A DNA stretch of 64,000 nt. Source: Streptomyces sp. NBC_00569 (lineage in GTDB: Bacteria; Actinomycetota; Actinomycetes; Streptomycetales; Streptomycetaceae). The notes beneath the pieces are model-generated. The model made no database searches. It was given only the letters and a program-made list of their open reading frames with translations, and was not told where the DNA came from. The stretch covers positions 4,947,501 through 5,011,500 of the forward strand of contig NZ_CP107783.1 in the NCBI RefSeq assembly GCF_036345255.1. The letters are read 5' to 3'. Position 1 is the stretch's first letter. Each line of letters begins with the position of its first letter. Positions 1 through 64,000 of this stretch are shown here, one piece after another. The position numbers and the translations under genes are program-made.

Positions 1-307
1 CGCGGGCGAGGAGCGCGCGGCCGCCGCGCCGTCCGATCCAGTACCCCGCCTGCGCCCCGGCCAGCGCGCCCACGACGGCGGCGGCCAGGACCTGAGGCAG
101 CGAGAGGTGGACAGGTCTGTGCGAGCCGCCCGCGCAGAGCAGGCCGGCCGTGAAGAGCAGCGAGTCCCCCGGCAGGAAGAACCCGACGAGCAGTCCGGTC
201 TCCGCGAACAGGACGGCGGCCACGCCGAGGGCGCCGAAGGCGGCGAGGAGGGAGCCCGCGTCCAGGACGTTCACCGCTTGGGCGGCGGCGAGGGGGTCTA
301 CGGCCAT
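1..307 (-). CDS. DedA family membrane protein, partial (C-terminal part beyond window)
   Basis: Reading inward from the ATG at 307, the protein has a hydrophobic N-terminus followed by the DedA/SNARE-associated signature ETGLLVGFFLPGDSLLF. It continues with a second hydrophobic stretch and a YWIGRRGG segment before the window ends. The ETGL-x-FLPGDSLL motif is diagnostic of DedA (YqjA/YghB-like) inner-membrane proteins, thought to act in lipid and membrane homeostasis. Only about 102 of the usual ~200 residues are visible. It is transcribed away from the BlaI-like gene, and the two share a 130-bp intergenic region that holds the palindromic operators. The exact substrate cannot be inferred. 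Confidence 0.85.
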   Translation of the reverse strand, partial: MAVDPLAAAQAVNVLDAGSLLAAFGALGVAAVLFAETGLLVGFFLPGDSLLFTAGLLCAGGSHRPVHLSLPQVLAAAVVGALAGAQAGYWIGRRGGRALLAR

Positions 308-379
308 GGGGGCCGCTCCTCTCTCAGTCGTCTCATAATGGGCTGAACGGCGACCGCGAGTCGGCGCCGACCATGCGAC

Positions 380-413
380 TACAGTCGTGTAGACGGTCTA
401 CTCAACTGTAGAC
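380..413. promoter_or_regulatory. Tandem palindromic operators of the BlaI/MecI type
   Basis: Two dyads lie just upstream of the BlaI-like gene. TACAGTCGTGTA (380-391) is a perfect TACA-N4-TGTA palindrome. GTCTAC-N6-GTAGAC (396-413) is a perfect 6+6 palindrome that contains the same TAC/GTA half-sites. BlaI/MecI repressors bind TACA/TGTA dyads, so autoregulation of the downstream regulator-peptidase pair is likely. Control of the divergent DedA gene is possible. The repressor assignment is inferred from position and motif. Confidence 0.7.
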
Positions 414-437
414 GAAGAAGAGCGGAGGATCGTTCCC

Positions 438-854
438 ATGGCCGAGGAGCAGGAACGGCGTCCCGCGGGCGAGCTCGAGGCGAGCGTCCTCGCCGCGCTC
501 TGGGCCGCCGAGACACCGCTCACCCCCGGCGAGGTGCAGCGGGCGCTCGCCGACGACCTGGCCCGCACCACCGTGACCACGATCCTGACCCGGCTCCACG
601 CCAAGGGGACGGTCACCCGTGACCGCGCGGGCCGCGGCTACGCGTACCGGCCCGCGCAGGACTCGCACGGGCTCACGGCCCGCCGCATGCACGCCGAGCT
701 CGACAAGGACGAGGACCGCGGCACGGTCCTGGCCCGTTTCGTCTCCGAGCTGAGCACCGATGACGAGCGGATGCTGCGCGCACTGCTCGACGGCGGAGCC
801 GACAGCGGCGCCGAGGGCGGCTCGGGCGACGACCGCGGAGGTACCGGCCGATGA
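438..854 (+). CDS. BlaI/MecI/CopY family transcriptional repressor
   Basis: This 138-residue protein is the family's usual length. Residues about 10-75 form a winged helix with the recognition region LARTTVTTILTRLHAKG, followed by the wing RDRAGRGYAYRPA. A helical dimerisation tail ends in a low-complexity Gly/Asp segment. A GGAGG sequence lies about 9 nt before the ATG. The last four bases overlap the next gene (ATGA), so repressor and peptidase are translationally coupled, as in BlaI-BlaR1 pairs. In actinomycetes such pairs more often respond to metals or envelope stress than to beta-lactams. The inducer is not evident here. Confidence 0.92.
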   Translation: MAEEQERRPAGELEASVLAALWAAETPLTPGEVQRALADDLARTTVTTILTRLHAKGTVTRDRAGRGYAYRPAQDSHGLTARRMHAELDKDEDRGTVLARFVSELSTDDERMLRALLDGGADSGAEGGSGDDRGGTGR

Positions 855-1789
855 TCTTCGCCGTGTGGATCCCGCTGCTCATGCCACTGCTCGCCGTGCC
901 CGCCGCGCGCCGCGCCGCCGAGTGGCTGCCGCCCCGCGCGGCGGCCTGGACGCTGGCGGGCGTCTCCGTGGTCCTCGCCGGATCCAGCACGGCCGCACTC
1001 GGCCTCCTCGCCTCCGCCGGGGCGCTGCGGCTGCCTCCCGTGGCCGCACTCGGGCATCTGTCGCCACCGCTCCTCGGCGACGACTCCCCGGCGCTCGTTC
1101 CCGCGTCGGTCCTCGCCGCGCTCGCGCTGGCGGCGGGCGCGTTCGCGCTGGTCCGTACGGGACTGCGGCAGCGGCGTGAGTTGCGGGCGGCCCGCGCCGG
1201 GTCCGCCGCCACCGACGAACTCTCCGTGCGGCCGGACGAACTCCCGTACGCCTACGCCCTTCCGGGGCGCCCGGACCGGATCGTTGTGACGACGGGGATG
1301 CTGCGGGCGCTCGACGCGCGGGAGCGCGAGGTGCTCTTCGCGCACGAGCGCGCGCACCTCGCGGGCCGCCACCACCTGTTCCTCGCGACGGCCGAACTGA
1401 CCGTCACCCTGCACCCGATGCTGCGCGGACTGCGCGAACCGCTCGCCTACGCGCTCGAGCGCTGGGCCGACGAGTCCGCCGCCACCGCGACGGGCGACCG
1501 GGCGCTCACCGCGCGGGCGATCGGCCGGGCCGCCCTCGCCGCGGCCCGCGTCCCGGGGGCCGGGTCACGGCCCCGTACGGCGCTCGCCGTCGCAGCCGGT
1601 CCGGTACCGCGCCGCGTCACCGCCCTGCTGACCACGAGTCCCGCGGCGGGCCGCCCGCGCAGGGCGCTGCGGCGCGCGCTGGCCGGCGCGCTCCTGGTGT
1701 GCGCGGCGCTCTCGGCCGGCGCGGTCGCCGACGCGGCCCACGACCTGCACGCGGGCGTGGAGGTCGCACAGGGCGAGACCGGCCGCTGA
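851..1789 (+). CDS. M56/M48-type membrane metallopeptidase (BlaR1-like, no sensor domain)
   Basis: This 312-residue integral membrane protein has hydrophobic segments near residues 1-20, 35-60 and 75-97, plus a C-terminal one near 283-303. The zinc site HERAH is at residues 165-169, followed by LAGRHH and a downstream ERWADESA helix that can supply the third ligand. BlaR1 relatives cleave the partner BlaI repressor after sensing a signal. This protein lacks the penicillin-binding extracellular domain of true BlaR1, so the signal is unknown. It overlaps the upstream repressor gene by 4 bp. Confidence 0.88.
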   Translation: MIFAVWIPLLMPLLAVPAARRAAEWLPPRAAAWTLAGVSVVLAGSSTAALGLLASAGALRLPPVAALGHLSPPLLGDDSPALVPASVLAALALAAGAFALVRTGLRQRRELRAARAGSAATDELSVRPDELPYAYALPGRPDRIVVTTGMLRALDAREREVLFAHERAHLAGRHHLFLATAELTVTLHPMLRGLREPLAYALERWADESAATATGDRALTARAIGRAALAAARVPGAGSRPRTALAVAAGPVPRRVTALLTTSPAAGRPRRALRRALAGALLVCAALSAGAVADAAHDLHAGVEVAQGETGR

Positions 1790-1815
1790 ACGGGCCCCAC
1801 GCACGCGTGGCCCGT
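1790..1815. terminator. Bidirectional hairpin between convergent genes
   Basis: Inverted repeat ACGGGCC...GGCCCGT sits between the convergent M56 peptidase and M64 peptidase genes and reaches the stop codon of the latter. There is no strong U-tract, which is normal for streptomycete terminators. The function is inferred from position. Confidence 0.45.
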
Positions 1816-3173
1816 CACTTGCCCGTCTTCACCGTCCAGCTGACGCTGTTGGACGCCGCCCGGATCGCGGCCGGGTCCCGGAGCGACGCGCTGTTGTCGA
1901 CGGCGGTCGCGGTGACGGTGTGCGTGCCCTTGCGCGCGCCGAGCTCCTTGCCGGTGACGGCGTGCTCGGCGGCGGCGCGGCGCACCTCGACCCCGTCGAC
2001 GTACCAGTGCACGCGCACGTCGGACAGGCCCTTGGCGAGCGGTGCGAGGTCCACGCGGATGTGGTCCTGGGGGCGCAGGGTGCGGGTGGTGGGGGTGCGG
2101 GCCGTGAGCACGTCGGCGTCGCGGTAGAAGCCGGCGATCATCGCCTCGCGGCCGACGAGGTTGAACTGCTCGGTGTCCAGGGCACGCATGATCGAGTTCT
2201 GGGTCGGGCGGTAGATCCCGTACTCGTAGTAGCCGCCGCCCTCGTACGCGCCCACGGTCCCGCCCGCCGGGTCGCTCTCGCCGAGCCAGCGGTACCACTT
2301 GGCCTTGGCGCCGGACATGCCGTCCGCCGTCAGGATGCTGGTGTTGGGCTCGACGGGCTCCGCTCCGGGGTACCTGCCGTAACCCGCGTACTGGTACTCG
2401 TCGGCCAGCAGGCCGATGGAGTGGCCCAGTTCATGGGCGCCGATCAGGTACGAGCGGTCGTTGTCGGAGGACATCGTGGCGATGCCGGTGTGCCCGGCGG
2501 TCGACTGGAGGCCGCTGTAACCGGCACCGCCGTACTTCGTGGCGTTCGAGACGACGAAGACGATGTCGGAGTCCGGGGCCTGCTGCGCATACGAGTCGAC
2601 CTTCTTCTCGTCGATGCACAGCAGCCGCTCGACGTCGTCACAGAAGAAGTAACTACTGAGCGCGGTGTCCTTGACGACGTCCTGGGTGGGGTCTCCGGAG
2701 ACACCCGATTCGTTCGAGACCGTGTTGACGAGCCAGAAGTTGAAGAGGCCCTTGTAGCTCTTGTACGGCTCGATCGCGAAGATCGAATCGAGCTTGGACT
2801 CGGCGTCCTGCCTGAAGTCCTCCTGCTGGTCCGCCGTGTAGCCGTCGCCCATGATCACGAGGTCGAGGCGGCCTTCCGAGGGGCCCGTCTTCTGCAGCGC
2901 GGTGACCTCGCCGTCCGGGGCAGCCGTCGCGGGCGCGCGCCTCTCCTTGCGGATCTCCGCCGGCACGGCCGCCGGGACTTGGACGTGACGGCCCTCTCCG
3001 TGGGAGTCGGCGAAGTACTCGACCGTACGGGTCCCCGTGCCGGACCCGCCCGCGGCTTCCGCGGCGTCGGCGTGACCGGAGGCGAGGCCCGCGCCACCGA
3101 GGGCGGCGGCCGCGAGGACACCGGCGAGGAGCGCGGCGGGCAGGGGACGGCGCGGGGACTTGGGTATCGGCAC
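1815..3173 (-). CDS. Secreted M64 family (IgA peptidase-type) zinc metallopeptidase
   Basis: This 452-residue precursor starts with GTG. A basic N-terminus (PIPKSPRRP) is followed by a hydrophobic signal peptide and an Ala-rich cleavage region near residues 35-40. The M64 signature LDLVIMGDGYT is near residue 105. The zinc motif HELGHSIGLLADEY has H247, E248 and H251, with the downstream Asp/Glu typical of the family. The last ~100 residues form a beta-rich Ig-like domain. The family digests extracellular proteins. The specific substrate is unknown. It is probably monocistronic, with a 178-bp upstream region shared with the divergent XRE gene. Confidence 0.9.
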   Translation of the reverse strand: MPIPKSPRRPLPAALLAGVLAAAALGGAGLASGHADAAEAAGGSGTGTRTVEYFADSHGEGRHVQVPAAVPAEIRKERRAPATAAPDGEVTALQKTGPSEGRLDLVIMGDGYTADQQEDFRQDAESKLDSIFAIEPYKSYKGLFNFWLVNTVSNESGVSGDPTQDVVKDTALSSYFFCDDVERLLCIDEKKVDSYAQQAPDSDIVFVVSNATKYGGAGYSGLQSTAGHTGIATMSSDNDRSYLIGAHELGHSIGLLADEYQYAGYGRYPGAEPVEPNTSILTADGMSGAKAKWYRWLGESDPAGGTVGAYEGGGYYEYGIYRPTQNSIMRALDTEQFNLVGREAMIAGFYRDADVLTARTPTTRTLRPQDHIRVDLAPLAKGLSDVRVHWYVDGVEVRRAAAEHAVTGKELGARKGTHTVTATAVDNSASLRDPAAIRAASNSVSWTVKTGK

Positions 3174-3351
3174 GAGGACCTCGGGTACTCAAGTAGGGGA
3201 CATAAGTGCTGGGTTAATCAGACTTAATCGATCGATCAACTTAGGGGGTGGCGTGACGGCTGACAAGGGGTGAGACTCAAGTGCCCTGCGACAAGCATCA
3301 GTTGCGGGAGCGGGACCACGCAGCGGGACAGGAAGGGCGGCGCGCCGCACG

Positions 3352-4836
3352 ATGACGCACGACAGCACCCCGGAAGCGGGTGACCCCGGCCCCGTACCGG
3401 ACGGGGACCCCGGCCTGGCACCGGACACCGAGCCATCCGCACCCGCCGAGCCCGCCGGGCCCGCCGACGAACCCATAGGCCGCCGCGTCCTCCGTCTGCG
3501 CACAGATCGCGGCCTGACCCAGCGTCAGGTCGCCGAGCCCGCCTACACACCCGCGTACATCTCCACCCTGGAAGCAGGCCGCGTCCGCCCCTCCGAAGCC
3601 GCCCTGCGGCACGTCGCCGAGCGGCTCGGCGTGACGTACGAGGAGCTCACGACGGGGCAGCCCGCCCACCTCGCCACCCGGCTGCGCCTGCGCCTCACCG
3701 AGGCCCAGCGCGGACTCACCACGGGCGCCGCCGAGGAGGCGGCCGTCCTGTACGAGGAGTTGCGCGCCGAAGCCGAGCGGCACGGCCTCGGCGCCGAACA
3801 GGCCGCCGCCGAACTCGGCCTCGGCGAGTGCGCCCTGGAGACCGGCGAACTCCCCGACGCCCACCGCCACTTCGAAGCCGCCGAGGCGCTGCTCGTCGCG
3901 GCCGGCGCGCCGCTCCCCCAGCGCGCCCCCGTCGTGCGGGCGCGCGCCCTCGCGCACTACCTCTCCGGAGAGCTGCGGTACGCGTGCTACCTCCTGGAGT
4001 CGGCGCTCGACGAGCTGAACACCAGCGGCCTGCACGACCCGGACGCCCTGCTGCTGCTCTACACGGCGACCATCGCCCCGTACATGGACATGGGCGCCCA
4101 CGCGCGCGCCGCACAGGCCGCCGAGCTGGCGCTCTCGCTCGCCCCGCAGGCCGGGGACCCCCTGCTCGTCGCCAAGATGCACCGCTCGGTGGCCCGCACG
4201 CTCCTCGCCGAGGGCCGCGCCGCGGAGGCCGACGTGTCCCTGAGCAAGGCCGCCGAGCTGTACCAGCGGCTCCAGATCCGCACCGAACTCGCGCACTGTC
4301 ACTGGATGCGCGGTTACGTCCACGCCCAGAACGGCCGACTCGCCGACGCGGAGAGCGAGTTGAGGACCGCGCGCGACATGCTGTCGGCCAAGCGGGCGGT
4401 GCTCTACACGACGCAGGTCGAGGTCGAGCTGGCCGACGTGCTGCGCCGCAGGGGCAGCAGCGACGAGGCGGCCGCGCTGCTGCGGGCCCTGCTCGGCGAC
4501 CTGAACCCGGAGCGCGGCGCCGTCCACGCGGCGGGCGCACACCGGCTGCTCGGCATCATCGCGGAGGAGTCGGGGGCCGCGGGCGCCCCCGAGGGGAGCG
4601 GCCCGGTGACGGCGGCGGCGGAGGCCGCGGAGGAGCACTACGTCACCGCGCTGAGCCTGCTCGAACGGGCGGGCGCGGCGGGCGACCTGGCCGACCTGTG
4701 CCGTCTGCTCGGCGACCTCTACCGTCGCACGGGCCGTATCGACGCCGCCCTCGACACGTACCGCACGGGACTCGGACACCGCGCCGCGCCCGGCACCACG
4801 ACCCTCGGACCGGCCCCTGCCGAGCCGCCCGTGTGA
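3352..4836 (+). CDS. XRE-family helix-turn-helix regulator with TPR domain
   Basis: This 494-residue protein begins with a Pro/Ala-rich acidic leader of about 40 residues. An XRE HTH domain follows at residues ~43-98 (RVLRLRTDRGLTQRQVAE, then ISTLEAGRVRPSEAALRHVAE). The remainder is helical tetratricopeptide-like repeats, with many AxxxxxxA/LG helix pairs. This architecture is shared by actinobacterial regulators that sense peptides or metabolites through the TPR part. No cognate target is visible. The next gene lies 122 bp downstream on the same strand and looks independent. Confidence 0.85.
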   Translation: MTHDSTPEAGDPGPVPDGDPGLAPDTEPSAPAEPAGPADEPIGRRVLRLRTDRGLTQRQVAEPAYTPAYISTLEAGRVRPSEAALRHVAERLGVTYEELTTGQPAHLATRLRLRLTEAQRGLTTGAAEEAAVLYEELRAEAERHGLGAEQAAAELGLGECALETGELPDAHRHFEAAEALLVAAGAPLPQRAPVVRARALAHYLSGELRYACYLLESALDELNTSGLHDPDALLLLYTATIAPYMDMGAHARAAQAAELALSLAPQAGDPLLVAKMHRSVARTLLAEGRAAEADVSLSKAAELYQRLQIRTELAHCHWMRGYVHAQNGRLADAESELRTARDMLSAKRAVLYTTQVEVELADVLRRRGSSDEAAALLRALLGDLNPERGAVHAAGAHRLLGIIAEESGAAGAPEGSGPVTAAAEAAEEHYVTALSLLERAGAAGDLADLCRLLGDLYRRTGRIDAALDTYRTGLGHRAAPGTTTLGPAPAEPPV

Positions 4837-4958
4837 CGGGTCAGGCCTTCGTCGCCTTCATCGCCTCGTCGCCCTGAGGGAGTACATGGCGGGGAAGTTA
4901 TCCACAGGCTGGGGAACCTCACCGGCGGATTGTCGGCCGATGGAGGCACTATGGGGCC

Positions 4959-6773
4959 ATGACTGAGAGCAACGGGGCCCCTCGCGGGGCGGGCGGCGGA
5001 TCCATGCCGGACTGGGAGAAGCGCTTCCGTGCGCCGCGGGTGTCCCTGCCCGACTGGGCGGAGGACGCGCCGGACCGCTCGCTGTTCGTGTCGAACGCGA
5101 CGGGGACGTACGAGCTGTACGCGTGGGACCGGACGACGGGCGAGCAGCGCAGAGCGACGGACCGGCCGAACGGGACGACGGACGGCCTCCTGTCCCCCGA
5201 CGGCCAGTGGATCTGGTGGTTCAGCGACAAGGACGGGGACGAGTTCGGGGTCTGGCTGCGCCAGCCCTTCGGCGGGGGCGAAGACGTCCCCGCGGTGGAC
5301 GGGCTCGAAGCCTCGTACCCGGCGGGCCTGGCCATCGGGAGGGACGGCTCGACGGCGGTCGTGGGCCGCTCCACGGACGAGGACGGCACGACGATCCATG
5401 TCGTCCGCGGCGGCGGCGCGCCCCAGGAGATCTACCGGCACCGCGAGTCGGCCGGCGTCGGCGACCTCTCGCACGACGGCAGCCTCATCGCCATCGAGCA
5501 CACGGAGCACGGGGACGCCATGCATGCGGCGCTGCGCGTGGTGCGGCCCGACGGGACGACGGTCGCCGAGCTCGACGACACCAAGGGCGGTTCGCAGGAG
5601 CTGGGACTGGAAGTCCTGGGCTTCGCTCCGGTGGACGGGGACACCCGGCTCCTCGTCGGGCATCAGCGGCGCGGGCGCTGGGAGCCGATGGTGTGGGACG
5701 TGGCGTCGGGTGAGGAGACCGATCTCGCCCTCTACCTGCCCGGTGACGTCTCCGCCGAGTGGTATCCGGACGGCTCGGCGCTCCTGGTCGCACACAGCTT
5801 CGAGGCCCGCAGCGACCTGTGGCGATACGAGTTCGGCTCGAGCGCGCTGACCCGCGTCGAGACGCCGCCGGGCACGGTGTCGGGGGCGACGGCGCGGCCC
5901 GACGGCAGTGTGGAGTACCTGTGGTCGTCGGCCGCCGAGCCGTCGGTCGTCCGGTCCACGTCGGGCGGCGTGGTCCTCGATCCGCCCGGGCTCAAGGCGC
6001 CGGCGTCCGTGCCGGTGGAGGACGTGTGGGTCGAGGGACCCGGCGGCCGCATCCACGCCCTCGTCCAGAAGCCGGCGGGGGCCACGGGGCCGCTGCCCAC
6101 CGTGTTCGAGGTGCACGGGGGGCCGACCTGGCACGACAGCGACTCGTTCGCGGCGGGCCCCGCGGCCTGGGTGGATCACGGGTACGCGGTGGTCCGGGTC
6201 AACTACCGGGGCTCGACCGGGTACGGGCGCGAGTGGACGGACGCGCTCAAGCACCGCGTCGGCCTCATCGAGCTGGAGGACGTCTCGGCGGTCCGCGAGT
6301 GGGCCGTGTCGTCCGGGCTCGCCGACCCGGACCGGCTCGTCCTCGCGGGCGGCTCGTGGGGCGGGTACCTCACGCTCCTCGGCGTCGGCACCCAGCCGGA
6401 CGCCTGGGCGGTGGGCCTCGCGGCCGTGCCCGTCGCGGACTACGTCACGGCGTACCACGACGAGATGGAGGCCCTCAAGGCGCTGGACCGCACGCTGTTC
6501 GGCGGCACCCCGGAAGAGGTCCCCGACCGCTTCGCCGCGTCGTCCCCGCTGACGTACGTGGACGAGGTGAAGGCACCGGTCTACATCTCGGCGGGGGTCA
6601 ACGACCCGCGGTGCCCGATCCGCCAGATCGACAACTATGTGGACCGGCTCGTGGCGCGCGGCGCCACGCATGAGGTGTACCGGTACGACGCGGGGCACGG
6701 TTCGCTCGTCGTGGAGGAGCGGATCAAGCAGGTGCGGCTGGAGCTGGACTTCGCGGCGCGGCATCTGAGCTGA
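4959..6773 (+). CDS. S9 family serine peptidase (prolyl oligopeptidase/acylaminoacyl peptidase-like)
   Basis: This 604-residue enzyme has an N-terminal beta-propeller (about residues 35-340, with repeated blade motifs such as SPDGQWIWWF) and a C-terminal alpha/beta hydrolase domain. The catalytic triad is readable: S466 in GGSWGG, D549 in GVNDPRCP and H580 in DAGHGS. An HGGPTW oxyanion-hole motif precedes them. There is no signal peptide, so it is probably a cytosolic peptide-degrading enzyme. The ATG at 4959 has a GGAGG about 12 nt upstream. Confidence 0.93.
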   Translation: MTESNGAPRGAGGGSMPDWEKRFRAPRVSLPDWAEDAPDRSLFVSNATGTYELYAWDRTTGEQRRATDRPNGTTDGLLSPDGQWIWWFSDKDGDEFGVWLRQPFGGGEDVPAVDGLEASYPAGLAIGRDGSTAVVGRSTDEDGTTIHVVRGGGAPQEIYRHRESAGVGDLSHDGSLIAIEHTEHGDAMHAALRVVRPDGTTVAELDDTKGGSQELGLEVLGFAPVDGDTRLLVGHQRRGRWEPMVWDVASGEETDLALYLPGDVSAEWYPDGSALLVAHSFEARSDLWRYEFGSSALTRVETPPGTVSGATARPDGSVEYLWSSAAEPSVVRSTSGGVVLDPPGLKAPASVPVEDVWVEGPGGRIHALVQKPAGATGPLPTVFEVHGGPTWHDSDSFAAGPAAWVDHGYAVVRVNYRGSTGYGREWTDALKHRVGLIELEDVSAVREWAVSSGLADPDRLVLAGGSWGGYLTLLGVGTQPDAWAVGLAAVPVADYVTAYHDEMEALKALDRTLFGGTPEEVPDRFAASSPLTYVDEVKAPVYISAGVNDPRCPIRQIDNYVDRLVARGATHEVYRYDAGHGSLVVEERIKQVRLELDFAARHLS

Positions 6774-6844
6774 CGGACGCGGCGGCACTCCCGCGCGGGA
6801 CCGGGCCCACCCCGCGGCCCGGCTCCTCGTGCGGGAGCCGTACC

Positions 6845-7708
6845 GTGGGGAGGGTGTACCGGTTCCTCCTGACCCCCCGGTGGTGGGGGATCAACGTGTT
6901 CGTCGTGCTCGCCATCCCCTTCTGCATCTTCATGGGCTCCTGGCAGCTCGGCCGCTTCGAGGACCGGGTGCAGGGCCACAAGGACGCCTCGGCGCAGTCG
7001 ACGGCGAACGAGAAGGCCGCGCCCCGGCCGCTCGGCTCCCTGCTGCCCGTGGACCAGAAGACGTCCGGCAAGCGGGCCAGCGCGACCGGGCACTACGGCA
7101 AGCAGCTTCTGGTCCCCGACCGTGAACTCGACGGCAGGACCGGCTTCTACGTGGTGACGCTGCTGCGCACGGAGGGGGGCGCCGGCAAGGCGCTGCCCGT
7201 CGTACGTGGGTGGGTGCCCGGCGCGGCGAGCGCCGCGAAGGCTCCCGCGGCACCCCGGGGCGAGGTCACCGTCACCGGTGCGCTCCAGGCCTCCGAGAGC
7301 CCGGGCTCGGGCGGGGCTTCCGCCGCGGGGGGCCTGCCGGCCGGACAGCTCGGCGCGATCAGCGCGGCGTCCCTGGTGAACCTCGTCCCGTACGACGTCT
7401 ACGACGCCTGGGTCACGCTCGACAAGGCGGACTCCGGGATGACGGCGGTACCGGCGACGGCGCCGCAGGGCAGCGGCCTCGACCTGAAGGCGTTCCAGAA
7501 CCTGGGCTACACCGGCGAGTGGTTCGTCTTCGCGGGCTTCGTGGTCTTCATGTGGTTCCGCCTGCTGCGCCGCGAGGCGGAGTTCGAGCGGGACGCCGCG
7601 CTGGGACTCACGGAATCCGATGCGACCGGCACGGCCCCGGACGCGGCAGACGCCCCGGACGCGGCAGACACCCCCGAGCCCGCGAGCCCCGAGACCGCAC
7701 GAGGCTAG
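6845..7708 (+). CDS. SURF1 family protein
   Basis: This 287-residue protein has the SURF1 layout. An N-terminal transmembrane helix (about residues 17-33) follows PRWWG and leads into the GSWQLGRFEDR motif. A periplasmic domain contains ATGHYG and VRGWVP. A second helix near 225-245 begins at NLGYTGEWFVFAGF. SURF1 assists assembly of the heme a/a3 site of cytochrome c oxidase. The GTG at 6845 is preferred because GGGAG lies 7 nt upstream. A second in-frame GTG is at 6854. The C-terminal tail is an Ala/Asp/Pro repeat-like extension (repeated PDAAD) that is not part of the family. Confidence 0.9.
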   Translation: MGRVYRFLLTPRWWGINVFVVLAIPFCIFMGSWQLGRFEDRVQGHKDASAQSTANEKAAPRPLGSLLPVDQKTSGKRASATGHYGKQLLVPDRELDGRTGFYVVTLLRTEGGAGKALPVVRGWVPGAASAAKAPAAPRGEVTVTGALQASESPGSGGASAAGGLPAGQLGAISAASLVNLVPYDVYDAWVTLDKADSGMTAVPATAPQGSGLDLKAFQNLGYTGEWFVFAGFVVFMWFRLLRREAEFERDAALGLTESDATGTAPDAADAPDAADTPEPASPETARG

Positions 7709-7778
7709 TGCGGCACCGCAGGGAAGAGCCGTCGCGGCTGATCACCGCTGCGGCCGGCTGATCACCGTCCGGTCGAGA

Positions 7779-7804
7779 GGGCGAGGTGCCCCAGCACCTC
7801 GCCC
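7779..7804. terminator. Strong hairpin terminator between convergent genes
   Basis: A perfect 11-bp stem GGGCGAGGTGC/GCACCTCGCCC with a CCCA tetraloop lies between the convergent SURF1 gene and the sigma-operon membrane protein. It probably works in both directions. Confidence 0.8.
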
Positions 7805-7857
7805 ACGTCTCACCGCGTCTCCGCGTCTCCCCGTGCCGGCATGAACCGGTCCCGCCC

Positions 7858-9024
7858 CTAAGACGCCGGCAGGACCCCCGTGCGGTACACCGTTCCGGCG
7901 CACGCGTTGGGGATCGTCGTGCTGGACGAGGGCGAGCCCGGTTCCGCCGTGTGGGAGACCGAGACGCTGCCGTCGGCCGTGGGGCCCTCCGCCACCATCT
8001 GCGTGGACAGACCGCTCTGCTCCGGGTTCGAGCCCGTCGCGTCGCCCGTGGTGCCGCCGGACGGGGTCGGGCTGGGCGACGCGTCGCCCCCGCCTCCCGT
8101 GGTCGGGCAGCTCGCGGACGGCACCCACGCGAAGCGGACCTCGTACGACATGCCCGGTTCGAGGATCAGCTGGCTGGGCTCCGTCGACGGATCGGGCAGC
8201 CCGGTCGCGGCGTCACCCGCCGTGTGGTCGACGACGTTGACCTTGGCCGGGTCGGCCGCGCCCTGGGCGAGGACGGAGACGGCGCCGGGGGCGTCCACCG
8301 AGCAGTTCGCGTGGGAGATGTTCGTGACGCGGAAGGAGCCGTAGACCTTGCCGCCCGCGTCGGCCGCGCCGAGGTTCGCCGGCGCGGCGCCGAGATCGGC
8401 CACCCCGCAGACCGGGGAGCTCGCGGCCGCCGTGCTCGCGGGATCAGGGCCGCCGGTGGCACCACCGCCCGCGCCCTTGCCCTTGTCGCCGGCCCTGCCC
8501 TTCTTGCCGTCCTTGTCCTTGGACTTGGACTTCCCCGAAGGGCTCCCTGTGCCGTTCTCGCCGCCGTCGGGGCCCTTCCCGGAGCCCGTACCGCCATGCG
8601 TCGCCTCGCTGTTGCCGGCGATGGACGGGTGGTCGTTCGACCCGCTCTGGCCCGTCACATGGACGAGCGCGGGGATCGCCGTGCCGATGAACAGGGCCGC
8701 GGCCGCCATACCGACGACGGCCTGCCGCTTGCGGGCCCGCCGGGCCGGCACGGCGCGGCGCAGATGGTCGAGCGTCCCGCTCTTCGGCTCGATCTCCTCC
8801 ACGGCCTCGTGCAACAGGCGCCGCAGCGCCAGCTCGTCACCGCCGAGGGAGTCCAGGGGGTCGGGAGAGTCCGGGCCGCCCGCGGAGTCCGGGCGGCCGA
8901 AGGGATCCTCGGGACCGTCGAAAAGGCCGTCGTCCTGGCCGGGGCCGTGATTCACAGTTCCATCCCCGGATCCCACACGCCTGTTCTGCTCATCCCGATC
9001 ATTGCGGTGCTTGTCGCTGCTCAT
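7858..9024 (-). CDS. Membrane-anchored protein coupled to ECF sigma factor (putative anti-sigma or DUF4232-like)
   Basis: This 388-residue protein has a ~120-residue acidic cytosolic part. A basic patch (RRAVPARRARKRQ) and one transmembrane helix near residues 95-120 follow. Next comes a long low-complexity linker (GGENGTGSPSGKSKSKD) and a C-terminal exported beta-rich domain with spaced Cys residues (CGVADLG, ANCSVD, SASC), reminiscent of DUF4232. Its start overlaps the stop of the sigma factor gene (ATGA). That arrangement is typical of an anti-sigma or sigma-linked lipoprotein-like partner. No zinc anti-sigma motif (HxxxCxxC) is present, so the role is inferred from context only. Confidence 0.65.
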   Translation of the reverse strand: MSSDKHRNDRDEQNRRVGSGDGTVNHGPGQDDGLFDGPEDPFGRPDSAGGPDSPDPLDSLGGDELALRRLLHEAVEEIEPKSGTLDHLRRAVPARRARKRQAVVGMAAAALFIGTAIPALVHVTGQSGSNDHPSIAGNSEATHGGTGSGKGPDGGENGTGSPSGKSKSKDKDGKKGRAGDKGKGAGGGATGGPDPASTAAASSPVCGVADLGAAPANLGAADAGGKVYGSFRVTNISHANCSVDAPGAVSVLAQGAADPAKVNVVDHTAGDAATGLPDPSTEPSQLILEPGMSYEVRFAWVPSASCPTTGGGGDASPSPTPSGGTTGDATGSNPEQSGLSTQMVAEGPTADGSVSVSHTAEPGSPSSSTTIPNACAGTVYRTGVLPAS

Positions 9025-9689
9025 GCCGGGGCCTCCATGGCGACGCGGAGCGCCGCTATGCCCCGGGATCCGTACGCCTTCACGGAACCGAGGGAGATAC
9101 CCAGGGCATCCGCTACCTGCGCCTCGGTCATGTCCGCGAAGTAGCGCAGGACGAGGACCTCGCGCTGGCGGCGCTGGAGCCCGCGCAGCGCCTGCTTCAG
9201 CGCGTCGCGCTCAAGCAGGTCGTACGCGCCCTCCTCCGCGCTCGCCATGTCGGGCATCGGCTTCGTCAGAAGCTTCAGGCCGAGGATGCGGCGGCGCAGG
9301 GCGGAGCGCGAGAGATTCACGACCGTCTGCCGCAGATACGCGAGCGTCTTCTCGGGATCGCGCACTCTCTTGCGCGCGGAGTGGACCCGGATGAACGCCT
9401 CCTGCACGACGTCCTCGCAGGAGGCCGTGTCGTCCAGGAGCAGGGCCGCGAGACCGAGGAGCGACCGGTAGTGGGCGCGATAGGTCTCGGTCAGATGGTC
9501 GACCGTGGTGCCTGCTGCCATCGTCTCCTCAGCGCCTTCGCGCTGAGCGGGTATGCGGGCAGGCCGCGCTGCTGGCATGGGGGCGATCACCGGCATGCCG
9601 CCGGACGAACCGGACATCCGGGGACGCCGGGGCGGGCGAAGGGCTGCACCCCTCGCCTGAACCGCTGTGAAATCGAGTACCTCTGCCAC
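9021..9689 (-). CDS. ECF RNA polymerase sigma factor (SigE-like family)
   Basis: This 222-residue protein has an unusual ~60-residue N-terminal extension. Sigma-70 region 2 follows (YRSLLGLAALLLDDTASCEDVVQEAFIRV is the 2.1-2.4 area). Region 4 is near residues 160-215 (LQRRQREVLVLRYF, then the HTH MTEAQVADALGISLGSVKAYGSRGI). It starts with GTG and is followed, with overlap, by the membrane protein gene. A second in-frame start could be the Met before AAGTTVDHL, which would remove the extension. The region upstream of the sigma gene ends at the insertion sequence 141 bp away. Confidence 0.88.
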   Translation of the reverse strand: MAEVLDFTAVQARGAALRPPRRPRMSGSSGGMPVIAPMPAARPARIPAQREGAEETMAAGTTVDHLTETYRAHYRSLLGLAALLLDDTASCEDVVQEAFIRVHSARKRVRDPEKTLAYLRQTVVNLSRSALRRRILGLKLLTKPMPDMASAEEGAYDLLERDALKQALRGLQRRQREVLVLRYFADMTEAQVADALGISLGSVKAYGSRGIAALRVAMEAPA

Positions 9690-9830
9690 GCCTGTTGGAC
9701 ACGCTTCCCCCCGTCAGGGTTGTACGCGACAGGCGTCCTGTTTGCGGCAGGCATCATCCATGACGCTGCGTCAAGTGCCCTCATGCGTACCTGCTCTTCC
9801 CCTATGCCCCAGTTTCCACTGGCGCCCCTA

Positions 9831-9847
9831 GGGCCTGTCTTCAAAGG
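9831..9847 (+). repeat. Left terminal inverted repeat of the insertion sequence
   Basis: GGGCCTGTCTTCAAAGG matches the reverse complement of the right end (GAGCCTGTCTTCAAAGG) at 16 of 17 positions. It is preceded by the TA target duplication. Confidence 0.85.
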
Positions 9848-9872
9848 GAGTTGATGGGGCATCATGTAGTGC

Positions 9873-10723
9873 ATGGTGCGGCGGCATGAGCTCTCGGATG
9901 AGGAGTGGGATGTGCTCTCGGGGCTGCTTCCGAGGGCGGAGACGGGGCGGCCTCGGCGGGATGACCGGGTGGTGCTGAACGGGATCGTATGGAAGCTGCG
10001 GACCGGTTCGGCCTGGCGTGATGTGCCCGAGAGGTATGGGTCCTGGCGGACGCTGTACACGCGTTTCCGCAGGTGGGCGTTGGATGGGACCTTCTCGCGG
10101 ATGCTGGAGGCGGCCCAGGCCCGCAAGGATGCAGTCGGGGACATCGACTGGCTGGTGTCGGTGGATTCCACGATTGCCCGCGCTCACCAACACGCGGCAG
10201 GTGCTCGTAAAAAAGGGCGGCCCCAGCGGAATCGGCACACTCTCACGCCCTCGGACGATCCCGTGGCGGACTGACCACGAAAATCCACCTCGCCTGCGAC
10301 GGCCGCGGACGCCCGCTCGGCTTCCTCGTCACGGGTGGCAACGTCAACGATTGCACCCAGTTCGAGCAAGTACTCGCGCGGATCAAAGTCCGGCGCACGG
10401 GACCGGGACGACCGCGTACTCGGCCCGAACATCTCCTGGGCGACAAGGGATACAGCACGCGACACATACGCAGCTACCTGCGGAAACACGGAATCCCGCA
10501 CACCATTCCCGAACGTTCGGACCAGCAGGTCAACCGCCGCCGACGCGGCAGCAACGGCGGTAGACCACCTGCCTTCGACAAGGAACGCTACAAACAGCGC
10601 AACGTCGTCGAGCGTTGCTTCAACGCGTTGAAGCAGTACCGGGCCATCGCCACCCGCTACGACAAGACCCGTGAATCGTATGAGGCAGCCCTCACCATCG
10701 CATCACTCCTGATGTGGATCTGA
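9873..10723 (+). CDS. IS5-family DDE transposase, produced by programmed -1 frameshift
   Basis: The first frame (9873 to the stop ending at 10274) encodes the DUF4096-type N-terminus (RRHELSDEEWDVLSGLLP) and the first catalytic Asp in VSVDSTIARAHQHA. After six As at 10209-10214 the -1 frame continues with a Ser/Ala/His segment, LGRSRGGLTTKIHLACD and LLGDKGYSTR (second Asp). It then gives NVVERCFNALKQYR (Glu) and stops at 10721-10723. The joined product is about 284 residues, normal for this group. The internal stop is therefore not evidence of decay. The shift itself is inferred from the run of A and from reading-frame continuity. Confidence 0.85.
10209..10215 (+). other. Slippery A6G run for -1 frameshifting in the transposase
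   Basis: Zero-frame codons read AAA AAA G at the point where homology to IS5-family transposases moves to the -1 frame. A6G runs are well-known sites of tRNA-Lys slippage in insertion sequences. In an otherwise ~70% GC gene, six consecutive As stand out. Confidence 0.7.
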
Positions 10724-10725
10724 CT

Positions 10726-10742
10726 CCTTTGAAGACAGGCTC
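10726..10742 (-). repeat. Right terminal inverted repeat of the insertion sequence
   Basis: CCTTTGAAGACAGGCTC is the inverted partner of the left end. It begins 2 bp after the transposase stop codon and is followed by the TA duplication. Confidence 0.85.
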
Positions 10743-10778
10743 TAGGCCCTACGCCCCCGAAAGGCGATCGCAAAGACG

Positions 10779-10814
10779 CTCCCCGTCCCGTGCGCGGTTG
10801 CACGGAACGGGGAG
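10779..10814 (-). terminator. Terminator of the ask-asd operon
   Basis: A long hairpin has outer stem CTCCCCGT/ACGGGGAG and inner stem CCGTGC/GCACGG around a GCGGTT-type loop. It lies 146 bp past the asd stop. The insertion sequence landed just beyond it, so ask-asd transcription should not be affected. Confidence 0.7.
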
Positions 10815-10959
10815 GGATCTTCGACGAATCTTCGGGCGCGCGGACCGGCGCGTTCAAGTGGTTAGACCACCGACCGCCCACAGGTCCTTCACAGATCCTA
10901 TAAAGCGCGCCGGATAAAAGAAGACCGAGTCCGCTTTCCGGACGATGAAGAGGCCGAAC

Positions 10960-12027
10960 TCACGCGGCGGGCGGGAACTCCTGGGCCACCAGCTCGGCGA
11001 TCTGCGCGGTGTTGAGGGCCGCGCCCTTGCGCAGGTTGTCCCCGCACACGAAGAACTCGAGCCCGGCCGGGTCGTCGAGGGAGCGCCGGACGCGGCCGAC
11101 CCAGGTCGGGTCGGTGCCCACCACATCGGCGGGCGTGGGGAACTCACCGGCCGCCGGGTTGTCGAAGAGCACGACCCCGGGCGCGGTCGCGAGGATCTCG
11201 CGCGCCTTGTCGACCGTGACCGCGCTCTGGAAGCGGGCGTGGACGGTCAGGGAGTGCGTGGTGACGACGGGGACGCGTACACATGTCACCGCGACCTTGA
11301 GGTCCGGCAGGCCGAGGATCTTGCGGGACTCGTCCCGCACCTTCATCTCCTCGGAGGACCAGCCGTCCTCGCGCAGGGACCCGGCCCACGGCACGACGTT
11401 GAGCGCCACGGGCTCGGGGAAGGGGCCGGTGTTGTCGCCGACGGCGCGGCGTACGTCGCCGGGGTTCGTCCCGAGTTCCGTACCGGCCACGAGCGACATC
11501 TGCTGGCGCAGGGTGTCGATACCGGCGCGGCCGGCCCCGCTGACGGCCTGGTAGCTGGAGACGACCAGCTCGCGCAGCCCGAACTCGGCGTGCAGCGCCC
11601 CGACGGCGACGATCATCGACAGGGTCGTGCAGTTGGGGTTGGCGACGATGCCGCGCGGCCGCACGCGCGCGGCGTGCGGATTGACCTCGGGCACGACGAG
11701 CGGCACGTCCGGGTCCAGGCGGAAGGCGGCCGAGTTGTCGACGACGACCGCCCCCTTGGAGGCGGCGACGGGCGCCCACTGCGCGGAGATCTCGTCGGGT
11801 ACGTCGAACATCGCGACGTCGACGCCGTCGAAGACCTCCTCGCTCAGGGCCAGGACCTCGACCTCCTCCCCCCGCACGGTCAGCTTGCGGCCGGCCGAGC
11901 GCGGGGAGGCGATCAGGCGGATCTCGCCCCAGATGTCCGCGTGCTGCGAAAGGATCTGGAGCATGACCGTGCCGACGGCCCCGGTCGCTCCCACGACCGC
12001 GAGTGTCGGCCTGTCGGTCTGAGCCAT
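10960..12027 (-). CDS. asd: Aspartate-semialdehyde dehydrogenase
   Basis: This 355-residue enzyme reduces aspartyl phosphate to aspartate semialdehyde with NADPH, the branch point for lysine/diaminopimelate, threonine, methionine and isoleucine. The NADP-binding motif VVGATGAVG is at residues ~11-19. The catalytic Cys is C133 in ANPNCTT, and [10 protein letters not shown] and the C-terminal catalytic His region are present. The start codon overlaps the ask stop by one base (TGATG), so the two genes are coupled. Confidence 0.97.
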
Positions 12028-12548
12028 CAGCGGCCGGTGCCTCCGTAGACCACGGCCTCGTCGGAGTCCGAGTCGAGCCCGAAGGCGGTGTGCACGGCGC
12101 GCACGGCCTCGTTCACATCGTCTGCGCGCGTGACGACCGAGATGCGGATCTCGGAGGTCGAGATGAGCTCGATGTTGACGCCCGCGTCGCTGAGCGCCTC
12201 GAAGAACCCGGCCGTGACACCCGGGTTCGTCTTCATACCGGCGCCCACGAGGGAGATCTTGGCGATCTGGTCGTCGTACCGCAGGGACTCGAAGCCGACC
12301 GCGGTCCTCGTCTTCTCCAGGGCGTCGATGGCCTTGCGGCCCTCGGTCTTCGGGAGGGTGAAGGAGATGTCCGTCAGGCCGGTCGAGGCCGCGGACACGT
12401 TCTGCACGATCATGTCGATGTTGACCTGGGAGTCCGCGATGGCGCGGAAGATGTTCGCGGCCTCCCCGGGCTTGTCCGGGACACCGACGACGGTGATCTT
12501 CGCCTCGGAGGTGTCGTGAGCGACACCGGAGATGATGGCCTGCTCCAC
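12027..12548 (-). CDS. Aspartate kinase beta subunit from an internal in-frame start
   Basis: In Corynebacterium and other actinobacteria the ask gene yields a second protein from an internal start near residue 250. Here an in-frame GTG is codon 254 (product starting VEQAIISGV), with AAGGGG about 9 nt upstream, giving a 173-residue ACT-domain-only subunit. The position and size match the known beta subunit closely. Internal initiation itself is inferred. Confidence 0.6.
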
Positions 12549-13307
12549 CTTCTGGTCCCCTTGATCAAAGTGCGGTTCGTTGCTGACCCAGGTGCCCTGC
12601 AGTCCCGAGAAGGACGAGCGGACGTGGATCGGGATGTTGTAGCGGCGCGCGTACTCCACACAGCGGTGGAGCAGCACCTTGGACCCGGAGCTGGCGAGCT
12701 CCAGCATGTCCTCGAAGGAGATCCAGTCGATCTTCCGCGCCTTCTTCACGACGCGCGGGTCGGCGGTGAACACACCGTCGACGTCGGTGTAGATCTCGCA
12801 CACCTCGGCGTCGAGCGCCGCGGCGAGGGCGACCGCCGTCGTGTCGGACCCGCCACGGCCGAGCGTGGTGATGTCCTTCTTGTCCTGGCTGACGCCCTGG
12901 AACCCGGCGACGATGGCGATGTTGCCCTCGTCGAGCGCCGTCCTGATCCGTCCCGGGGTCACATCGATGATCCGGGCTTTGTTGTGGACCGAGTCGGTGA
13001 TGACGCCGGCCTGACTGCCCGTGAACGACTGGGCCTCGTGGCCCAGGTTTTTGATCGCCATGGCCAGCAGGGCCATGGAGATCCGCTCCCCGGCGGTCAG
13101 CAGCATGTCGAATTCGCGCCCGGCAGGGATCGGGGATACCTGCCCGGCGAGATCGATCAACTCATCCGTCGTGTCGCCCATCGCGGACACCACGACAACC
13201 ACCTGGTTGCCGTTCTTCTTGGCGTCGACGATTCGCTTGGCGACCCGCTTGATGCCTTCGGCATCGGCTACGGAGGAGCCTCCGTACTTCTGCACGACAA
13301 GGCCCAC
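12027..13307 (-). CDS. ask: Aspartate kinase (alpha subunit, ACT-regulated)
   Basis: This 426-residue enzyme phosphorylates aspartate. The N-terminal kinase domain starts with the hallmark [11 protein letters not shown], and the nucleotide/aspartate sites include [14 protein letters not shown]. Two ACT domains follow from about residue 260 ([11 protein letters not shown] and [19 protein letters not shown]) and normally carry concerted lysine/threonine feedback. It is co-transcribed with asd. An internal GTG gives the separate beta subunit. Confidence 0.97.
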
Positions 13308-13555
13308 GTGCGCTCCTCGCTCAGTTTGTCTCGGTCGGCTCAGTCTAACGAGCGGCCGAAATCAGCCCCGGGAATACCACATCCTGAGATGTCCCGCTCA
13401 GAAGGTGATCGCCGGGCACAGGACCCGGTGGGGGCTTCACGCTCCGGCCGCTCGGACAGGCGCATGCCCGCGCCCCGGCCCGGCAACCGGAAAAGTGGGG
13501 TGGGTCACTTCACCGGCCGGATCGTTTCACCGGGGAGCACCCATGGGACGGAGGG

Positions 13556-14215
13556 TCATTTCACCGTTCGGAGCCCCAGCGGACCCGCGATCTCCTCAGC
13601 CATGACCTTGCCCGCGGCCTCGGCGAGGGCGTCCTCGGCGAGGTCCTCGTCGGTGTCGAGGCCGTCCAGGTCGTCCAGCGGCTGGTTGAGGCGGACGTGC
13701 GCGACCAGCGACTGGAGCGCGCGCAGGGCGCCGGAGGCCGTGGAGCCCCAGTTCGAGAAGTAGGAGAACTGCCACCACCACAGGGCCTCGGTGGTGCGGC
13801 CCGCGCGGTAATGAGCCATGCCGTGGCGCAGATCGGCCATGACGTCGGCCAGGTCGTCCGAGATCCGGCAGGCGACCGGCGCCTTGCGGGGCTCGTACGG
13901 GTCGAAGACCTCGGAGTAGACGTCGATCGGCTCCAGGAGCGTGGCGAGCTTCTGGCGCAGGTCGTCGACGTCCGGCTCGGGGCCGAGATCGGGCTCGTAG
14001 CGCTCGTCGGGGACGATGTCCTCGTGCGCGCCGAGCCGGCCGCCCGCGAGGAGCAGCTGGGAGACCTCGAGGAGCAGGAAGGGCACGGCCGAGTCCGGCT
14101 CGTCACCCTTCGCCACCTCGGCGACCGCGACGAGGAAGGACTCGATCTGGTCCGAGATCTGGACCGCGAAGTCGTCCGGATGGTCCTTGACGGTGTTCAG
14201 CGTGGCGTCAGACAT
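13556..14215 (-). CDS. DUF5063 domain-containing protein
   Basis: This 219-residue, mainly helical, acidic protein contains [14 protein letters not shown] and the Trp/aromatic-rich segment [25 protein letters not shown]. It is a conserved actinobacterial gene that habitually follows recR. The 8-bp overlap with recR indicates translational coupling and a possible accessory role to recombination, though none has been shown. No catalytic motif is visible. Confidence 0.85.
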
Positions 14216-14807
14216 CTAGGAGTCGTCTCCCCTCGAAGGCGCGGCCGAGCGTGACCTCGTCCGCGTATTCCAGGTCGCCCCCGACCGGGAGCCCGCTGGC
14301 CAGGCGGGTGACCTTGAGGCCCATCGGCTTGATCATGCGGGCGAGGTACGTCGCCGTGGCCTCGCCCTCCAGGTTCGGGTCCGTGGCCAGGATCAGCTCG
14401 GTGACCGTTCCGTCGGCGAGGCGGGCGAGGAGTTCCCTTATCCGCAGGTCGTCCGGGCCGACGCCCTCGATGGGGCTGATCGCCCCGCCGAGCACGTGGT
14501 ACTTGCCCCGGAACTCGCGGGTCCGCTCGATCGCGACGACGTCCTTGGGCTCCTCGACGACACAGATCACCGTCAGGTCGCGGCGCGGGTCGCGGCAGAT
14601 GTTGCACAGCTCCTCCTGCGCCACATTGCCGCAGGTCGCGCAGAAGCGGACCTTGGCCTTGACCTCCATGAGGGCCTGCGCGAGACGCCGTACGTCCGTC
14701 GGCTCCGCCTGCAGGATGTGGAAGGCGATCCGCTGCGCGCTCTTGGGACCGACGCCCGGCAGCCTGCCGAGCTCGTCGATGAGGTCCTGGACCACGCCTT
14801 CGTACAC
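14208..14807 (-). CDS. recR: Recombination protein RecR
   Basis: At 199 residues it has the family's standard length. Order of domains: an N-terminal HhH region ([16 protein letters not shown]), a C4 zinc finger (CATCGN...CNICRD), then a Toprim domain ([15 protein letters not shown]) and a C-terminal Walker-like segment ([15 protein letters not shown], here [16 protein letters not shown]). RecR acts with RecF/RecO in gap repair and loading of RecA. It sits in the usual ybaB-recR order. Confidence 0.97.
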
Positions 14808-14897
14808 GGAGTGCCTTCCGACTTCTGCTTGATGGTGCTGTGCCGCTGAGCATGCCAGCCGCTGAGTAGTACGTACGTTAGTTGCGGTGGGGCTTCC

Positions 14898-15239
14898 TTA
14901 GAAGGGAAGCCCCGGGATGCCTCCGCCGCCCAGGCCCTGGGCCAGCGGGCCGAGCTTCTGCTGCTGGAGCGCCTGCGCGTTCTCGTTCGCCGCCTGGACC
15001 GCCGCGACGACCAGGTCGGCGAGGGTCTCGGTGTCCTCGGGGTCGACCGCCTTCGGGTCGATGACGAGGCCGCGCAGCTCGCCGGAGCCGGTCACCGTCG
15101 CCTTGACCAGACCGCCGCCGGCCTGGCCCTCGACCTCGGTCCTGCCCAGCTCTTCCTGCGCCTTGGCGAGGTCCTGCTGCATCTTCTGGGCCTGCTGCAG
15201 CAGCTGCTGCATATTGGGCTGGCCACCACCGGGAATCAC
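14898..15239 (-). CDS. YbaB/EbfC family nucleoid-associated protein
   Basis: The product is 113 residues: a coiled-coil N-terminus ([22 protein letters not shown]), then the conserved [18 protein letters not shown] and the [15 protein letters not shown] helix. YbaB dimers bind DNA and often accompany recR and dnaX. The GTG start at 15239 is chosen because AGGAG lies 6 nt upstream and the N-terminus then fits homologues ([11 protein letters not shown]). The upstream ATG would add 13 residues that look unrelated. Confidence 0.93.
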
Positions 15240-15507
15240 GATCAGCTCCTGTTGCGTCCTGTTTCGACCTGCGACCACGGGCGGGTTCTCCGCCCTGGAA
15301 CGAGCCTACGTGGTCGGGGTGTCGCCCGCCCCGGCACCTTTCGCTGCACTCTTTCGAGTGAGTCGAGCTGCCTGCCTATACCTGATCAAGGCCCTCTTCC
15401 GGGCGGAAATACCGCGAAAACGGGTCCTTGGCCACCCATTGGGCGGTAGGAAGATGCTCTGCACATGAGCCCCATCCGTGACCAGGACCAGTCGTAGGGA
15501 GTGCCGG

Positions 15508-16269
15508 GTGAGCCAGCCGGAGATGCAGCCCGAGGGACCGCCGCAGGAGGAGCGGGGCGCCCGGGGCGAGCGCAGTGACGGCACGGGTGACGCGGTGCGG
15601 CCGGGCGACCTGACCGGGCGGACGTTTCCCGTCGGTGACTGGGGCGAGCCCGCCGAGCGGCTCGACGAGCTCTACCGGTGGGTGGAGCGCGGGGCGCTCG
15701 ACACGGCGCACTGGTACCTCGCCGACCGGGTGTGGAAGCGGCGCGGGGCGCGGGCGCTGCGGGGCGGTGCGGTCGCCGGTGCCGTGTCGGGGGCGGCGCT
15801 GCCGCTGCTCGATCTGACCGGGGCGCTCGGCGGGGTCGCGCCCTGGGGGTATCTGGCGCTGCTGCTCGCGGTGGCGTGCGTGGCCTGCGACCGGTACTTC
15901 GGGCTCACGTCGGGCTGGATAAGGGACGTGGCCACGGCCCAGGCGGTGCAGCGGCGGCTTCAGGCGCTCCAGTTCGACTGGGCGTCGGAGAGCGTGCGGG
16001 AGGTGCTCGGCCCGACGGAGGGCACGGCCAGTGAGGCCGCCGAGCGGTGCCTGTCGGTGCTGCGGCGCTTCACGGACGACGTGACGGAGCTGGTGCGGTC
16101 GGAGACGGCGGACTGGATGGTGGAATTCCGCTCGGGTCCCGCGCCGCTGGTGATGCAGTCCTCCGTCGCCCCGGGCACCCGCCCCGTGGAGCCGCCGCCG
16201 GGCCGCTTCCCGCTCCCCCCGGGCGCCCGCCCGAACATGCCCCGCCAGCGCCCGCCCGAGCCGCGCTGA
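15508..16269 (+). CDS. SLATT-domain-like two-helix membrane protein
   Basis: This 253-residue protein has an acidic, disordered N-terminus. The motif LDELYRWVERGALDTAHWYLADRVWKRRGAR leads into two adjacent transmembrane helices (about residues 90-108 and 112-130) and then a long cytosolic helix (QAVQRRLQALQFDW). The C-terminus is Pro-rich. SLATT domains are predicted pore-forming effectors of nucleotide-signal or conflict systems, but no nucleotide cyclase is next door. The GTG at 15508 has AGGGAG about 8 nt upstream. A GTG/ATG 30 nt earlier is less likely. Assignment rests on topology and motif recall. Confidence 0.65.
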   Translation: MSQPEMQPEGPPQEERGARGERSDGTGDAVRPGDLTGRTFPVGDWGEPAERLDELYRWVERGALDTAHWYLADRVWKRRGARALRGGAVAGAVSGAALPLLDLTGALGGVAPWGYLALLLAVACVACDRYFGLTSGWIRDVATAQAVQRRLQALQFDWASESVREVLGPTEGTASEAAERCLSVLRRFTDDVTELVRSETADWMVEFRSGPAPLVMQSSVAPGTRPVEPPPGRFPLPPGARPNMPRQRPPEPR

Positions 16270-16345
16270 CCGCTCCTCGTCCTGCCTGGGGCGGTGCGGT
16301 CGGGCGGGCCCGTGGCGGGGCGCGGTTCGGGCGCGGGGCTCCGGG

Positions 16346-16996
16346 TCAACTGAAGATGATCATGGAACCTTGGGCCAGGCTCCGGGTCGCGGCCGCGTGC
16401 AGGCCGAGCCAGACATGGCGTTCGCGGGCGAAGGGGCTGTTGTCGAGGGGGGCCGGCGCCGCCGGTTCCTCCAGCGCCGTGGGGCCCTCCGGCGGGACCG
16501 GGGGCGCCGGCGGGTTGGCCGGGTCTATGCCGATCGACCGGGCCACGTACTCCAGTTCCCGCAGGAGCGCGTGCGAGGAGCAGAGGGGGCCACCGCCGGC
16601 GAGGAGTTCGTCGTTGGACAGCGGACTCGGGAAGTCCACGGGGACGTACGCTCCCGCGTGGTCGTAGTGCCAGACCAGATGCGACTGCTGCGCCGTCGTC
16701 TCGAACATCTCCAGGAGCTGCTCGTAGTCGCCGCCCAGTTCGTCGACCGGCGTGACGGCGAGGCCGCACATCTGGAGGAGGTACGCGCGCCGCAGGAAGT
16801 GCAGCGCGTCGTAGTCGAAGCCGGCGACGGGGGCCACGTCACCGGAGAGTCCCGGCATGTACGAGTAGACCGGCACCGGTGGCAGTCCTGCCTCGTGCAA
16901 CGCCTTGTCGTAGAGCGCGAGTTCCTCGGCGAAGGGGTTGTCGGGGCTGTGGCACAGCACATCGACGAGCGGGACCAGCCACAGGTCACAGGCCAA
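16346..16996 (-). CDS. Conserved actinobacterial protein of unknown function (TTG start)
   Basis: This 216-residue soluble protein begins ACDLWLVPLVDVLCHSPDN. It contains aromatic-rich conserved-looking stretches (GFDYDALHFLRRAYLLQ, HLVWHYDHAGAYVPVDF). The TTG at 16996 is chosen because GGAGGA stands 7 nt upstream, and the longer open frame shows no coding character before it. It is the last gene of a minus-strand run that includes the glycosyltransferase, 68 bp upstream. I do not recognise a catalytic motif and assign no function. Confidence 0.7.
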   Translation of the reverse strand: MACDLWLVPLVDVLCHSPDNPFAEELALYDKALHEAGLPPVPVYSYMPGLSGDVAPVAGFDYDALHFLRRAYLLQMCGLAVTPVDELGGDYEQLLEMFETTAQQSHLVWHYDHAGAYVPVDFPSPLSNDELLAGGGPLCSSHALLRELEYVARSIGIDPANPPAPPVPPEGPTALEEPAAPAPLDNSPFARERHVWLGLHAAATRSLAQGSMIIFS

Positions 16997-17064
16997 GGCG
17001 ACTCCTCCGGTGGTGAAGGCCGTAATGAACGGCGGAAAGGCAGCGTAATGCGCGCGGAGCCGGT

Positions 17065-19554
17065 TCAGCTCCCCCTCTGCACATTGCTCAGATCCCAGAT
17101 CCATACGCCTCCGGTCCACGTACCGGCCCTGCCGACCAGCTGGTCGACCGTCGCCCGCAGCACCCCGTCGTTCTGCTGCGGGGCGAGCACGAGGACACCG
17201 GCGCGCCAGTACGCGAAGTCGCGGCGGGCCTGGGCGCGCCACGCGTCGGTGATCTCGGGGGCCCGGCCCGAGTAGCGGATGTCGCGCAGCAGGTTGGAGG
17301 TCCAGCGGGGCGAGGCGCCGTAGATGCCGACGTGGTCGGGGCCGTAGGGGCCGTTGAAGTACCCGCCGGGAAGACGGAAACCGAGGCCGGCCTCGGTCTG
17401 CCAGTGCAGGGCCTCCGCGTTGCCCGGGTCGGGCAGCGGCACCGGCACGAGACTCTCGCCGGGGCCGACGTACCGCTTCCAGGTGCCGTCGGCGACGAAC
17501 GCCGGGACGTCGGCCCGGTCGACCGCCCTGAGCGGCGCCGGGACGATCGGCACGAGCGCCGCGGCGACCACCGCGAAGCCGACGAGCCGGTACGGGACCC
17601 GCGCCGCGGCGAGCCGGTCCAGCGCGAGGGCGAGCAGCATCCCGAGCGCGGGCGCGCACACCATCGCCACCCGCGACTCGATGACCGACTCGAACAGAGG
17701 CCGGTGGGCGAGCAGCGCCCAGGGGCCCGGCAGTACGACGTCGGTCAGCGGGATACGGAACTTCGGGCCGAGCGAGAGCAGGGCCGCGGCGACCGCGGTG
17801 AACGCGAGCGCCTTCACCGCGGCGCTGCGCCACAGCCGTACGACGATCGCGAAGGCGAGCGCGACGAGCGGCCAGCCGTAGAAGGCGTTCTGCTCGGTCG
17901 GGTTGAGGGCGAGCGTGGCGGCGCGCTCGCGGGAGCCGGCGAGGGAGCGCTCGGCGAAGGAGAGGAGGGCGAGGGGGCTGTTGCCCGCGTTGTCGCCGTG
18001 CAGCACGCTCTTGTAGCTCTGCGGGCCGAGGAACTGCCAGTACAGGGGGAAGGCGACGAGCGGCAGCGCGACCGCGGCGGCGACCCCCAGCCCGCGCAGG
18101 AGCGGGCGCCACATGGCCTTCGCCACGTCCCTGCGCACGACGGCGTAGGCGAGCGCGAACAGCACCATGCCCATGACGGCGAGCAGGAGCGGTTCCTCAC
18201 CGAGGAAGATCTGGTACGTCGCGAAGAGGCCGAGGACGACGCCGTCGCGCACCACGCGCTTGCCTTCGCCCAGCCGCAGCGCCCGCTCGATGATCAGCGG
18301 GATCATGAACAGGACGACGAAGTTCGGGTGCGCGTGCGCGTGGCTGACCATCGGGGGCGCGAACGCGGCGAGGAGCGCGCCGGTCGCGGCGGCCCACCGG
18401 GTCCGTACGAGCCGTTTCAGGATCAGCCGGTACCAGGCGAACGCGGTGGCGGCGAGGCCGCACGTCATCGCCACGTTCAGGGCGACGGCGGGGCCGAAGA
18501 GCCAGGTCACGGGGGCGAGCGGGACGGACAGGCCCAGCATCGCGGTGTTGGCCATCAGGTTCACGCCGTCCGGGAAGCCCTGGAGCGTCGTGAACAAGGG
18601 GTTGTGGAGGTGGCGGACGCTGTCCGCCGTCACCGCGAAGAACCACTCCCACTGGTTCTGGTCCTGGAGGGAGTCGGGGAGGTAGCGGTGCGCGGGCGCC
18701 GCCCAGCGGCCCGAGTACAGGGCGACGGACAGGACGAGGAAGAGGGCCGCCACGAGGAGGTGGCCCTTCGGCACCGCCCGCGCCCTGAGCGTCACCAGCT
18801 CGGCCAGGACCCGTATGTAGTCGAAGGGGCGGACCTTCGAGCCCGCCTGGTGCGACCACCGCACGGGCACCTCGGCGACCGGCCAGCCGGAGCGGCGGAA
18901 GTACATCAGTATCTCCACGTCGATGCCCCAGCCGTCCAGGCGTGCCGCGGCGAACGCGGCGCGGGCCCGGTCGCCGTCGAAGAGCTTGAAGCCGCACTGG
19001 GTGTCCCTGATGCCGGGGACGGTCGTCGCACGGATCAGGAAGTTGCCGGTGCGGCCGAGGACTTCGCGCAGCCGGTGCTGGTGGCGGGCGATCGTCGCGC
19101 CGGGCCTGGCGCGGGAGCCGATCGCCGCCGCGTGGCCCTCGCCGAGCGCCTTGTCGAGGGCTTCCAGCTCCTCTATGGGCGCGGCGAGGTCGGCGTCGGT
19201 GACCAGGACACGGCGGCCGCGGGAGGCCAGGACACCCTGGCGCAGGGCGTGGCCCTTGCCGCGGTTGCGGGGGCTCCTGACGAGCCGGATGCGGGGGGTG
19301 CGGCCGGGGCCCTCGGGGGCGGCCGCCGCCGCGCACTCCGCGATCTCGCCGGTCCGGTCGGTGGAGCCGTCGTCGACGACGACGATCTCCCAGTCACCCC
19401 ACCGGTTCCCGCCGTCCCTGTCGCTCAGGTACGCGGTGACCGCGTCCAGCGTGGGACCGAGCCGGCGCTCCTCGTTGTACGCGGGGACGACGACGGTGAG
19501 GTCCACCACGCCCGCGCGCGCGGCGACGGGACGGTCGGTCCGCTCCGTGCTCAC
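17065..19554 (-). CDS. GT2 glycosyltransferase fused to a multi-pass membrane domain
   Basis: Of the 829 residues, roughly 15-250 form a DPM1/ALG5-like GT2 domain. It has LTVVVPAYNEERRLG, the DDGSTDRT motif, RNRGKGHALRQGV, and the metal-binding DADLAAP. The remainder has about ten hydrophobic helices with the conserved loops of GT-C-type or YfhO-like membrane proteins (DQNQWEWFFAVT, HAHAHPNFVVLF), and then a periplasmic C-terminal domain. It probably makes a polyprenyl-phosphate sugar and then uses or flips it. The sugar is unknown. The GTG start overlaps the stop of the upstream GntR gene (GTGA). Confidence 0.85.
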   Translation of the reverse strand: MSTERTDRPVAARAGVVDLTVVVPAYNEERRLGPTLDAVTAYLSDRDGGNRWGDWEIVVVDDGSTDRTGEIAECAAAAAPEGPGRTPRIRLVRSPRNRGKGHALRQGVLASRGRRVLVTDADLAAPIEELEALDKALGEGHAAAIGSRARPGATIARHQHRLREVLGRTGNFLIRATTVPGIRDTQCGFKLFDGDRARAAFAAARLDGWGIDVEILMYFRRSGWPVAEVPVRWSHQAGSKVRPFDYIRVLAELVTLRARAVPKGHLLVAALFLVLSVALYSGRWAAPAHRYLPDSLQDQNQWEWFFAVTADSVRHLHNPLFTTLQGFPDGVNLMANTAMLGLSVPLAPVTWLFGPAVALNVAMTCGLAATAFAWYRLILKRLVRTRWAAATGALLAAFAPPMVSHAHAHPNFVVLFMIPLIIERALRLGEGKRVVRDGVVLGLFATYQIFLGEEPLLLAVMGMVLFALAYAVVRRDVAKAMWRPLLRGLGVAAAVALPLVAFPLYWQFLGPQSYKSVLHGDNAGNSPLALLSFAERSLAGSRERAATLALNPTEQNAFYGWPLVALAFAIVVRLWRSAAVKALAFTAVAAALLSLGPKFRIPLTDVVLPGPWALLAHRPLFESVIESRVAMVCAPALGMLLALALDRLAAARVPYRLVGFAVVAAALVPIVPAPLRAVDRADVPAFVADGTWKRYVGPGESLVPVPLPDPGNAEALHWQTEAGLGFRLPGGYFNGPYGPDHVGIYGASPRWTSNLLRDIRYSGRAPEITDAWRAQARRDFAYWRAGVLVLAPQQNDGVLRATVDQLVGRAGTWTGGVWIWDLSNVQRGS

Positions 19555-20237
19555 CGCCCGGCCAGCCGCTCGACGAGGGCGAGGGAGTCTGCGTTGTACG
19601 CGGTGACGATGTCCTGCGCGGCGCGGGCGTCCCGGGCCGCGAGCGCGTCGACGAGGCCGCAGTGCCCCGACCAGAGGTGGCCTCTGAGGTCGTCCACGCG
19701 GCGCAGGTGCGGGACCGCGCACATCCACGACTGGACGCGCAGGCGATGGAAGAAGTCGGAGAGGTACGGGTTCCCGAACAGGGCGCTGAGCTCGCGCCAG
19801 AACCGCAGGTCGTAGCCGATCAGCACGTTCAGGTCGCCGGCCGCGGCCGCGCGGGCGGCCTCCTCGCCGCGGCGGCGGACCCCGGCGAGGGCGGCGGGAG
19901 TGGCTTGGTGCGCGTCGGCGTCGGCGACGAGGCCGCGGAAGATGCCGTCCGTGACGAGGCTGCGGGCCTCGATCATGCCGCGGTAGTCGGCGAGCGAGTA
20001 CTCGTGGACCGCGAAGCCGCGGTGCTGGGCGGAGTCCAGGAGACCCTGCCCGGACAGGTCGACCAGGGCCTCGCGGACCGGGGTCGCGGAGACGCCGTAC
20101 TGCTCGGCGATCTCCTTGACCGTGAACTCCTGGCCCGGTTCGAGCCGCCCCGCGAGGATCTCGTCGCGCAGGGCGTCGGCGATCTGCTGGCGCAGCGTGC
20201 TGCGCTGGACGGCAGCTCCGCCGTCGGTTCCGGGCAC
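19551..20237 (-). CDS. GntR/FCD family transcriptional regulator
   Basis: This 228-residue protein has an N-terminal winged helix (LRQQIADALRDEILAGRLEPGQEF, then ATPVREAL) and an FCD ligand domain with the metal-binding Asp/His set (DLRFWRELSALFGNPYL, SGHCGLVDAL). FCD regulators sense carboxylates or amino-acid intermediates. It lies between an aminotransferase gene (upstream) and the glycosyltransferase (4-bp overlap downstream). The inverted repeat just before its start is the likely autoregulatory site. Confidence 0.9.
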   Translation of the reverse strand: MPGTDGGAAVQRSTLRQQIADALRDEILAGRLEPGQEFTVKEIAEQYGVSATPVREALVDLSGQGLLDSAQHRGFAVHEYSLADYRGMIEARSLVTDGIFRGLVADADAHQATPAALAGVRRRGEEAARAAAAGDLNVLIGYDLRFWRELSALFGNPYLSDFFHRLRVQSWMCAVPHLRRVDDLRGHLWSGHCGLVDALAARDARAAQDIVTAYNADSLALVERLAGR

Positions 20238-20250
20238 GTGGTGTCCCTCC

Positions 20251-20314
20251 CCCGTAGTGCGTCGTCAGCTGGTGAGGCTGTTCCTGGTCAGCTGGTCAGC
20301 CTACGCACTACGGG
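20251..20314. promoter_or_regulatory. Paired inverted and direct repeats upstream of the GntR gene
   Basis: A perfect 12-bp inverted repeat, CCCGTAGTGCGT (20251-20262) and ACGCACTACGGG (20303-20314), encloses two direct copies of GTCAGCTGGT (20264-20273 and 20287-20296). The block fills most of the 101-bp gap between the aminotransferase and the regulator. It could serve as an operator for the FCD regulator, or the outer arms could form a terminator for the upstream aminotransferase. Both readings are inference. Confidence 0.55.
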
Positions 20315-20338
20315 GAGTGACACGGAGTACTTGTTTCC

Positions 20339-21694
20339 CTACGCCGTGTATCCGTCCGCCACGGTCAGCGCCTCGTCGAGGGCGGCGAGACCCTCCTTGG
20401 CCTCGGCCTCCGTGACGTTGCACGGCGGGACCACGTGGGTGCGGTTCATGTTGATGAAGGGCCACAGGCCGTTCTTCTTGGCGGCGGCGCCGAAGGCGGC
20501 CATCGGCGCGTTCGCCGCACCCGCCGCGTTGTACGGGGTCAGCGGCTCACGGGTGGCCTTGTCCTTCACCAGCTCCAGGGCCCAGAACATGCCGAGTCCG
20601 CGGACCTCGCCCACCGACGGGTGGCGCTCGGCCAGCTCGCGCAGCGCCGGGCCGATCAGCGTCTCGCCGAGGTGGGCGGCGTTCTCGACGACGCGCTCCT
20701 CCTCCATGACGTTGATGGTGGCGACGGCCGCGGCGCAGGCCAGCGGGTGCCCGGAGTAGGTGAGGCCGCCCGGGTAGGGGCGCTTGCCGAACGTGTCGGC
20801 TATGGCGCCGGAGATGGCGACGCCGCCGAGCGGGACGTAGCCCGAGTTCACGCCCTTGGCGAAGGTCATCAGGTCGGGCACGACGTCGTAGTGGTCCGCG
20901 GCGAACCACTTGCCGGTGCGCCCGAAGCCCGCCATGACCTCGTCGAGGATGAAGACGATGCCGTGCCGGTCGCACAGCTCGCGCACGCCCTGGAGGTAGC
21001 CGGGCGGCGGCGTCATGATGCCGGCGGTGCCGGGCACGGTCTCCAGGATGATCGCGGCGATCGTGGCCGGGCCCTCGAAGGCGATGGTGTCCTCGAGGTG
21101 CTGGAGTGCGCGCTCGCACTCCTGCTGCTCGGTCTCCGAGTAGAACGGGGAGCGGTACAGGAACGGCGCCCAGAAGTGGACGACGCCCGCCGCGCCCTGG
21201 TCGCTCGGCCAGCGGCGCGGGTCGCCGGTCAGGTTGATCGCGGTGGAGGTGGCGCCGTGGTACGAGCGGTAGGCGGAGAGCACCTTGGGGCGGCCCGTGT
21301 GCAGACGGGCCATGCGGGTGGCGTTCTCCACCGCCTCGGCGCCGCCGTTGGTGAAGAAGATCTTGTCCAGGTCGCCGGGGGTCCGCTCGGCGATGAGGCG
21401 TGCGGCCTCGGAGCGGGCCTCGACGGCGAACGCGGGCGCGAAGGTCGTGAGGGAGGCGGCCTGCTCCTGGATCGCGGCGACGACCTTCGGGTGCTGGTAC
21501 CCGATGTTCGTGAAGACGAGGCCGGAGGTGAAGTCGAGGTAGCGGTTGCCGTCGTAGTCCCAGAAGTACGAGCCTTCGGCGCCGGCGACGGCGAGCGGGT
21601 CGATGAGCTCCTGTGCGGACCAGGAGTGGAACACGTGCGCACGGTCCGCGGCCTTGACGGCGGCGCCGACCTGGGGATTCGGCTGAGGGGTCAT
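20339..21694 (-). CDS. Class III (omega) PLP-dependent aminotransferase
   Basis: This 451-residue enzyme has the class III signature FILDEVMAGFGRTGKWFA, followed by the PLP Schiff-base Lys in LMTFAKGVNSGYVPLGG. It also has the N-terminal motif HSWSAQELIDPLAVAGAEGSYFWDYDGNRYLDF. The overall look resembles taurine/beta-alanine:pyruvate-type or GABA aminotransferases. The adjacent FCD regulator suggests a catabolic role induced by an amine or carboxylate. The amine donor cannot be told from sequence. The ATG at 21694 is preferred over the ATG 24 nt upstream because homologues begin TPQPNPQ-like. Confidence 0.9.
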   Translation of the reverse strand: MTPQPNPQVGAAVKAADRAHVFHSWSAQELIDPLAVAGAEGSYFWDYDGNRYLDFTSGLVFTNIGYQHPKVVAAIQEQAASLTTFAPAFAVEARSEAARLIAERTPGDLDKIFFTNGGAEAVENATRMARLHTGRPKVLSAYRSYHGATSTAINLTGDPRRWPSDQGAAGVVHFWAPFLYRSPFYSETEQQECERALQHLEDTIAFEGPATIAAIILETVPGTAGIMTPPPGYLQGVRELCDRHGIVFILDEVMAGFGRTGKWFAADHYDVVPDLMTFAKGVNSGYVPLGGVAISGAIADTFGKRPYPGGLTYSGHPLACAAAVATINVMEEERVVENAAHLGETLIGPALRELAERHPSVGEVRGLGMFWALELVKDKATREPLTPYNAAGAANAPMAAFGAAAKKNGLWPFINMNRTHVVPPCNVTEAEAKEGLAALDEALTVADGYTA

Positions 21695-21757
21695 GGGCCC
21701 GAGGGTAAATGTCCGCATGGTGGAAGGACCATCGGCGTCCTGTCTGTGGGACGGCCG

Positions 21758-22600
21758 CTAACGCGACACACTGTCGCCCTCGCCCGGAGGCACCGCCCCG
21801 GGGAACAGCGTCCGCACCGCGTCGTCCCACGGTCCGGCCGCCAGCTCGGGCCGCAGCGCGGCGAGCCCCCCGCAGTACTTGCCGAACGCGACGGGCGCCA
21901 CCCCGAACCGGGCGAGGAGCCGGTCCGCGTCCGTCGGCCGCCCCGGCGCGCCCGCCTTGGTCTCCACGAGCACGGACCCGCCGTCTGCCCGCACCGCGCG
22001 CCCCCGCGACGCGTCACGCACGACGAGCCCCGCGTCGCAGGTGAGCCGCTGCCCGTCGGCCACGAACGTCGCGCGCCGGTACTCGGTGACGACGCGGGCG
22101 GCCAGCTCCTGCGGCGCCCCGATGCCGTACGTGCCGCGCAGGAGGCCGCTGACGAAGGCGCGCCGGGTGTCGTCGAGGGGGTGGTCGCCCTCGCCCAGGA
22201 GGGTGCGGTGCTTGACCGTCCCGCCGTCCGCGCAGCGCACCTTGAGCTCCAACTGCCGCTTCCCGCTGTCCTCGTAGAGCCGCTCCCTGATGCCGAAGCG
22301 GGGCGCGCGTTCCTGCGCGTGGTCGTGGAACGTGCGCAGGGCGGGGGTGTCGTAGTGCGTCGAGCGGTATCCGAACCAGCGGCGACCGCCGACGGACAGG
22401 GCGCGGTAGGGGCCGCCCGGCCTGCGGGGGTCGGTGAGCAGGGCGGCGAAGTCCTGGAAGAGCTCGACGGGAACGATATAGCTGTGGCCGTGGTGGCGCA
22501 GCAGCGGGGCCTCGGCGTCGGTCCCGTCGAGTCCGACGGGGCGGGCGGCGAGCGCGGCGCGCGCGAGGGCGCGGACGGCGACTGGCGTCCTGTTCAGCAC
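21758..22600 (-). CDS. VTC-domain (CYTH-like) protein
   Basis: This 280-residue protein shows the tunnel-fold features of the VTC domain. They are a basic N-terminal YIVPVELFQDF, paired strands with RSTHYDT, IRERLYEDSGKRQLELKVR, a Tyr-Arg strand VTEYRRATFV, and the acidic end LVETKAG. VTC catalytic domains polymerise polyphosphate from ATP in fungi. The bacterial proteins are mostly uncharacterised and occur beside CotH kinases, which are not seen here. The GTG start at 22600 follows GAGGAG. Confidence 0.75.
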   Translation of the reverse strand: MLNRTPVAVRALARAALAARPVGLDGTDAEAPLLRHHGHSYIVPVELFQDFAALLTDPRRPGGPYRALSVGGRRWFGYRSTHYDTPALRTFHDHAQERAPRFGIRERLYEDSGKRQLELKVRCADGGTVKHRTLLGEGDHPLDDTRRAFVSGLLRGTYGIGAPQELAARVVTEYRRATFVADGQRLTCDAGLVVRDASRGRAVRADGGSVLVETKAGAPGRPTDADRLLARFGVAPVAFGKYCGGLAALRPELAAGPWDDAVRTLFPGAVPPGEGDSVSR

Positions 22601-22765
22601 ACGGTCTCCTCGGTAGGGGGAGGTCGTAGACGTGAAGGGGTACGTCGTGACGTGGTCGTCGTGGTTCGTTGCGGTTCGTCGTGAAGTACTACGTACCGGA
22701 TCGCAAGATCGTTCCGATTGACGGAAATGAATTTCCACGGAGAAGGGGGCCGTGCGAAGGATGAT

Positions 22766-22800
22766 TGACAGCATCCTGTCGCAATGACAGCATGCTGTCA
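22766..22800. promoter_or_regulatory. Tandem MarR-type operators
   Basis: TGACAGCATGCTGTCA (22785-22800) is a perfect 16-bp palindrome. A second copy TGACAGCATCCTGTCG (22766-22781) differs at two positions. Centre-to-centre spacing is 19 bp, close to two helical turns. They lie 45 bp before the DJ-1/PfpI gene, whose downstream partner is a MarR regulator, so they are likely its binding sites. Confidence 0.75.
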
Positions 22801-22844
22801 TAAGCATCAGGCAGTGACAGGTACCCGAGGTTCTGGAGGACACC

Positions 22845-23462
22845 ATGACCGCCGGCCGCGCCGAGAAGCCCGTACACCTCGCCGTCTACGACACGCTCGC
22901 CGACTGGGAGTCGGGGCACGCCACCGCGCACCTGGCCCGTGGCGGTTACGGGATCCGCACCGTCGCGCTCGACTCCGGGCGGGCCGTCACCACCATCGGC
23001 GGCGTGCGCGTCCAGCCCGATCTCGCCCTCGACGACCTGCGCCCCGAGGACAGCTCGCTGCTGATCCTCACCGGCGCCGACCTCTGGGACGCCGGTGACG
23101 ACCTCGCGCCCTTCGCCCGCAAGGCCCGTGCCTTCCTCGACGCGGGAGTGCCGGTCGCCGCGATCTGCGGGGCCACCGCCGGACTCGCCCGCGAGGGCCT
23201 GCTCGACGACCGGGCGCACACCAGCGCCGCCCCCATGTACCTCGACGCCACCGGCTACAAGGGCGGCGAGCGCTACGTCGACGCGGACGCCGTGACCGAC
23301 GGCGGCCTGATCACCGCCGGGCCGACCGAACCGGTCGCGTTCGCGCGCGAAGTCCTCGGCGGGCTCGGGGTGTTCGAGGGCGAGCTGCTCGACGCCTGGT
23401 ACCGCCTGTTCCACGACTCGGACGTGACGGCGTACGCGATCCTCCAGGGAGCGCAGGAGTGA
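22845..23462 (+). CDS. DJ-1/PfpI family protein (type 1 glutamine amidotransferase-like)
   Basis: This 205-residue protein carries the DJ-1 core with the nucleophile elbow AAICGATAGLA (Cys near residue 109) and a preceding ILTGADLWD strand. Such proteins act in detoxification of glyoxals, thiol stress or as amidase-like enzymes. There is no ThiJ-AraC fusion. It is followed, with a TGA/GTG overlap, by a MarR regulator, and the tandem palindrome upstream suggests repression by that regulator. Confidence 0.9.
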   Translation: MTAGRAEKPVHLAVYDTLADWESGHATAHLARGGYGIRTVALDSGRAVTTIGGVRVQPDLALDDLRPEDSSLLILTGADLWDAGDDLAPFARKARAFLDAGVPVAAICGATAGLAREGLLDDRAHTSAAPMYLDATGYKGGERYVDADAVTDGGLITAGPTEPVAFAREVLGGLGVFEGELLDAWYRLFHDSDVTAYAILQGAQE

Positions 23463-23944
23463 GCAGGGCGCGCCAGGACCTGCTGAGCCGGACCGCGCTC
23501 GGCGTCTTCCGGCTCAACGGCCAGTTCCTGTCCGTCTCCGAGGAGCTTTCACGGCCCGCGGGACTCACCGCGGCCCGGTGGCAGGTGCTCGGCGCGGTCC
23601 TGACCGAGCCGCTGCCCGTCGCCGGCATCGCGCGCGTCATGGGCATCACCCGCCAGAGCGTGCAGCGCGTCGCCGACCTGCTCGTCACCCAGGGCCTCGC
23701 CGCGTACGAGCCGAACCCGGCCCACCGGCGCGCCAAACTCCTGGCCCCCACCGAGGAGGGCCGTGCGGCGGTCGCGCGGATCGGCCCCGGCCACGCGGCC
23801 CTCGCGGACCGGCTCGCGGCGGCACTCGGCGAGGACGAACTCGCCGCGACGGTGCGGACGCTCGAACGGCTGTCGGCGGCACTCGACGAGGTGATGGATC
23901 ACCCCGGGGGTCACCCGACGGCCCACCCTGTTACGGAACCGTAG
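23459..23944 (+). CDS. MarR family transcriptional regulator
   Basis: This 161-residue protein has the winged helix at about residues 40-105 (AARWQVLGAVLTEPLPVAGIARVMGITRQSVQRVADLLVTQG, then the wing NPAHRRAKLLAPTEEG). It starts with a GTG that overlaps the stop of the DJ-1-like gene. It is probably a redox- or electrophile-sensing repressor of its own operon. One candidate sensing Cys is not obvious in the DNA-binding part. Confidence 0.92.
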   Translation: MSRARQDLLSRTALGVFRLNGQFLSVSEELSRPAGLTAARWQVLGAVLTEPLPVAGIARVMGITRQSVQRVADLLVTQGLAAYEPNPAHRRAKLLAPTEEGRAAVARIGPGHAALADRLAAALGEDELAATVRTLERLSAALDEVMDHPGGHPTAHPVTEP

Positions 23945-24021
23945 ACGCCGCCACCGCCCCAGTGTCACAACCTCCCACTATTCTCAGGATGTTGGTCACA
24001 CACGGGGGAGGGTGGCGCGAC

Positions 24022-25908
24022 ATGGAGAAGCTGGGGGCGGGAGATCCGCAGCGCATCGGTGCGTACCGGCTGCTGGCGCGGCTCGGGGCGGGCGGGATGG
24101 GCCAGGTCTATCTGGCGCGTTCGGACCGCGGGCGCACGGTCGCGGTCAAGCTGGTACGCCAGGAGCTCGCCGAGCAGGAGGAGTTCAGGAACCGGTTCCG
24201 GCTCGAGGTGCGGGCCGCGCGACAGGTCGGCGGGGAGTGGACCGCGCCGGTCCTCGACGCGGACACGGAGGCGGACATCCCCTGGGTGGCCACGGGTTAC
24301 GTGGCGGGGCCCTCGCTCCAGACGGTCGTCTCGCACGACTACGGCGCGCTGCCCGAGCGCTCCGTGCGGATCCTCGCGGCGGGCCTCACGCACGCGCTCA
24401 AGGACATCCACACCGCGGGCCTCATCCACCGCGACCTGAAGCCGTCGAACGTCCTGGTGACGATCGACGGGCCCCGGGTCATCGACTTCGGTATCGCCCG
24501 CGCCCTGGAGACCGTGACGGACGGCGGCCTCACGAGAACGGGCGCCCTCGTGGGCTCGCCCGGCTTCATGGCCCCCGAGCAGGTGCGCGGCGACCGGATC
24601 ACCCCGGCCTGCGATGTGTTCTGCCTCGGCTCGGTCCTCGCCTACGCGGCGTCGGGCGCGCTCCCGTTCGGCACGGCCAACAGCGGGGTGCACGCCCTGA
24701 TGTTCCGTATCGCCCAAGAGGAACCCGACCTCGAAGGGCTCCCGGAGGGCCTCCAGGAACTCGTACGGGACTGTCTGCACAAGGAGCCCTCGGCCCGGCC
24801 GACCCTGGACCAGCTTCTGGAGCGGACCGGCGCCGAGGACACGCTCGGCGACGGCGGACGCACACGTGACCCGTGGCTGCCGGGCGCCCTCGTGGCCCAA
24901 CTGGGTCGTCACGCGGTGCAGTTGCTGGACACGGAGGACCCCGACGGCGCGACCGGGGCGACCTCCGGGCAGCCGCCCAGCCTCTCCAAGGAGACGCCCG
25001 CACCCGCCACGCCCGCCGCTCCCGCAGCGCCCGCAGAGACCGGGAACGGCGAGCCGACCCCTCCCCCGCCCGGCAAGCCCGGCGCCGCGCCCGTCAACCA
25101 CCTCCCGACGATGGTCTCCCCCTCCGGCCCGCCGGCCCCCGCGCTCCCGCCGGCGGCCCCGCCCGCCTCCGCCGCGTACGGGTATCCGCATCCGCACCCC
25201 CAGGCACCCGTCTACGGCTATCCGCAGCAGGGCGCCTGGGGCGGGACGCCGCCCTACGGCCCCGCCGCCACACCGCCGTACGGCCCCGGCGTCGTCCCCA
25301 TCGGCGCGCCGCAGCCGGAGCCGCGGCGCAGCGGGCGCTCCACGGCCGCGCTGATCGTGGTGGCGCTCGTCGTGGCGCTCGGCGCGGGCGGCTCGGTGTA
25401 CGCGCTGATGAAGGACGACGGCAAGCCGGCCTCCCAGAGCGAGGACTCCAAGCAGCCGACGTCCGGTGCGCCCACGAGCCAGGGACCCTCGACGGCCGGC
25501 CCCAGTTCGCAGGACCCCGGGACCTCGCAGCCGGCCGAGTCCTCCGAACCGCCCGCGGGCGGGGACGTGCCCGCCGAGTTCCTCGGCACCTGGACCGCCT
25601 CGATCGACAATGCCACGGGCCACAACACCCGCCGTCTGGACATCGGGCAGGGCGGCCCCGGGGACACGGTCCTGTCGATGACGGCGGACGGACCGCTCAA
25701 GGGGGGCGGCACGTACCACTGCGTGTTCCAGGGCACGCTGGTGTCGGCCTCCGGCGGGACGCTGCACATCGGCGCCACCGACGTCGTCTCCGGCCCCGCC
25801 GGTTCGTGCAGTCCGGGCAAGCCGAGCACGGTCGAGGTGCTCTCGTCGGGCGAGCTGCGCCGCACGATGAACAACGGCGACGAGCTGACGTACAGCAAGG
25901 GCGGCTGA
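24022..25908 (+). CDS. PknB-type membrane Ser/Thr protein kinase
   Basis: This 628-residue protein has a Hanks-type kinase domain in residues ~12-275. It has the glycine loop LGAGGMGQVY, Lys43 in VAVKLV, HRDLKPSN with D138, and the DFG motif at 155-157 followed by GSPGFMAPEQV. A ~160-residue Pro/Ala-rich juxtamembrane linker follows, then one transmembrane helix (440-463). The extracytoplasmic C-terminal domain has two Cys residues (YHCVF, GSCSPG) and lacks PASTA repeats. The ATG at 24022 is used because upstream in-frame sequence overlaps the MarR gene. It is likely an envelope-signal kinase. The ligand is unknown. Confidence 0.93.
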   Translation: MEKLGAGDPQRIGAYRLLARLGAGGMGQVYLARSDRGRTVAVKLVRQELAEQEEFRNRFRLEVRAARQVGGEWTAPVLDADTEADIPWVATGYVAGPSLQTVVSHDYGALPERSVRILAAGLTHALKDIHTAGLIHRDLKPSNVLVTIDGPRVIDFGIARALETVTDGGLTRTGALVGSPGFMAPEQVRGDRITPACDVFCLGSVLAYAASGALPFGTANSGVHALMFRIAQEEPDLEGLPEGLQELVRDCLHKEPSARPTLDQLLERTGAEDTLGDGGRTRDPWLPGALVAQLGRHAVQLLDTEDPDGATGATSGQPPSLSKETPAPATPAAPAAPAETGNGEPTPPPPGKPGAAPVNHLPTMVSPSGPPAPALPPAAPPASAAYGYPHPHPQAPVYGYPQQGAWGGTPPYGPAATPPYGPGVVPIGAPQPEPRRSGRSTAALIVVALVVALGAGGSVYALMKDDGKPASQSEDSKQPTSGAPTSQGPSTAGPSSQDPGTSQPAESSEPPAGGDVPAEFLGTWTASIDNATGHNTRRLDIGQGGPGDTVLSMTADGPLKGGGTYHCVFQGTLVSASGGTLHIGATDVVSGPAGSCSPGKPSTVEVLSSGELRRTMNNGDELTYSKGG

Positions 25909-26050
25909 ACACCCGGTCCGCCGGGCCGAGTTGAACGGAAGGGTGTCGTCCGGCGAACATCCGCCGACGCACCCGCCGTTCCGCCCCCGGCCGGCCGTCC
26001 GCTTCGTACGGTGACCGCACCATCAAGTCGGTGACCCGTGCGAGGGGCTC

Positions 26051-27604
26051 ATGAGCTGGTTCGATGTCGACGTCGTCATGGGTGGCGCCGGTGTGCTCAT
26101 CGGCATCGCGTCCATCGCCGCGCCGGTGTGGATCGACCGACGCGCGCCGCGCCGCAAACGCATCGGCTACCGCAAGCAGATGGACACCGTCATAGGCGGC
26201 AGCAACCGCGCGGGCGCCAGCAACGTACGGCTCGGACTCTTCGACGAGATGCCCGAGATGTCGGACGCGACGCTCGTCCTGCTGCGCATCGAGAACGACG
26301 GCTCGGTGCCCATCGGCCGGGACGACTACACGGACTCGTCACCGCACCACGGCCTGACCGCCGTGTTCGAGGACCGCACCGTCCGGGGCGTGGCCGTCAC
26401 GCTGCCGCCCGAGGCGGAGCACCTGATGGGCCACTTCGACCAGGGTCCGGGACTGGTCAGTTCGGGCAGCGCACTGCGCATCCCGCGGGTGCCGCTCAAC
26501 CCCGGCGCGTACTACAAGCTCCTCGTCCTGCTCACCGGCGGACCGGTCGACAGCGACACCACCGTCCAGGGCGATGTCGAGGGCGGTGAACTGCACGAGA
26601 ACCACAGCGTCACGCCCGACGAGAAGCCCCCCGTGTTCGGCTTCTGGGCACGCCGGGTGACCGGCCTCCTGAGCGCCTTCGTCATCGCGCTCGCGGCCCT
26701 CGCCCTGTGGCCCGACACCCCGCCGCCGCCCGACTACTGCGAGAAGGGCCCGCTCACGGTCACCGGCTCGACGGCGTTCGCTCCGGTCGCCGAGGAGCTG
26801 AAGCAGAAGTACGAGGAGCACTGCCCCGACGTGACCATCACGGTCAGCGCCCACGGCAGCCAGACCGGCGTACGGGAACTCGCCCTCGGCGGCGCGCAGG
26901 GAACGGGCGCCGCCGGGCAGCCGGCCAAGGGATCACCGGCCGTGGTCGCCTTCTCCGACGGGCCGCGCCCCGCGAGCTACACCCAGCTCAGCGAGAACCA
27001 CGTCGCCGTCTCCCTGTTCACCCTCGTCGTCAACGACCGGGTCCGGCTCAGGAACCTGCGGGTCGCCGACGTACGCCGCCTCTACCGCGGCGAGATCCGC
27101 TCCTGGGCCCAGCTCGGCGGACCCGACCTGCCCGTCGTCCTGGTCAGCCGCACCTCGGGCTCCGGCACCCGCCGCGCCCTCCAGGACCGGGTCCTCGCCG
27201 GCGGCGAGGAGCCCCGCACCTCGTCGGACGACTGCACCAACAGAACGGTGCGGTCGGAGCCCGTACTGCGCTGCGAACTCGACTCCACCGACCAGGTCCT
27301 GGACGCCGTCGCCCGCATCCCCGGGGCGCTCGGCTACAGCGAACTGCGCGCCGCCACCGAGCTGAAGGGCCTGCACCGTCTCTCCCTCGACGGCCACGCG
27401 CCGGACATCGACCACATCGAGTCGAGCGGCTACCCGTACCGCGAGATCGAGTTCGCCTACACCTACGGCCGCCCGCCCGCCGACTCCCTCGCCTCCAGCT
27501 TCCTGGCCTACGCGATCCGCGGCCCCGGCCAGGACGTCGTCCGCACCCACGGCCATCTGCCGTGCGGGACGCCCGTGGGGCTGCGGATCTGCGGAAAGGA
27601 GTGA
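26051..27604 (+). CDS. Membrane-anchored PstS-like substrate-binding protein
   Basis: This 517-residue protein has an N-terminal helix (about 8-28) and a ~170-residue beta-rich cytosolic-looking domain. A second helix follows (about 208-226, VTGLLSAFVIALAALALW). The PBP-like domain of the PstS type is from ~235 on: LTVTGSTAFAPVAEELKQKY, VSAHGSQTGVREL, and VSRTSGSGTRRALQ. The phosphate-binding loops (GSTA, GSGT) resemble PstS. There are no transporter genes adjacent, so a sensory or scavenging role is as likely as transport. The fused N-terminal domain is not one I recognise. Confidence 0.75.
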   Translation: MSWFDVDVVMGGAGVLIGIASIAAPVWIDRRAPRRKRIGYRKQMDTVIGGSNRAGASNVRLGLFDEMPEMSDATLVLLRIENDGSVPIGRDDYTDSSPHHGLTAVFEDRTVRGVAVTLPPEAEHLMGHFDQGPGLVSSGSALRIPRVPLNPGAYYKLLVLLTGGPVDSDTTVQGDVEGGELHENHSVTPDEKPPVFGFWARRVTGLLSAFVIALAALALWPDTPPPPDYCEKGPLTVTGSTAFAPVAEELKQKYEEHCPDVTITVSAHGSQTGVRELALGGAQGTGAAGQPAKGSPAVVAFSDGPRPASYTQLSENHVAVSLFTLVVNDRVRLRNLRVADVRRLYRGEIRSWAQLGGPDLPVVLVSRTSGSGTRRALQDRVLAGGEEPRTSSDDCTNRTVRSEPVLRCELDSTDQVLDAVARIPGALGYSELRAATELKGLHRLSLDGHAPDIDHIESSGYPYREIEFAYTYGRPPADSLASSFLAYAIRGPGQDVVRTHGHLPCGTPVGLRICGKE

Positions 27605-27726
27605 CGGCCCCGCTCCCCCGGCACTCCCCCAGGAAATAGCCCGATGGCGCCTACAACCTTCGGCCTCCGGCACGGGTCTCCTGATCACCAAACCGCCATG
27701 CCGAGCCCGCCGCAGGAGAATCCGCC

Positions 27727-29235
27727 ATGCCGAAGCACAAGCGCACCCCCGCCGTCAGACCGGGCCGTGGCCGCATCGCGGCCGCGACGGCCGCCGCGGC
27801 CGCACTCACCGGAGGCCTCGTCTCCCTGTCGGCCGGCGCCGCGTCGGCGACGCCCGGCGCCTCCGCCACCCAGCCGCACGAGGCCGACTTCAACCTCGAC
27901 GGCTACCCGGACGTCGCCGTCTCCTCTCCCGAGGCGTCCGTCAGCGGCCACGCGAAGGCCGGGCAGATCACCGTGTTCTACGGTTCGGCGAGCGGGATCA
28001 GCGCCGCGAAGCGCGCCACCCTCACCCAGAGTTCCACGGGCGTGCCGGGCACGCCCGAGTCCGGCGACCTCTTCGGTTACGTCACCTCACCTGGCGACTT
28101 CAACCATGACGGCTTCACCGACCTCGCCGTGGGCACCCCCTACGAGGACATGCCCGGCGACACCGACGGCGGGACCGTCACCGTCCTGTGGGGCTCCTCC
28201 GGAGGGCTGAAGGGCGGCACCACCATCGCGGACCCGGCGCCCTCCAGCCACGACCGGTTCGGCTTCGACGTCGCGGCGGGCGACTTCGACGGCGACGGGA
28301 AGACCGACCTCGTGACGGCGGACACCAGCAAGTCCGTCCGCGTCTTCAAGAGCGGCATCGCGAAGTCGGGCACGGTCGGCTCGGTCACCGCCGTCACCAC
28401 CCCGGTGCGGGCGACCAGCCCGTACCACCTGCACAAGCTCACGGCCGGCGACGTGAACGCAGACGGCAAGGACGACCTCGTCGTCAGCGGCAACAACGCC
28501 ACCAGTGACGGCGACTACCTCGCCAACTACTACCTGCCCGGCACGGCGTCCGGCCCGTCCGCCACCGCCACCGCACTGCCGGGCGGCATCATCAGCGACA
28601 TAGGTGACATCAACGGCGACGGCTTCGGCGACGTGGTCACCGGCCTGACCTCCGACGCCTCCAACTCCGAGGAGCAGCCCGGCACGTCCACCGGCGGCGA
28701 CATCCACGTCACGTACGGCTCCGCCACCGGACCGGACGGCGGCACCACCGTGATCTCCCAGGACACCGCGGGCGTCCCCGGCACCGGTGAGGCGTCGGAC
28801 CTGTTCGGCTGGGAGGTCAGCGTCGGCGACATCAACGGCGACGGCCTCTCCGACATCGCCATCGGCACCGTCGCCGAGGACGGCGCGGCCTCGGGAACGG
28901 GCGACAGCGGCGCCGTGACCGTCCTGTACGGCTCGGCCTCGGGCGTCACCGGAACCGGCGCCCAGACCTTCACCCAGGACACGGCGGGCGTCCCGGGCAG
29001 CAGCGAGTACCAGGACGCGTTCGGCACCGACGTCCTGCTGTCGGACTTCAACGCCGACGGCAGGTCGGACCTGGCCGTCGGAGTCAGCGGCGAGAACGAG
29101 GGCAACGGCGCCGTCACCGTCCTCAAGTCCAGCGGCGGCAGGATCACCACGACGGGCGCGGTGTCGCTCTCGCCCTCGGCCGTGGGCGTGTCCACGTCCG
29201 GCACCCCACAGTTCGGGTCGGTCTTCGGAGGCTGA
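27727..29235 (+). CDS. Secreted FG-GAP/integrin-alpha-like beta-propeller protein
   Basis: This 502-residue precursor has a signal peptide of about 45 residues (RIAAATAAAAALTGGLVSLSAGAASA region). About seven FG-GAP/VCBS blades follow, each with Ca-binding DxNxDGxxD loops (DFNLDGYPDVAVSSPE, GDFNHDGFTDLAVGTP, GDINGDGFGDVVTG, GDINGDGLSDIAIGT, DFNADGRSDLAVGV). No peptidase or lipase domain is fused. It is probably an extracellular binding protein that folds with calcium. It is followed by a strong terminator. Confidence 0.9.
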   Translation: MPKHKRTPAVRPGRGRIAAATAAAAALTGGLVSLSAGAASATPGASATQPHEADFNLDGYPDVAVSSPEASVSGHAKAGQITVFYGSASGISAAKRATLTQSSTGVPGTPESGDLFGYVTSPGDFNHDGFTDLAVGTPYEDMPGDTDGGTVTVLWGSSGGLKGGTTIADPAPSSHDRFGFDVAAGDFDGDGKTDLVTADTSKSVRVFKSGIAKSGTVGSVTAVTTPVRATSPYHLHKLTAGDVNADGKDDLVVSGNNATSDGDYLANYYLPGTASGPSATATALPGGIISDIGDINGDGFGDVVTGLTSDASNSEEQPGTSTGGDIHVTYGSATGPDGGTTVISQDTAGVPGTGEASDLFGWEVSVGDINGDGLSDIAIGTVAEDGAASGTGDSGAVTVLYGSASGVTGTGAQTFTQDTAGVPGSSEYQDAFGTDVLLSDFNADGRSDLAVGVSGENEGNGAVTVLKSSGGRITTTGAVSLSPSAVGVSTSGTPQFGSVFGG

Positions 29236-29248
29236 CCGCACACACGAA

Positions 29249-29282
29249 GGCGCCCCGGCCCGCCGAAGCGGACCGGGGCGCC
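29249..29282. terminator. Bidirectional terminator between FG-GAP gene and purA
   Basis: A perfect 10-bp stem GGCGCCCCGG/CCGGGGCGCC with a 14-nt loop separates the convergent genes. Confidence 0.8.
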
Positions 29283-29303
29283 TGCTGTTCCGGGGCGCGG
29301 GGC

Positions 29304-30587
29304 CTAGAGGAACGAGTTGACCTCGATGGTCTCGGTGCGGCCGGGGCCGACACCGATCGCGGAGATCGGGGCGCCCGACATCTCCTCCAGGGCCTTCACG
29401 TACGCCTGCGCGTTCTTCGGCAGGTCGGAGAAGGTCTTGGCCTTGGTGATGTCCTCGGACCAGCCCGGCAGGTACTCGTAGACCGGCTTCGCGTGGTGGA
29501 AGTCGGACTGCGAGTACGGGAGCTCCTCGACGCGCTTGCCGTCGATCTCGTAGGCGACGCAGACCGGGATCTGCTCCCAGCCCGTGAGCACGTCCAGCTT
29601 GGTGAGGAAGAAGTCCGTCAGACCGTTCACGCGGGTCGCGTAGCGGGCGATGACCGCGTCGAACCAGCCGCAGCGGCGGTCACGGCCGGTGGTGACACCG
29701 CGCTCGCCGCCGATGCGGCGCAGCGCCTCGCCGTCCTCGTCGAACAGCTCGGTCGGGAACGGGCCCGCGCCGACACGGGTCGTGTACGCCTTGAGGATGC
29801 CGATGACGCGGCTGATCTTCGTCGGGCCGACGCCCGCACCCGTGCAGGCGCCGCCCGCGGTCGGGTTCGACGACGTCACGAAGGGATACGTGCCGTGGTC
29901 GATGTCGAGCAGCGTGCCCTGGCCACCCTCGAAGAGGACGACCTTGTCGTCGTCGAGGGCCTTGTTCAGGATCAGGGTGGTGTCGGCGACGTAGCCCTTG
30001 ATCTGCTCCGCGTAGCCGAGCAGCTCCTCGACGACCTGCTCCGCCTCGATGGCGCGCCGGTTGAAGACCTTGGTGAGGAGCTGGTTCTTGCCCTCCAGCG
30101 CCGCTTCGACCTTCTGGGTGAGGATCGACTCGTCGTAGAGGTCCTGGACGCGGATGCCGACGCGGTTGATCTTGTCCGCGTACGTCGGGCCGATACCGCG
30201 GCCGGTGGTGCCGATCTTGCGCTTGCCGAGGAAGCGTTCCGTCACCTTGTCGACGGTCACGTTGTACGGCGTGATGATGTGCGCGTTGCCGCTGAGCAGC
30301 AGCTTCGACGTGTCGACGCCGCGCTCGTTCAGTCCACTCAGCTCGGAGAGCAGGACCGACGGGTCGACGACGACACCGTTTCCGATGACCGGCGTGCACT
30401 CCGGCGAGAGGATCCCGGAAGGGAGGAGGTGGAGCGCATACTTCTGGTCGCCTACGACGACCGTGTGACCGGCGTTGTTGCCGCCCTGGTAGCGCACCAC
30501 ATAGTCCACGGATCCACCGAGCAGGTCGGTGGCCTTTCCCTTGCCTTCGTCACCCCACTGAGCACCGAGCAGCACAAGTGCGGGCAC
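29304..30587 (-). CDS. purA: Adenylosuccinate synthetase
   Basis: This 427-residue enzyme joins IMP and aspartate using GTP, the first committed step to AMP. The N-terminal P-loop [16 protein letters not shown], the NNAGHT motif, [13 protein letters not shown] and the base-specificity motif TKLDVLTGW are all present. The start follows directly on the hydrophobic strand PALVLLGAQ. It is divergent from the DAGK-like gene, with a 161-bp gap that includes a hairpin. Confidence 0.98.
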
Positions 30588-30678
30588 AGGCGTACACCCC
30601 TTCCGGGCGGGGCAAGACCAAGGTCAGGGGCCGTAGCCGCCTGTATGGGTGTGCCTTGGTGTGCCCCGGAATAGACGA

Positions 30679-30706
30679 AGCCCCTGGCGCAATAGCGCAA
30701 GGGGCT
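30679..30706. other. Hairpin in the purA/DAGK divergent intergenic region
   Basis: AGCCCCT...AGGGGCT with inner GCGC/GCGC around an AATA loop forms a 28-nt hairpin, 92 bp upstream of the purA start. Because the flanking genes are divergent, it is not an ordinary 3' terminator. It could be in the purA leader, stop read-through, or act as an attenuator. The function is unproven. Confidence 0.5.
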
Positions 30707-30748
30707 CTTGCACCAAGATGCTACCCGAGGAAGCGAGGCAGGACCGAG

Positions 30749-31570
30749 GTGGCGGCTTTTGACCAGCTACTGGTGGTCGTCGATCCGGTCGCCCGGCGTG
30801 CGGACGGCGAGTCGGTACGCATCGCGAAGGACGTGCTCGGCGCCGGTGCGACGCTGAAGGTGTGCCTGCCGGACGGGCCGGAGGAATTCGCGAAGGCGCT
30901 GGTCAGAAGGGGTTCCCGGCGGCCGGTGGTGATCGGGGACGACCGGGCGCTGCTGCGCGCGGTGGCGCTGCTGCACCGCGAGCGCGAGCTGGCGGGTTCC
31001 GTTCTCTCGTTCGTGCCGGTCGGGGCGAGTCTCTCGCTGGCGCGCTCCCTCGGCGTGCCGACCGACGCGGTGGCGGCGGCCCGGACGGCCCTGGAGGGAG
31101 TCGCGCGGCGGCTCGATCTGCTCGTCGACGACTCGGACGGGGTGGTGCTCGGGGATCTGCGGATCCCGCCCGTGGCGCATCCGGCGGCGCCGGGCTCCGA
31201 TCCCGCGCACCACTGGCTGCGCACCTGCCAGTCCCTCGTCCGCACGCTCGCGGCGCGACCGCCGCGTACGACGGCGCCTGCGCCGGGGCCGCAGCGGCTG
31301 CGGGTCGAGGCGGACGGGGTGACGCTGGTCGATCTGGACCGGCCGGTCGAGGGCGTGAGCGTGGCCCCGGACGCGGCGGGCCGGGCCAGCGTCGAGGTGA
31401 GGCCGTCCTCGGTGGGCGCGGAGGCGGGGCCCCTGCGGGTCCTCGCGCACTCGGTGACGGTGTCGGGCCCGGACTTCCGCTACCGCGCGGACCAGGTGGT
31501 GGGCGGCCCCGTACGCACCCGCACGTGGACGGTACGGGCGGGTGCGTGGGGGCTGACACTGCCGAAGTGA
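30749..31570 (+). CDS. Diacylglycerol kinase catalytic-domain-like protein
   Basis: This 273-residue protein starts with GTG (AAFDQLLVVVDPVARRADGES). The N-terminal Rossmann-like half resembles the DAGK_cat fold (LLVVVDPVARR, then a VIGDDRALLRAV region), but the classic GGDGT motif of lipid kinases is replaced by VVIGDDRA. The C-terminal beta-sandwich fits the same superfamily. The missing GGDGT makes catalysis doubtful. A degenerate or ligand-binding role is possible. Confidence 0.6.
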   Translation: MAAFDQLLVVVDPVARRADGESVRIAKDVLGAGATLKVCLPDGPEEFAKALVRRGSRRPVVIGDDRALLRAVALLHRERELAGSVLSFVPVGASLSLARSLGVPTDAVAAARTALEGVARRLDLLVDDSDGVVLGDLRIPPVAHPAAPGSDPAHHWLRTCQSLVRTLAARPPRTTAPAPGPQRLRVEADGVTLVDLDRPVEGVSVAPDAAGRASVEVRPSSVGAEAGPLRVLAHSVTVSGPDFRYRADQVVGGPVRTRTWTVRAGAWGLTLPK

Positions 31571-31578
31571 CGTGAGGG

Positions 31579-33195
31579 TCAGTTCGACAGGTCCCGGCGG
31601 CGCAGGCCCGTCAGGCCCGCCGCGACGAGGACCGCCGCGATCGCCAGCAGGGTCAGGACGGGGGTCCACTCCATCTCGCCGCCCGGCAGCTTCGGCAGGT
31701 GGCCGAACGGGGAGAGGCTCATGACCGCCTGTGGGAGCTCGAACGCCGGGCCGATCCAGCCGATCAGGAGGGCGATGCCCGCGACGGCCCAGGCCGCCAC
31801 CGCCGCCTTCGGGAACACCCCGAACAGCAGCACGGCGAGGCCCCCGATGACCCAGATCGCGGCCAGCTGCGTGAGGCAGGCCCCCAGGACGGGGCCGAAG
31901 TTCTTGCCGTAGCCGATCCCGAGGCCGAGGCCGCCGAGCACCATGATGAGCGCGGCACCGCCGAACGCGATGGCCAGATGGCCCGCCGCCCACCGCAGCC
32001 GGCCGACCGCGGCCGCGAGGACCGGCTCGGCGCGCTGCGAGGTCTCCTCGCCGCTGAGGCGGAGCACCGACGAGACGATGTAGAGCGCGGCGACCATGCC
32101 GAGCATGCCGACCATCGTGGCGAGGAACGCGTCCGTGACGCCGGACTGGCCCCCCATCCGCTCGATGATGTCGCGCGTCTTCCGGTTGTCGCCGACGAGA
32201 TCCGTCGCGCCCTGCGTCATCCCGCCGAACGCGATGCCGGCGACGAGGAACCCGGCGCTCCACCCGAACACGCTGCCGCGCTGGAGCCGCCAGGCGAGCG
32301 CGCCGGCCGTGCCGAGCCGGCCCGAGGCGGGTCCGGCGCGGCTCGGCAGGAAGCTCATCCCGATGTCGCGCCGCCCTGCGAGCCCGTACGCGGCCACCCC
32401 CTGCGCGGCGACGCCCGCCCCGAACAGGAGCAGCACCCACCAGCGCTCGTCCGCGAACGCCCGGGTGTTCTCCAGCCAGCCGAGCGGCGACAGCCAGGTC
32501 AGTACCGACGAACCTCCCCCGGTCCCCGAGTCCCCGGCCGCGCGCAGCACGAACGCCAGGCCGAGCACCGCCGACGTGAGGCCCTTGGCGAGGCGCGCGC
32601 TCTCCGTGAGCTGCGCGACGATCGCCGCCATCGTGGCGAACACCATGCCGGTCGCCGCGATCGCCAGCCCCAATGCCAGTGCCCCGGCGCCGCCTTGGGA
32701 GGCGAGGCCGCCCGCTACCAGCAGGGCGATGGCCGCGTCGGCGACGAGCGCCGCGAGCAGCGCGGCGGTCAGCGGGGCGCGCCGCCCCACCATCGCCGAC
32801 GACACCAGCTCCTGGCGCCCGCTCTCCTCCTCGTCACGGGTGTGCCGTACGACGATGAGCAGGCTCATGACGGCGGCGAACAGCCCGCCGTAGACCCCGA
32901 TGCGCCACGCGGTGAGTCCGCCGATCGAGTCGGCGAAGACCGGCCCGTACAGGGCGCGCATCGAGCTGTTCGTGGCCATCGACTGTGCGATGTCGGCGCG
33001 CTCGGCGGCGGTGCTGTAGACGCTCTTCAGGGAGCCGGGCATCGACAGGACCATCATGAGGACGACAGCGCCCCAGACGGGGATCATGACGCGGTCGCGG
33101 CGCAGGGCGAGCCTCAACAGGGTTCCCGTGCCCGCGAGTTGGCGAGCTCCGGCGGCGCGGGGGGCGAATCGCGTGTCGGCCACGGCGGCGGTCAT
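31579..33195 (-). CDS. ABC exporter permease (polyketide-antibiotic exporter type)
   Basis: This 538-residue protein has about 12 hydrophobic helices in two similar halves and motifs common to the large TylC/YhgE-like ABC-2 exporter permeases ([55 protein letters not shown]). Its start overlaps the stop of the ATPase gene by 4 bp. The partners are the upstream ATPase and the divergent GbsR/MarR regulator, which suggests a drug- or lipid-responsive efflux system. Confidence 0.9.
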
Positions 33196-34130
33196 CGTGA
33201 CACCGCCCCTTCGGCGGCGCGGACGCCCTCGGCCCCGTCCGCACCGTCGCCCTGGTAGTGCCGCAGGAACAGCTCCTCCAGCGTGGGCGGGGTGCTGGCG
33301 AGCGACCGTACGCCGGAGCCGGTGAGCGAGCGGAGCACCGCGTCGAGCTTGTCGCTGTCGACCTGGAGCTTGACGCGCAGGCCCTGGATGTCCAGGTCGT
33401 GCACGCCGGGGAGCTGGGCGAGCCCGTCGGGCGGGGAGGCGAGTTCCGCGGTGACGCTGGTGCGGGTCAGGTGCCGCAGCTCGCTGAGCGACCCGGTCTC
33501 GACGGTACGGCCCTTGCGGATGATGCTGATCCGGTCGCAGAGCGACTCGACCTCGCTGAGGATGTGCGACGACAGCAGCACGGTCTGGCCCCGCTCACGG
33601 GCGGCCTCCTTGACGTACTCCTGGAAGACCTCCTCCATCAGCGGGTCGAGGCCGGAGGTCGGCTCGTCGAGGATGAGGACGTCCACGTCGGAGGCGAACG
33701 CGGCGACCAGGGCCACCTTCTGCCGGTTGCCCTTGGAGTAGGCGCGGCCCTTCTTGGTCGGGTCGAGCTCGAAGCGCTCGATCAGGTCCGCCCGGCGCGC
33801 CTTGTCGAGGCCTCCGCGCAGCCGCCCGTAGAGGTCGATGACCTCGCCGCCGCTGAGGTTGCGCCACAGCGTGACATCGCCCGGCACGTACGCGACCTTG
33901 CGGTGCAGGGCGACGGCATCGGCCCAGGGGTCGCCGCCGAGCAGCTGCACCGCACCCGAGTCGGCGCGCAGCAGGCCGAGCAGGACGCGGATGGTGGTGG
34001 ACTTCCCCGCGCCGTTGGGGCCGAGGAAGCCGTGCACCTCGCCGGCCTCGACGTCCAGATCGAGGCCGTCCAGCGCGTGCGTCCTGCCGAACGACTTGTG
34101 CAGTCCGGAGACGGTCATTGCCTTCGTCAT
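33192..34130 (-). CDS. ABC transporter ATP-binding protein
   Basis: This 312-residue ATPase has Walker [10 protein letters not shown], the variant signature YSKGNRQKV, Walker [13 protein letters not shown] and the H-loop SSHILSEVE, followed by a ~90-residue C-terminal domain typical of DrrA/CcmA-type exporters. It is coupled (ATGA) to the permease. Its promoter region faces the divergent GbsR/MarR regulator and contains a perfect dyad. Confidence 0.95.
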
Positions 34131-34150
34131 GTTTCAGAACGTACGCTACT

Positions 34151-34166
34151 TTCACAAACTTGTGAA
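34151..34166. promoter_or_regulatory. Palindromic operator between ABC exporter and its regulator
   Basis: TTCACAA-AC-TTGTGAA, a 7+7 perfect dyad, lies 21 bp before the ATPase start and 57 bp before the regulator start, in an AT-rich stretch unusual for this genome. It is a likely binding site for the adjacent winged-helix regulator. Confidence 0.7.
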
Positions 34167-34222
34167 GTTAAGGAAGCGTATAAACTTGAGGCTGCACGTC
34201 ACCCAGGGGAGATGATCGGGAC

Positions 34223-34750
34223 ATGAGCGCGACGAAGGACGGCGACGGCGGCACCGGGACGAGCCGGGACGCCGCCGAGGCGGGGGTGTCACGCTTCGTG
34301 GAGCGGTTCGCCGCGGAGATGACCGAGGCCGGGATGCAGCGGATGGCCTCCCGTGTCTTCGCCTCGCTGCTCGCCTCCGACGAGAGCGCGCTGACCTCCG
34401 CCGAGCTCTCCGAGCGGCTGCAGATCAGCCCGGCGGCGGTGTCCGGGGCGGTGCGCTATCTGACGCAGGCGGGCATGGTCGGCCGCGAGCGGGAGCCCGG
34501 CTCGCGCCGCGACCGCTACCGGCTGCACAACGACCTGTGGTTCGAGACGTTCACCCGCCGCGACCAGCTCCTCGCGCGCTGGGAGAAGGTCCTGCGCGAC
34601 GGGGTGGAATCACTGGGCCCGGACAGTCCCGCGGGCCTGCGGCTCGCCGAGACGGCGGCGTTCATGCAGTTCCTGGACAGCGAGCTGAAGGGCCTGATGA
34701 CGCGGTGGCACGCACACCGCGAGACGCTCGACCTCGGCCCCCGGACCTGA
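34223..34750 (+). CDS. GbsR/MarR-type winged-helix regulator
   Basis: This 175-residue protein opens with FVERFAAEMTEAGMQRMASRVFASLLASDESALTSAEL and the recognition helix QISPAAVSGAVRYL, with a wing REREPGSRRDRYRL. This is the GbsR-like MarR subgroup that commonly controls a divergent DrrAB-type exporter. It most likely represses the adjacent ABC operon from the dyad in the shared promoter region. Confidence 0.88.
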   Translation: MSATKDGDGGTGTSRDAAEAGVSRFVERFAAEMTEAGMQRMASRVFASLLASDESALTSAELSERLQISPAAVSGAVRYLTQAGMVGREREPGSRRDRYRLHNDLWFETFTRRDQLLARWEKVLRDGVESLGPDSPAGLRLAETAAFMQFLDSELKGLMTRWHAHRETLDLGPRT

Positions 34751-34756
34751 CGTTCC

Positions 34757-35425
34757 CTACGCGGGCCTGACCAGCCGGGCCTCGTACGCGAACACCGCCG
34801 CCTGGGTGCGGTCGCGCAGGCCCAGCTTCACCAGGACCCGGCTGACGTGGGTCTTGATGGTCGACTCGGCGACGACCAGCCGTTCGGCGATCTCCGCGTT
34901 CGACAGGCCCTGGGCGATCAGGACCAGCACCTCCGTCTCGCGCTCCGTCAGCTCACCGAACGCCTCCGGGTTCGCCACCGCCGGCAGCTTCGGGATCTCG
35001 GACAACTTGGAGAACTCCGTGATCAGGCGGCGGGTGACCGAGGGGGCGAGGAGCGCCTCGCCTTGGGCCACCACCCTTACACCGTCGGCCAGTTGGCGGG
35101 CCGAGGCGTCCTTGAGGAGGAAGCCGGAGGCACCGGCGCGCAGGGCCTGGTAGACGTACTCGTCGAGGTCGAAGGTGGTCAGGACGAGCACCTTCGCGCT
35201 GCCGTCCATCGCGGCGATCTCGCGGGTGGCCTCGATGCCGTTCAGCTCCGGCATGCGGATGTCCATGAGGACGACGTCCGGGGAGAGTTCACGGACCCGG
35301 GCGATCGCCTCCCGGCCGTTGACCGCCTCGCCGACGACCTCGATGTCGGGCATCGCGTTGAGCAGCACCGAGAAGCCCTCACGGACCATCATCTGGTCGT
35401 CGGCGATCAGTACGCGGATGGTCAT
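34757..35425 (-). CDS. NarL/LuxR family response regulator
   Basis: This 222-residue protein has a receiver domain in residues 1-~120 with acidic pocket IADDQ, phospho-acceptor in DVVLMDIRMP, and KDAS with the conserved Lys. A C-terminal LuxR HTH has LTERETEVLVLIAQGLSNAEIAERLVVAESTIKTHVSRVL. The ATG at 35425 begins MTIRVLIADDQ, the standard N-terminus. The longer open frame only runs into the tandem repeats. It partners the upstream kinase, from which it is now separated by the repeat array. Confidence 0.96.
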   Translation of the reverse strand: MTIRVLIADDQMMVREGFSVLLNAMPDIEVVGEAVNGREAIARVRELSPDVVLMDIRMPELNGIEATREIAAMDGSAKVLVLTTFDLDEYVYQALRAGASGFLLKDASARQLADGVRVVAQGEALLAPSVTRRLITEFSKLSEIPKLPAVANPEAFGELTERETEVLVLIAQGLSNAEIAERLVVAESTIKTHVSRVLVKLGLRDRTQAAVFAYEARLVRPA

Positions 35426-35549
35426 GCGGGGTCTCCCGGTTCCAGTACACGGATGGTCATGCGGGGTCTCCCGGTTCCAGTACACGGATGGTCATGCGGG
35501 GTCTCCCGGTTCCAGTACACGGATGGTCATGCCGGGTCCCCCGGCCGGT
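35410..35549 (-). repeat. 35-bp tandem repeat at the kinase/response-regulator junction (four units)
   Basis: Units start at 35410, 35445, 35480 and 35515. The middle two are identical. The first has one difference (the true regulator start), and the last diverges into the kinase C-terminus. Each unit carries the regulator's first codons preceded by the tail of the kinase reading frame, so the array arose by tandem duplication of the ATGA junction. Confidence 0.9.
35422..35530 (-). other. Chain of three 12-codon mini-ORFs, each ATGA-coupled to the next
   Basis: Starting at 35530, 35495 and 35460, each mini-ORF reads MTIRVLEPGDPA and stops in a TGA that overlaps the next ATG. The kinase TGA overlaps the first ATG, and the third TGA overlaps the response-regulator ATG at 35425. 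Whether they are translated is not shown. The geometry preserves unbroken coupling from kinase to regulator, because the 35-bp unit is exactly 39 nt minus the 4-nt overlap. Confidence 0.7.
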
Positions 35550-36903
35550 CCGTCGGCGTCGCCTTTGTCGTCGCTTCCGGCTCCGGCGCGGCCACCGGCA
35601 CGAACGCCGCCACCTCGTAGCCGCCGTCCGCCGTGGGGCCCGCCGTCATCTCGCCGCTCAGCATCGCGATGCGCTCCCGCATGCCCGTGATCCCGTGGCC
35701 CGCGCCCGGCGAGGGCTTGACCAGACCCGTCGGCGGGCCGTTCACGATGCGCAGGCCGAGCCCCCCGAGGACGTACGACACCTCGACGCGCGCCTCGGCG
35801 CCGGGCGCGTGCCGCAGCGCGTTGCTCAGCGCCTCCTGCACGATGCGGTACGCCGACAGCTCGACGCCCTGCGGCAGGTCACGGACCGCGCCGGTGACCG
35901 TCTGCCCGACCCGGAGCCCGGCCTCCCGCACGTTCTCCAGGAGCCGGCCGAGGTCGGCGAGCGTCGGCTGTGGGGCGTCGGGCGCCTCGTAATCCTCTGC
36001 CCGTACGACGCCGAGGACGCGGCGCAGCTCGGTGAGCGCCGCCACCGCGTTCTCGCGGATCGTGACGAACGCCTGCTCCAGCTCCGGGGGCGGGTTCTCC
36101 ACGCGGTAGGGCGCGGCCTCCGCCTGGATCGCGACGACCGACATGTGGTGCGCGACCACGTCGTGCAGCTCGCGGGCGATGTTCGTGCGCTCCTCCAGGA
36201 GCGTGCGCCTGTCCCGCTCCACCGCCGTGACCTGGCGCTGCGCGGTCATCTCCACCTTCGCCTCGCGCCTGATGTGCACCGACGTGGTGACGAGGAGCGC
36301 GAGCGCGGAGATGACGAGCATCGGCGCGGTGTCCGGGTCCATGCTGTACCAGAGGACCGACGCGAAGAAGCCGAAGGCGGCCGTGCCCGCCCACATCCAG
36401 GCCGCCGTGCGGGGCCGGGTCCTGGAGGCGACGACCGTCATCACGACGAGGTGCGCGAAGAACCCGGCGGGCGCCCACGGGGCGCCGAATCCGTCCCCTC
36501 CCATGACCGCGACGAACGGCGTCGACACGAGGGATATCCACCACGCCCCGACCGGCCTGATCAGCGTCATCGCCACGGCGAGCGCCGGGACGAACCCGGA
36601 CAGCGTGTGGATCACGTCGCCGCCCATCGAGTCGCCGACGGCGAATGCGATCAGCAGCGTGAAAAAGGCGGCGCCCAGGACCACGGCATGCGGCGTCCAC
36701 ACCGCGTAGCGGCGCAGCCGCTCCGGAAGCCGCCCGAGCAGCGGGCCGTCCGGCGACCACGGCGGGAGCGGACGGTAGGCGAAGGGATCCTTGAACAGGT
36801 CCTGCCGCAGGCCGCTCAGCGCACCGGCGGCGAGACGGTACTCGGGGCTGCGGCTCTTGGCCCCCGTCGGCATCGTCTGGGTCTGGGTCTGGGTCTCGGT
36901 CAC
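35527..36903 (-). CDS. Sensor histidine kinase (HisKA_3, NarX/DesK-like)
   Basis: This 458-residue protein starts with a TETQTQTQT run. It has four to six N-terminal membrane helices (about 75-200). The dimerisation/phosphoacceptor helix is ERTNIARELHDVVAHHMSVVAIQAEAA (His in ARELHDVVAHH). A HATPase domain ends in LGLRIVNGPP and GHGITGMRERIAML. There is no large extracytoplasmic sensor loop, so an intramembrane signal is plausible. Its TGA overlaps the first repeat ATG. Confidence 0.95.
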   Translation of the reverse strand: MTETQTQTQTMPTGAKSRSPEYRLAAGALSGLRQDLFKDPFAYRPLPPWSPDGPLLGRLPERLRRYAVWTPHAVVLGAAFFTLLIAFAVGDSMGGDVIHTLSGFVPALAVAMTLIRPVGAWWISLVSTPFVAVMGGDGFGAPWAPAGFFAHLVVMTVVASRTRPRTAAWMWAGTAAFGFFASVLWYSMDPDTAPMLVISALALLVTTSVHIRREAKVEMTAQRQVTAVERDRRTLLEERTNIARELHDVVAHHMSVVAIQAEAAPYRVENPPPELEQAFVTIRENAVAALTELRRVLGVVRAEDYEAPDAPQPTLADLGRLLENVREAGLRVGQTVTGAVRDLPQGVELSAYRIVQEALSNALRHAPGAEARVEVSYVLGGLGLRIVNGPPTGLVKPSPGAGHGITGMRERIAMLSGEMTAGPTADGGYEVAAFVPVAAPEPEATTKATPTDRPGDPA

Positions 36904-37006
36904 GTACAGACCGTAAGCGGCGGCCCGCCCCGAAGGCGTCCCACGGGAGGAGGGTCCTGGGCCCTCCGTCGCAGGTACTACACGCTCCCGCCGGGGACGG
37001 GCGCCG

Positions 37007-37879
37007 TCACCACGCCAGCTGGGCGATCTCCTCCGCCACCACGGCGCACGCGTCCGCGGCGGGGTCGATCAGCGGGAAGTGGCCGACGTCCTCCAGGAGC
37101 GTGAGCCCCACGACCTCGCCCGCCTTCGCCGCCGCGTCCGCGTAGGCCTCCGCGACCGCGTACGGCACCGTCGTGTCCGCCCGTCCCTGCACCAGCGTCG
37201 TCGCGATGCCGGTGGGCAGCAGCGCGGCGGGGTCGGCGTACGGCAGCCGCTCCTCGAACACGGCCTCGCCGCCCAGGAATTGGGCGGGCGCGCCGGAGCA
37301 GACGTCGAGGTCGCGGGCCGTCACGAAGTCGGCGATCGGGGCGAGCGCGACGACGCCGCGCAGCGGTGCGGGGGCGGAGGTGTGCCAGGGCGCGTCCTCG
37401 GGCAGCAGATGCCGCGCGGCGGCCCACAGGGCGAGCTGCCCGCCGGCCGAGTGCCCCACGACGACGGTGCGCCGCGGATCGCCCTGCGGCAGCGCTTCCC
37501 GTACGAGGCGGGGAAGCGCGTCGAGGGCGGTGGCGATGTCGTCGAACGTCTCCGGCCAGCGCCCCGCCACCGGACCCGTGCCACCCTGCTGGGGCAGTGA
37601 ACTCCCGCGCCGGTACTCGACGTTGGCGACCGCGAAGCCGCGCCGCGCCAGGAAGTCGGCGAACGGCGTGAGGTGCTGCCGGTCGTAGGGGGCGCGCCAC
37701 GCGCCGCCGTGCAGGGCCACCACCAGGGGCGCGGATTCCGCACCGTCGCGGGGCGCGTAGAAGTCGACGACCTGGTCCGGGTGATCCCCGTACGCGACGG
37801 TGACGTCGGGCGGGACCACGGGGTGCGAGAAGGCCGATGCCTCTTCGGCCTCGTCGCGGGCGGCGGCGTCGTCCGGCAT
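37007..37879 (-). CDS. Alpha/beta hydrolase, kynurenine formamidase-like
   Basis: This 290-residue protein shows the oxyanion motif HGGAWRAPYDRQH, nucleophile elbow GHSAGG, and a late acidic residue plus His (GRADTTVPY, LEDVGHFPLIDP). The HGGxW element and overall order match the arylformamidase/esterase group. The missing hydrolysis step between the nearby tryptophan dioxygenase and kynureninase makes N-formylkynurenine a reasonable substrate, but this is inferred from context. The ATG at 37879 is chosen because the longer frame upstream has no coding character. It is divergent from the TetR gene. Confidence 0.8.
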   Translation of the reverse strand: MPDDAAARDEAEEASAFSHPVVPPDVTVAYGDHPDQVVDFYAPRDGAESAPLVVALHGGAWRAPYDRQHLTPFADFLARRGFAVANVEYRRGSSLPQQGGTGPVAGRWPETFDDIATALDALPRLVREALPQGDPRRTVVVGHSAGGQLALWAAARHLLPEDAPWHTSAPAPLRGVVALAPIADFVTARDLDVCSGAPAQFLGGEAVFEERLPYADPAALLPTGIATTLVQGRADTTVPYAVAEAYADAAAKAGEVVGLTLLEDVGHFPLIDPAADACAVVAEEIAQLAW

Positions 37880-37960
37880 GCTCCAACCTCTCAGCGTCAC
37901 GGCGGAATTGGAAAGTATGCGGACGCTACCAGGCCGGTGACGTGGGCGGACACACACCGT

Positions 37961-37976
37961 AACCGGATAAACGGTT
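37961..37976. promoter_or_regulatory. Possible TetR operator
   Basis: AACCG-N6-CGGTT lies 25 bp before the TetR gene in the 121-bp divergent region shared with the hydrolase gene. Related half-sites (GTAACC, CCGTTACC) flank it. It is a candidate operator by position and symmetry only. Confidence 0.4.
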
Positions 37977-38000
37977 CCCCTGTGCCGTTACCCTGGCCGT

Positions 38001-38651
38001 ATGCCCGAACAAGCAGAGCCCGGGGCCGCCCCTTCGGACCCCGGCGCCGTGCAGGCTGAGCCCGGCACCGTCCGTCCCGGCGGGCGCACGGCACGGGTCC
38101 GCGCCGCCGTCCTCGACGCCGCCGGCGACGTGCTCGCCGAACAGGGTTTCGCCCATCTCGACCTGGCGGACGTCGCGCGGCGCGCGGAGGTCGGCAAGAC
38201 GACGGTGTACCGGCGCTGGGGCTCGGTCACGGGGCTCGTCGCCGATCTCCTCGCCGACATGGCGGAGCAGTCGCTGCCGCGCACCGACACGGGCACCCTG
38301 CGCGGCGACCTGCGGGCCAACGCCCGCCTGGTGCGGCGCACGCTGGCCGACCCCCGCCAGGGCGCCCTGTTCCGGGCCGTCATCGCGGCCGCGACCTGCG
38401 ACGACAAGACGGCGGCGGCCCTGCGCCGCTTCTACGAGGTGCGGGTCACCGAATGGGCTCCGTGCGTGGAACAGGCCGTACTGCGCGGCGAGTTGAGCCC
38501 CGGCACGGACCCGGCCGCCGTCGTGCGCGCCGTGTCCGCACCCCTCTACTACCAGCTCCTGACGGCCGGGTCCGCGCCGACCGAAGCCGACGCGGACCAG
38601 GCCGCCGACGCCGCCGTCGCGGCGGCGGAAGCGGGCGTCTACACCGCCTGA
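38001..38651 (+). CDS. TetR/AcrR family transcriptional regulator
   Basis: This 216-residue protein has an acidic Pro/Ala leader of about 30 residues and an HTH at ~35-80 (VLDAAGDVLAEQGFAHLDLADVARRAEVGKTTVYRRWGSVTGLVADLL). The C-terminus matches the TetR_C_16-like ligand domain (PRQGALFRAVIAAATCDD). It lies between the hydrolase and the kynureninase, convergent with the latter (13 bp between stops). It is likely to control the divergent hydrolase, and the kynurenine genes only if a distant site exists. Confidence 0.93.
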   Translation: MPEQAEPGAAPSDPGAVQAEPGTVRPGGRTARVRAAVLDAAGDVLAEQGFAHLDLADVARRAEVGKTTVYRRWGSVTGLVADLLADMAEQSLPRTDTGTLRGDLRANARLVRRTLADPRQGALFRAVIAAATCDDKTAAALRRFYEVRVTEWAPCVEQAVLRGELSPGTDPAAVVRAVSAPLYYQLLTAGSAPTEADADQAADAAVAAAEAGVYTA

Positions 38652-38664
38652 GGCGTCGCTACAG

Positions 38665-39885
38665 CTACGCCGCAGCGGCCGCCAGCTGATCCGCGAGGAC
38701 CCGCGCGGCCCGCTCCACCTCGGCGAACCCGAGATACAACGGAGTGAAGCCGAACCGCAGCAGGTCAGGGGCGCGGTAGTCACCGACGACACCCGCCGCG
38801 ATCAGCCGCTCCATGACGGCGCCCGCGTCAGCGGACCGCAGCGCCACCTGGCTGCCGCGCTCCGCGTGCGCCACCGGCGTCACCGACTCGACCCGCCCCG
38901 CGGGCACATACTCCTCGACGCACTCCAGGAAGAAGTCCGTCAGCGCGAGCGACTTGGCGCGCACCGCGTCGACCGGCACCCCGTCCCAGACGTCGAGCGC
39001 CGCCTCCAGGGCGAGCATGGACAGGATGTCGGGAGTGCCGACCCTGCCCCGCACCGCCCCGTCCCCGGCCTCGTACGAGGGCCGCATCCCGAACGGCTCG
39101 GCGTGCGAGTTCCACCCCGGCAGCGGAGAGTCGAAGCGGCTCTGGAGATCACTGCGCACATACAGGTACGCGGGTGAACCAGGGCCGCCGTTCAGGTACT
39201 TGTACGTACAGCCGACCGCGAGGTCGACCCCGTGCTCGTCGAGCCCGACCGGCAGCGCGCCCGCGCTGTGGCACAGGTCCCAGACGGACACGGCGCCCGC
39301 GCGGCGCACCGCGGCGGTCAGCGCGGGCAGGTCGTGCAGACGGCCCGTGCGGTAGTCGACGTGGTTGAGGAGCACCGCGGCCGTACGGTCACCGAGCGCG
39401 CCCGGGACCTCCGCGGGGGTCAGCGGACGCAGCGTGCAGCCCGTCATCCGGGCGGCGGACTCGGCGATGTACCCGTCGGTGGGGAACGTCGTCGCGTCGA
39501 CGATGATCTCGTCGCGCCCCTCACCGGCCAGCCGCACCGCGCCCACCAGCGCCTTGAACACATTGACGCTGGTCGAGTCGCCGACGACGATCTGCCCCTC
39601 GGCGGCACCGACGAGGGGCGCGATCCGGTCGCCGATCCGCTCGGGCGCCGTCCACCAGCCCGACTCGGTCCAGGAACGGATGCGCAGCTCGCCCCACTGC
39701 CGGCGCACGACGTCCTCGACGCGCCCCGGCACATGCGCGGGGAGCGCGCCGAGCGAGTTGCCGTCGAGGTACACGGCGTCGTCCAGGACGAACCGCTCGC
39801 GCAGCTTGCCCAGCTCGTCGGCGGTGTCCAGTTCCCGGGCCTTCCCGGCCAGGGCGGTCACGCCGGAGGCGGTCACGTCAGACAT
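38665..39885 (-). CDS. kynU: Kynureninase
   Basis: This 406-residue PLP enzyme cleaves kynurenine to anthranilate and alanine. The motifs are YLDGNSLGALP near residue 38, GDSTSVNVFKAL, VWDLCHSAGALPV with the PLP Asp, and the Schiff-base Lys in GCTYKYLNGGPGSPAYLYV. The ATG at 39885 gives an 8-bp overlap with the upstream tryptophan dioxygenase gene. Together with the dioxygenase it would turn tryptophan into anthranilate, which streptomycetes use in catabolism and in antibiotic precursors. Confidence 0.95.
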   Translation of the reverse strand: MSDVTASGVTALAGKARELDTADELGKLRERFVLDDAVYLDGNSLGALPAHVPGRVEDVVRRQWGELRIRSWTESGWWTAPERIGDRIAPLVGAAEGQIVVGDSTSVNVFKALVGAVRLAGEGRDEIIVDATTFPTDGYIAESAARMTGCTLRPLTPAEVPGALGDRTAAVLLNHVDYRTGRLHDLPALTAAVRRAGAVSVWDLCHSAGALPVGLDEHGVDLAVGCTYKYLNGGPGSPAYLYVRSDLQSRFDSPLPGWNSHAEPFGMRPSYEAGDGAVRGRVGTPDILSMLALEAALDVWDGVPVDAVRAKSLALTDFFLECVEEYVPAGRVESVTPVAHAERGSQVALRSADAGAVMERLIAAGVVGDYRAPDLLRFGFTPLYLGFAEVERAARVLADQLAAAAA

Positions 39886-40717
39886 GGGACCTCGCTGTCC
39901 ACAGCTCGGGGAACACGTTCTTCTGCGCGCGCTTCTCCAGCCAGGCCACGCCCGCGGAGCCGCCCGTGCCCGTCTTGGCGCCCATCGCCCTGCGGGTCGC
40001 CACCAGATGGTCGTTGCGCCATCGCCACACCAGCTCGGCGACGTCGGTGAGGGCCTCGCCGAGGCGGGCGAGCTCGTCGCCCTCGTCACCGGCGTACAGC
40101 GCGGTCCACACGGCCTCGACCTCGGGGGACGGCGCATACTTCTGTGCCACGTCCCGCTTGAGCACGGCCTCGGGCACGGCGTGGCCGCGGCGGGCGAGCA
40201 GCCGCAGCACCTCGTCGTACAGGCTCGGCTCCTCCAGGGCCTTCTCCAGCTCCGCGTACACGCGCGGCGCGCCCCGGTGCGGGACGAGCATGGAGGAGGA
40301 CTTCTCGCCGAGCAGGAACTCCATGCGCCGGTACATCGCCGACTGGAAGCCGGAGCCCTCGCCGAGAGCGGCCCGGTAGGAGTTGAACTGCGCGGGGGTC
40401 AGCTGGCCGAGCGGGCGCCACGACGCGTTCAGCGCGTCCAGCTCGCGCACGGAGCGCTTCAGGGCGGCCACCGCGGTCGGCACGTCGTCGCCGCGCAGGG
40501 CCCGCGACGCGGTCTCCCACTCGTGGACGATGACCGTGAACCACAGCTCCATCACCTGGGTCGTGACCAGGAAGACCATCTCTCCGGGGTCGTCGGAGCG
40601 GGTGTGCTGGAGGTGGGTGAGGACGTCGGCCTGGACGTAGTCCTCGTAAGGGGTGGTCCCCGCAAAGTCGAGATACGGCGTCTCTGGCTCGTTCGACTCG
40701 TGAGCCTCGTGGGACAT
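39878..40717 (-). CDS. kynA: Tryptophan 2,3-dioxygenase
   Basis: This 279-residue heme enzyme converts tryptophan to N-formylkynurenine. The conserved elements are YLDFAGTTPYEDYV, FLVTTQVMELWFTVIVHEW, GFQSAMYRRMEFLLG, and the proximal heme-His region VWRWRNDHLVATRRAMGAKTGTGGS. The ATG at 40717 begins SHEAHESNEPETPYLDF and is followed by the kynU overlap. The region upstream holds the terminator of the DUF3151 gene and presumably the kyn promoter. Confidence 0.96.
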   Translation of the reverse strand: MSHEAHESNEPETPYLDFAGTTPYEDYVQADVLTHLQHTRSDDPGEMVFLVTTQVMELWFTVIVHEWETASRALRGDDVPTAVAALKRSVRELDALNASWRPLGQLTPAQFNSYRAALGEGSGFQSAMYRRMEFLLGEKSSSMLVPHRGAPRVYAELEKALEEPSLYDEVLRLLARRGHAVPEAVLKRDVAQKYAPSPEVEAVWTALYAGDEGDELARLGEALTDVAELVWRWRNDHLVATRRAMGAKTGTGGSAGVAWLEKRAQKNVFPELWTARSHV

Positions 40718-40824
40718 CGCTGTCTCCTTGAACGTACTCCGGGTAGCGGTCCGCCCCTGCCGAATTCCGGCACGGGGGCCCCGGTCCCCACCGGCATCCT
40801 CCGCAATCGTCCCCCGAAACGGCA

Positions 40825-40858
40825 AGGCCCGCCCGGTCACATCGTCACGGGCGGGCCT
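40825..40858 (-). terminator. Terminator downstream of the DUF3151 gene
   Basis: A perfect 11-bp stem AGGCCCGCCCG/CGGGCGGGCCT with a 12-nt loop lies 17 bp past the DUF3151 stop. It separates the fba operon from the kynurenine genes. Confidence 0.85.
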
Positions 40859-40874
40859 GCTGAGGTGCGGGAAT

Positions 40875-41288
40875 CTAGCCCAGGGTCTGGGCCGCGGCGG
40901 GCGAGGAGTCCTTGAGGAACTGCGCGCAGCGCTCGTACTCCGCCTGCTCGCCGATGGCCTGCGCGGCGCGCGCGAGGGCGTGCAGGGCACGCAGGAAGCC
41001 GCGGTTCGGCTCGTGCTCCCACGGCACCGGGCCATGGCCCTTCCAGCCCGCGCGGCGCAGGGAGTCCAGGCCGCGGTGGTAGCCGGTGCGGGCGTACGCG
41101 TACGACTCGACGACGCTGCCGCGCTCGTACGCCTCGTCGGCGAGGCGGGCCCAGGCGAGGGAGGAGGTCGGGTACTTCGCGGCGACATCGGCGGGCGCCG
41201 TGCCGCTCGCGAGCAGCTCGCGCGGCTCCGGGTCGTCGGGCAGCATGGTCGGGGGCGGTCCCCCGAGAAGGTTCTCGTGAAGGCTCAT
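40875..41288 (-). CDS. DUF3151 domain-containing protein
   Basis: This 137-residue soluble, helical protein contains HENLLGGPPPTMLPDDPEP and the TPR-like stretch LAWARLADEAYERGSVVESYAYARTGYHRGLDSLRRAGW. It is a conserved actinobacterial family found next to fructose-bisphosphate aldolase genes. No catalytic residues are apparent and the role is unknown. It is 49 bp downstream of the MalY-like gene. Confidence 0.9.
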   Translation of the reverse strand: MSLHENLLGGPPPTMLPDDPEPRELLASGTAPADVAAKYPTSSLAWARLADEAYERGSVVESYAYARTGYHRGLDSLRRAGWKGHGPVPWEHEPNRGFLRALHALARAAQAIGEQAEYERCAQFLKDSSPAAAQTLG

Positions 41289-41337
41289 GGGTTCCAGTCT
41301 GCGCCATGACCGGCGGTGCGTTCCATGCCGGTGATCA

Positions 41338-42489
41338 TCACGAGCGGCCCAGCGCCCGTACCAGCGCGTCCGCGCCGGCCTCGGCCTTGGAGCGCGGGCA
41401 GCCGACGTTCAGGCGGAGGAATCCGGGCGCCCCGTAGGTTCCGCCCGGCATGATCGCCACCCGCTCCCGCTCGACGAGCTCCCGCTGGAGCGCGTCGTCG
41501 TCGACGCCGAGGGGACGCAGATCGATCCAGGCGAGATAGCCGGCCTGCGGCGGCCGCCACCCGAGCTCGGGGAACGCGGCGCCGAGCCGCTCCGCGAGCA
41601 TCGCCAGGTTCCCCCGCGTGTAATCCCGCACGCCGTCCAGCCACGCCCCGCCCTCCCGGTACGCGGCGATGTGCGCGGTCAGCGACAGCACGGCCGGCGA
41701 GGCGAGGCCCTCCGCGGTGTCCATGCGCCGCACGAACTCGGCATGGTCGTCCGGATCGCCGATGAAACCGTAACTCCCGCTCAGCGCAGGGAAGTTGAAG
41801 GCCTTGGTGGCGGAGGTGACGAGAGCCCAGCGCAGGCCGTCGCCGTACGGCGTCCACGGGCGGTGGACGTGGCCGGTGTGCGTGAGATCGGCGTGGATCT
41901 CGTCGCTGATGACGGCGACGTCATGGCGCCGGGCGAGGTCCGCGATCCGGGTCAGCTCGGCGTCCGTCCACACCTTGCCCGTCGGGTTGTGCGGCGAGCA
42001 CAGGATCAGGACCCGGCTGTCGGGCCGCGCCAGCTCCCGCTCCAGGCCCGCCCAGTCGTCGACACCGGCGGTGCGCATCTCACGGCCGAGGCCGGTGACC
42101 GCCTTGCAGAACCCGTCGTACGTGGGGGTGTGCAGGACGACGCCGTCGCCGGGCCGCGTCCACATGCGCAGGAGCTGGGAGATCTGGTTGAGCACGGACG
42201 GGGCGTACACGAGCCGGTCGACGTCGACCTCGGTGCCGTACCGGGTCGCGAACCAGTCGCGTACCGCGCCGCGGAAGTCGTCGTGCCGCCAGTCCGTGTA
42301 CCCGAACACGCCGTGCGCGAGCCGGGACCCGAGCGCCGCGAGGACCTCGGGGGCGCAGGCGAAGTCCATGTCGGAAATGGTGAACGGCAGCAGATCGGGC
42401 ACCGCGAACCGGTCCGCGACCCCGTCCCACTGGACGCACCAGGTGCCGCGCCGGTCGACCGGGGTGTCGAAGTCGTAGCGCACAGTCAT
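41338..42489 (-). CDS. MalY/PatB family PLP-dependent C-S lyase/aminotransferase
   Basis: This 383-residue fold-type I enzyme has LPFTISDMDFACAPEVLAAL, the CSPHNPTGKVW motif, ISDEIHADL and the Schiff-base Lys in VTSATKAFNFPAL. C-terminal residues GTYGAPGFLRLNVGCPR match the cystathionine beta-lyase/PatB group. It probably cleaves cystathionine or cysteine conjugates. It is inserted between fbaA (26 bp upstream) and DUF3151, so it belongs to that transcript. Confidence 0.92.
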   Translation of the reverse strand: MTVRYDFDTPVDRRGTWCVQWDGVADRFAVPDLLPFTISDMDFACAPEVLAALGSRLAHGVFGYTDWRHDDFRGAVRDWFATRYGTEVDVDRLVYAPSVLNQISQLLRMWTRPGDGVVLHTPTYDGFCKAVTGLGREMRTAGVDDWAGLERELARPDSRVLILCSPHNPTGKVWTDAELTRIADLARRHDVAVISDEIHADLTHTGHVHRPWTPYGDGLRWALVTSATKAFNFPALSGSYGFIGDPDDHAEFVRRMDTAEGLASPAVLSLTAHIAAYREGGAWLDGVRDYTRGNLAMLAERLGAAFPELGWRPPQAGYLAWIDLRPLGVDDDALQRELVERERVAIMPGGTYGAPGFLRLNVGCPRSKAEAGADALVRALGRS

Positions 42490-42515
42490 CTCCCTCCGGC
42501 GTCGTACGCGAATGC

Positions 42516-43547
42516 CTACTTGAGCTTCGTGCCCGTGGAGCGCAGGTTGGCGCAGGCCTCGGAGACGCGCTTGGCCATGCCCGCCTCGGCGGACTTGCCC
42601 CAGGTGCGCGGGTCGTACTGCGACTTCACGCCGACCTCGCCGTCGACCTTCAGGACGCCGTCGTAGTGGCGGAACATGTGGTCCGCGACCGGACGCGTGA
42701 AGGCGTACTGGGTGTCGGTGTCGAGGTTCATCTTCACGACGCCGTTCTCCAGCGCCGTCGCGATCTCCTGCTCGGTGGAGCCGGAGCCGCCGTGGAAGAC
42801 GAAGTCGAACGGCTGCGACCCGGCCGTCTTGCCGAACTTGGCGCCGACGCCCTCCTGGAGGTCCTTGAGGAGCTCCGGACGCAGGACGACGTTGCCCGGC
42901 TTGTACACGCCGTGCACGTTGCCGAAGGACGCGGCGAGCAGGTAGCGGCCCTTCTCGCCCAGGCCCAGGGCCTCGGCGGTGCGGATCGCGTCGTCGACGG
43001 TCGTGTACAGCTCGTCGTTGATCTCGTGGCTGACGCCGTCCTCCTCGCCACCGGTCGGGGTGATCTCGACCTCGAGGATGATCTTCGCGGCGGCGGCCTT
43101 CGCGAGCAGCTCCTGGCCGATGGCCAGGTTGTCGGCGAGGGTCTCCGCGGAGCCGTCCCACATGTGGGACTGGAACAGCGGGTTGCGGCCGGCCTTGACG
43201 CGCTCCGCGGAGATGTCGAGCAGCGGGCGGACGTAGCCGTCCAGCTTCCCCTTGGGGCAGTGGTCGGTGTGCAGCGCGACGGTGACGTCGTACTTCTCGG
43301 CGATGATGTGCGCGTACTCGGCGAGGGCCACGGCGCCCGTCACCATGTCCTTGTTGTACTGGCCGCCCAGGAACTCCGCACCGCCGGTGGAGATCTGGAT
43401 GATGCCGTCGCTCTCGGCCTCCGCGAAGCCGCGCAGCGCGGCGTTCAGGGTCTGCGAGGAGGTGACGTTGATGGCCGGGTAGGCGAACTTGCCGGCCTTC
43501 GCCCGGTCCAGCATCTCGGCGTAGACCTCGGGGGTTGCGATGGGCAT
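42516..43547 (-). CDS. fbaA: Class II fructose-bisphosphate aldolase
   Basis: This 343-residue enzyme has the class II zinc sites. The ligands and base are in ALHTDHCPKGKL, LEVEITPTGGEEDGV, GNVHGVYKPGNV and FHGGSGSTEQEI. The N-terminus PIATPEVYAEMLDRAKAGKFAYPAINV is standard for the long FbaA form. It catalyses the reversible aldol step of glycolysis and gluconeogenesis. It heads a transcript with the MalY-like and DUF3151 genes. Confidence 0.98.
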   Translation of the reverse strand: MPIATPEVYAEMLDRAKAGKFAYPAINVTSSQTLNAALRGFAEAESDGIIQISTGGAEFLGGQYNKDMVTGAVALAEYAHIIAEKYDVTVALHTDHCPKGKLDGYVRPLLDISAERVKAGRNPLFQSHMWDGSAETLADNLAIGQELLAKAAAAKIILEVEITPTGGEEDGVSHEINDELYTTVDDAIRTAEALGLGEKGRYLLAASFGNVHGVYKPGNVVLRPELLKDLQEGVGAKFGKTAGSQPFDFVFHGGSGSTEQEIATALENGVVKMNLDTDTQYAFTRPVADHMFRHYDGVLKVDGEVGVKSQYDPRTWGKSAEAGMAKRVSEACANLRSTGTKLK

Positions 43548-43714
43548 GTGTCCGCTCCTTGGGATGTGCGGGTGTGTGCTGTCAGACCCTGACCTGGGGC
43601 CTCTCGTCTGGATCGGCCCCGGATGGCGACGTCATCGTCGCCCCCATCTTTCCAGACTTGCCGGACAGCTCCAGTCCTGGTCGCGTACTGGGTCCGGCCC
43701 GTTATCGACCGGCC

Positions 43715-44266
43715 TCAGTCGAGGCCCAGCTCGTCCTTGCCGTACGCGAACAGATACGGGACCCCGGCGCCCTCGGTGATCTTCTCGGCGGCACCGGTGG
43801 CGCGGTCCACGATCGTGGCGACGCCGACGACTTCGGCACCTGCCTCGCGCACGGCCTCCACGGCGGCGAGCGGGGAGCCGCCGGTGGTGGACGTGTCCTC
43901 GACGACGAGGACACGGCGGCCCTTGATGTCCGGACCCTCGACGCGGCGCTGCATGCCGTGCGCCTTGGCGGCCTTGCGGACCACGAACGCGTCGAGGCGC
44001 TCGCCGCGGGCGGCGGCCGCGTGCAGCATGGCGCCGGCGACCGGGTCGGCGCCCATCGTCAGACCGCCCACGGCGTCGAAGTCGAGGTCGGCGGTCAGGT
44101 CGAGGAGCACCTGGCCCACCAGCGGGGCGGCCTCGCCGTCGAGGGTGATGCGGCGCAGGTCGATGTAGTAGTCCGCCTCCAGACCGGAGGAGAGCGTCAC
44201 CTTGCCGTGCACCACGGCCTTGTCCTTGATCTGCTGGAGAAGCGCGTCGCGCACGTCGTTCGTCAT
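43715..44266 (-). CDS. pyrE: Orotate phosphoribosyltransferase
   Basis: This 183-residue enzyme transfers phosphoribose to orotate in UMP synthesis. It has VTLSSGLEADYYIDLRR, the flexible loop KAAKAHGMQRRVEG and the PRPP motif VLVVEDTSTTGGS. The length fits the actinobacterial PyrE. It lies between fbaA and an aldose-epimerase gene with 167-bp gaps on each side, so it is probably transcribed on its own. Confidence 0.95.
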   Translation of the reverse strand: MTNDVRDALLQQIKDKAVVHGKVTLSSGLEADYYIDLRRITLDGEAAPLVGQVLLDLTADLDFDAVGGLTMGADPVAGAMLHAAAARGERLDAFVVRKAAKAHGMQRRVEGPDIKGRRVLVVEDTSTTGGSPLAAVEAVREAGAEVVGVATIVDRATGAAEKITEGAGVPYLFAYGKDELGLD

Positions 44267-44433
44267 GGCTACGAGCTTAGAGCCCAGGACAGGTGGCTCC
44301 GGCGCAGCGGCGGTCGGTGCGTGGCCTCGGCGTGCGACGTCACAGGTCATGTGGCCGGCGCCGTGCGCCGAGGGTGCGTGCCGGGCGTCGGGGCGCAGGC
44401 GGGGGTTCAAAGACAGGCTCTCAAGGCTCAGGC

Positions 44434-45228
44434 TCAGAGCGCTCGCCACGTCCAGGTGGTCGTCGCCTCCAGGGGGTCCACCGGGGTGACGAGGCGCGGC
44501 AGCGTGTTCAGGCCGTCCGGCGGGCCGGTCTGCGGCTCCACGCACACGGCCGCCTCCTGCTCGTCGTAGACGACGACCCACTGCTCCCGGCTCGCGACCT
44601 TGACCTCGAACCGCCCCGGCCAGGTCAGGGTCACGTCCACGCCGTCGGGCATGCCGAAGCAGTCGTCCCAGGGGCCGTCCGCGCGCTCGATCCGCCGGCC
44701 GGTGGGGAGGTGGTCGTCGCCGCGCTCCTCCTGCCAGGCCGGGGAGAAGTCGACGCGCACGCCGTCCGCGGAGCCGTCGAGGGTCCGGTTGAACCAGGGG
44801 TGCCAGCCGGCCTGCGCGGGGAACGAGTCGCCGTACGTCTCGATGCCGAGCGTCAGCGTGAGCGAGTCCTCGGTGAGGCGCACCATCTGGGTGACCCGGC
44901 CGGGCCAGGGCCAGGGCTCGGCGAGGTCGTACGTGAAGACGGCGTCGTCGGCGCTCGCGCGGGCGGTCGTCCACTCGGCGTCGCGGGCGAAGCCGTGGAT
45001 GGCGTGGGGCGGCGAGTTCAGGGGCATCCGGTACGTCTGCCCGCCGTCCCGGAACCTGCCGTCCCTGACCCGGCCGCACCACGGCACCATCGGGAAGCAG
45101 CCGTACCGCTCCCCCTGCCGGAGGAGTTCGGTGCCGCCGATGCGCAGGCTGCTCACGCGGCAGCCGTTGCCCGGCTGCACGGTCACTTCCGCGTCACCCG
45201 CGGTCAGCGTCGTTTCCTGGATAGTCAC
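44434..45228 (-). CDS. Aldose 1-epimerase family protein
   Basis: This 264-residue beta-sandwich enzyme has the galactose-mutarotase-like features FPMVPWCGRVRDGRF, the catalytic His in PHAIHGFARDAEW, QAGWHPWFNR with the second His, and the general base Glu in CVEPQTGPPDGLN. The divergence from GalM suggests a D-hexose-6-phosphate or other sugar mutarotase specificity. The product is cytosolic. Confidence 0.9.
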   Translation of the reverse strand: MTIQETTLTAGDAEVTVQPGNGCRVSSLRIGGTELLRQGERYGCFPMVPWCGRVRDGRFRDGGQTYRMPLNSPPHAIHGFARDAEWTTARASADDAVFTYDLAEPWPWPGRVTQMVRLTEDSLTLTLGIETYGDSFPAQAGWHPWFNRTLDGSADGVRVDFSPAWQEERGDDHLPTGRRIERADGPWDDCFGMPDGVDVTLTWPGRFEVKVASREQWVVVYDEQEAAVCVEPQTGPPDGLNTLPRLVTPVDPLEATTTWTWRAL

Positions 45229-45248
45229 GGGCCGACCTTACTTTTGGA

Positions 45249-46073
45249 TCAGCGCCGGCGGCGCAGTACCCGGCCGACGACGATCGCGGACGCGACCACG
45301 ACGGCGGCGGCGGGCGCGGCCCAGCGCAGCGTGGCGGTGGCCGTCGTGGACTCCGGCGCGGGCACCGGGGCGTAGCGGCCGCGCGGCGGCGCGTGGTCGA
45401 CCTCCTCGGCGCTGCGGCCGATCATGGTGCGGCGGGCGTGGGCGGCCTCGGCGGGCGGCACGTCGGCGTCGAACCCGGCGTCTTCGCCGGCCGCGTCGGC
45501 TTCGGGTTCCAGCTTCGCGAAGGGGGCGAGCGAGGGCGGCGGGATCTCGGTCTCGAAGACGGAGGCGTCGGAGTCGTCGGAGTCGTCGGTGGAGTCCCCC
45601 GCGTCCCTCTCGTCCGCAGTACGGGCCGCGTCCTCCGCCCCCGGGTCCGTGCCCGGTTCCGCCACCGTGCCGAGTGCCTCCGCGAAACGGGTCAGGAGGC
45701 GGCGCACCGCGGACTGCACGGCGTCGTCGGGAAGTTCGGCGACCCGGCCGTCCCCGCTGCCCGACACCACGAACGTGACCTTGGAACCGCCGGACGCCGC
45801 GGCGACCCGTACCGTCACCGCGAACTTCACGGAACCGGTCCCACGCGCCTCGGTACCGTCGCCCTCGACCGCGAACGCCCCGGTCTCCGTCTCGGTGACA
45901 CGCAGGGAGCCGCGGTAGGTGATGGTGTGGCCGCCGATGCGGAGCTTCAGCCGGCCGCCGTCGCCGGAGGCCTCCCGCTGAAGTCCGGGCACCGCCCGCG
46001 CCACCAACTCGGGGGCCGCCAGCGCGCCCCTCAACGACTCCGCCGGAACCGGAACGAACACCTCATGCTCCAT
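45249..46073 (-). CDS. SRPBCC/CoxG-like protein with C-terminal membrane anchor
   Basis: This 274-residue protein has an N-terminal START-like domain (about 1-150; MEHEVFVPVPAESLRGALAAPELVARAVPGLQ, KVTFVVSGSGDGRVAEL) of the carbon monoxide dehydrogenase subunit G type. An acidic, disordered linker (DSTDDSDDSDAS) and a C-terminal helix ending VVGRVLRRRR follow. CoxG proteins anchor dehydrogenase assembly to the membrane, but no CO dehydrogenase genes are near, so the role is open. The ATG at 46073 is preferred to longer starts. Confidence 0.85.
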   Translation of the reverse strand: MEHEVFVPVPAESLRGALAAPELVARAVPGLQREASGDGGRLKLRIGGHTITYRGSLRVTETETGAFAVEGDGTEARGTGSVKFAVTVRVAAASGGSKVTFVVSGSGDGRVAELPDDAVQSAVRRLLTRFAEALGTVAEPGTDPGAEDAARTADERDAGDSTDDSDDSDASVFETEIPPPSLAPFAKLEPEADAAGEDAGFDADVPPAEAAHARRTMIGRSAEEVDHAPPRGRYAPVPAPESTTATATLRWAAPAAAVVVASAIVVGRVLRRRR

Positions 46074-46126
46074 GCCGCCCGAGCCTACCCACGCCCGGCC
46101 CCACGCGTCCCGTCTTCGGCCCGTAC

Positions 46127-47788
46127 TCAGTCGGCGTACCGCGGATGAATCAAGGTCGACGGCGCGAGTCCGGTGATCCTCGAGCGCTCCGCCGCCCGCA
46201 CCCGCTCGCGCGGCACGGCCCCCTCCGGCGGCGGTCGCGGGCCCGCGAGCTCGAACCCCCAGTCGCTCGGCGCCCGCGTCCCGTCGAGCGTCCGGTCGGG
46301 CCCGTCGGCGATCCCGGTGAGCCGGTCCCACGCCCCGTGCCGCCGCCCGGCCGGGGCCGGCGGTGCGCCCGTGCCCACCCAGTACGGCACCGTCCGCAGG
46401 CCCGCCGCGCGCAGCGTGGTGTCGACCGTCCAGAACACGCGGGGCCGCGACGACAGCGACCCGGCGTGCACGGCGAGCCGCCCGTCCGGGGCGAGGACCT
46501 GGGCCGCCAGGCCGTAGAACTCCTGCGCGTACAGCTTCGTGCTGGCCGTGATCCCGGGGTCGGGCAGATCGGAGATCACCACGTCGTACGGGGTGTGGGG
46601 CCCGCGCAGCCAGCGGAAGGCGTCCTGCGTCACGGCCCGCACGCGCGGGTCTGCGTAGACGTGCCCGTTGAGCGCGCTGAGCGGCGGATCGTTTCTCGCG
46701 AGGCGTACGACGCCCGGGTCGATCTCCACGATGTCCACCTGCCGCACCCCGGGGAAGCGCAGGACCTCGCGGGCGGCGAGGCCGTCACCGCCGCCGAGGA
46801 TGAGCACGCGCGCGTGCGGTCCGTCCATCGCGGGCCGCACGAGGGCCTCGTGGTAGCGCCGCTGGTCGCGGCCGCTGACGCGCAGGCGCCCGTCGAGGTA
46901 GAGGTTGAGCGGTTCGTGTTTCCCGCCGGTGACGACGACCTCCTGTACGCCGGTCTGGACGGCGACGCGTACGTCCTTGCCGTACATGGCCTGCCGGGCG
47001 GCCCGCTCGAAGTCGTCGACGAGGGCCGCGGCGCAGGCGAGCAGGCCCAGCACGACCAGGTTCGCCACGAGGAGCGTCCAGCGGCCGCGGCGTGTGAGAT
47101 CCCTGCGGAACAGGCCGAGCACGAGGGCGCCGCCCGCGAGCGCGTTGACCGCGCCGGTCAGCAGCGCGCCCGTCAGCTGCCCGAGCATCGGCAGCAGCAG
47201 GAACGGGAAGGCGAGCCCGCCGACGAGCGCGCCCACGTAGTCGGCGGCGAACAGGTCGGCGACGGCGCCGCCGGGGTCCTGCCGCCTGATGCGCTGGATG
47301 AGCACCATCAGGAGGGGCACTTCGGCCCCGATGAGCACACCGATGGCGAGGGAGAACCCGACGAGCATGTAGCGCGAGCCGCCCGCCCAGGATCCGCCCC
47401 AGTCGCCGGTCCACGCGAACACCGCGTACAGCGCCATCGCACTGCACCCGCCGACCAGCGCGAGCGCGGCCTCGACCGCACCGAACCCGGCGGCGGCCCG
47501 CAGCCGCAGCCGTTTGGCCCCGAGCGAGCCGATGCCCATGGCGAAGACCATCACGGACAGGACGACGGACGCCTGGGTGACCGAGTCGCCGATCAAGTAC
47601 GAGGCCAGCGCGACCAGTTCGAGTTCGTACACGAGTCCGCAGGCCGCGCAGAGGAAGACGCCCGCGAGCACGAGGAACCGCCCCGTCGCCTGCTTCACGG
47701 GGAGAGGGGGCACGGGAAGGGGTGCCCTGCCCTCCTCGCTCCGGGCGCGCGGAACGCCGGACGGGACGGGGGTGCGCGGCTCGATCAC
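46127..47788 (-). CDS. Membrane-bound polyamine aminopropyltransferase (spermidine synthase-like)
   Basis: In this 553-residue protein the N-terminal ~230 residues form about seven membrane helices with conserved glycine-rich turns ([39 protein letters not shown]). The C-terminal half is a Rossmann methyltransferase-like SpeE domain: [33 protein letters not shown] and [10 protein letters not shown]. The conserved D-x-P-D-P motif suits aminopropyl transfer. The membrane fusion is common in actinobacteria. The amine substrate is unproven. Confidence 0.9.
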
Positions 47789-47878
47789 GTTGCGAACGCT
47801 ACGTCACCGCGCAACTCCGCCCAGTCACCCACACGTGTGGAAATGGGCCCGTTCGCGCATGCATGGCGGCCCATGGCG

Positions 47879-48400
47879 TCACAGCATCGCGGCCGGGGTC
47901 CGCACGCCCACCCGGGTCCGGGTGACGACGAGTTGGCCCTCCTGCGGATAGGCGTGCCAGGTGCGCCAGCGCACCTGACCGTCCTGCCGGTGGGCGAGCA
48001 GCGCGGTGAAGGCGTGCGGGCTGCCGGGGAACACCCCGGCGAGTCCGTTGGGGTGGTCGGACACCAGCGCGATGAGTTCCTGTGCGCGGCCCGCGAACGA
48101 GCCCTCGGAGAGGGTCTCGACGTGTGCCGCGAATTCGTACTCCCAGTCGCCGACGCGCTTGGCGACGCCGAGCGGCAGCGGGGTGCTGCTGCCCGGGATA
48201 CAGGCGACGGTCTCGGAGCAGCTGCCCTGCTCCTCCTCCAGGAGGACCTGGTGCGAGGCGCCGAGGAGTCTCAACTGGAGCTTGGCACCGGCGAGTTCGA
48301 GATCGAGCGCGGCGAGCGCGGGCAGCGGTTCGCGACCGAGTGCCCAGGCCAGGTCGTCCGCGCGCGTGTCGGTGTAGGCGGTGTTCAGGGTCGTGAGCAT
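47879..48400 (-). CDS. DUF2617 family protein
   Basis: This 173-residue protein begins MLTTLNTAYTDTRADDLAWALGREPLPAL and includes LLGASHQVLLEE and the C-terminal RWRTWHAYPQEGQLVVTRTRV. The DUF2617 family is actinobacterial and of unknown function, usually beside the spermidine-synthase-like gene, as here (gap 90 bp). The fold is probably mixed alpha/beta and cytosolic. Confidence 0.9.
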   Translation of the reverse strand: MLTTLNTAYTDTRADDLAWALGREPLPALAALDLELAGAKLQLRLLGASHQVLLEEEQGSCSETVACIPGSSTPLPLGVAKRVGDWEYEFAAHVETLSEGSFAGRAQELIALVSDHPNGLAGVFPGSPHAFTALLAHRQDGQVRWRTWHAYPQEGQLVVTRTRVGVRTPAAML

Positions 48401-48692
48401 GGGTCGGCTCCGCTAACACGCAAAAGGAGGTGAGGCCGGCGCTGAGGGGGGAGGGCCGGCACGTGCCCACGAGAACGTACGAGGGCCGCTTTGACGGTTA
48501 AGAGGGAATCATGAACGGTGGCACCACCACAGCGTTTTTACCCAACTTCGCCGGGTTTCCATCCCCTCCGGGGACGCACAGCTCAACTGTTCAACTTCTC
48601 CGGGCAACTTGCGTACCGTTCCCGCGCAACGGACCATTCCAGGCGCATATGGCGCCCTGACCGTCGCACGCTTCTCCCGCCGTCCCCCGCAT
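48401..48692. other. Gene-free region upstream of DUF2617
   Basis: This region lies between the DUF2617 start and the next gene's terminator. I see no credible coding frame here. Codon bias is absent in all six frames. It presumably holds the DUF2617 promoter. A short low-GC run (CAGCGTTTTTACCC) lies near 48530-48545. Confidence 0.5.
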
Positions 48693-48751
48693 ACGTACGG
48701 CCCACGCGGACCGGCTGCCCCGTGTCAGCCGCCTCCCTGTGGGCCGTACGT
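48693..48751 (-). terminator. Terminator of the Gly/Cys-rich protein gene
   Basis: A perfect 13-bp stem ACGTACGGCCCAC/GTGGGCCGTACGT with a 33-nt loop lies 16 bp past the stop codon of the minus-strand gene. Confidence 0.75.
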
Positions 48752-48766
48752 GTCCTGGTGGCGCGG

Positions 48767-49099
48767 TCAGCTTCCGCCGCCGCACCCGCCCCCGCCCCCG
48801 CCCCCGCCGCCGCCGCCGCAGGAGGACCCGCCTCCGCAGGAGCTTGAGCCCCCGCACGAGGATCCGCCGCCGCAGGAGTGCCCGTGGTGTCCGCCGGAGC
48901 TCCCCGACGAGCAGGAGGACCCGCCCACCGCTCCGCCGCCGCCGGCCCACCAGCTGCTGCGGGAGCGGCCCGACCGGCCCTTGCTCAGTGATGTCTTCCC
49001 GCTCCGCGCCTTGCCCGAGCCTCCCGCGGACGACACGGCCACGACGATGCCCACGATCACAAGTCCAAAGATGATGGCTCCGATGATCACGGCCCTCAC
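48767..49099 (-). CDS. Small Gly/Ser/Cys-rich single-pass membrane protein
   Basis: This 110-residue protein has a transmembrane helix at residues ~3-25 (AVIIGAIIFGLVIVGIVVAVS) and a basic Ser/Lys/Arg segment. The tail of about 55 residues is almost purely Gly, Ser, Cys and His (SCGGGSSCGG repeats, HHGHSC). Seven or so Cys residues and His could bind metal or form disulfides. Related proteins occur next to DUF2617 in other streptomycetes. The function is unknown. Its promoter lies in the strip before the integrated element. Confidence 0.75.
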   Translation of the reverse strand: MRAVIIGAIIFGLVIVGIVVAVSSAGGSGKARSGKTSLSKGRSGRSRSSWWAGGGGAVGGSSCSSGSSGGHHGHSCGGGSSCGGSSSCGGGSSCGGGGGGGGGGGCGGGS

Positions 49100-49169
49100 C
49101 TTCCTCTCATTCCCCCGAGAACGCCCCCGTCGGGCGTGACTCGGGGATTCCCGGGCCTGCGCCCCGTCA

Positions 49170-49196
49170 AAGCAGAGTTGAGGAACTCCAGAGGTT
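49170..49196 (+). repeat. Direct repeat copy 1 (att-like site)
   Basis: It starts AAGCAGAGTTGAGG and ends CCAGAGGTT, and is identical over 27 bp to the copy at 53471-53497. It contains the small dyad GAGTT-N4-AACTC. It lies next to the integrase terminator, as attachment sites commonly do. Confidence 0.85.
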
Positions 49197-49211
49197 TCCA
49201 GATACGCGAAA

Positions 49212-49245
49212 GCCCCTGGCCTGCATCGGAAGCAGAACCAGGGGC
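49212..49245 (-). terminator. Terminator of the integrase remnant
   Basis: The stem GCCCCTGG/CCAGGGGC with an 18-nt loop is followed on the minus strand by a TTTCGC run. It sits 23 bp past the integrase stop codon and just inside the direct repeat. Confidence 0.7.
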
Positions 49246-49260
49246 GATTGACGGTCGGCC

Positions 49261-49278
49261 GGGCCGTCTATGGGCCGT
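49261..49278 (+). repeat. Second repeat pair, copy 1 (possible integrase arm site)
   Basis: GGGCCGTCTATGGGCCGT matches 17 of 18 bases of GGGCCGTCTCTGGGCCGT at 53355-53372, in the same orientation. Each lies inside the element, 64 and 98 bp from its respective 27-bp repeat. It overlaps the integrase 3' end. Arm-type binding is a guess. Confidence 0.45.
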
Positions 49279-49500
49279 GATCTTCAACATGGGGCGGCCC
49301 GAGGACTCGGTCGATGGCTCGCCGGGATCGCTCGCGGCTGTTGGGCATCAGGTGCGCGTACACCCGGAGGGTCATAGCCGGGTCAGCGTGTCCCAGGTAT
49401 TCGCTCACGGCCTTCATGCTCTCCCCGGAGCACGGAGGCGTAGAAGTGCCGCAAGGCGTGCATCCCATGGGCGCGGGCCGAGGCGTAGCGCTGCCCCTCC
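49268..49500 (-). pseudogene. Tyrosine recombinase (integrase) C-terminal remnant, frameshifted
   Basis: The last ~50 codons read ESMKAVSEYLGHADPAMTLRVYAHLMP, the terminal box of phage-type integrases with the LGH His and the catalytic Tyr of RVYAHL. Immediately upstream, in another frame, comes GMHALRHFYASVL with the H-x-x-R box. The family usually has a few extra residues (LDAGE-like) at the junction, so a short deletion has broken the frame. The N-terminal DNA-binding and first Arg domains are absent. Hence it cannot excise the element. Confidence 0.8.
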
Positions 49501-49615
49501 TCCGCCTACAGTGGCGCGCTCCATCTGGACACCATGAACCACGCCCGCTCCACGGTGTGTGGGTCGACGGCAGACGGGATGGGAGCTGGGGGTGTAGTGG
49601 GGTGAGGGTGGGGCC

Positions 49616-50764
49616 TCAGCCAGCCCGTTCACTCTGAGCAGGCACCAGTGCGCGGGGTGCCCGGGACGCGTCGGCCGTTCCTCCGGATCCCGAGCCCCGG
49701 AAGGTGCGTCGCCACAGCCGTCCCAGAGACCGGTAGAAGCGGTCCGGAAGGAACGCGGCGTCCGCGACGATCATGGCTCCGGAGAAGAGCGGCAGGCCCA
49801 GGAACACCGCGATACCCACGTGCATGCCCAACAGCATCGCCAATACGGGGTACTTGAGCCTGCCGAACAGGACGAACGGGAAGGCCACCTGCAACAGCAC
49901 GGTCAGGTAGCAGGCGATGGCGAGCAGTACGTCGTGTTCGTCCGCCATGGCGGAGAGCCCGGGCCAGGGCTGGAACACGTCGAGGTTCAGGGCGTAGTGG
50001 AGAGCGGTGCCGTTGTCCCAGGCGGCGCCCTGCACCTTGTACAGGCCTGCGGATCCGTAGAGGAAGCAGACCTGGGCGGCGATGACGAGCATGCCGCAGT
50101 TGTGCAGCACGGTGATCACTGTCAGGCGCGCGTCGCGGAGGTGGCGTCGCAGCTCGCCGGACGCCTGGTCCAGCGGAGGCCGGACCGTCTTGCCGGCGGA
50201 TGCTCGGAGCCGCGTCCTGCGCGCGTCGAGGGACCAGCGTCGGCCGCATGCGGTGACGACGAGGTAGAGGACCATGAGGAGGATGAGGGTGTCCCCTCCG
50301 TCCGTCATGTAGATCGCCCTGGCGTGGAACGACGTCACTACGACCGCGAACAGCACGGACACCGCTCTGGTCCGCCAGCCCAGCATGAACAGTGCGGAGA
50401 TGACGAGAGCTGCCGTGTAACAGACCTCGAAGTAGGCCCGGCTGTCGGACAGCGTGAGGATGCTGGCCCACCCGGTCTGGTCGAAGAGTTGCCTGGCCAG
50501 TGCCGGCGTCCACGGTGAGCCGGGACCCCAGATCTCGTTGCGGTGGGGAAACTCGCGTAGCAGGAAGGTGAGGTAGAGGAACCCGTAGCCGATGCGCAGA
50601 ACCGCCGCAGCGTACAGGGAGATGGGCCGCTCCAGCAGGAGAGTGAGGAGCCTACCGATGCGGACGGGCATTCGCTGCGGCGTGCGTGCGCTCGCCCGCT
50701 CGGTGCCGTGTCCGGGTCGCGACGGCGATGTCGCCGAAGTCGATGTCTGCTCAGCCTGCTGCAT
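49616..50764 (-). CDS. HTTM domain membrane protein (SdpB/vitamin K carboxylase-like)
   Basis: This 382-residue protein has about eight membrane helices. HTTM features are present: PISLYAAAVLRIGYGFLYLTFL, ARAIYMTDGGDTLILLMVLYLV, CGMLVIAAQVCFLYGSAGLYKVQGAAWDNGTALHYAL, LQVAFPFVLF. HTTM proteins include SdpB of the Bacillus sporulation-delaying toxin system. The start overlaps the DUF5819 gene by 14 bp, and the pair is found together in many actinobacteria. It may work in peptide maturation or lipid modification. This is inference. Confidence 0.85.
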   Translation of the reverse strand: MQQAEQTSTSATSPSRPGHGTERASARTPQRMPVRIGRLLTLLLERPISLYAAAVLRIGYGFLYLTFLLREFPHRNEIWGPGSPWTPALARQLFDQTGWASILTLSDSRAYFEVCYTAALVISALFMLGWRTRAVSVLFAVVVTSFHARAIYMTDGGDTLILLMVLYLVVTACGRRWSLDARRTRLRASAGKTVRPPLDQASGELRRHLRDARLTVITVLHNCGMLVIAAQVCFLYGSAGLYKVQGAAWDNGTALHYALNLDVFQPWPGLSAMADEHDVLLAIACYLTVLLQVAFPFVLFGRLKYPVLAMLLGMHVGIAVFLGLPLFSGAMIVADAAFLPDRFYRSLGRLWRRTFRGSGSGGTADASRAPRALVPAQSERAG

Positions 50765-51515
50765 GGCGGGCCACCTTCCACCAGGGCAGATAACGGGTGC
50801 CGGCGGGCCTTGGTGCGGCGCCGGGACCGGGGCCGCCCGCTGCGGACGGACCGGCGATGGGCAGGATGATCACCCGCAGTTGGATGGACTCGAATGCGCC
50901 GTGGCGATGGGCGGCGACGCGATCCGCTGCGATGTTGCGCAGGTATTGCTGGATCATCAGAGCGCGTTGCGAGCGCGGGCGGTCGTCGCTGCCGTGCGTT
51001 GTGAGGTAGGAATTCCAGGCCCGGCGCAGCATGTTCTGCGCTGTGTGACTCGGGAAGGGGTCGTGTTTCACTGCGGCTGTGTCGACGGCAGTCAGGTCGA
51101 ACCAGCCGCTGACCTGGGTGGTGCCGTTCGGGGCGGTGTGCATGGTCCTTGCCGAGATCTGCCGGTTGACCGACTCCGGGTCCGGGGCGAAGAGCCGCCA
51201 GTTCTGCTCGAACAACGGGAAGACCCAGGCGTTGACCTGCCGGCTGTACTGCCGGGAGAGGGGATTCGGCGGCGCCACCTGCAGGAACACCAGGAGCACG
51301 TGCGTCAGGGCGGTCGCCAGACACAGGACTACGGCGATACGAACTCCGGCCTTCAGAGCGACGGGCGGCTCTGCAGGCCCTTGGAACACAAGAGGGCTCC
51401 CGCCCCCGTTCTGTGCGGTCGGCTCGGCGCCGGTCCGGTCCGATTCGTCTGCATCCGCTGATGCCACGCCACCCTGTACGGGGGCATCCGGCCTGTCCGT
51501 CTCGACTTCTCTCAC
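50751..51515 (-). CDS. DUF5819 family (SdpA-like) membrane protein
   Basis: In this 254-residue protein a ~50-residue disordered acidic N-terminus is followed by one transmembrane helix (about 55-80, AVVLCLATALTHVLLVFLQVAP). The signature PLFEQNWRLFAPDPESVN and a C-terminal domain follow. The W-x-L/F-F-A-P-D-P motif is shared with SdpA. The GTG start is chosen for AGGAG 6 nt upstream. It partners the HTTM protein. Both are cargo of the integrated element. Confidence 0.82.
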   Translation of the reverse strand: MREVETDRPDAPVQGGVASADADESDRTGAEPTAQNGGGSPLVFQGPAEPPVALKAGVRIAVVLCLATALTHVLLVFLQVAPPNPLSRQYSRQVNAWVFPLFEQNWRLFAPDPESVNRQISARTMHTAPNGTTQVSGWFDLTAVDTAAVKHDPFPSHTAQNMLRRAWNSYLTTHGSDDRPRSQRALMIQQYLRNIAADRVAAHRHGAFESIQLRVIILPIAGPSAAGGPGPGAAPRPAGTRYLPWWKVARHAAG

Positions 51516-51716
51516 CTGCTTCTCCTGAACTTCTAGCGGCGGCGCGCGACGGAATCGATGATGATCCGCGCCGCGCGCCGCCCGTCCTACTCCCGCACGC
51601 GGGCGGCTGCCCCCGAGCAGGCACCCCCGCCGGACGGTTCCATCACGTGATGCGGCTACGCCTTCGCGAACCGCAGGTCGTGCGGGAATCGCTCCCGTGC
51701 CGCGCCGACCATCGCG

Positions 51717-52979
51717 CTAGGCAGCATCACAGCCGTAGCCGTCGTCCTTGCCGCCATAGCCGCTGTCGCCATACCCCTTGTGCTTATGGGGCTTGCAGTC
51801 GTGGTCGTGGCCACCTGTGGTTCCGCCGGTCGTTTCGCCGGTGGTCTCGCCGGTGGTCTCGCCGGTGGTCTCGCCGGTGGTCTCGCCGGTGGTCTCGCCG
51901 GTGGTCTCGCCGGTGGTGGTGCCCGTGGTCTCACCCGTCGTGGTACCGGTCGTGGTGCCCGTGGTCTCACCCGTCGTGGTACCGGTCGTGGTGCCCGTGG
52001 TCTCACCCGTCGTGGTACCGGTCGTGGTGCCCGTGGTCTCACCCGTCGTGGTACCGGTCGTGGTGCCCGTGGTCTCACCCGTCGTGGTACCGGTCGTGGT
52101 GCCCGTGGTCTCACCCGTCGTGGTACCGGTCGTGGTGCCCGTGGTCTCACCCGTCGTGGCGCCCGTGGTCTCACCCGTCGTGGCAGACCCGCAACCCGAC
52201 AGACCGATCGTGTTGGAGTCCAGCGTCACGGCGCCGTCACCGCGTAGGCCCGCATCGGCCAGCAGCCGGCCGTTGATGGTCGCCCCCGTGGTGGCGGTGA
52301 TCGAGGTGTCGGCCAAGATGGTGCCCACGAAAGTGGAGTTGGTACCGAGTGTGGCCGAGCTGCCGACCTGCCAGTACACGTTGCACGGCGAGGCGCCGTT
52401 GATGAAGCTCACTGTGCTGTTGTCTGCCGTCGTCAGCGTCGAACCGATCTGGAACACCCAGACGGCATCGGGGTTGCCCTGGGCGTCCAGGGTGAGTGTG
52501 TCGGTGATCCCGGCGGAGACGTCCGCCTTGTAGAGGCCCGGCGTCAGCGTCTGGCCACCGAACTCATGGGGATCGTCGTTGTACTCCTCGGTCGGCGAAG
52601 TCTGTCCGGCGGCCGAGTTGTACGCCGTATTCAGGTCGGTCTTGGCTTGGCCCGCGACCTCATCGGCAGAGTGCAGAGTCCCGGGCGGGGTCACAATGCC
52701 GGGCCCGGTCGGGGTCGTAGGGAAGAACCCGGTGATGGCCGTCCCGGGGCTCACGCCGACGTTGAGACCGTTGACCACCGTGGGACCGGTGTTGGTGACC
52801 GTGGCGCCGGCCAGTACTCCGAAACTGTCTGCCGTGCCCAGAAGCACAGCATCGGCAGCAGCGTTTGCGCGTGTCGGCGTCATCGCGAGTACGGCAGCGG
52901 CGAGCACCACGGCCGTCACCGCCGCGAGCCACACCGAAAATGTGCGCCGAAGAGGCGCGTCAGGGATATGCAGCGTCAT
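51717..52979 (-). CDS. Ice-binding-like (DUF3494) secreted protein with Thr/Gly repeat stalk and metal-binding tail
   Basis: This 420-residue precursor has a signal peptide ending near ANAAA (residue 41). A DUF3494 domain at ~42-265 follows (LLGTADSFGVLAGATVTNTGPTVVNGLNVGVSPG, then VFQIGSTLTTADNS and NSTFVGTILADTSITATTGATINGRLLA). Then comes ~120 residues of TGTTTGTTTGET repeats and a His/Asp/Cys-rich end (HDHDCKPHKHKGYGDSGYGG). DUF3494 covers ice-binding proteins and adhesins. A soil streptomycete may use it as an adhesin. No LPxTG anchor is present. Codon-level repeats make it prone to length variation. Confidence 0.85.
   Translation of the reverse strand: MTLHIPDAPLRRTFSVWLAAVTAVVLAAAVLAMTPTRANAAADAVLLGTADSFGVLAGATVTNTGPTVVNGLNVGVSPGTAITGFFPTTPTGPGIVTPPGTLHSADEVAGQAKTDLNTAYNSAAGQTSPTEEYNDDPHEFGGQTLTPGLYKADVSAGITDTLTLDAQGNPDAVWVFQIGSTLTTADNSTVSFINGASPCNVYWQVGSSATLGTNSTFVGTILADTSITATTGATINGRLLADAGLRGDGAVTLDSNTIGLSGCGSATTGETTGATTGETTGTTTGTTTGETTGTTTGTTTGETTGTTTGTTTGETTGTTTGTTTGETTGTTTGTTTGETTGTTTGTTTGETTGTTTGETTGETTGETTGETTGETTGETTGETTGGTTGGHDHDCKPHKHKGYGDSGYGGKDDGYGCDAA
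51830..52180 (-). repeat. Coding tandem repeats (12-bp and 36-bp units) in the ice-binding-like protein
   Basis: A 12-bp unit (GGTGGTCTCGCC on the plus strand, encoding GETT) is repeated about seven times. It is followed by six near-identical 36-bp units encoding TGTTTGTTTGET. The six units show almost no drift at third positions, which suggests recent expansion or conversion. Confidence 0.9.
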
Positions 52980-53020
52980 TGAGGGGGCAACTCCTTGGGG
53001 AGGATGATCATGGAGATTCC

Positions 53021-53049
53021 CAGCCGCGCAGAATAGGATTCTGCGGCTG
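53021..53049 (-). other. Hairpin in the leader of the ice-binding-like gene
   Basis: CAGCCGCGCAGAAT/ATTCTGCGGCTG forms a long stem with a two-base bulge and a 3-nt AGG loop. It ends 42 bp before the start codon, within the probable 5' UTR. It could be a regulatory structure. The function is not known. Confidence 0.5.
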
Positions 53050-53470
53050 GCATATTACACAGAAAGACAATTCAGTTACGGCCCCTCCGGGCGATTTCAC
53101 CGGCATGGAAGAATTCGGCGCGCGACCTATATAAATGATTTATGGGCCGAATGGACCTGCTTTTTTATCCGGCTCGATGATGGGCGAACCGCTCAGGATT
53201 CCCTGGCAGGCCGGTCCAACAGGTGGTCGCCGGTCACCACGGTCCGCAGCCGACATAGAGCCGGGGGAGTCCGCGCATCAGATCGTGCGAACGGAGCAGC
53301 CGGGCGCCGTCCAGCTGGCCGGCCGGAATGGCCCGGAGTGAAACTCTCTGCCCTGGGCCGTCTCTGGGCCGTCCCAGGGTGGCCAACGACGACAGATGAC
53401 GACAGTCGACAACGGCTCTCCCCCTGCTCAGAGGCAGTGCTTCGAGTTCCCACACAGGTGCTCGTCCGCG
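53050..53470. other. Gene-poor, partly low-GC strip at the element edge
   Basis: No convincing gene here. It contains a perfect 13-bp palindrome ATAAATGATTTAT (53131-53143), a TTTTTT run (53162-53167) and a short IR CCCTGGG/CCCAGGG near 53351-53378. The second pair member GGGCCGTCTCTGGGCCGT lies at 53355-53372. The first ~120 bp are much lower in GC than the surroundings, which fits foreign DNA and a promoter for the minus-strand cargo. Confidence 0.5.
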
Positions 53471-53497
53471 AAGCAGAGTTGAGGAACTCCAGAGGTT
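53471..53497 (+). repeat. Direct repeat copy 2 (att-like site)
   Basis: A 27-bp exact copy of the repeat at 49170-49196. It ends 9 bp before the aminotransferase ATG, so the element lies directly in front of that gene and supplies its present upstream sequence. Confidence 0.85.
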
Positions 53498-53506
53498 CGG
53501 CGCAGG

Positions 53507-54694
53507 ATGGCGGTCATGACCTCCAGCGCGCGCCCCCTGCTCAACCGCCGCCTCGCCGAGTTCGGGACCACGATCTTCGCGGAGATGTCCGCGCTGGCCA
53601 CGGCGACCGGCGCGATCAACCTCGGCCAGGGCTTCCCCGACACGGACGGCCCCGAGGAGATCCGTGAGGCGGCCGTACGGGCGCTGCGCGACGGACACGG
53701 CAACCAGTACCCGCCGGGCCCCGGCGTCCCCGAGCTGCGCACCGCGATCGCCGCCCACCAGGAGCACCGCTACGGCCTGTCCTTCGACCCGGACCGTGAG
53801 GTCCTCGTCACGGCCGGCGCCACCGAGGCCATCGCCGCCTCGCTGCTCGCTCTGGTCGAACCCGGCGACGAGGTCGTCGCGCTGGAGCCGTACTACGACT
53901 CGTACGCGGCGAGCATCGCGCTGGCGGGCGGCACCCGCGTCCCCGTCACCCTGCGCCCCGACGGTGGCGCCTTCCGGCTCGACCTGGACGAGCTGCGCGC
54001 CGCGGTCACCGACCGCACCCGCCTCCTGCTGATCAACACCCCGCACAACCCCACCGGCACCGTCCTCACGCGTGAGGAACTCACCGCGATCGCGGCCCTC
54101 GCCGTCGAACGCGACCTCCTGGTGATCACGGACGAGGTGTACGAGCACCTGACGTTCGGCGACGCCGGGCACATCCCGCTCGCCACGCTCCCCGGCATGC
54201 GAGAGCGCACGGTGACCATCGGGTCCGCCGGCAAGACCTTCTCGTTCACGGGCTGGAAGGTCGGCTGGGTGACCGCATCGCCCGAGCTGGTCACCGCGGT
54301 CCGCTCGGCCAAGCAGTTCCTCACCTACGTCGCGTCCGGCCCCTTCCAGTACGCGGTCGCCGAGGCACTCGCCCTGCCCGACTCGTACTACGACGCCTTC
54401 CGCGCCGACATGAGCGCCAGGCGCGACCTCCTCGCGGACGGTCTCGCGGCGGCCGGCTTCGAGGTGTTCCGGCCCGCGGGCACGTACTTCGTCACCACCG
54501 ACATCCGCCCGCTCGGCGAGAGCGACGGCTTCGCGTTCTGCCGCGCGCTGCCCGAACGCGCGGGTGTCGTCGCTATCCCGAACGCGGTGTTCTACGACCA
54601 CCGCGAGGCGGGCGCCCCCTTCGTACGGTTCGCGTTCTGCAAGCGGATCCCGGTGCTCGAAGAGGCGGTCGACCGTCTCAAGAAGCTCGCCTGA
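53507..54694 (+). CDS. Class I/II PLP-dependent aminotransferase (DapC/methionine aminotransferase-like)
   Basis: This 395-residue fold-type I enzyme has INLGQGFPDTDGPEEI, the HNPTG motif in TPHNPTGTVLT, VYEHLTFGDAGHIPLATLPGMRERTVTIGSAGKTFSFTGWKVGW with the Schiff-base Lys in SAGKTFS, and the C-terminal Arg in PFVRFAFCK. The closest look is to kynurenine-oxoglutarate/YbdL-like or N-succinyldiaminopimelate aminotransferases. ATGs at 53507 and 53516 are both usable. The integrated element may have replaced part of its promoter. Confidence 0.93.
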   Translation: MAVMTSSARPLLNRRLAEFGTTIFAEMSALATATGAINLGQGFPDTDGPEEIREAAVRALRDGHGNQYPPGPGVPELRTAIAAHQEHRYGLSFDPDREVLVTAGATEAIAASLLALVEPGDEVVALEPYYDSYAASIALAGGTRVPVTLRPDGGAFRLDLDELRAAVTDRTRLLLINTPHNPTGTVLTREELTAIAALAVERDLLVITDEVYEHLTFGDAGHIPLATLPGMRERTVTIGSAGKTFSFTGWKVGWVTASPELVTAVRSAKQFLTYVASGPFQYAVAEALALPDSYYDAFRADMSARRDLLADGLAAAGFEVFRPAGTYFVTTDIRPLGESDGFAFCRALPERAGVVAIPNAVFYDHREAGAPFVRFAFCKRIPVLEEAVDRLKKLA

Positions 54695-54839
54695 GACCCG
54701 GGTCCCGAGCGGTACCCCGATGAACGCGTGATCCAAATGGGACGGTTGCGACCGTACCCACACGCGGCTCTTCGTCATACCCTTGCTGGCTCGGGCAGCG
54801 ACAGTACGACCGCTGCCGCGGGACGCGTGAGGGGGACAC

Positions 54840-54920
54840 GTGGAAGTGGCTCGACCGACTGCGGACATTCATCCGACGGGTGCCACCCGGTGGCTCGACC
54901 GCCGAGACGGCCATGCCTGA
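54840..54920 (+). CDS. Possible 26-codon leader ORF upstream of the VMAP gene
   Basis: A GTG preceded by AGGGGG (5-nt spacing) opens a frame reading VEVARPTADIHPTG and on to RRDGHA. It ends in a TGA that overlaps the ATG at 54913 by 8 bp. If translated it would couple to the next gene, which otherwise has a weak ribosome-binding site. There is no homology evidence. Confidence 0.35.
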   Translation: MEVARPTADIHPTGATRWLDRRDGHA

Positions 54921-56415
54921 GCGCCCGTCCCCGTACCCGGCCTTTCCCGCGAGCGAAGAGCAGCTCGTGGAAGCGCTGATGCGGGTGTCCGTCATGGAGG
55001 ACCGGCGCAGCCGCCGGATGTGCGTGGACCGGGCGCTGCACCATCTCGGACAGCGCCTGTCCGTGGCCGAGTTCGGCGAGAAGAAACCGCACATCGTCGA
55101 AATGGTGCGGGTGTTCGGCGCCGTGCCCCTGGGCTGGCTGCGGCTGGTGGAGGCCGTCCGCTATCTGGCGGACGACGATCTGGCCTCGCTCCAGGCGTCC
55201 GCCCTCGTGGAGTCGCCACTGCCGCCGGCCGGCGACCCGGCGCAGCGGGCCGCGCTCGACCCGCTCCTGAGCGGCCTGGACCGCGGCTCCGTGCCGGACC
55301 TCGCCGACCTGTTCCGCCATGTGGCCGGGGACAGCTTCGGGCCGCTGCCGAGGACGACCCGCACGGCACGCGAGGCGTACGAGCTCCTGGAGCAGTGCAA
55401 CGTTCCCTCGGACGGGATACCGAGGAGCGTGCGATTCCTGCACGAACTGGCCTATCTGGTCGGCCCGGAGCGGGGCGACCCGCTCCGGGTCTGGCTCAGC
55501 CGCCACGTCCGCTCCCTCGCCGCCGCGGGACCCGAGGGGCAGCGGATGCTCGACACCGTCCGTTCCTCCACCGGGAGCTGGCGACGAGCCCCCGGCCGTG
55601 ACGCCTTTCTGGTGATCCGGCTCCAGCCGTTGACCGAGTCACCCGACCGTGTCGCACTCACCTGCTGGACGAGTACCGGCAACGCGTGGGAGCCGCGCCA
55701 GCGGGACGACCGGGAACTGCGCCTGACGGAGGTGCCCGACTGGGTCGCCACCCTCGTCGACCGGGAGGAAGAGCGGCTGCGCAACCACCACGGCGGCATC
55801 GTCGTGGAGTTCATCCTCTCCCTGGCGATGGCGAACACACCGGTGGAGGACTGGACCCGGCCGACCCCCTTCGGGTCGCGGCAGCCCGGCCTCGGCACGT
55901 CGGCCCCGTACCGCCCTCCGCTGGGCATGGACTACAAGGTCGTCATACGCAGCCTGGAGCGGATGGAGGCACGCCAGGTCCACCGGGTGTGGAACGCGCG
56001 CTGGGAGGTGCTCAGGAACGGGGGCGCGGGGCGCGTGCACCGGTGCGAAATCGGCGCCGGGTCCCAACAGCAGGCTCTCTACGCCAAGTTGAAGCACAAT
56101 CAGGCCATTGTGTTGATGACTCTGGGCTCGTCGCCCGACTCGGAACACGGGCTCAGCGAGCTGACGCTCGGCCTCCAGGCGGGCCTGCCGGTGCTGCTCT
56201 GGGCTCACCAGGGACCCCTCGACGACACCGAGCACGCGGAACTCCACAGGCTCGCCGAAACGGGTGCCTGGGACGACTTGTTGGAGACGGTCACGCGCTT
56301 GCGCTTCTCTCCCGGAACACGCGACGATGGGCCGGAGGGTTCCATCGACTCTCGTATCGCTGTGCTGTGGGACGATCCGAGCCGCCTTCCCGAAGTACCG
56401 GAATCAGCGAGTTGA
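54913..56415 (+). CDS. EAD2 and VMAP-C domain protein (vWA-MoxR-associated)
   Basis: This 500-residue protein begins with an effector-associated-domain-2-like helical module (residues ~10-90, EEQLVEALMRVSVMEDRRSRRMCVDRAL). A middle helical region follows. The VMAP C-terminal domain is from about residue 210 to the end (AFLVIRLQPLTESPD, GIVVEFILSLAMANTPVEDW, GLPVLLWAHQGPLDDTEHAEL). VMAP proteins accompany MoxR ATPases and vWA proteins in predicted NTP-dependent conflict systems. The ATG at 54913 is favoured by overlap with the small leader ORF. An in-frame GTG at 54880 is the alternative. Confidence 0.78.
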   Translation: MPERPSPYPAFPASEEQLVEALMRVSVMEDRRSRRMCVDRALHHLGQRLSVAEFGEKKPHIVEMVRVFGAVPLGWLRLVEAVRYLADDDLASLQASALVESPLPPAGDPAQRAALDPLLSGLDRGSVPDLADLFRHVAGDSFGPLPRTTRTAREAYELLEQCNVPSDGIPRSVRFLHELAYLVGPERGDPLRVWLSRHVRSLAAAGPEGQRMLDTVRSSTGSWRRAPGRDAFLVIRLQPLTESPDRVALTCWTSTGNAWEPRQRDDRELRLTEVPDWVATLVDREEERLRNHHGGIVVEFILSLAMANTPVEDWTRPTPFGSRQPGLGTSAPYRPPLGMDYKVVIRSLERMEARQVHRVWNARWEVLRNGGAGRVHRCEIGAGSQQQALYAKLKHNQAIVLMTLGSSPDSEHGLSELTLGLQAGLPVLLWAHQGPLDDTEHAELHRLAETGAWDDLLETVTRLRFSPGTRDDGPEGSIDSRIAVLWDDPSRLPEVPESAS

Positions 56416-56509
56416 AGACTTCCAGCCCAACCAGGTGTTCGGGCTACGGCGGTTGGGGAGTACGGACGTGCACCGACCGGGCACGAACCAGGGTGAGGGG
56501 GAACGGTCG

Positions 56510-57625
56510 ATGGCCGACAGGGATCCGCACGTTCCGGCACAGACCGACGGCGCCGCGGCCGACCCCGGCGCATGGCGCATCTACCGAGGCACGGCGAGGC
56601 CCCGCGGCAAGGAGCCCCTGTCCCGCGAGTTACCCCCGCCCCCGCCCTGGCGCCGCTTCACCGGCGCACCCCTGGTCTCCGATCCGCCCCCGGACGACGA
56701 GGACGAGTTCACCCGCCGCCTCGGCCCGCCGGACGGCCCCGTCGTCCGCAAGGCGTCCGAGCAGGAACTCGATCTCGTCAATGCCGCGCTGTTCCTGCGC
56801 AGGCCGCTGATCGTCGCGGGCCCTCCCGGCATCGGGAAGTCGAGCCTCGCCCACTGCATCAGCCGTGAACTCTCCCTCGGCCGCGTCCTGCGCTGGTCGA
56901 TCACCAGCCGCAGCACCCTCAAAGAGGGCCTCTACGCCTACGACGCCATCGGCAGAGTGCAGGAAGCGGCCACCCGCGGCGCCCTGCGCGGCTCCGAGCC
57001 CGGCGCCGCCGGCGATCCGGCACCCGACCCGGACGGCCTGAACAACCTGGGCGACTACGTCCAACTGGGCCCGCTGGGCACGGCGTTGCTGCCCCGCAAG
57101 ACCCCGCGCGTCCTGCTCGTCGACGAGTTCGACAAGTCCGACACGGACCTCGCGGGCGACCTGCTGAGCGTCTTCGAGGAGGGCGAGTTCCGCATCCCGG
57201 AGCTGGCCCGTGTGCGCTCCAGGCTCCCCGACGCCGAGGTGCACACGGACGACCCGGACGGCACGGCGGTCATCCATCACGGGGCGGTGCGCTGCGCCGC
57301 GTTCCCCGTCGTCGTGATCACGAGCAACGGCGAGCGCACGCTGCCGCCCGCGCTGCTGCGGCGCTGCCTCTACCTCGATCTCCCCGCGCCCGACGCGGGC
57401 CAGCTCGCGGCCATGCTGGCGGCGCAGCTCTCGCAGGACGACGAGGGGCGCACCGCGATGATCCGCGACTTCCTCAGCCACGCGAGGACCGGCGGCTCGC
57501 TCGCCGCGGACCAGCTCCTCAACTCGGAGTTCCTGCGCACCACGCCCGCGGGCCCCGACGAGGGGTCCATGAGCACGCTGTTGCACGCGCTGTGGCGACG
57601 GCTCGACGAGGTCGGCACTGGATGA
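56510..57625 (+). CDS. MoxR-type AAA ATPase
   Basis: This 371-residue protein has a basic/Pro-rich N-terminus, a P-loop AGPPGIGKSSLAHC, Walker B VLLVDEFDKSD, sensor 1 in VVITSNGERTLPPALLRRC, and a short lid region. The helical insert before Walker B fits MoxR/RavA-like ATPases that remodel vWA partners. The ATG at 56510 follows GAGGGG by about 9 nt. It ends in an ATGA overlap with fxsT, so the ATPase and TPR protein are made together. Confidence 0.88.
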   Translation: MADRDPHVPAQTDGAAADPGAWRIYRGTARPRGKEPLSRELPPPPPWRRFTGAPLVSDPPPDDEDEFTRRLGPPDGPVVRKASEQELDLVNAALFLRRPLIVAGPPGIGKSSLAHCISRELSLGRVLRWSITSRSTLKEGLYAYDAIGRVQEAATRGALRGSEPGAAGDPAPDPDGLNNLGDYVQLGPLGTALLPRKTPRVLLVDEFDKSDTDLAGDLLSVFEEGEFRIPELARVRSRLPDAEVHTDDPDGTAVIHHGAVRCAAFPVVVITSNGERTLPPALLRRCLYLDLPAPDAGQLAAMLAAQLSQDDEGRTAMIRDFLSHARTGGSLAADQLLNSEFLRTTPAGPDEGSMSTLLHALWRRLDEVGTG

Positions 57626-60600
57626 ACCGGTCGCCCTCCCACGGCGGCGTGGCGGGTGACGGTATCGGGCCGGGTGCCGCATCGCTGGCCGAGGCGTCCC
57701 CTCAGCCGCACTGGTACGAGGCGGGCGAGGTCCTGTGGCTCGCCGCGCAGCGCTGGCTGCGGCTGAAGGACGCCCGGCGCGGCAGGCCACGGCCTGGCCC
57801 GTCGGCCGAGCTGCCCGAAGCACCCGAGGCGGAACGCCCGCGCCCGGAGGACCTGGACGCCCCCGTGCCGGAGCTCACGGAGGAACCCGTGGAGCAGCCC
57901 GCTCCCTTGACCGGGCCCTCGGCACAGGACCCGGATCCCGGCGGCCATGTGGACTCGCTCCTCATGAGCCTCGGGAACGGCTTCGCGCTCGACCGCTCGC
58001 GGGAGATCGAGAAGGCGCTGAACCCGCTGAAGCGACGCATCTCCTCCCGGAGCCAGGTCTTCCTCAACGAGGAGGCCACCGCCGAGCTGCACGCCGAGAC
58101 CGGCATGTGGCTGCCCCAGCTGGAGCCGGGCCAGGAGCGCTGGCTGACCGTGACGCTCCTGGTGGACTCCGGCGACTCGATGCGGCTGTGGTCGCACACC
58201 GCGCAGCGCCTCGCCGAGACCCTGCACTGCTCGGGCGCCTTCCGTGACGTACGGACCGTGCGCTGGCAGGAGGACGGCTCCGGCGGTGAGGGCGCCGCCG
58301 GCACCGACGGCCGGCATCTGGTCCTCGTCCTCACCGATCTGCACGCCGACCACTGGGGCGACGGCAGCGCCCGGCGCAGGCTCGCCCGGTGGGCCCGCAC
58401 GATGCCCGTCGCGATCGTCCATGTGCTGCCCGAGCACGTCTGGGCGAGGGCGGGCACGCGGACCAGCAGCCTCAAGCTGACCAGCCCGCGCCCCGCGTCC
58501 CCCAACAGCGCCTGGACCGCCGAGCCCGTGGGCCTGGTCATGCCCACCGCCGACCTCTCGGAGACCGACGCCTGCGACGGGGTCCGGCTGCCCGTGGTGA
58601 CGCTGACCCCCGAAGGGATCGGCGGCCTCGCCCGCTTCCTCGCGCACGACAGCAAGGGCGGCTACACCGTGCGCGTCCTGGACCGGACGCCCGGCGACGA
58701 GACCGCCGTCGCGCGCAGGCCCGCCGCCGCACTGCCCGCCGACGTCCAGGTCAAGACCGTGCGGGCCCAGCTCTCCCCCACCGCCTACCACCTGGCCCGC
58801 CTCTCCGCGGCCGTCCCGCTCAACCTCGACGTGCTGCGCCTGCTCCAGGAGGGGCTGATCCCCGGGGCGCGGAACTGGCACGTGGCGGAGCTGCTCCTGA
58901 GCGGGCTGCTGCGGCGCACGGAGGCCGAGCCGGGCGGGACCGCCGGGCCGGGCGTCGAGCTCGAGTTCGGCGACGGCGTGCGCCGGGAGCTGCTCTCGGA
59001 CGGGACGCGCGGCGAGACGGCGCGCGCGCTGATGCTCGCCCTGGACCATTTGGCGGTCGCCGCACCGGCGTACGGGGAAGGGGTCGCCCTTCTCCGCGAG
59101 CCGGATCGCGCGAGCAGTGTCTCCATGGAAGGCTTACGGCCGTGGATTTCGTCTATTTTGCCCGCTTTCGCGGCCATGGCAGGACCACACGCCACCGCCG
59201 CCAGGGAGCTTGAGGCACGCCTCGACGAACCTCCACCTCCGCTGGCCACAACCTCCGGAGAACCCAGCCAGTTAGGCGGTGGGGCCGAGCCCACCGCCCC
59301 GCCGGACACCGGCAACGAGGAAAGGGTCGAAGAAGTGAGCGGCTTGCAGTCCACCCAGGCCGGGGCAAGGGGTGACGCGCTGCAGAAGCCGCCCCCCGTC
59401 TGGGGCAACGTCCCTCCCCGAAACCGTGCCTTCACCGGCCGCGTCCAGCTCCTGGACGACCTGCACCGCAGGCTCCAGGAAGGAACCACGGCGGTGCTCC
59501 CCGAGGCGCTCCAGGGCATGGGCGGCGTCGGGAAGTCCCAGCTCGCGGTCGAGTACGTGTACCGGCATCTGAACGAGTACCAGATCGTGTGGTGGATCCC
59601 CGCCGAACAGCCGCAGCAGATCCGGCAGTTCCTCGTCCAGCTGGCCAACCGGCTCGGTCTGAACGTCGGCAGCGGCGAGGCGAACACAGCGGTGCCGGCC
59701 GTCATCGAGGCCCTGCGCGTAGGCGAACCGTTCAAGAACTGGCTCCTCATCTTCGACAACGCGGAAGACCCGGAATCCGTGCGGGAGTTCTTCCCGACCA
59801 ACGGCCCGGGCCGCATCCTCGTCACCTCACGGAACGCGCAGTGGGCCTCGTCGGCACGTCCCCTGGAGGTCGACGTGTTCACCCGCGAGGAAAGCCGTTC
59901 GCTGCTCCAGATGAGAGCACCGAACCTGGACAACGCGACCGCGGACCGGCTCGCCGAGACCTTGGGCGACCTGCCGCTCGGCATCGAGCAGGCCGCCGTG
60001 TGGCTGGCCGAGACGGGCATGCCCGCGGACGAGTACCTGCGCATGTTCGAGCAGCAGGCCAACGAGCTGATGGTCAGCGACCCGCCGGTGGACTATCCGC
60101 TGTCGGTCGCCGCCGCCTGGAACGTGTCCCTGGACCGGCTCCGCAAGAACCACCCGGCGGCTCTTCAACTCCTCCAGATGTGCGCCTTCTTCGCGCCCGA
60201 GCCGATCTCCCGGCGGCTGCTCACCGGCGTCCGCGACGCCCCCGTGCCCCCGGAGCTCAGCGCGGCACTCAGTGACCCGATCCGGCTCGGCCGCGCCATC
60301 CGCGAGATCAACCGCTACGCGCTGGCGCGCATCAACCACAACACCAACACCATCCAGCTGCACCGCCTGGTCCAGCGCGTCCTCATCAACCAGATGGCGG
60401 AGCCGCTGAAGTCGCAGATGCGCGCCGGCGCCCACCGGCTGCTCGCCAGGGACGACGCCGGTGAGCCCAACAAGTCCCACCGGTGGCAGCAGTACGGCGA
60501 CCTGCTGCCGCACGTCCTCAACAGCAGGGCCGTCGAGTCGACGGACCCGTGGGTGAGGCAACTCGTCCTGAACGAGATCCAGTACATGTACTACTGGGGC

Positions 60601-61872
60601 GACCACCAGGGCTCCTTGGACCTGGCCAAGGAGACGTACAACACCTGGCGCGAGGCCGACGGGGACACCGCCGAGCACGTACTCAACGCGGCCCGTATCT
60701 ACACGAACTCCCTGCGCATCCTGGGACGCTACTCGGAGGCGTACGAACTCGATCAGCGGACACTGGCAGGGATGACCGAGGTCCTCGGCCCCGAGCACGA
60801 GTCGACGATCGACATCACCAGCATGCTCGCCTGGGACCTGCGGCTGCGCGGCGACTTCCAGGCGGCGCTCGAACTCGACAAGCACGCCTTCGAGACCTGC
60901 GAGCGCCTCTTCGGGCCCAACGACCCGTCGACCCTCCTCAGCGCCCACCGGCACGCGCTGAACCTACGGTTCATCGGGCACTTCCGGGCTGCGCTCGCGC
61001 TCGACCGCATGACACACAGCCGCAAGGTCGCGGAGCTCGGCGAGAACGCGGTGTCGACGCTGTCGACCATGGCCTCGGTGACGTTCGACCTCCAGGAAGG
61101 CGGCGAGTACCTGGCTGCCCGCGACCAGGCGCGCGACGTCGAGGAGCGCTTCCGCAACACCGTCGGCGACACCCATCCGGACACGATCTCCGCAACCAGG
61201 ATCCTGTCGGTGGCCGAGCGGCGCGCCGGCCAGCACGCCCTTGCCCTGGAGCTGTCCGGCCGGTCTCTCGCCATGTTCCGCACCCGATACGGCGACCTGT
61301 ACCCGCAGACGGTGAACGCGCTGGCCTCACACGCCATCGACGTACGGCACAGCGGCGACCTCACCCGGGCACTCGAACTCGGGCAGGAGGGGTACGAGGG
61401 GTACGAGGCACTGCTCGGCCCGCAGCATCCGCACTCCGTCGCGGGACGCGTCAACCACGCGATCTGTCTGCGCCTGGCCGGGCGGACCGAGGAGGCCCGC
61501 GCGAGCAACGTGGACTCGCGGGAGAAGCTGATCGAGCTGATCGGCGTGGACCACCCCAACACACTCTCCTGCACCGCGAATCTCGCCGCCGATCTGTTCG
61601 AGCTCGGCGAGATGCAAGCGTCGGTGGAGCTCGCCACGGGTGCGCTCGACCTGTGCCGCACCAAGCTCGGCGTGGACCACCCCATCACCCTCGCCACAGC
61701 CCTCAACCTGTCGCTCGGGCTGCGGCAGCTGCGGCGTGACGACGAGGCGGACGAGCTGTACGCCGACACGGCCGAGCGCTACGGGCGCACCCTCGGCGAG
61801 GACCACCCGGCGACGACGGCGGCCGCGGACGGCAGGCCGGCGAACTGCGACATCGACCCGCTGCTGATGTGA
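57622..61872 (+). CDS. fxsT: FxSxx-COOH system TPR protein with vWA-like and NB-ARC domains
   Basis: This is a 1416-residue protein. Residues ~100-430 are a SAV_2336-type vWA-like domain (TVTLLVDSGDSMRLW, HLVLVLTDLHADHWG). The MIDAS is DSGDSM rather than DxSxS. Residues ~595-900 form an NB-ARC-type NTPase: P-loop GMGGVGKSQLAVEYVY at ~632, Walker B WLLIFDNAED, ILVTSRN, and LGDLPLGIEQAAVWL. From ~960 about ten TPRs follow (LGRYSEAYELDQRTLAGM, LGPEHESTIDITSMLAWDLRLRGDFQAALELDKHAFE). It resembles STAND proteins of defence. It completes the vWA-MoxR-VMAP set with the two upstream genes. Confidence 0.88.
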   Translation: MNRSPSHGGVAGDGIGPGAASLAEASPQPHWYEAGEVLWLAAQRWLRLKDARRGRPRPGPSAELPEAPEAERPRPEDLDAPVPELTEEPVEQPAPLTGPSAQDPDPGGHVDSLLMSLGNGFALDRSREIEKALNPLKRRISSRSQVFLNEEATAELHAETGMWLPQLEPGQERWLTVTLLVDSGDSMRLWSHTAQRLAETLHCSGAFRDVRTVRWQEDGSGGEGAAGTDGRHLVLVLTDLHADHWGDGSARRRLARWARTMPVAIVHVLPEHVWARAGTRTSSLKLTSPRPASPNSAWTAEPVGLVMPTADLSETDACDGVRLPVVTLTPEGIGGLARFLAHDSKGGYTVRVLDRTPGDETAVARRPAAALPADVQVKTVRAQLSPTAYHLARLSAAVPLNLDVLRLLQEGLIPGARNWHVAELLLSGLLRRTEAEPGGTAGPGVELEFGDGVRRELLSDGTRGETARALMLALDHLAVAAPAYGEGVALLREPDRASSVSMEGLRPWISSILPAFAAMAGPHATAARELEARLDEPPPPLATTSGEPSQLGGGAEPTAPPDTGNEERVEEVSGLQSTQAGARGDALQKPPPVWGNVPPRNRAFTGRVQLLDDLHRRLQEGTTAVLPEALQGMGGVGKSQLAVEYVYRHLNEYQIVWWIPAEQPQQIRQFLVQLANRLGLNVGSGEANTAVPAVIEALRVGEPFKNWLLIFDNAEDPESVREFFPTNGPGRILVTSRNAQWASSARPLEVDVFTREESRSLLQMRAPNLDNATADRLAETLGDLPLGIEQAAVWLAETGMPADEYLRMFEQQANELMVSDPPVDYPLSVAAAWNVSLDRLRKNHPAALQLLQMCAFFAPEPISRRLLTGVRDAPVPPELSAALSDPIRLGRAIREINRYALARINHNTNTIQLHRLVQRVLINQMAEPLKSQMRAGAHRLLARDDAGEPNKSHRWQQYGDLLPHVLNSRAVESTDPWVRQLVLNEIQYMYYWGDHQGSLDLAKETYNTWREADGDTAEHVLNAARIYTNSLRILGRYSEAYELDQRTLAGMTEVLGPEHESTIDITSMLAWDLRLRGDFQAALELDKHAFETCERLFGPNDPSTLLSAHRHALNLRFIGHFRAALALDRMTHSRKVAELGENAVSTLSTMASVTFDLQEGGEYLAARDQARDVEERFRNTVGDTHPDTISATRILSVAERRAGQHALALELSGRSLAMFRTRYGDLYPQTVNALASHAIDVRHSGDLTRALELGQEGYEGYEALLGPQHPHSVAGRVNHAICLRLAGRTEEARASNVDSREKLIELIGVDHPNTLSCTANLAADLFELGEMQASVELATGALDLCRTKLGVDHPITLATALNLSLGLRQLRRDDEADELYADTAERYGRTLGEDHPATTAAADGRPANCDIDPLLM

Positions 61873-61903
61873 CGCCGCCGAGGTGACGTCGGCAGTATCG
61901 ACA

Positions 61904-61936
61904 TGACCCCGCCCTGGACACATCCGGGCGAGGTCA
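61904..61936. terminator. Terminator between convergent fxsT and the HExxH gene
   Basis: TGACCCCGCCC/GGGCGAGGTCA forms an 11-bp stem with one mismatch and an 11-nt loop. It overlaps the stop codon of the minus-strand gene. Confidence 0.65.
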
Positions 61937-63832
61937 GAGCTGTGGCACGCCCGTCGCGGGCTGTGTGATGAGCCCGGGGATCCGCGCCGTCCAGCGGGCC
62001 AGTTCCAGCGGGTCGGGCGTCCGCGCGCCGCGGGCCCGCTCCTCCAGGGCGAGCGCCCGCACCAGCTCAGGGCGGTGCAGCAGGGACGTGGCGGTCTCGC
62101 CCTCGCCGGACGCCTCCAGGGCGAGACCGAGGCCGACCCACGCCGGGCGGGTGGCGGGGGCGCCGGTCAGGACGGCGCGGTAGCGGTCCACCGCGCGCGC
62201 CGCGTTCGCCGGCCCGCCGCGCAGGAGGCACATGTCCGCTTCGAGGAGGTCCGGGGACCGTTCCACGCCGGAGAGCCGCGCAAGGGTGTCCGGGGTGAAC
62301 GTTCCTGCATCAGCGATGTGCAGCCTCCGTAGTTCACAGCGGAGTTCGGGCTGACGCTGCGGCGGGTCCGCGCGCGGCCGGGACGGCGGCACGGTCACCT
62401 CTTCGCCCGGGCCGCCGCCGAGCCGGTGGTCGGCGAGCAGCCGGGTCGCGGCCGGGTCGGGCGCGAGGTTGTGGCTGCACCATGTGGACCGCAGATCGGC
62501 CAGTTCGGCCCGCGCCGGGGCGAATGCCTCGGCCGGTACGTCGTCGTCGGCCCACGGGACGGTCTGGCGCGCCATCTCCGTGACGAAGCTGCGGCCCCAC
62601 GGGGTGAGCCCGGGCTGGCCGGCCAGCGTGCGCAGGGCGATCGCCACCGCGTCGCGCCACACGGCGAACTCGAAGTGCGCGAGGACGGCACGGGGGCCGG
62701 CCAGGGCGTGCCGTTCGGTGCGCCAGAAGTCGGCGACGCCGGTGAACGCGTACGTGCCGTGGAGCAGGCCCCACGGCGGGCGCGGGTCGGTACGCCAGGG
62801 CGCGTAGAGCAGCGTGTCCTGGCGCGGCCCGCGCGCCGCCCTGTCGACGAGCTGGATCTGGTGGCTCAGACCGTTGAGCACGGAGTGCCGTGACTCGTGG
62901 ACGAGGGTGACCGCGAAGTCGACGGCGTCGCGCGGCAGGGAGACCAGTGCGCTGCCGAACGCCTCGGCGTACGAGGCGCTGGAGGTGCGGAAGCGGGGCA
63001 TGCCCGGCAGGGGCACGAGCGAGTTCAGGACGAGCGGCACCGTGCGGGCCGCGTCCGGGTGACGGGCCCCGAGCAGGCGCGCCGCGTCGTGCAGATGCCG
63101 CTGCCAGGTGTCCGACTCTCCGTCCGTGAGCGGGGCAGGGGGCGGCCAGGGGGACCGGAAGTCGCGGTAGGGGTCGGCATCGTCCAGCAGAACGGCGGGG
63201 CCCGGCTCGCGCGGGGTCCAGCTCAGCAGGCGTGCGGGGTGCCAGCCGGGGGCGCGCAGGTGCGGATCGGCGGGCAGTTCGAGGGTGTGCGGGCCGAGCG
63301 TGACGCGGGCGGGGCCGCGCCCGTCCGTCTCCAGCGTGGCGACGTCGTGGTCACCGGGGGCGTCGTCGAGTACGGCGTGCCCGACGGTCGGCAGGATCAC
63401 CTTGCCCGCCCACGCGGGTAAGCGGACGCGCGCGGGAAGTCCGGCCCGCAGCGCGGCCGCCGCGGCGAGCGCGTGCGCGTAGCCCGCCTCCCGCCACAAG
63501 GGGGGCTCGCCGGGCCGGGGACCGGCGACGCCGCCCTGCAGTCGCCCGAGTAGGCGGACCGCCCAGACGCCAACCGGCGGGTGCCGGAGCACGCTCGCCA
63601 CGGCATGCGGATCGAGGGCCTCCGCGCGGGCCAGCAGCTCGAAGGCGTGCGCCAGCGGGGGCAGCGGTCCTGCGCTTTCTTCCGTCTCGCGTTCCGCGGC
63701 GGCCAGGGCCCGCAGCATGAGCATGCGGCGGCTGCGCTCCGCCGCCGCGATACGGGTCCCGGTGGGTGCGGTGATGCGCCCGGTCGCGATGGCCTCAAGG
63801 TCGGCGACCGACACGTGGTGCCGCGTCAGCAC
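61934..63832 (-). CDS. HExxH-type peptide beta-hydroxylase-like protein (FxSxx system)
   Basis: This 632-residue protein starts with GTG and VLTRHHVSVADLEAIATGRITAP. The metal site HESRH is at residues 312-316 in VTLVHESRHSVLNG, with a further His at ~358 (LLHGTYAFTGVADFWR). The N-terminal half is helical and Ala-rich. The C-terminus is TPR-like. Proteins of this HExxH family act on ribosomal peptides as alpha-ketoglutarate-dependent hydroxylases, and they accompany FxsB radical SAM enzymes. The start overlaps the upstream gene by 7 bp. Catalysis on the FxsA peptide is inferred. Confidence 0.82.
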   Translation of the reverse strand: MLTRHHVSVADLEAIATGRITAPTGTRIAAAERSRRMLMLRALAAAERETEESAGPLPPLAHAFELLARAEALDPHAVASVLRHPPVGVWAVRLLGRLQGGVAGPRPGEPPLWREAGYAHALAAAAALRAGLPARVRLPAWAGKVILPTVGHAVLDDAPGDHDVATLETDGRGPARVTLGPHTLELPADPHLRAPGWHPARLLSWTPREPGPAVLLDDADPYRDFRSPWPPPAPLTDGESDTWQRHLHDAARLLGARHPDAARTVPLVLNSLVPLPGMPRFRTSSASYAEAFGSALVSLPRDAVDFAVTLVHESRHSVLNGLSHQIQLVDRAARGPRQDTLLYAPWRTDPRPPWGLLHGTYAFTGVADFWRTERHALAGPRAVLAHFEFAVWRDAVAIALRTLAGQPGLTPWGRSFVTEMARQTVPWADDDVPAEAFAPARAELADLRSTWCSHNLAPDPAATRLLADHRLGGGPGEEVTVPPSRPRADPPQRQPELRCELRRLHIADAGTFTPDTLARLSGVERSPDLLEADMCLLRGGPANAARAVDRYRAVLTGAPATRPAWVGLGLALEASGEGETATSLLHRPELVRALALEERARGARTPDPLELARWTARIPGLITQPATGVPQL

Positions 63833-64000
63833 GGCAGGACAGGCCGGTCGGGCTCGTCAGGCAGGTCGCACGGGGATACCGGTTCGGGCGGCCCGTGCTC
63901 GTGCCGGGGCTCCTGGGGAGCCGTGCCGCCGTGCTGTCGCGGGCTGAAGTACGGACTCCCGTCCCCGCTGCCCACGACCTGCCCGACGGCGTCCTCCGTC
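63826..64000 (-). CDS. 3' end of a further minus-strand gene (possible FxsB radical SAM protein)
   Basis: The visible 57 codons read in one open frame (GSPYFSPRQHGGTAPQE is the central part) down to RPVLPC and stop. The tail is Pro/Glu-rich and probably disordered. The frame is coupled to the HExxH gene by a 7-bp overlap. The identification as FxsB is made from the usual neighbour order, not from any radical SAM motif, because the catalytic part lies outside the window. Confidence 0.4.
   Translation of the reverse strand, partial: TEDAVGQVVGSGDGSPYFSPRQHGGTAPQEPRHEHGPPEPVSPCDLPDEPDRPVLPC

Follow-up and report, generated by a model that had tools for sequence, protein, structure and literature searches.

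The window is a 64,000-nt stretch of a Streptomyces chromosome, and all coordinates are positions in it. Three adjacent plus-strand genes, in the order VMAP, MoxR and vWA-like, occupy 54880-61872 on one strand, and profile matches over cut-off confirm the triad proposed there in the first-pass annotation. The first gene (54880..56415, +; alternative start ATG 54913) encodes a VMAP protein with Pfam matches to EAD2 (56.7 bits), VMAP-M0 (60.4 bits) and VMAP-C (133 bits, cut-off 27), and is the only gene in the genome with VMAP-C over cut-off. The second (56510..57625, +), with its likely start at ATG 56510 in the open frame 56264-57625, encodes a MoxR-type AAA ATPase that matches AAA_5 (Pfam, 32.4 bits, cut-off 22) and has the Walker A motif GPPGIGKS and the Walker B motif LLVDEF. 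The N-terminal motifs defined for VMAP-type MoxR proteins, WxhapG and PsWRxa (PMC7159879), are both present, as WRIYRG and PPWRRF. The only PADLOC matches were weak ones of this protein to IetA, mad8 and DolB, and its partial match to NCBIfam MadB, 55.8 bits, was far below the cut-off of 475.

The third gene (57622..61872, +) encodes a SAV_2336/vWA-like, NB-ARC, DUF7779 and TPR protein, and its likely start, ATG 57622, overlaps the MoxR stop as ATGA, as annotated. The protein is matched by the Pfam models NB-ARC (29.7 bits, cut-off 23.5), DUF7779 (43.3 bits) and TPR_12 (133.1 bits) and by the NCBIfam models SAV_2336_NTERM (310.8 bits, cut-off 200) and FxSxx_TPR (871 bits, cut-off 300), the last of which is over cut-off once in the genome, at this locus. 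The profiles suggested at first pass, VMAP-C, EAD2, NB-ARC and SAV_2336, were thus all matched. The motifs DSGDS (metal-site-like), GMGGVGKS, WLLIFD and TSR were recognized, and both ATPases, MoxR and NB-ARC, have Walker motifs. We use the label vWA-like because of the SAV_2336 domain and the DSGDS motif; the Pfam vWA model has no match in the protein at E<=1e-3, and the [D/E]xxx[D/E]xxxa motif of VMAP-system vWA proteins is absent from its first 60 residues.

Convergent with the triad is a minus-strand gene (61934..63832, start GTG 63832) for an alpha-KG-HExxH-type peptide hydroxylase-like protein with the motif HESRH and a TPR-like C-terminal part. The first-pass annotation had placed a HExxH gene here, and the product matches NCBIfam TIGR04267 (mod_HExxH) at 153.8 bits (cut-off 40), the only match of this model over cut-off in the genome. 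Residues H312, E313, H316 and E388 are invariant in 32 aligned sequences. Relatives of solved structure are 22nu and the alpha-KG hydroxylase ChlH (8s5f), and the C-terminal part resembles designed TPR proteins of solved structure. A search of 72,556 plasmid records with the HExxH protein gave four distant matches, none covering 80% of the query.

The other coupled gene of the annotation is real. It is a minus-strand, precursor-like gene of 99 codons (64125-63826) whose start codon, GTG 64125, falls beyond the window while its 3' part (63826..64000) lies inside, and its end overlaps the HExxH start by 7 bases; a stop/start overlap of the two genes is also seen at the related locus L014. Its 99-aa product has an FxsA-like leader and a tail, PRHEHGPP...LPC, that ends in DEPDRPVLPC, with neither an R-x-D end nor four contiguous acidic residues, and it matches no NCBIfam family even at E 10. 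The check proposed at first pass was to look past 64000 for a gene of 50-90 codons ending in F-x-S-x-x; a leader-bearing gene does lie there, but it has 99 codons and ends in LPC. Among 19 sequences, P73-P80 and C99 are conserved in 90% or more, and the omega values, from one pair with few changes, are 0.13 for the leader and 0.46 for the tail. Beyond the leader there are 52-55 aa here, whereas the remaining 76 loci have 4-31 aa, and on sequence grounds this lengthened tail is what is new at the locus. The small peptide is probably oxidised by the HExxH enzyme encoded beside it.

The label FxSxx-COOH, given to the module at first pass, has to be dropped. No gene in the whole genome is over cut-off for FxsA (TIGR04268/TIGR04269 system; best E 0.116) or for the FxsB radical SAM/SPASM profile (best 30.2 bits versus 370), and the small protein ends in LPC; across the genus, the same models are over cut-off in 115 of 295 genomes (FxsA) and 179 of 295 (FxsB). 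The flanks of 79 related loci, searched with seven queries whose own loci served as positive control, contain no FxsB-like gene. With neither FxsA nor FxsB over cut-off in the genome and an FxsB-like gene absent from the related flanks, identity with the FxSxx-COOH system is rejected. The annotation had named two absences that would speak against its overall claim: that of FxsA/FxsB is found and counts against the claim, yet VMAP-C and NB-ARC matches are present, so the claim is only half contradicted. The name 'FxSxx' traces to the NCBI model that matches the NB-ARC/TPR protein, and such a family name seems misleading for loci like this one.

The joining of a VMAP ternary system to a peptide-modification module, the core of the earlier claim, stands: among 79 related loci, drawn from many genera, 63 have the NB-ARC/TPR gene and the HExxH gene in convergent orientation, and in 78 of 80 loci the HExxH gene is preceded on its 5' side by a leader-bearing small gene. 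Leader-profile matches occur in 77 of the 1,024 ORFs near a HExxH gene and in 16 of 23,048 other ORFs. These 16 distant matches represent 16 loci, 14 of which have a second HExxH place and two of which are the loci without a near match. The profile also matches FxsA-type ORFs in 28 of 30 FxsA loci. Both the vWA part and NB-ARC-TPR were located in 63 loci, and 61 of these have the two in one open frame. A second HExxH place occurs in 15 of 79 loci, and when further conserved 5' genes were sought up to 5 kb from the HExxH gene, the commonest ORF cluster proved to be another HExxH gene (11 of the 77 loci clustered; L019 and L072 were left out, and some contigs are shorter). A further cluster, in 8 loci, appears by eye to be a CRP-like regulator. 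No transporter was recognized among the recurrent clusters, a minority of which were identified, in the 5-kb flanks of these 77 loci.

The sequences directly show the parts, the convergent layout in which they are conserved and the common leader; we infer that regulation of the STAND/MoxR complex by an oxidised intracellular peptide is their most likely joint function. As a whole, the reading of a VMAP ternary conflict system coupled to a non-FxSxx precursor/HExxH oxygenase module is put forward tentatively, at somewhat short of an even chance. The leader would dock the precursor on the HExxH enzyme, and the alpha-KG/Fe HExxH oxygenase would beta-hydroxylate a core His, Asp or Pro of the PRHEHGPP...LPC tail; the enzyme may also cut the precursor chain. 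The oxidised peptide would be retained in the cell and bind to the TPR/NB-ARC part, serving as its ligand or as a safety catch. An invader that disturbs the bound peptide would allow the NB-ARC protein to assemble, whereupon MoxR would remodel the complex and the EAD2 domain of the VMAP protein would recruit an effector. The portion of the literature surveyed yielded no experiment on a VMAP-linked peptide.

Co-evolution was analyzed in the 48 of 79 loci that have all parts. Distances of the peptide C-terminus correlate about equally with those of each of the six proteins (r 0.70-0.77), the TPR part not standing out, and co-evolution of sensor and peptide is set aside as a test that does not discriminate. 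With NB-ARC and MoxR fixed, the partial r values for the C-terminus are 0.244 (leader), 0.221 (HExxH), 0.182 (vWA), 0.145 (TPR) and 0.12 (VMAP), with permutation p of 0.001-0.018 uncorrected for relatedness. The corresponding values for leader distances are 0.436 (VMAP), 0.384 (vWA), 0.368 (TPR) and 0.232 (HExxH). Leader distances thus track the VMAP, vWA and TPR parts above the HExxH protein, so docking of the leader on the enzyme is not favoured in particular. The arrangement in one relative, where the leader region and the enzyme share a reading frame, fits a released peptide poorly.

The HExxH protein was predicted to be a peptidase (PMC7159879), and the HExxH motif with the invariant downstream Glu (E388) would also suit a zincin-type metallopeptidase that cuts the precursor; moreover, PflC hydrolyses truncated leaderless substrates (PMC12636437). 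The best curated model for the protein is nevertheless the aKG-HExxH hydroxylase, ChlH is among its solved relatives, and the characterised family members in the literature surveyed are oxygenases, with His, Asp, Gln and Pro as residues that they hydroxylate and with oxidative cutting as a further possible activity (PMC12636437; PMC13060819). We consider a peptidase rather unlikely, and the published 'metallopeptidase' label may need to be changed to oxygenase. The overlap of the small gene with the HExxH start, here and in L014, and the long stretch beyond the leader would also suit a different role for the small protein in this Streptomyces clade, that of a leader-derived partner or activator subunit, with the enzyme oxidising another target, for example a triad protein. 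In L095, the leader region and the enzyme share one open frame with no good start between them; the T-3 record P0028 is likewise one frame, but its internal Met means that the gene model could be wrong. The probable precursor-enzyme fusion in one relative, L095, is a new observation. Such fusion is rare, however (a search with the P0029 leader found P0029 alone at E<=0.01), and the tail is well conserved, as expected of a substrate core; a partner subunit seems unlikely to us.

It is very improbable that the triad and the peptide module adjoin each other as independent units. Among the 79 loci, 4 lack any triad part, 6 do not have NB-ARC and TPR matches as a pair, and in 10 the NB-ARC/TPR gene and the HExxH gene lie on the same strand; flanks are short in 10; against this stand the convergent arrangement across many genera and the single matches over cut-off of VMAP-C, HExxH and FxSxx_TPR in the genome, all at this locus.

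Beyond the regulated complex proposed above, an ancient recognition of an R-x-D handle by alpha-KG-HExxH enzymes might be considered, although we doubt it. The enzymes would act at the residue directly before R-x-D at or near the C-terminus, as in ARMD (Pseudomonas Pfl/Pos), R(V/T)DN (Peribacillus Pes) and the R-x-D-COOH of 33 of 78 VMAP-linked precursors. The clade of the window would have dropped the terminal handle, keeping an internal P-R-H-E, and its precursor, free at first, would have come to overlap the enzyme gene at stop and start and then have tended to be held in cis with the enzyme. Control of a bacterial STAND complex would then lie with an internally oxidised segment of peptide and not with a released one. 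The VMAP systems, predicted to act in conflict, are widespread, being listed for 716 organisms, 694 of them multicellular (Table 1, PMC7159879), and their function is presented there as a prediction. The two-gene module next to the triad includes an enzyme of a class that has now been characterised, and is directly assayable, both for peptide oxidation and for STAND/MoxR switching.

The pairing of a VMAP system with this peptide module is not new. Such pairs, including non-FxSxx types, were published in 2020 as a predicted joint system and make up about 20% of actinobacterial VMAP systems (PMC7159879). The closest description is that of the RxD and acidic peptide types, which have the same VMAP-MoxR-vWA order, a vWA protein that also contains the AP-ATPase and TPRs, a HExxH gene, a small fast-changing protein and no FxsB-type radical SAM gene among the features given; unlike these, the precursor here has neither an RxD end nor an acidic run but an LPC end after a long PRHEHGPP tail. 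The FxSxx-COOH system shares a homologous leader, and the NB-ARC/TPR protein falls within its NCBI FxSxx_TPR model, whereas the FxSxx end (0 of 78 related precursors) and FxsA/FxsB are missing here, and the AP-ATPase forms one protein with the vWA part instead of being encoded by a separate TIR-AP-ATPase gene (the rule in PMC7159879). With ChlH (8s5f), PflC/PosC and PesO, the locus has in common the HExxH domain family and an adjacent precursor gene. In sequence, the R-x-D ends of related loci resemble those of these characterised pathways, ARMD and R(V/T)DN lying at or near the C-terminus (PMC12636437; PMC13060819), which is a new observation, and the window's own peptide differs in this respect. 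Unlike those enzymes, the HExxH protein described here, for which oxidation is predicted, does not itself contain a radical SAM domain, has a TPR-like C-terminal part and adjoins a conflict system.

Three plus-strand genes in this part of the genome, which is a single contig of 10.3 Mb and has Streptomyces as its nearest named relatives in searches, encode a VMAP protein (54880–56415; EAD2, VMAP-M0 and VMAP-C), a MoxR-type ATPase (likely 56510–57625, by profile match and motifs) and a protein combining a SAV_2336/vWA-like part with NB-ARC, DUF7779 and TPRs (57622–61872, by profile matches and motifs), the last two genes being joined by ATGA. The first-pass annotation had described such a triad, and profile searches bore it out, with VMAP-C and NB-ARC found in the expected proteins together with MoxR, SAV_2336 and TPR. 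Both ATPases carry Walker motifs, and the MoxR protein has both N-terminal motifs given for this MoxR type in the accessible text of PMC7159879. The vWA label of the third protein is weaker than the other assignments: this part matched no Pfam vWA model, and a published N-terminal motif could not be located there. The VMAP-C, mod_HExxH and FxSxx_TPR models each have one match over the cut-off in the whole genome, all three at this locus, and another 21 partial FxSxx_TPR matches fall short of that model's cut-off.

Convergent with the triad lies a minus-strand gene (61934–63832) that matches TIGR04267, mod_HExxH, with 153.8 bits, in agreement with the hydroxylase-type gene proposed earlier. H312, E313, H316 and E388 are invariant across 32 aligned sequences (that of the window and 31 picked among 120 relatives listed); relatives of solved structure are 22nu, with 254.5 bits, and ChlH (8s5f, 77.3 bits). 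Close relatives are few; among 295 genomes of the genus, 2 (its own included) encode the protein at ≥89% identity and 4 more at 50–57%, and 73 have some HExxH match at E≤1e-40. The coupled gene that had also been noticed proved to encode a small protein of 99 residues, running on the minus strand from a GTG at 64125, beyond the window and preceded by AGGGGGA, to a stop at 63826, so that it overlaps the GTG start of the HExxH gene at 63832. It is present in 6 of 392, its own included. Its tail is conserved, with at least 90% of 19 sequences retaining P73–P80 (PRHEHGPP) and C99; the protein P0016 has no such tail, and a few more sequences deviate at individual positions. Omega between the window and L014, its near twin, is 0.13 for the leader and 0.46 for the tail, values that are rough because they rest on one pair with about 18 substitutions.

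A leader profile was built from small ORFs lying on the 5' side of HExxH genes. Such a leader-bearing ORF precedes the HExxH gene in 78 of 80 loci, those being the window and 79 relatives that are the best of at least 567 confirmed matches, so that counts over them represent the nearer relatives; in L028 and L092 there is none within 1.5 kb of the HExxH gene. Because the profile was trained on those same hits, the comparison within the 79 loci matters: at E<0.01 it matched 77 of the 1,024 ORFs lying close to the HExxH start versus 16 of 23,048 elsewhere. The 16 off-site matches fall in 16 loci. A second HExxH place exists in 14 of these (and in 15 overall of the best 79 of at least 567); the remaining pair, L028 and L092, thus have their leader gene elsewhere within the locus. 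In 14 of the 15 loci with a second HExxH gene a second leader-bearing small ORF stands beside it, forming paired peptide modules (L031, L033, L047, L049, L061, L066, L073, L076, L077, L078, L079, L082, L084 and L090).

The profile also matches FxsA-type ORFs (E<0.01) in 28 of 30 FxsA loci (1,119 ORFs), 26 of them positioned at the FxsA match, with scores of 12 to 35 bits, so some of these matches are weak. That it finds such ORFs argues that the small protein of the window is, judged by sequence, a relative of FxsA through its leader. The first-pass annotation had gone further and assigned the locus to the FxSxx-COOH system, a type that PMC7159879, in its accessible text, ties to a radical SAM gene. 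This identity is rejected. Neither the FxsA model (best E 0.116) nor the FxsB model (30.2 bits against a cut-off of 370) passed its cut-off in the genome, an informative absence because the same models pass in 115 and 179, respectively, of 295 sampled genomes of the genus. No FxsB-like gene was found in the flanks of the 79 related loci (best of at least 567), searched up to 10 kb per side, shorter in 10 of the 79, with the queries' own loci as the only control. In the genome of the nearest relative sampled, G161, which matches L014 (CB01635), FxsA and FxsB occur, but on a different contig from the locus.

The peptide ends also differ from that type, none of the 78 small proteins having an FxSxx end. 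R-x-D forms the C-terminus in 33 of the 78 (window plus loci from the best 79 of at least 567), versus a mean of 0.8 and a maximum of 6 in 1,000 rounds of shuffling the post-leader parts, kinship being ignored. Of the 41 small proteins examined for four contiguous acidic residues, none showed such a run among its final 20 residues. Among the 45 lacking an R-x-D end, R-x-D elsewhere is not enriched (4, shuffle mean 3.2) and R-x-[D/E] mildly so (12, shuffle mean 6.0); the internal P-R-H-E of the window peptide as an R-x-D counterpart is thus only suggestive. Its post-leader part is long, with 52 residues against 55 in L014 and 4–31 in the other 76. The sister loci L015–L020 have short ends, with CD near the end in 5 of 6, and 37–46 bp between the small gene and the start of the HExxH match. 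In L095 (NBC_01304, protein P0029) leader and HExxH enzyme share a single open frame with no good intervening start codon, probably a precursor-enzyme fusion; a T-3 record (P0028) has a similar frame, in which an internal Met could be the true start. A search with the P0029 leader gave no other protein of that kind, so the fusion is rare. A further end type, neither RxD, FxSxx nor acidic, is a GY[NS]GSF stretch followed by a tail of 12–16 residues, in the small proteins of L034, L042, L054 and L064. GY[NQ]PQR[DE]-type ends occur in the Streptomyces loci L061, L066, L073, L076, L077, L079, L084 and L090, all eight with a second HExxH gene upstream in opposite orientation and seven with an NB-ARC/TPR gene upstream on the same strand; triad parts were not found in L066.

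In the flanks of the 79 loci (best of at least 567), NB-ARC with TPR was found in 73, VMAP in 63, the vWA part in 63 and MoxR in 50, all five triad parts in 48 and none in 4, counts limited by the shortness of some contigs and by divergent parts that may have escaped detection. In 63 of these 79 the NB-ARC-TPR and HExxH genes are convergent, and in 10 they share a strand. The convergent gene ends overlap or lie at most 300 bp apart in 60 of the 63 and at most 60 bp apart in 43; two overlaps above 1 kb are probably frame artefacts. The vWA part shares the NB-ARC-TPR open frame in 61 of 63 loci, and of the six parts compared NB-ARC varies least (mean distance 0.359 versus 0.42–0.66 for the other five, 48 loci). 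The convergent 3' ends (61872–61934 in the window) are very close across many genera, and convergent transcription could couple both sides of the locus. In L040, L043, L044, L048, L069, L071, L081 and L085 the small gene is preceded, on its own strand, by a gene that to the eye resembles one for a CRP-like regulator; the accessible text of PMC7159879 mentions a link to such a regulator. Beyond the window, a minus-strand stretch (66487–78379; L003:2588–14480) carries clpB, about 2.4 kb from the locus, and, farther away, dnaK, grpE, dnaJ and a MerR-type regulator, assigned by Pfam.

Beyond the observed parts, leader family and layout lies the question of function. As far as their accessible text goes, PMC12636437 and PMC13060819 describe alpha-KG-HExxH enzymes that oxidise leader-bearing precursors: in the former they hydroxylate Gln and cut at ARMD, a one-time 'metallopeptidase' of the family being an oxygenase, and in the latter one hydroxylates Pro, a Pro preceding the conserved R(V/T)DN. 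The small protein is very likely the substrate of the HExxH protein, and the chemistry would probably be oxidation rather than plain hydrolysis. STAND proteins assemble upon ligand binding (accessible text of PMC7159879, and general knowledge), and we suggest, tentatively, that the NB-ARC/TPR protein may be the intracellular target of the product. A co-variation test singled out neither the TPRs as partner of the peptide nor the HExxH protein as partner of the leader. The accessible text of PMC10907252 proposes the vWA proteins of VMAP systems as sensors, a proposal still to be tested.

A strict R-x-D handle is weakened by the ARMD site, where, in the accessible text of PMC12636437, Ala is most important and R, M and D are each dispensable singly. 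That text lacks the terms conflict, RxD and actinobacteria, and that of PMC13060819 lacks conflict; our literature search, with most subscription papers outside it, found no link between R-x-D ends of alpha-KG-HExxH pathways and VMAP-linked peptides. According to the accessible text of PMC7159879 (2020), about 20% of actinobacterial VMAP systems have a peptide module in which a small, variable protein accompanies a zincin-like gene. The peptides there fall into FxSxx, RxD, acidic and FtsH-associated types, and for the RxD and acidic ones that text describes a fusion of the AP-ATPase with the vWA protein. All tested features of the window agree with this fused type as far as that text describes it, except for the end of its peptide and the weak vWA label. 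In summary, the locus is real, conserved and of an already described kind; new are the peptide variant, the probable fusion in a relative, and the R-x-D ends that resemble those of other alpha-KG-HExxH pathways.
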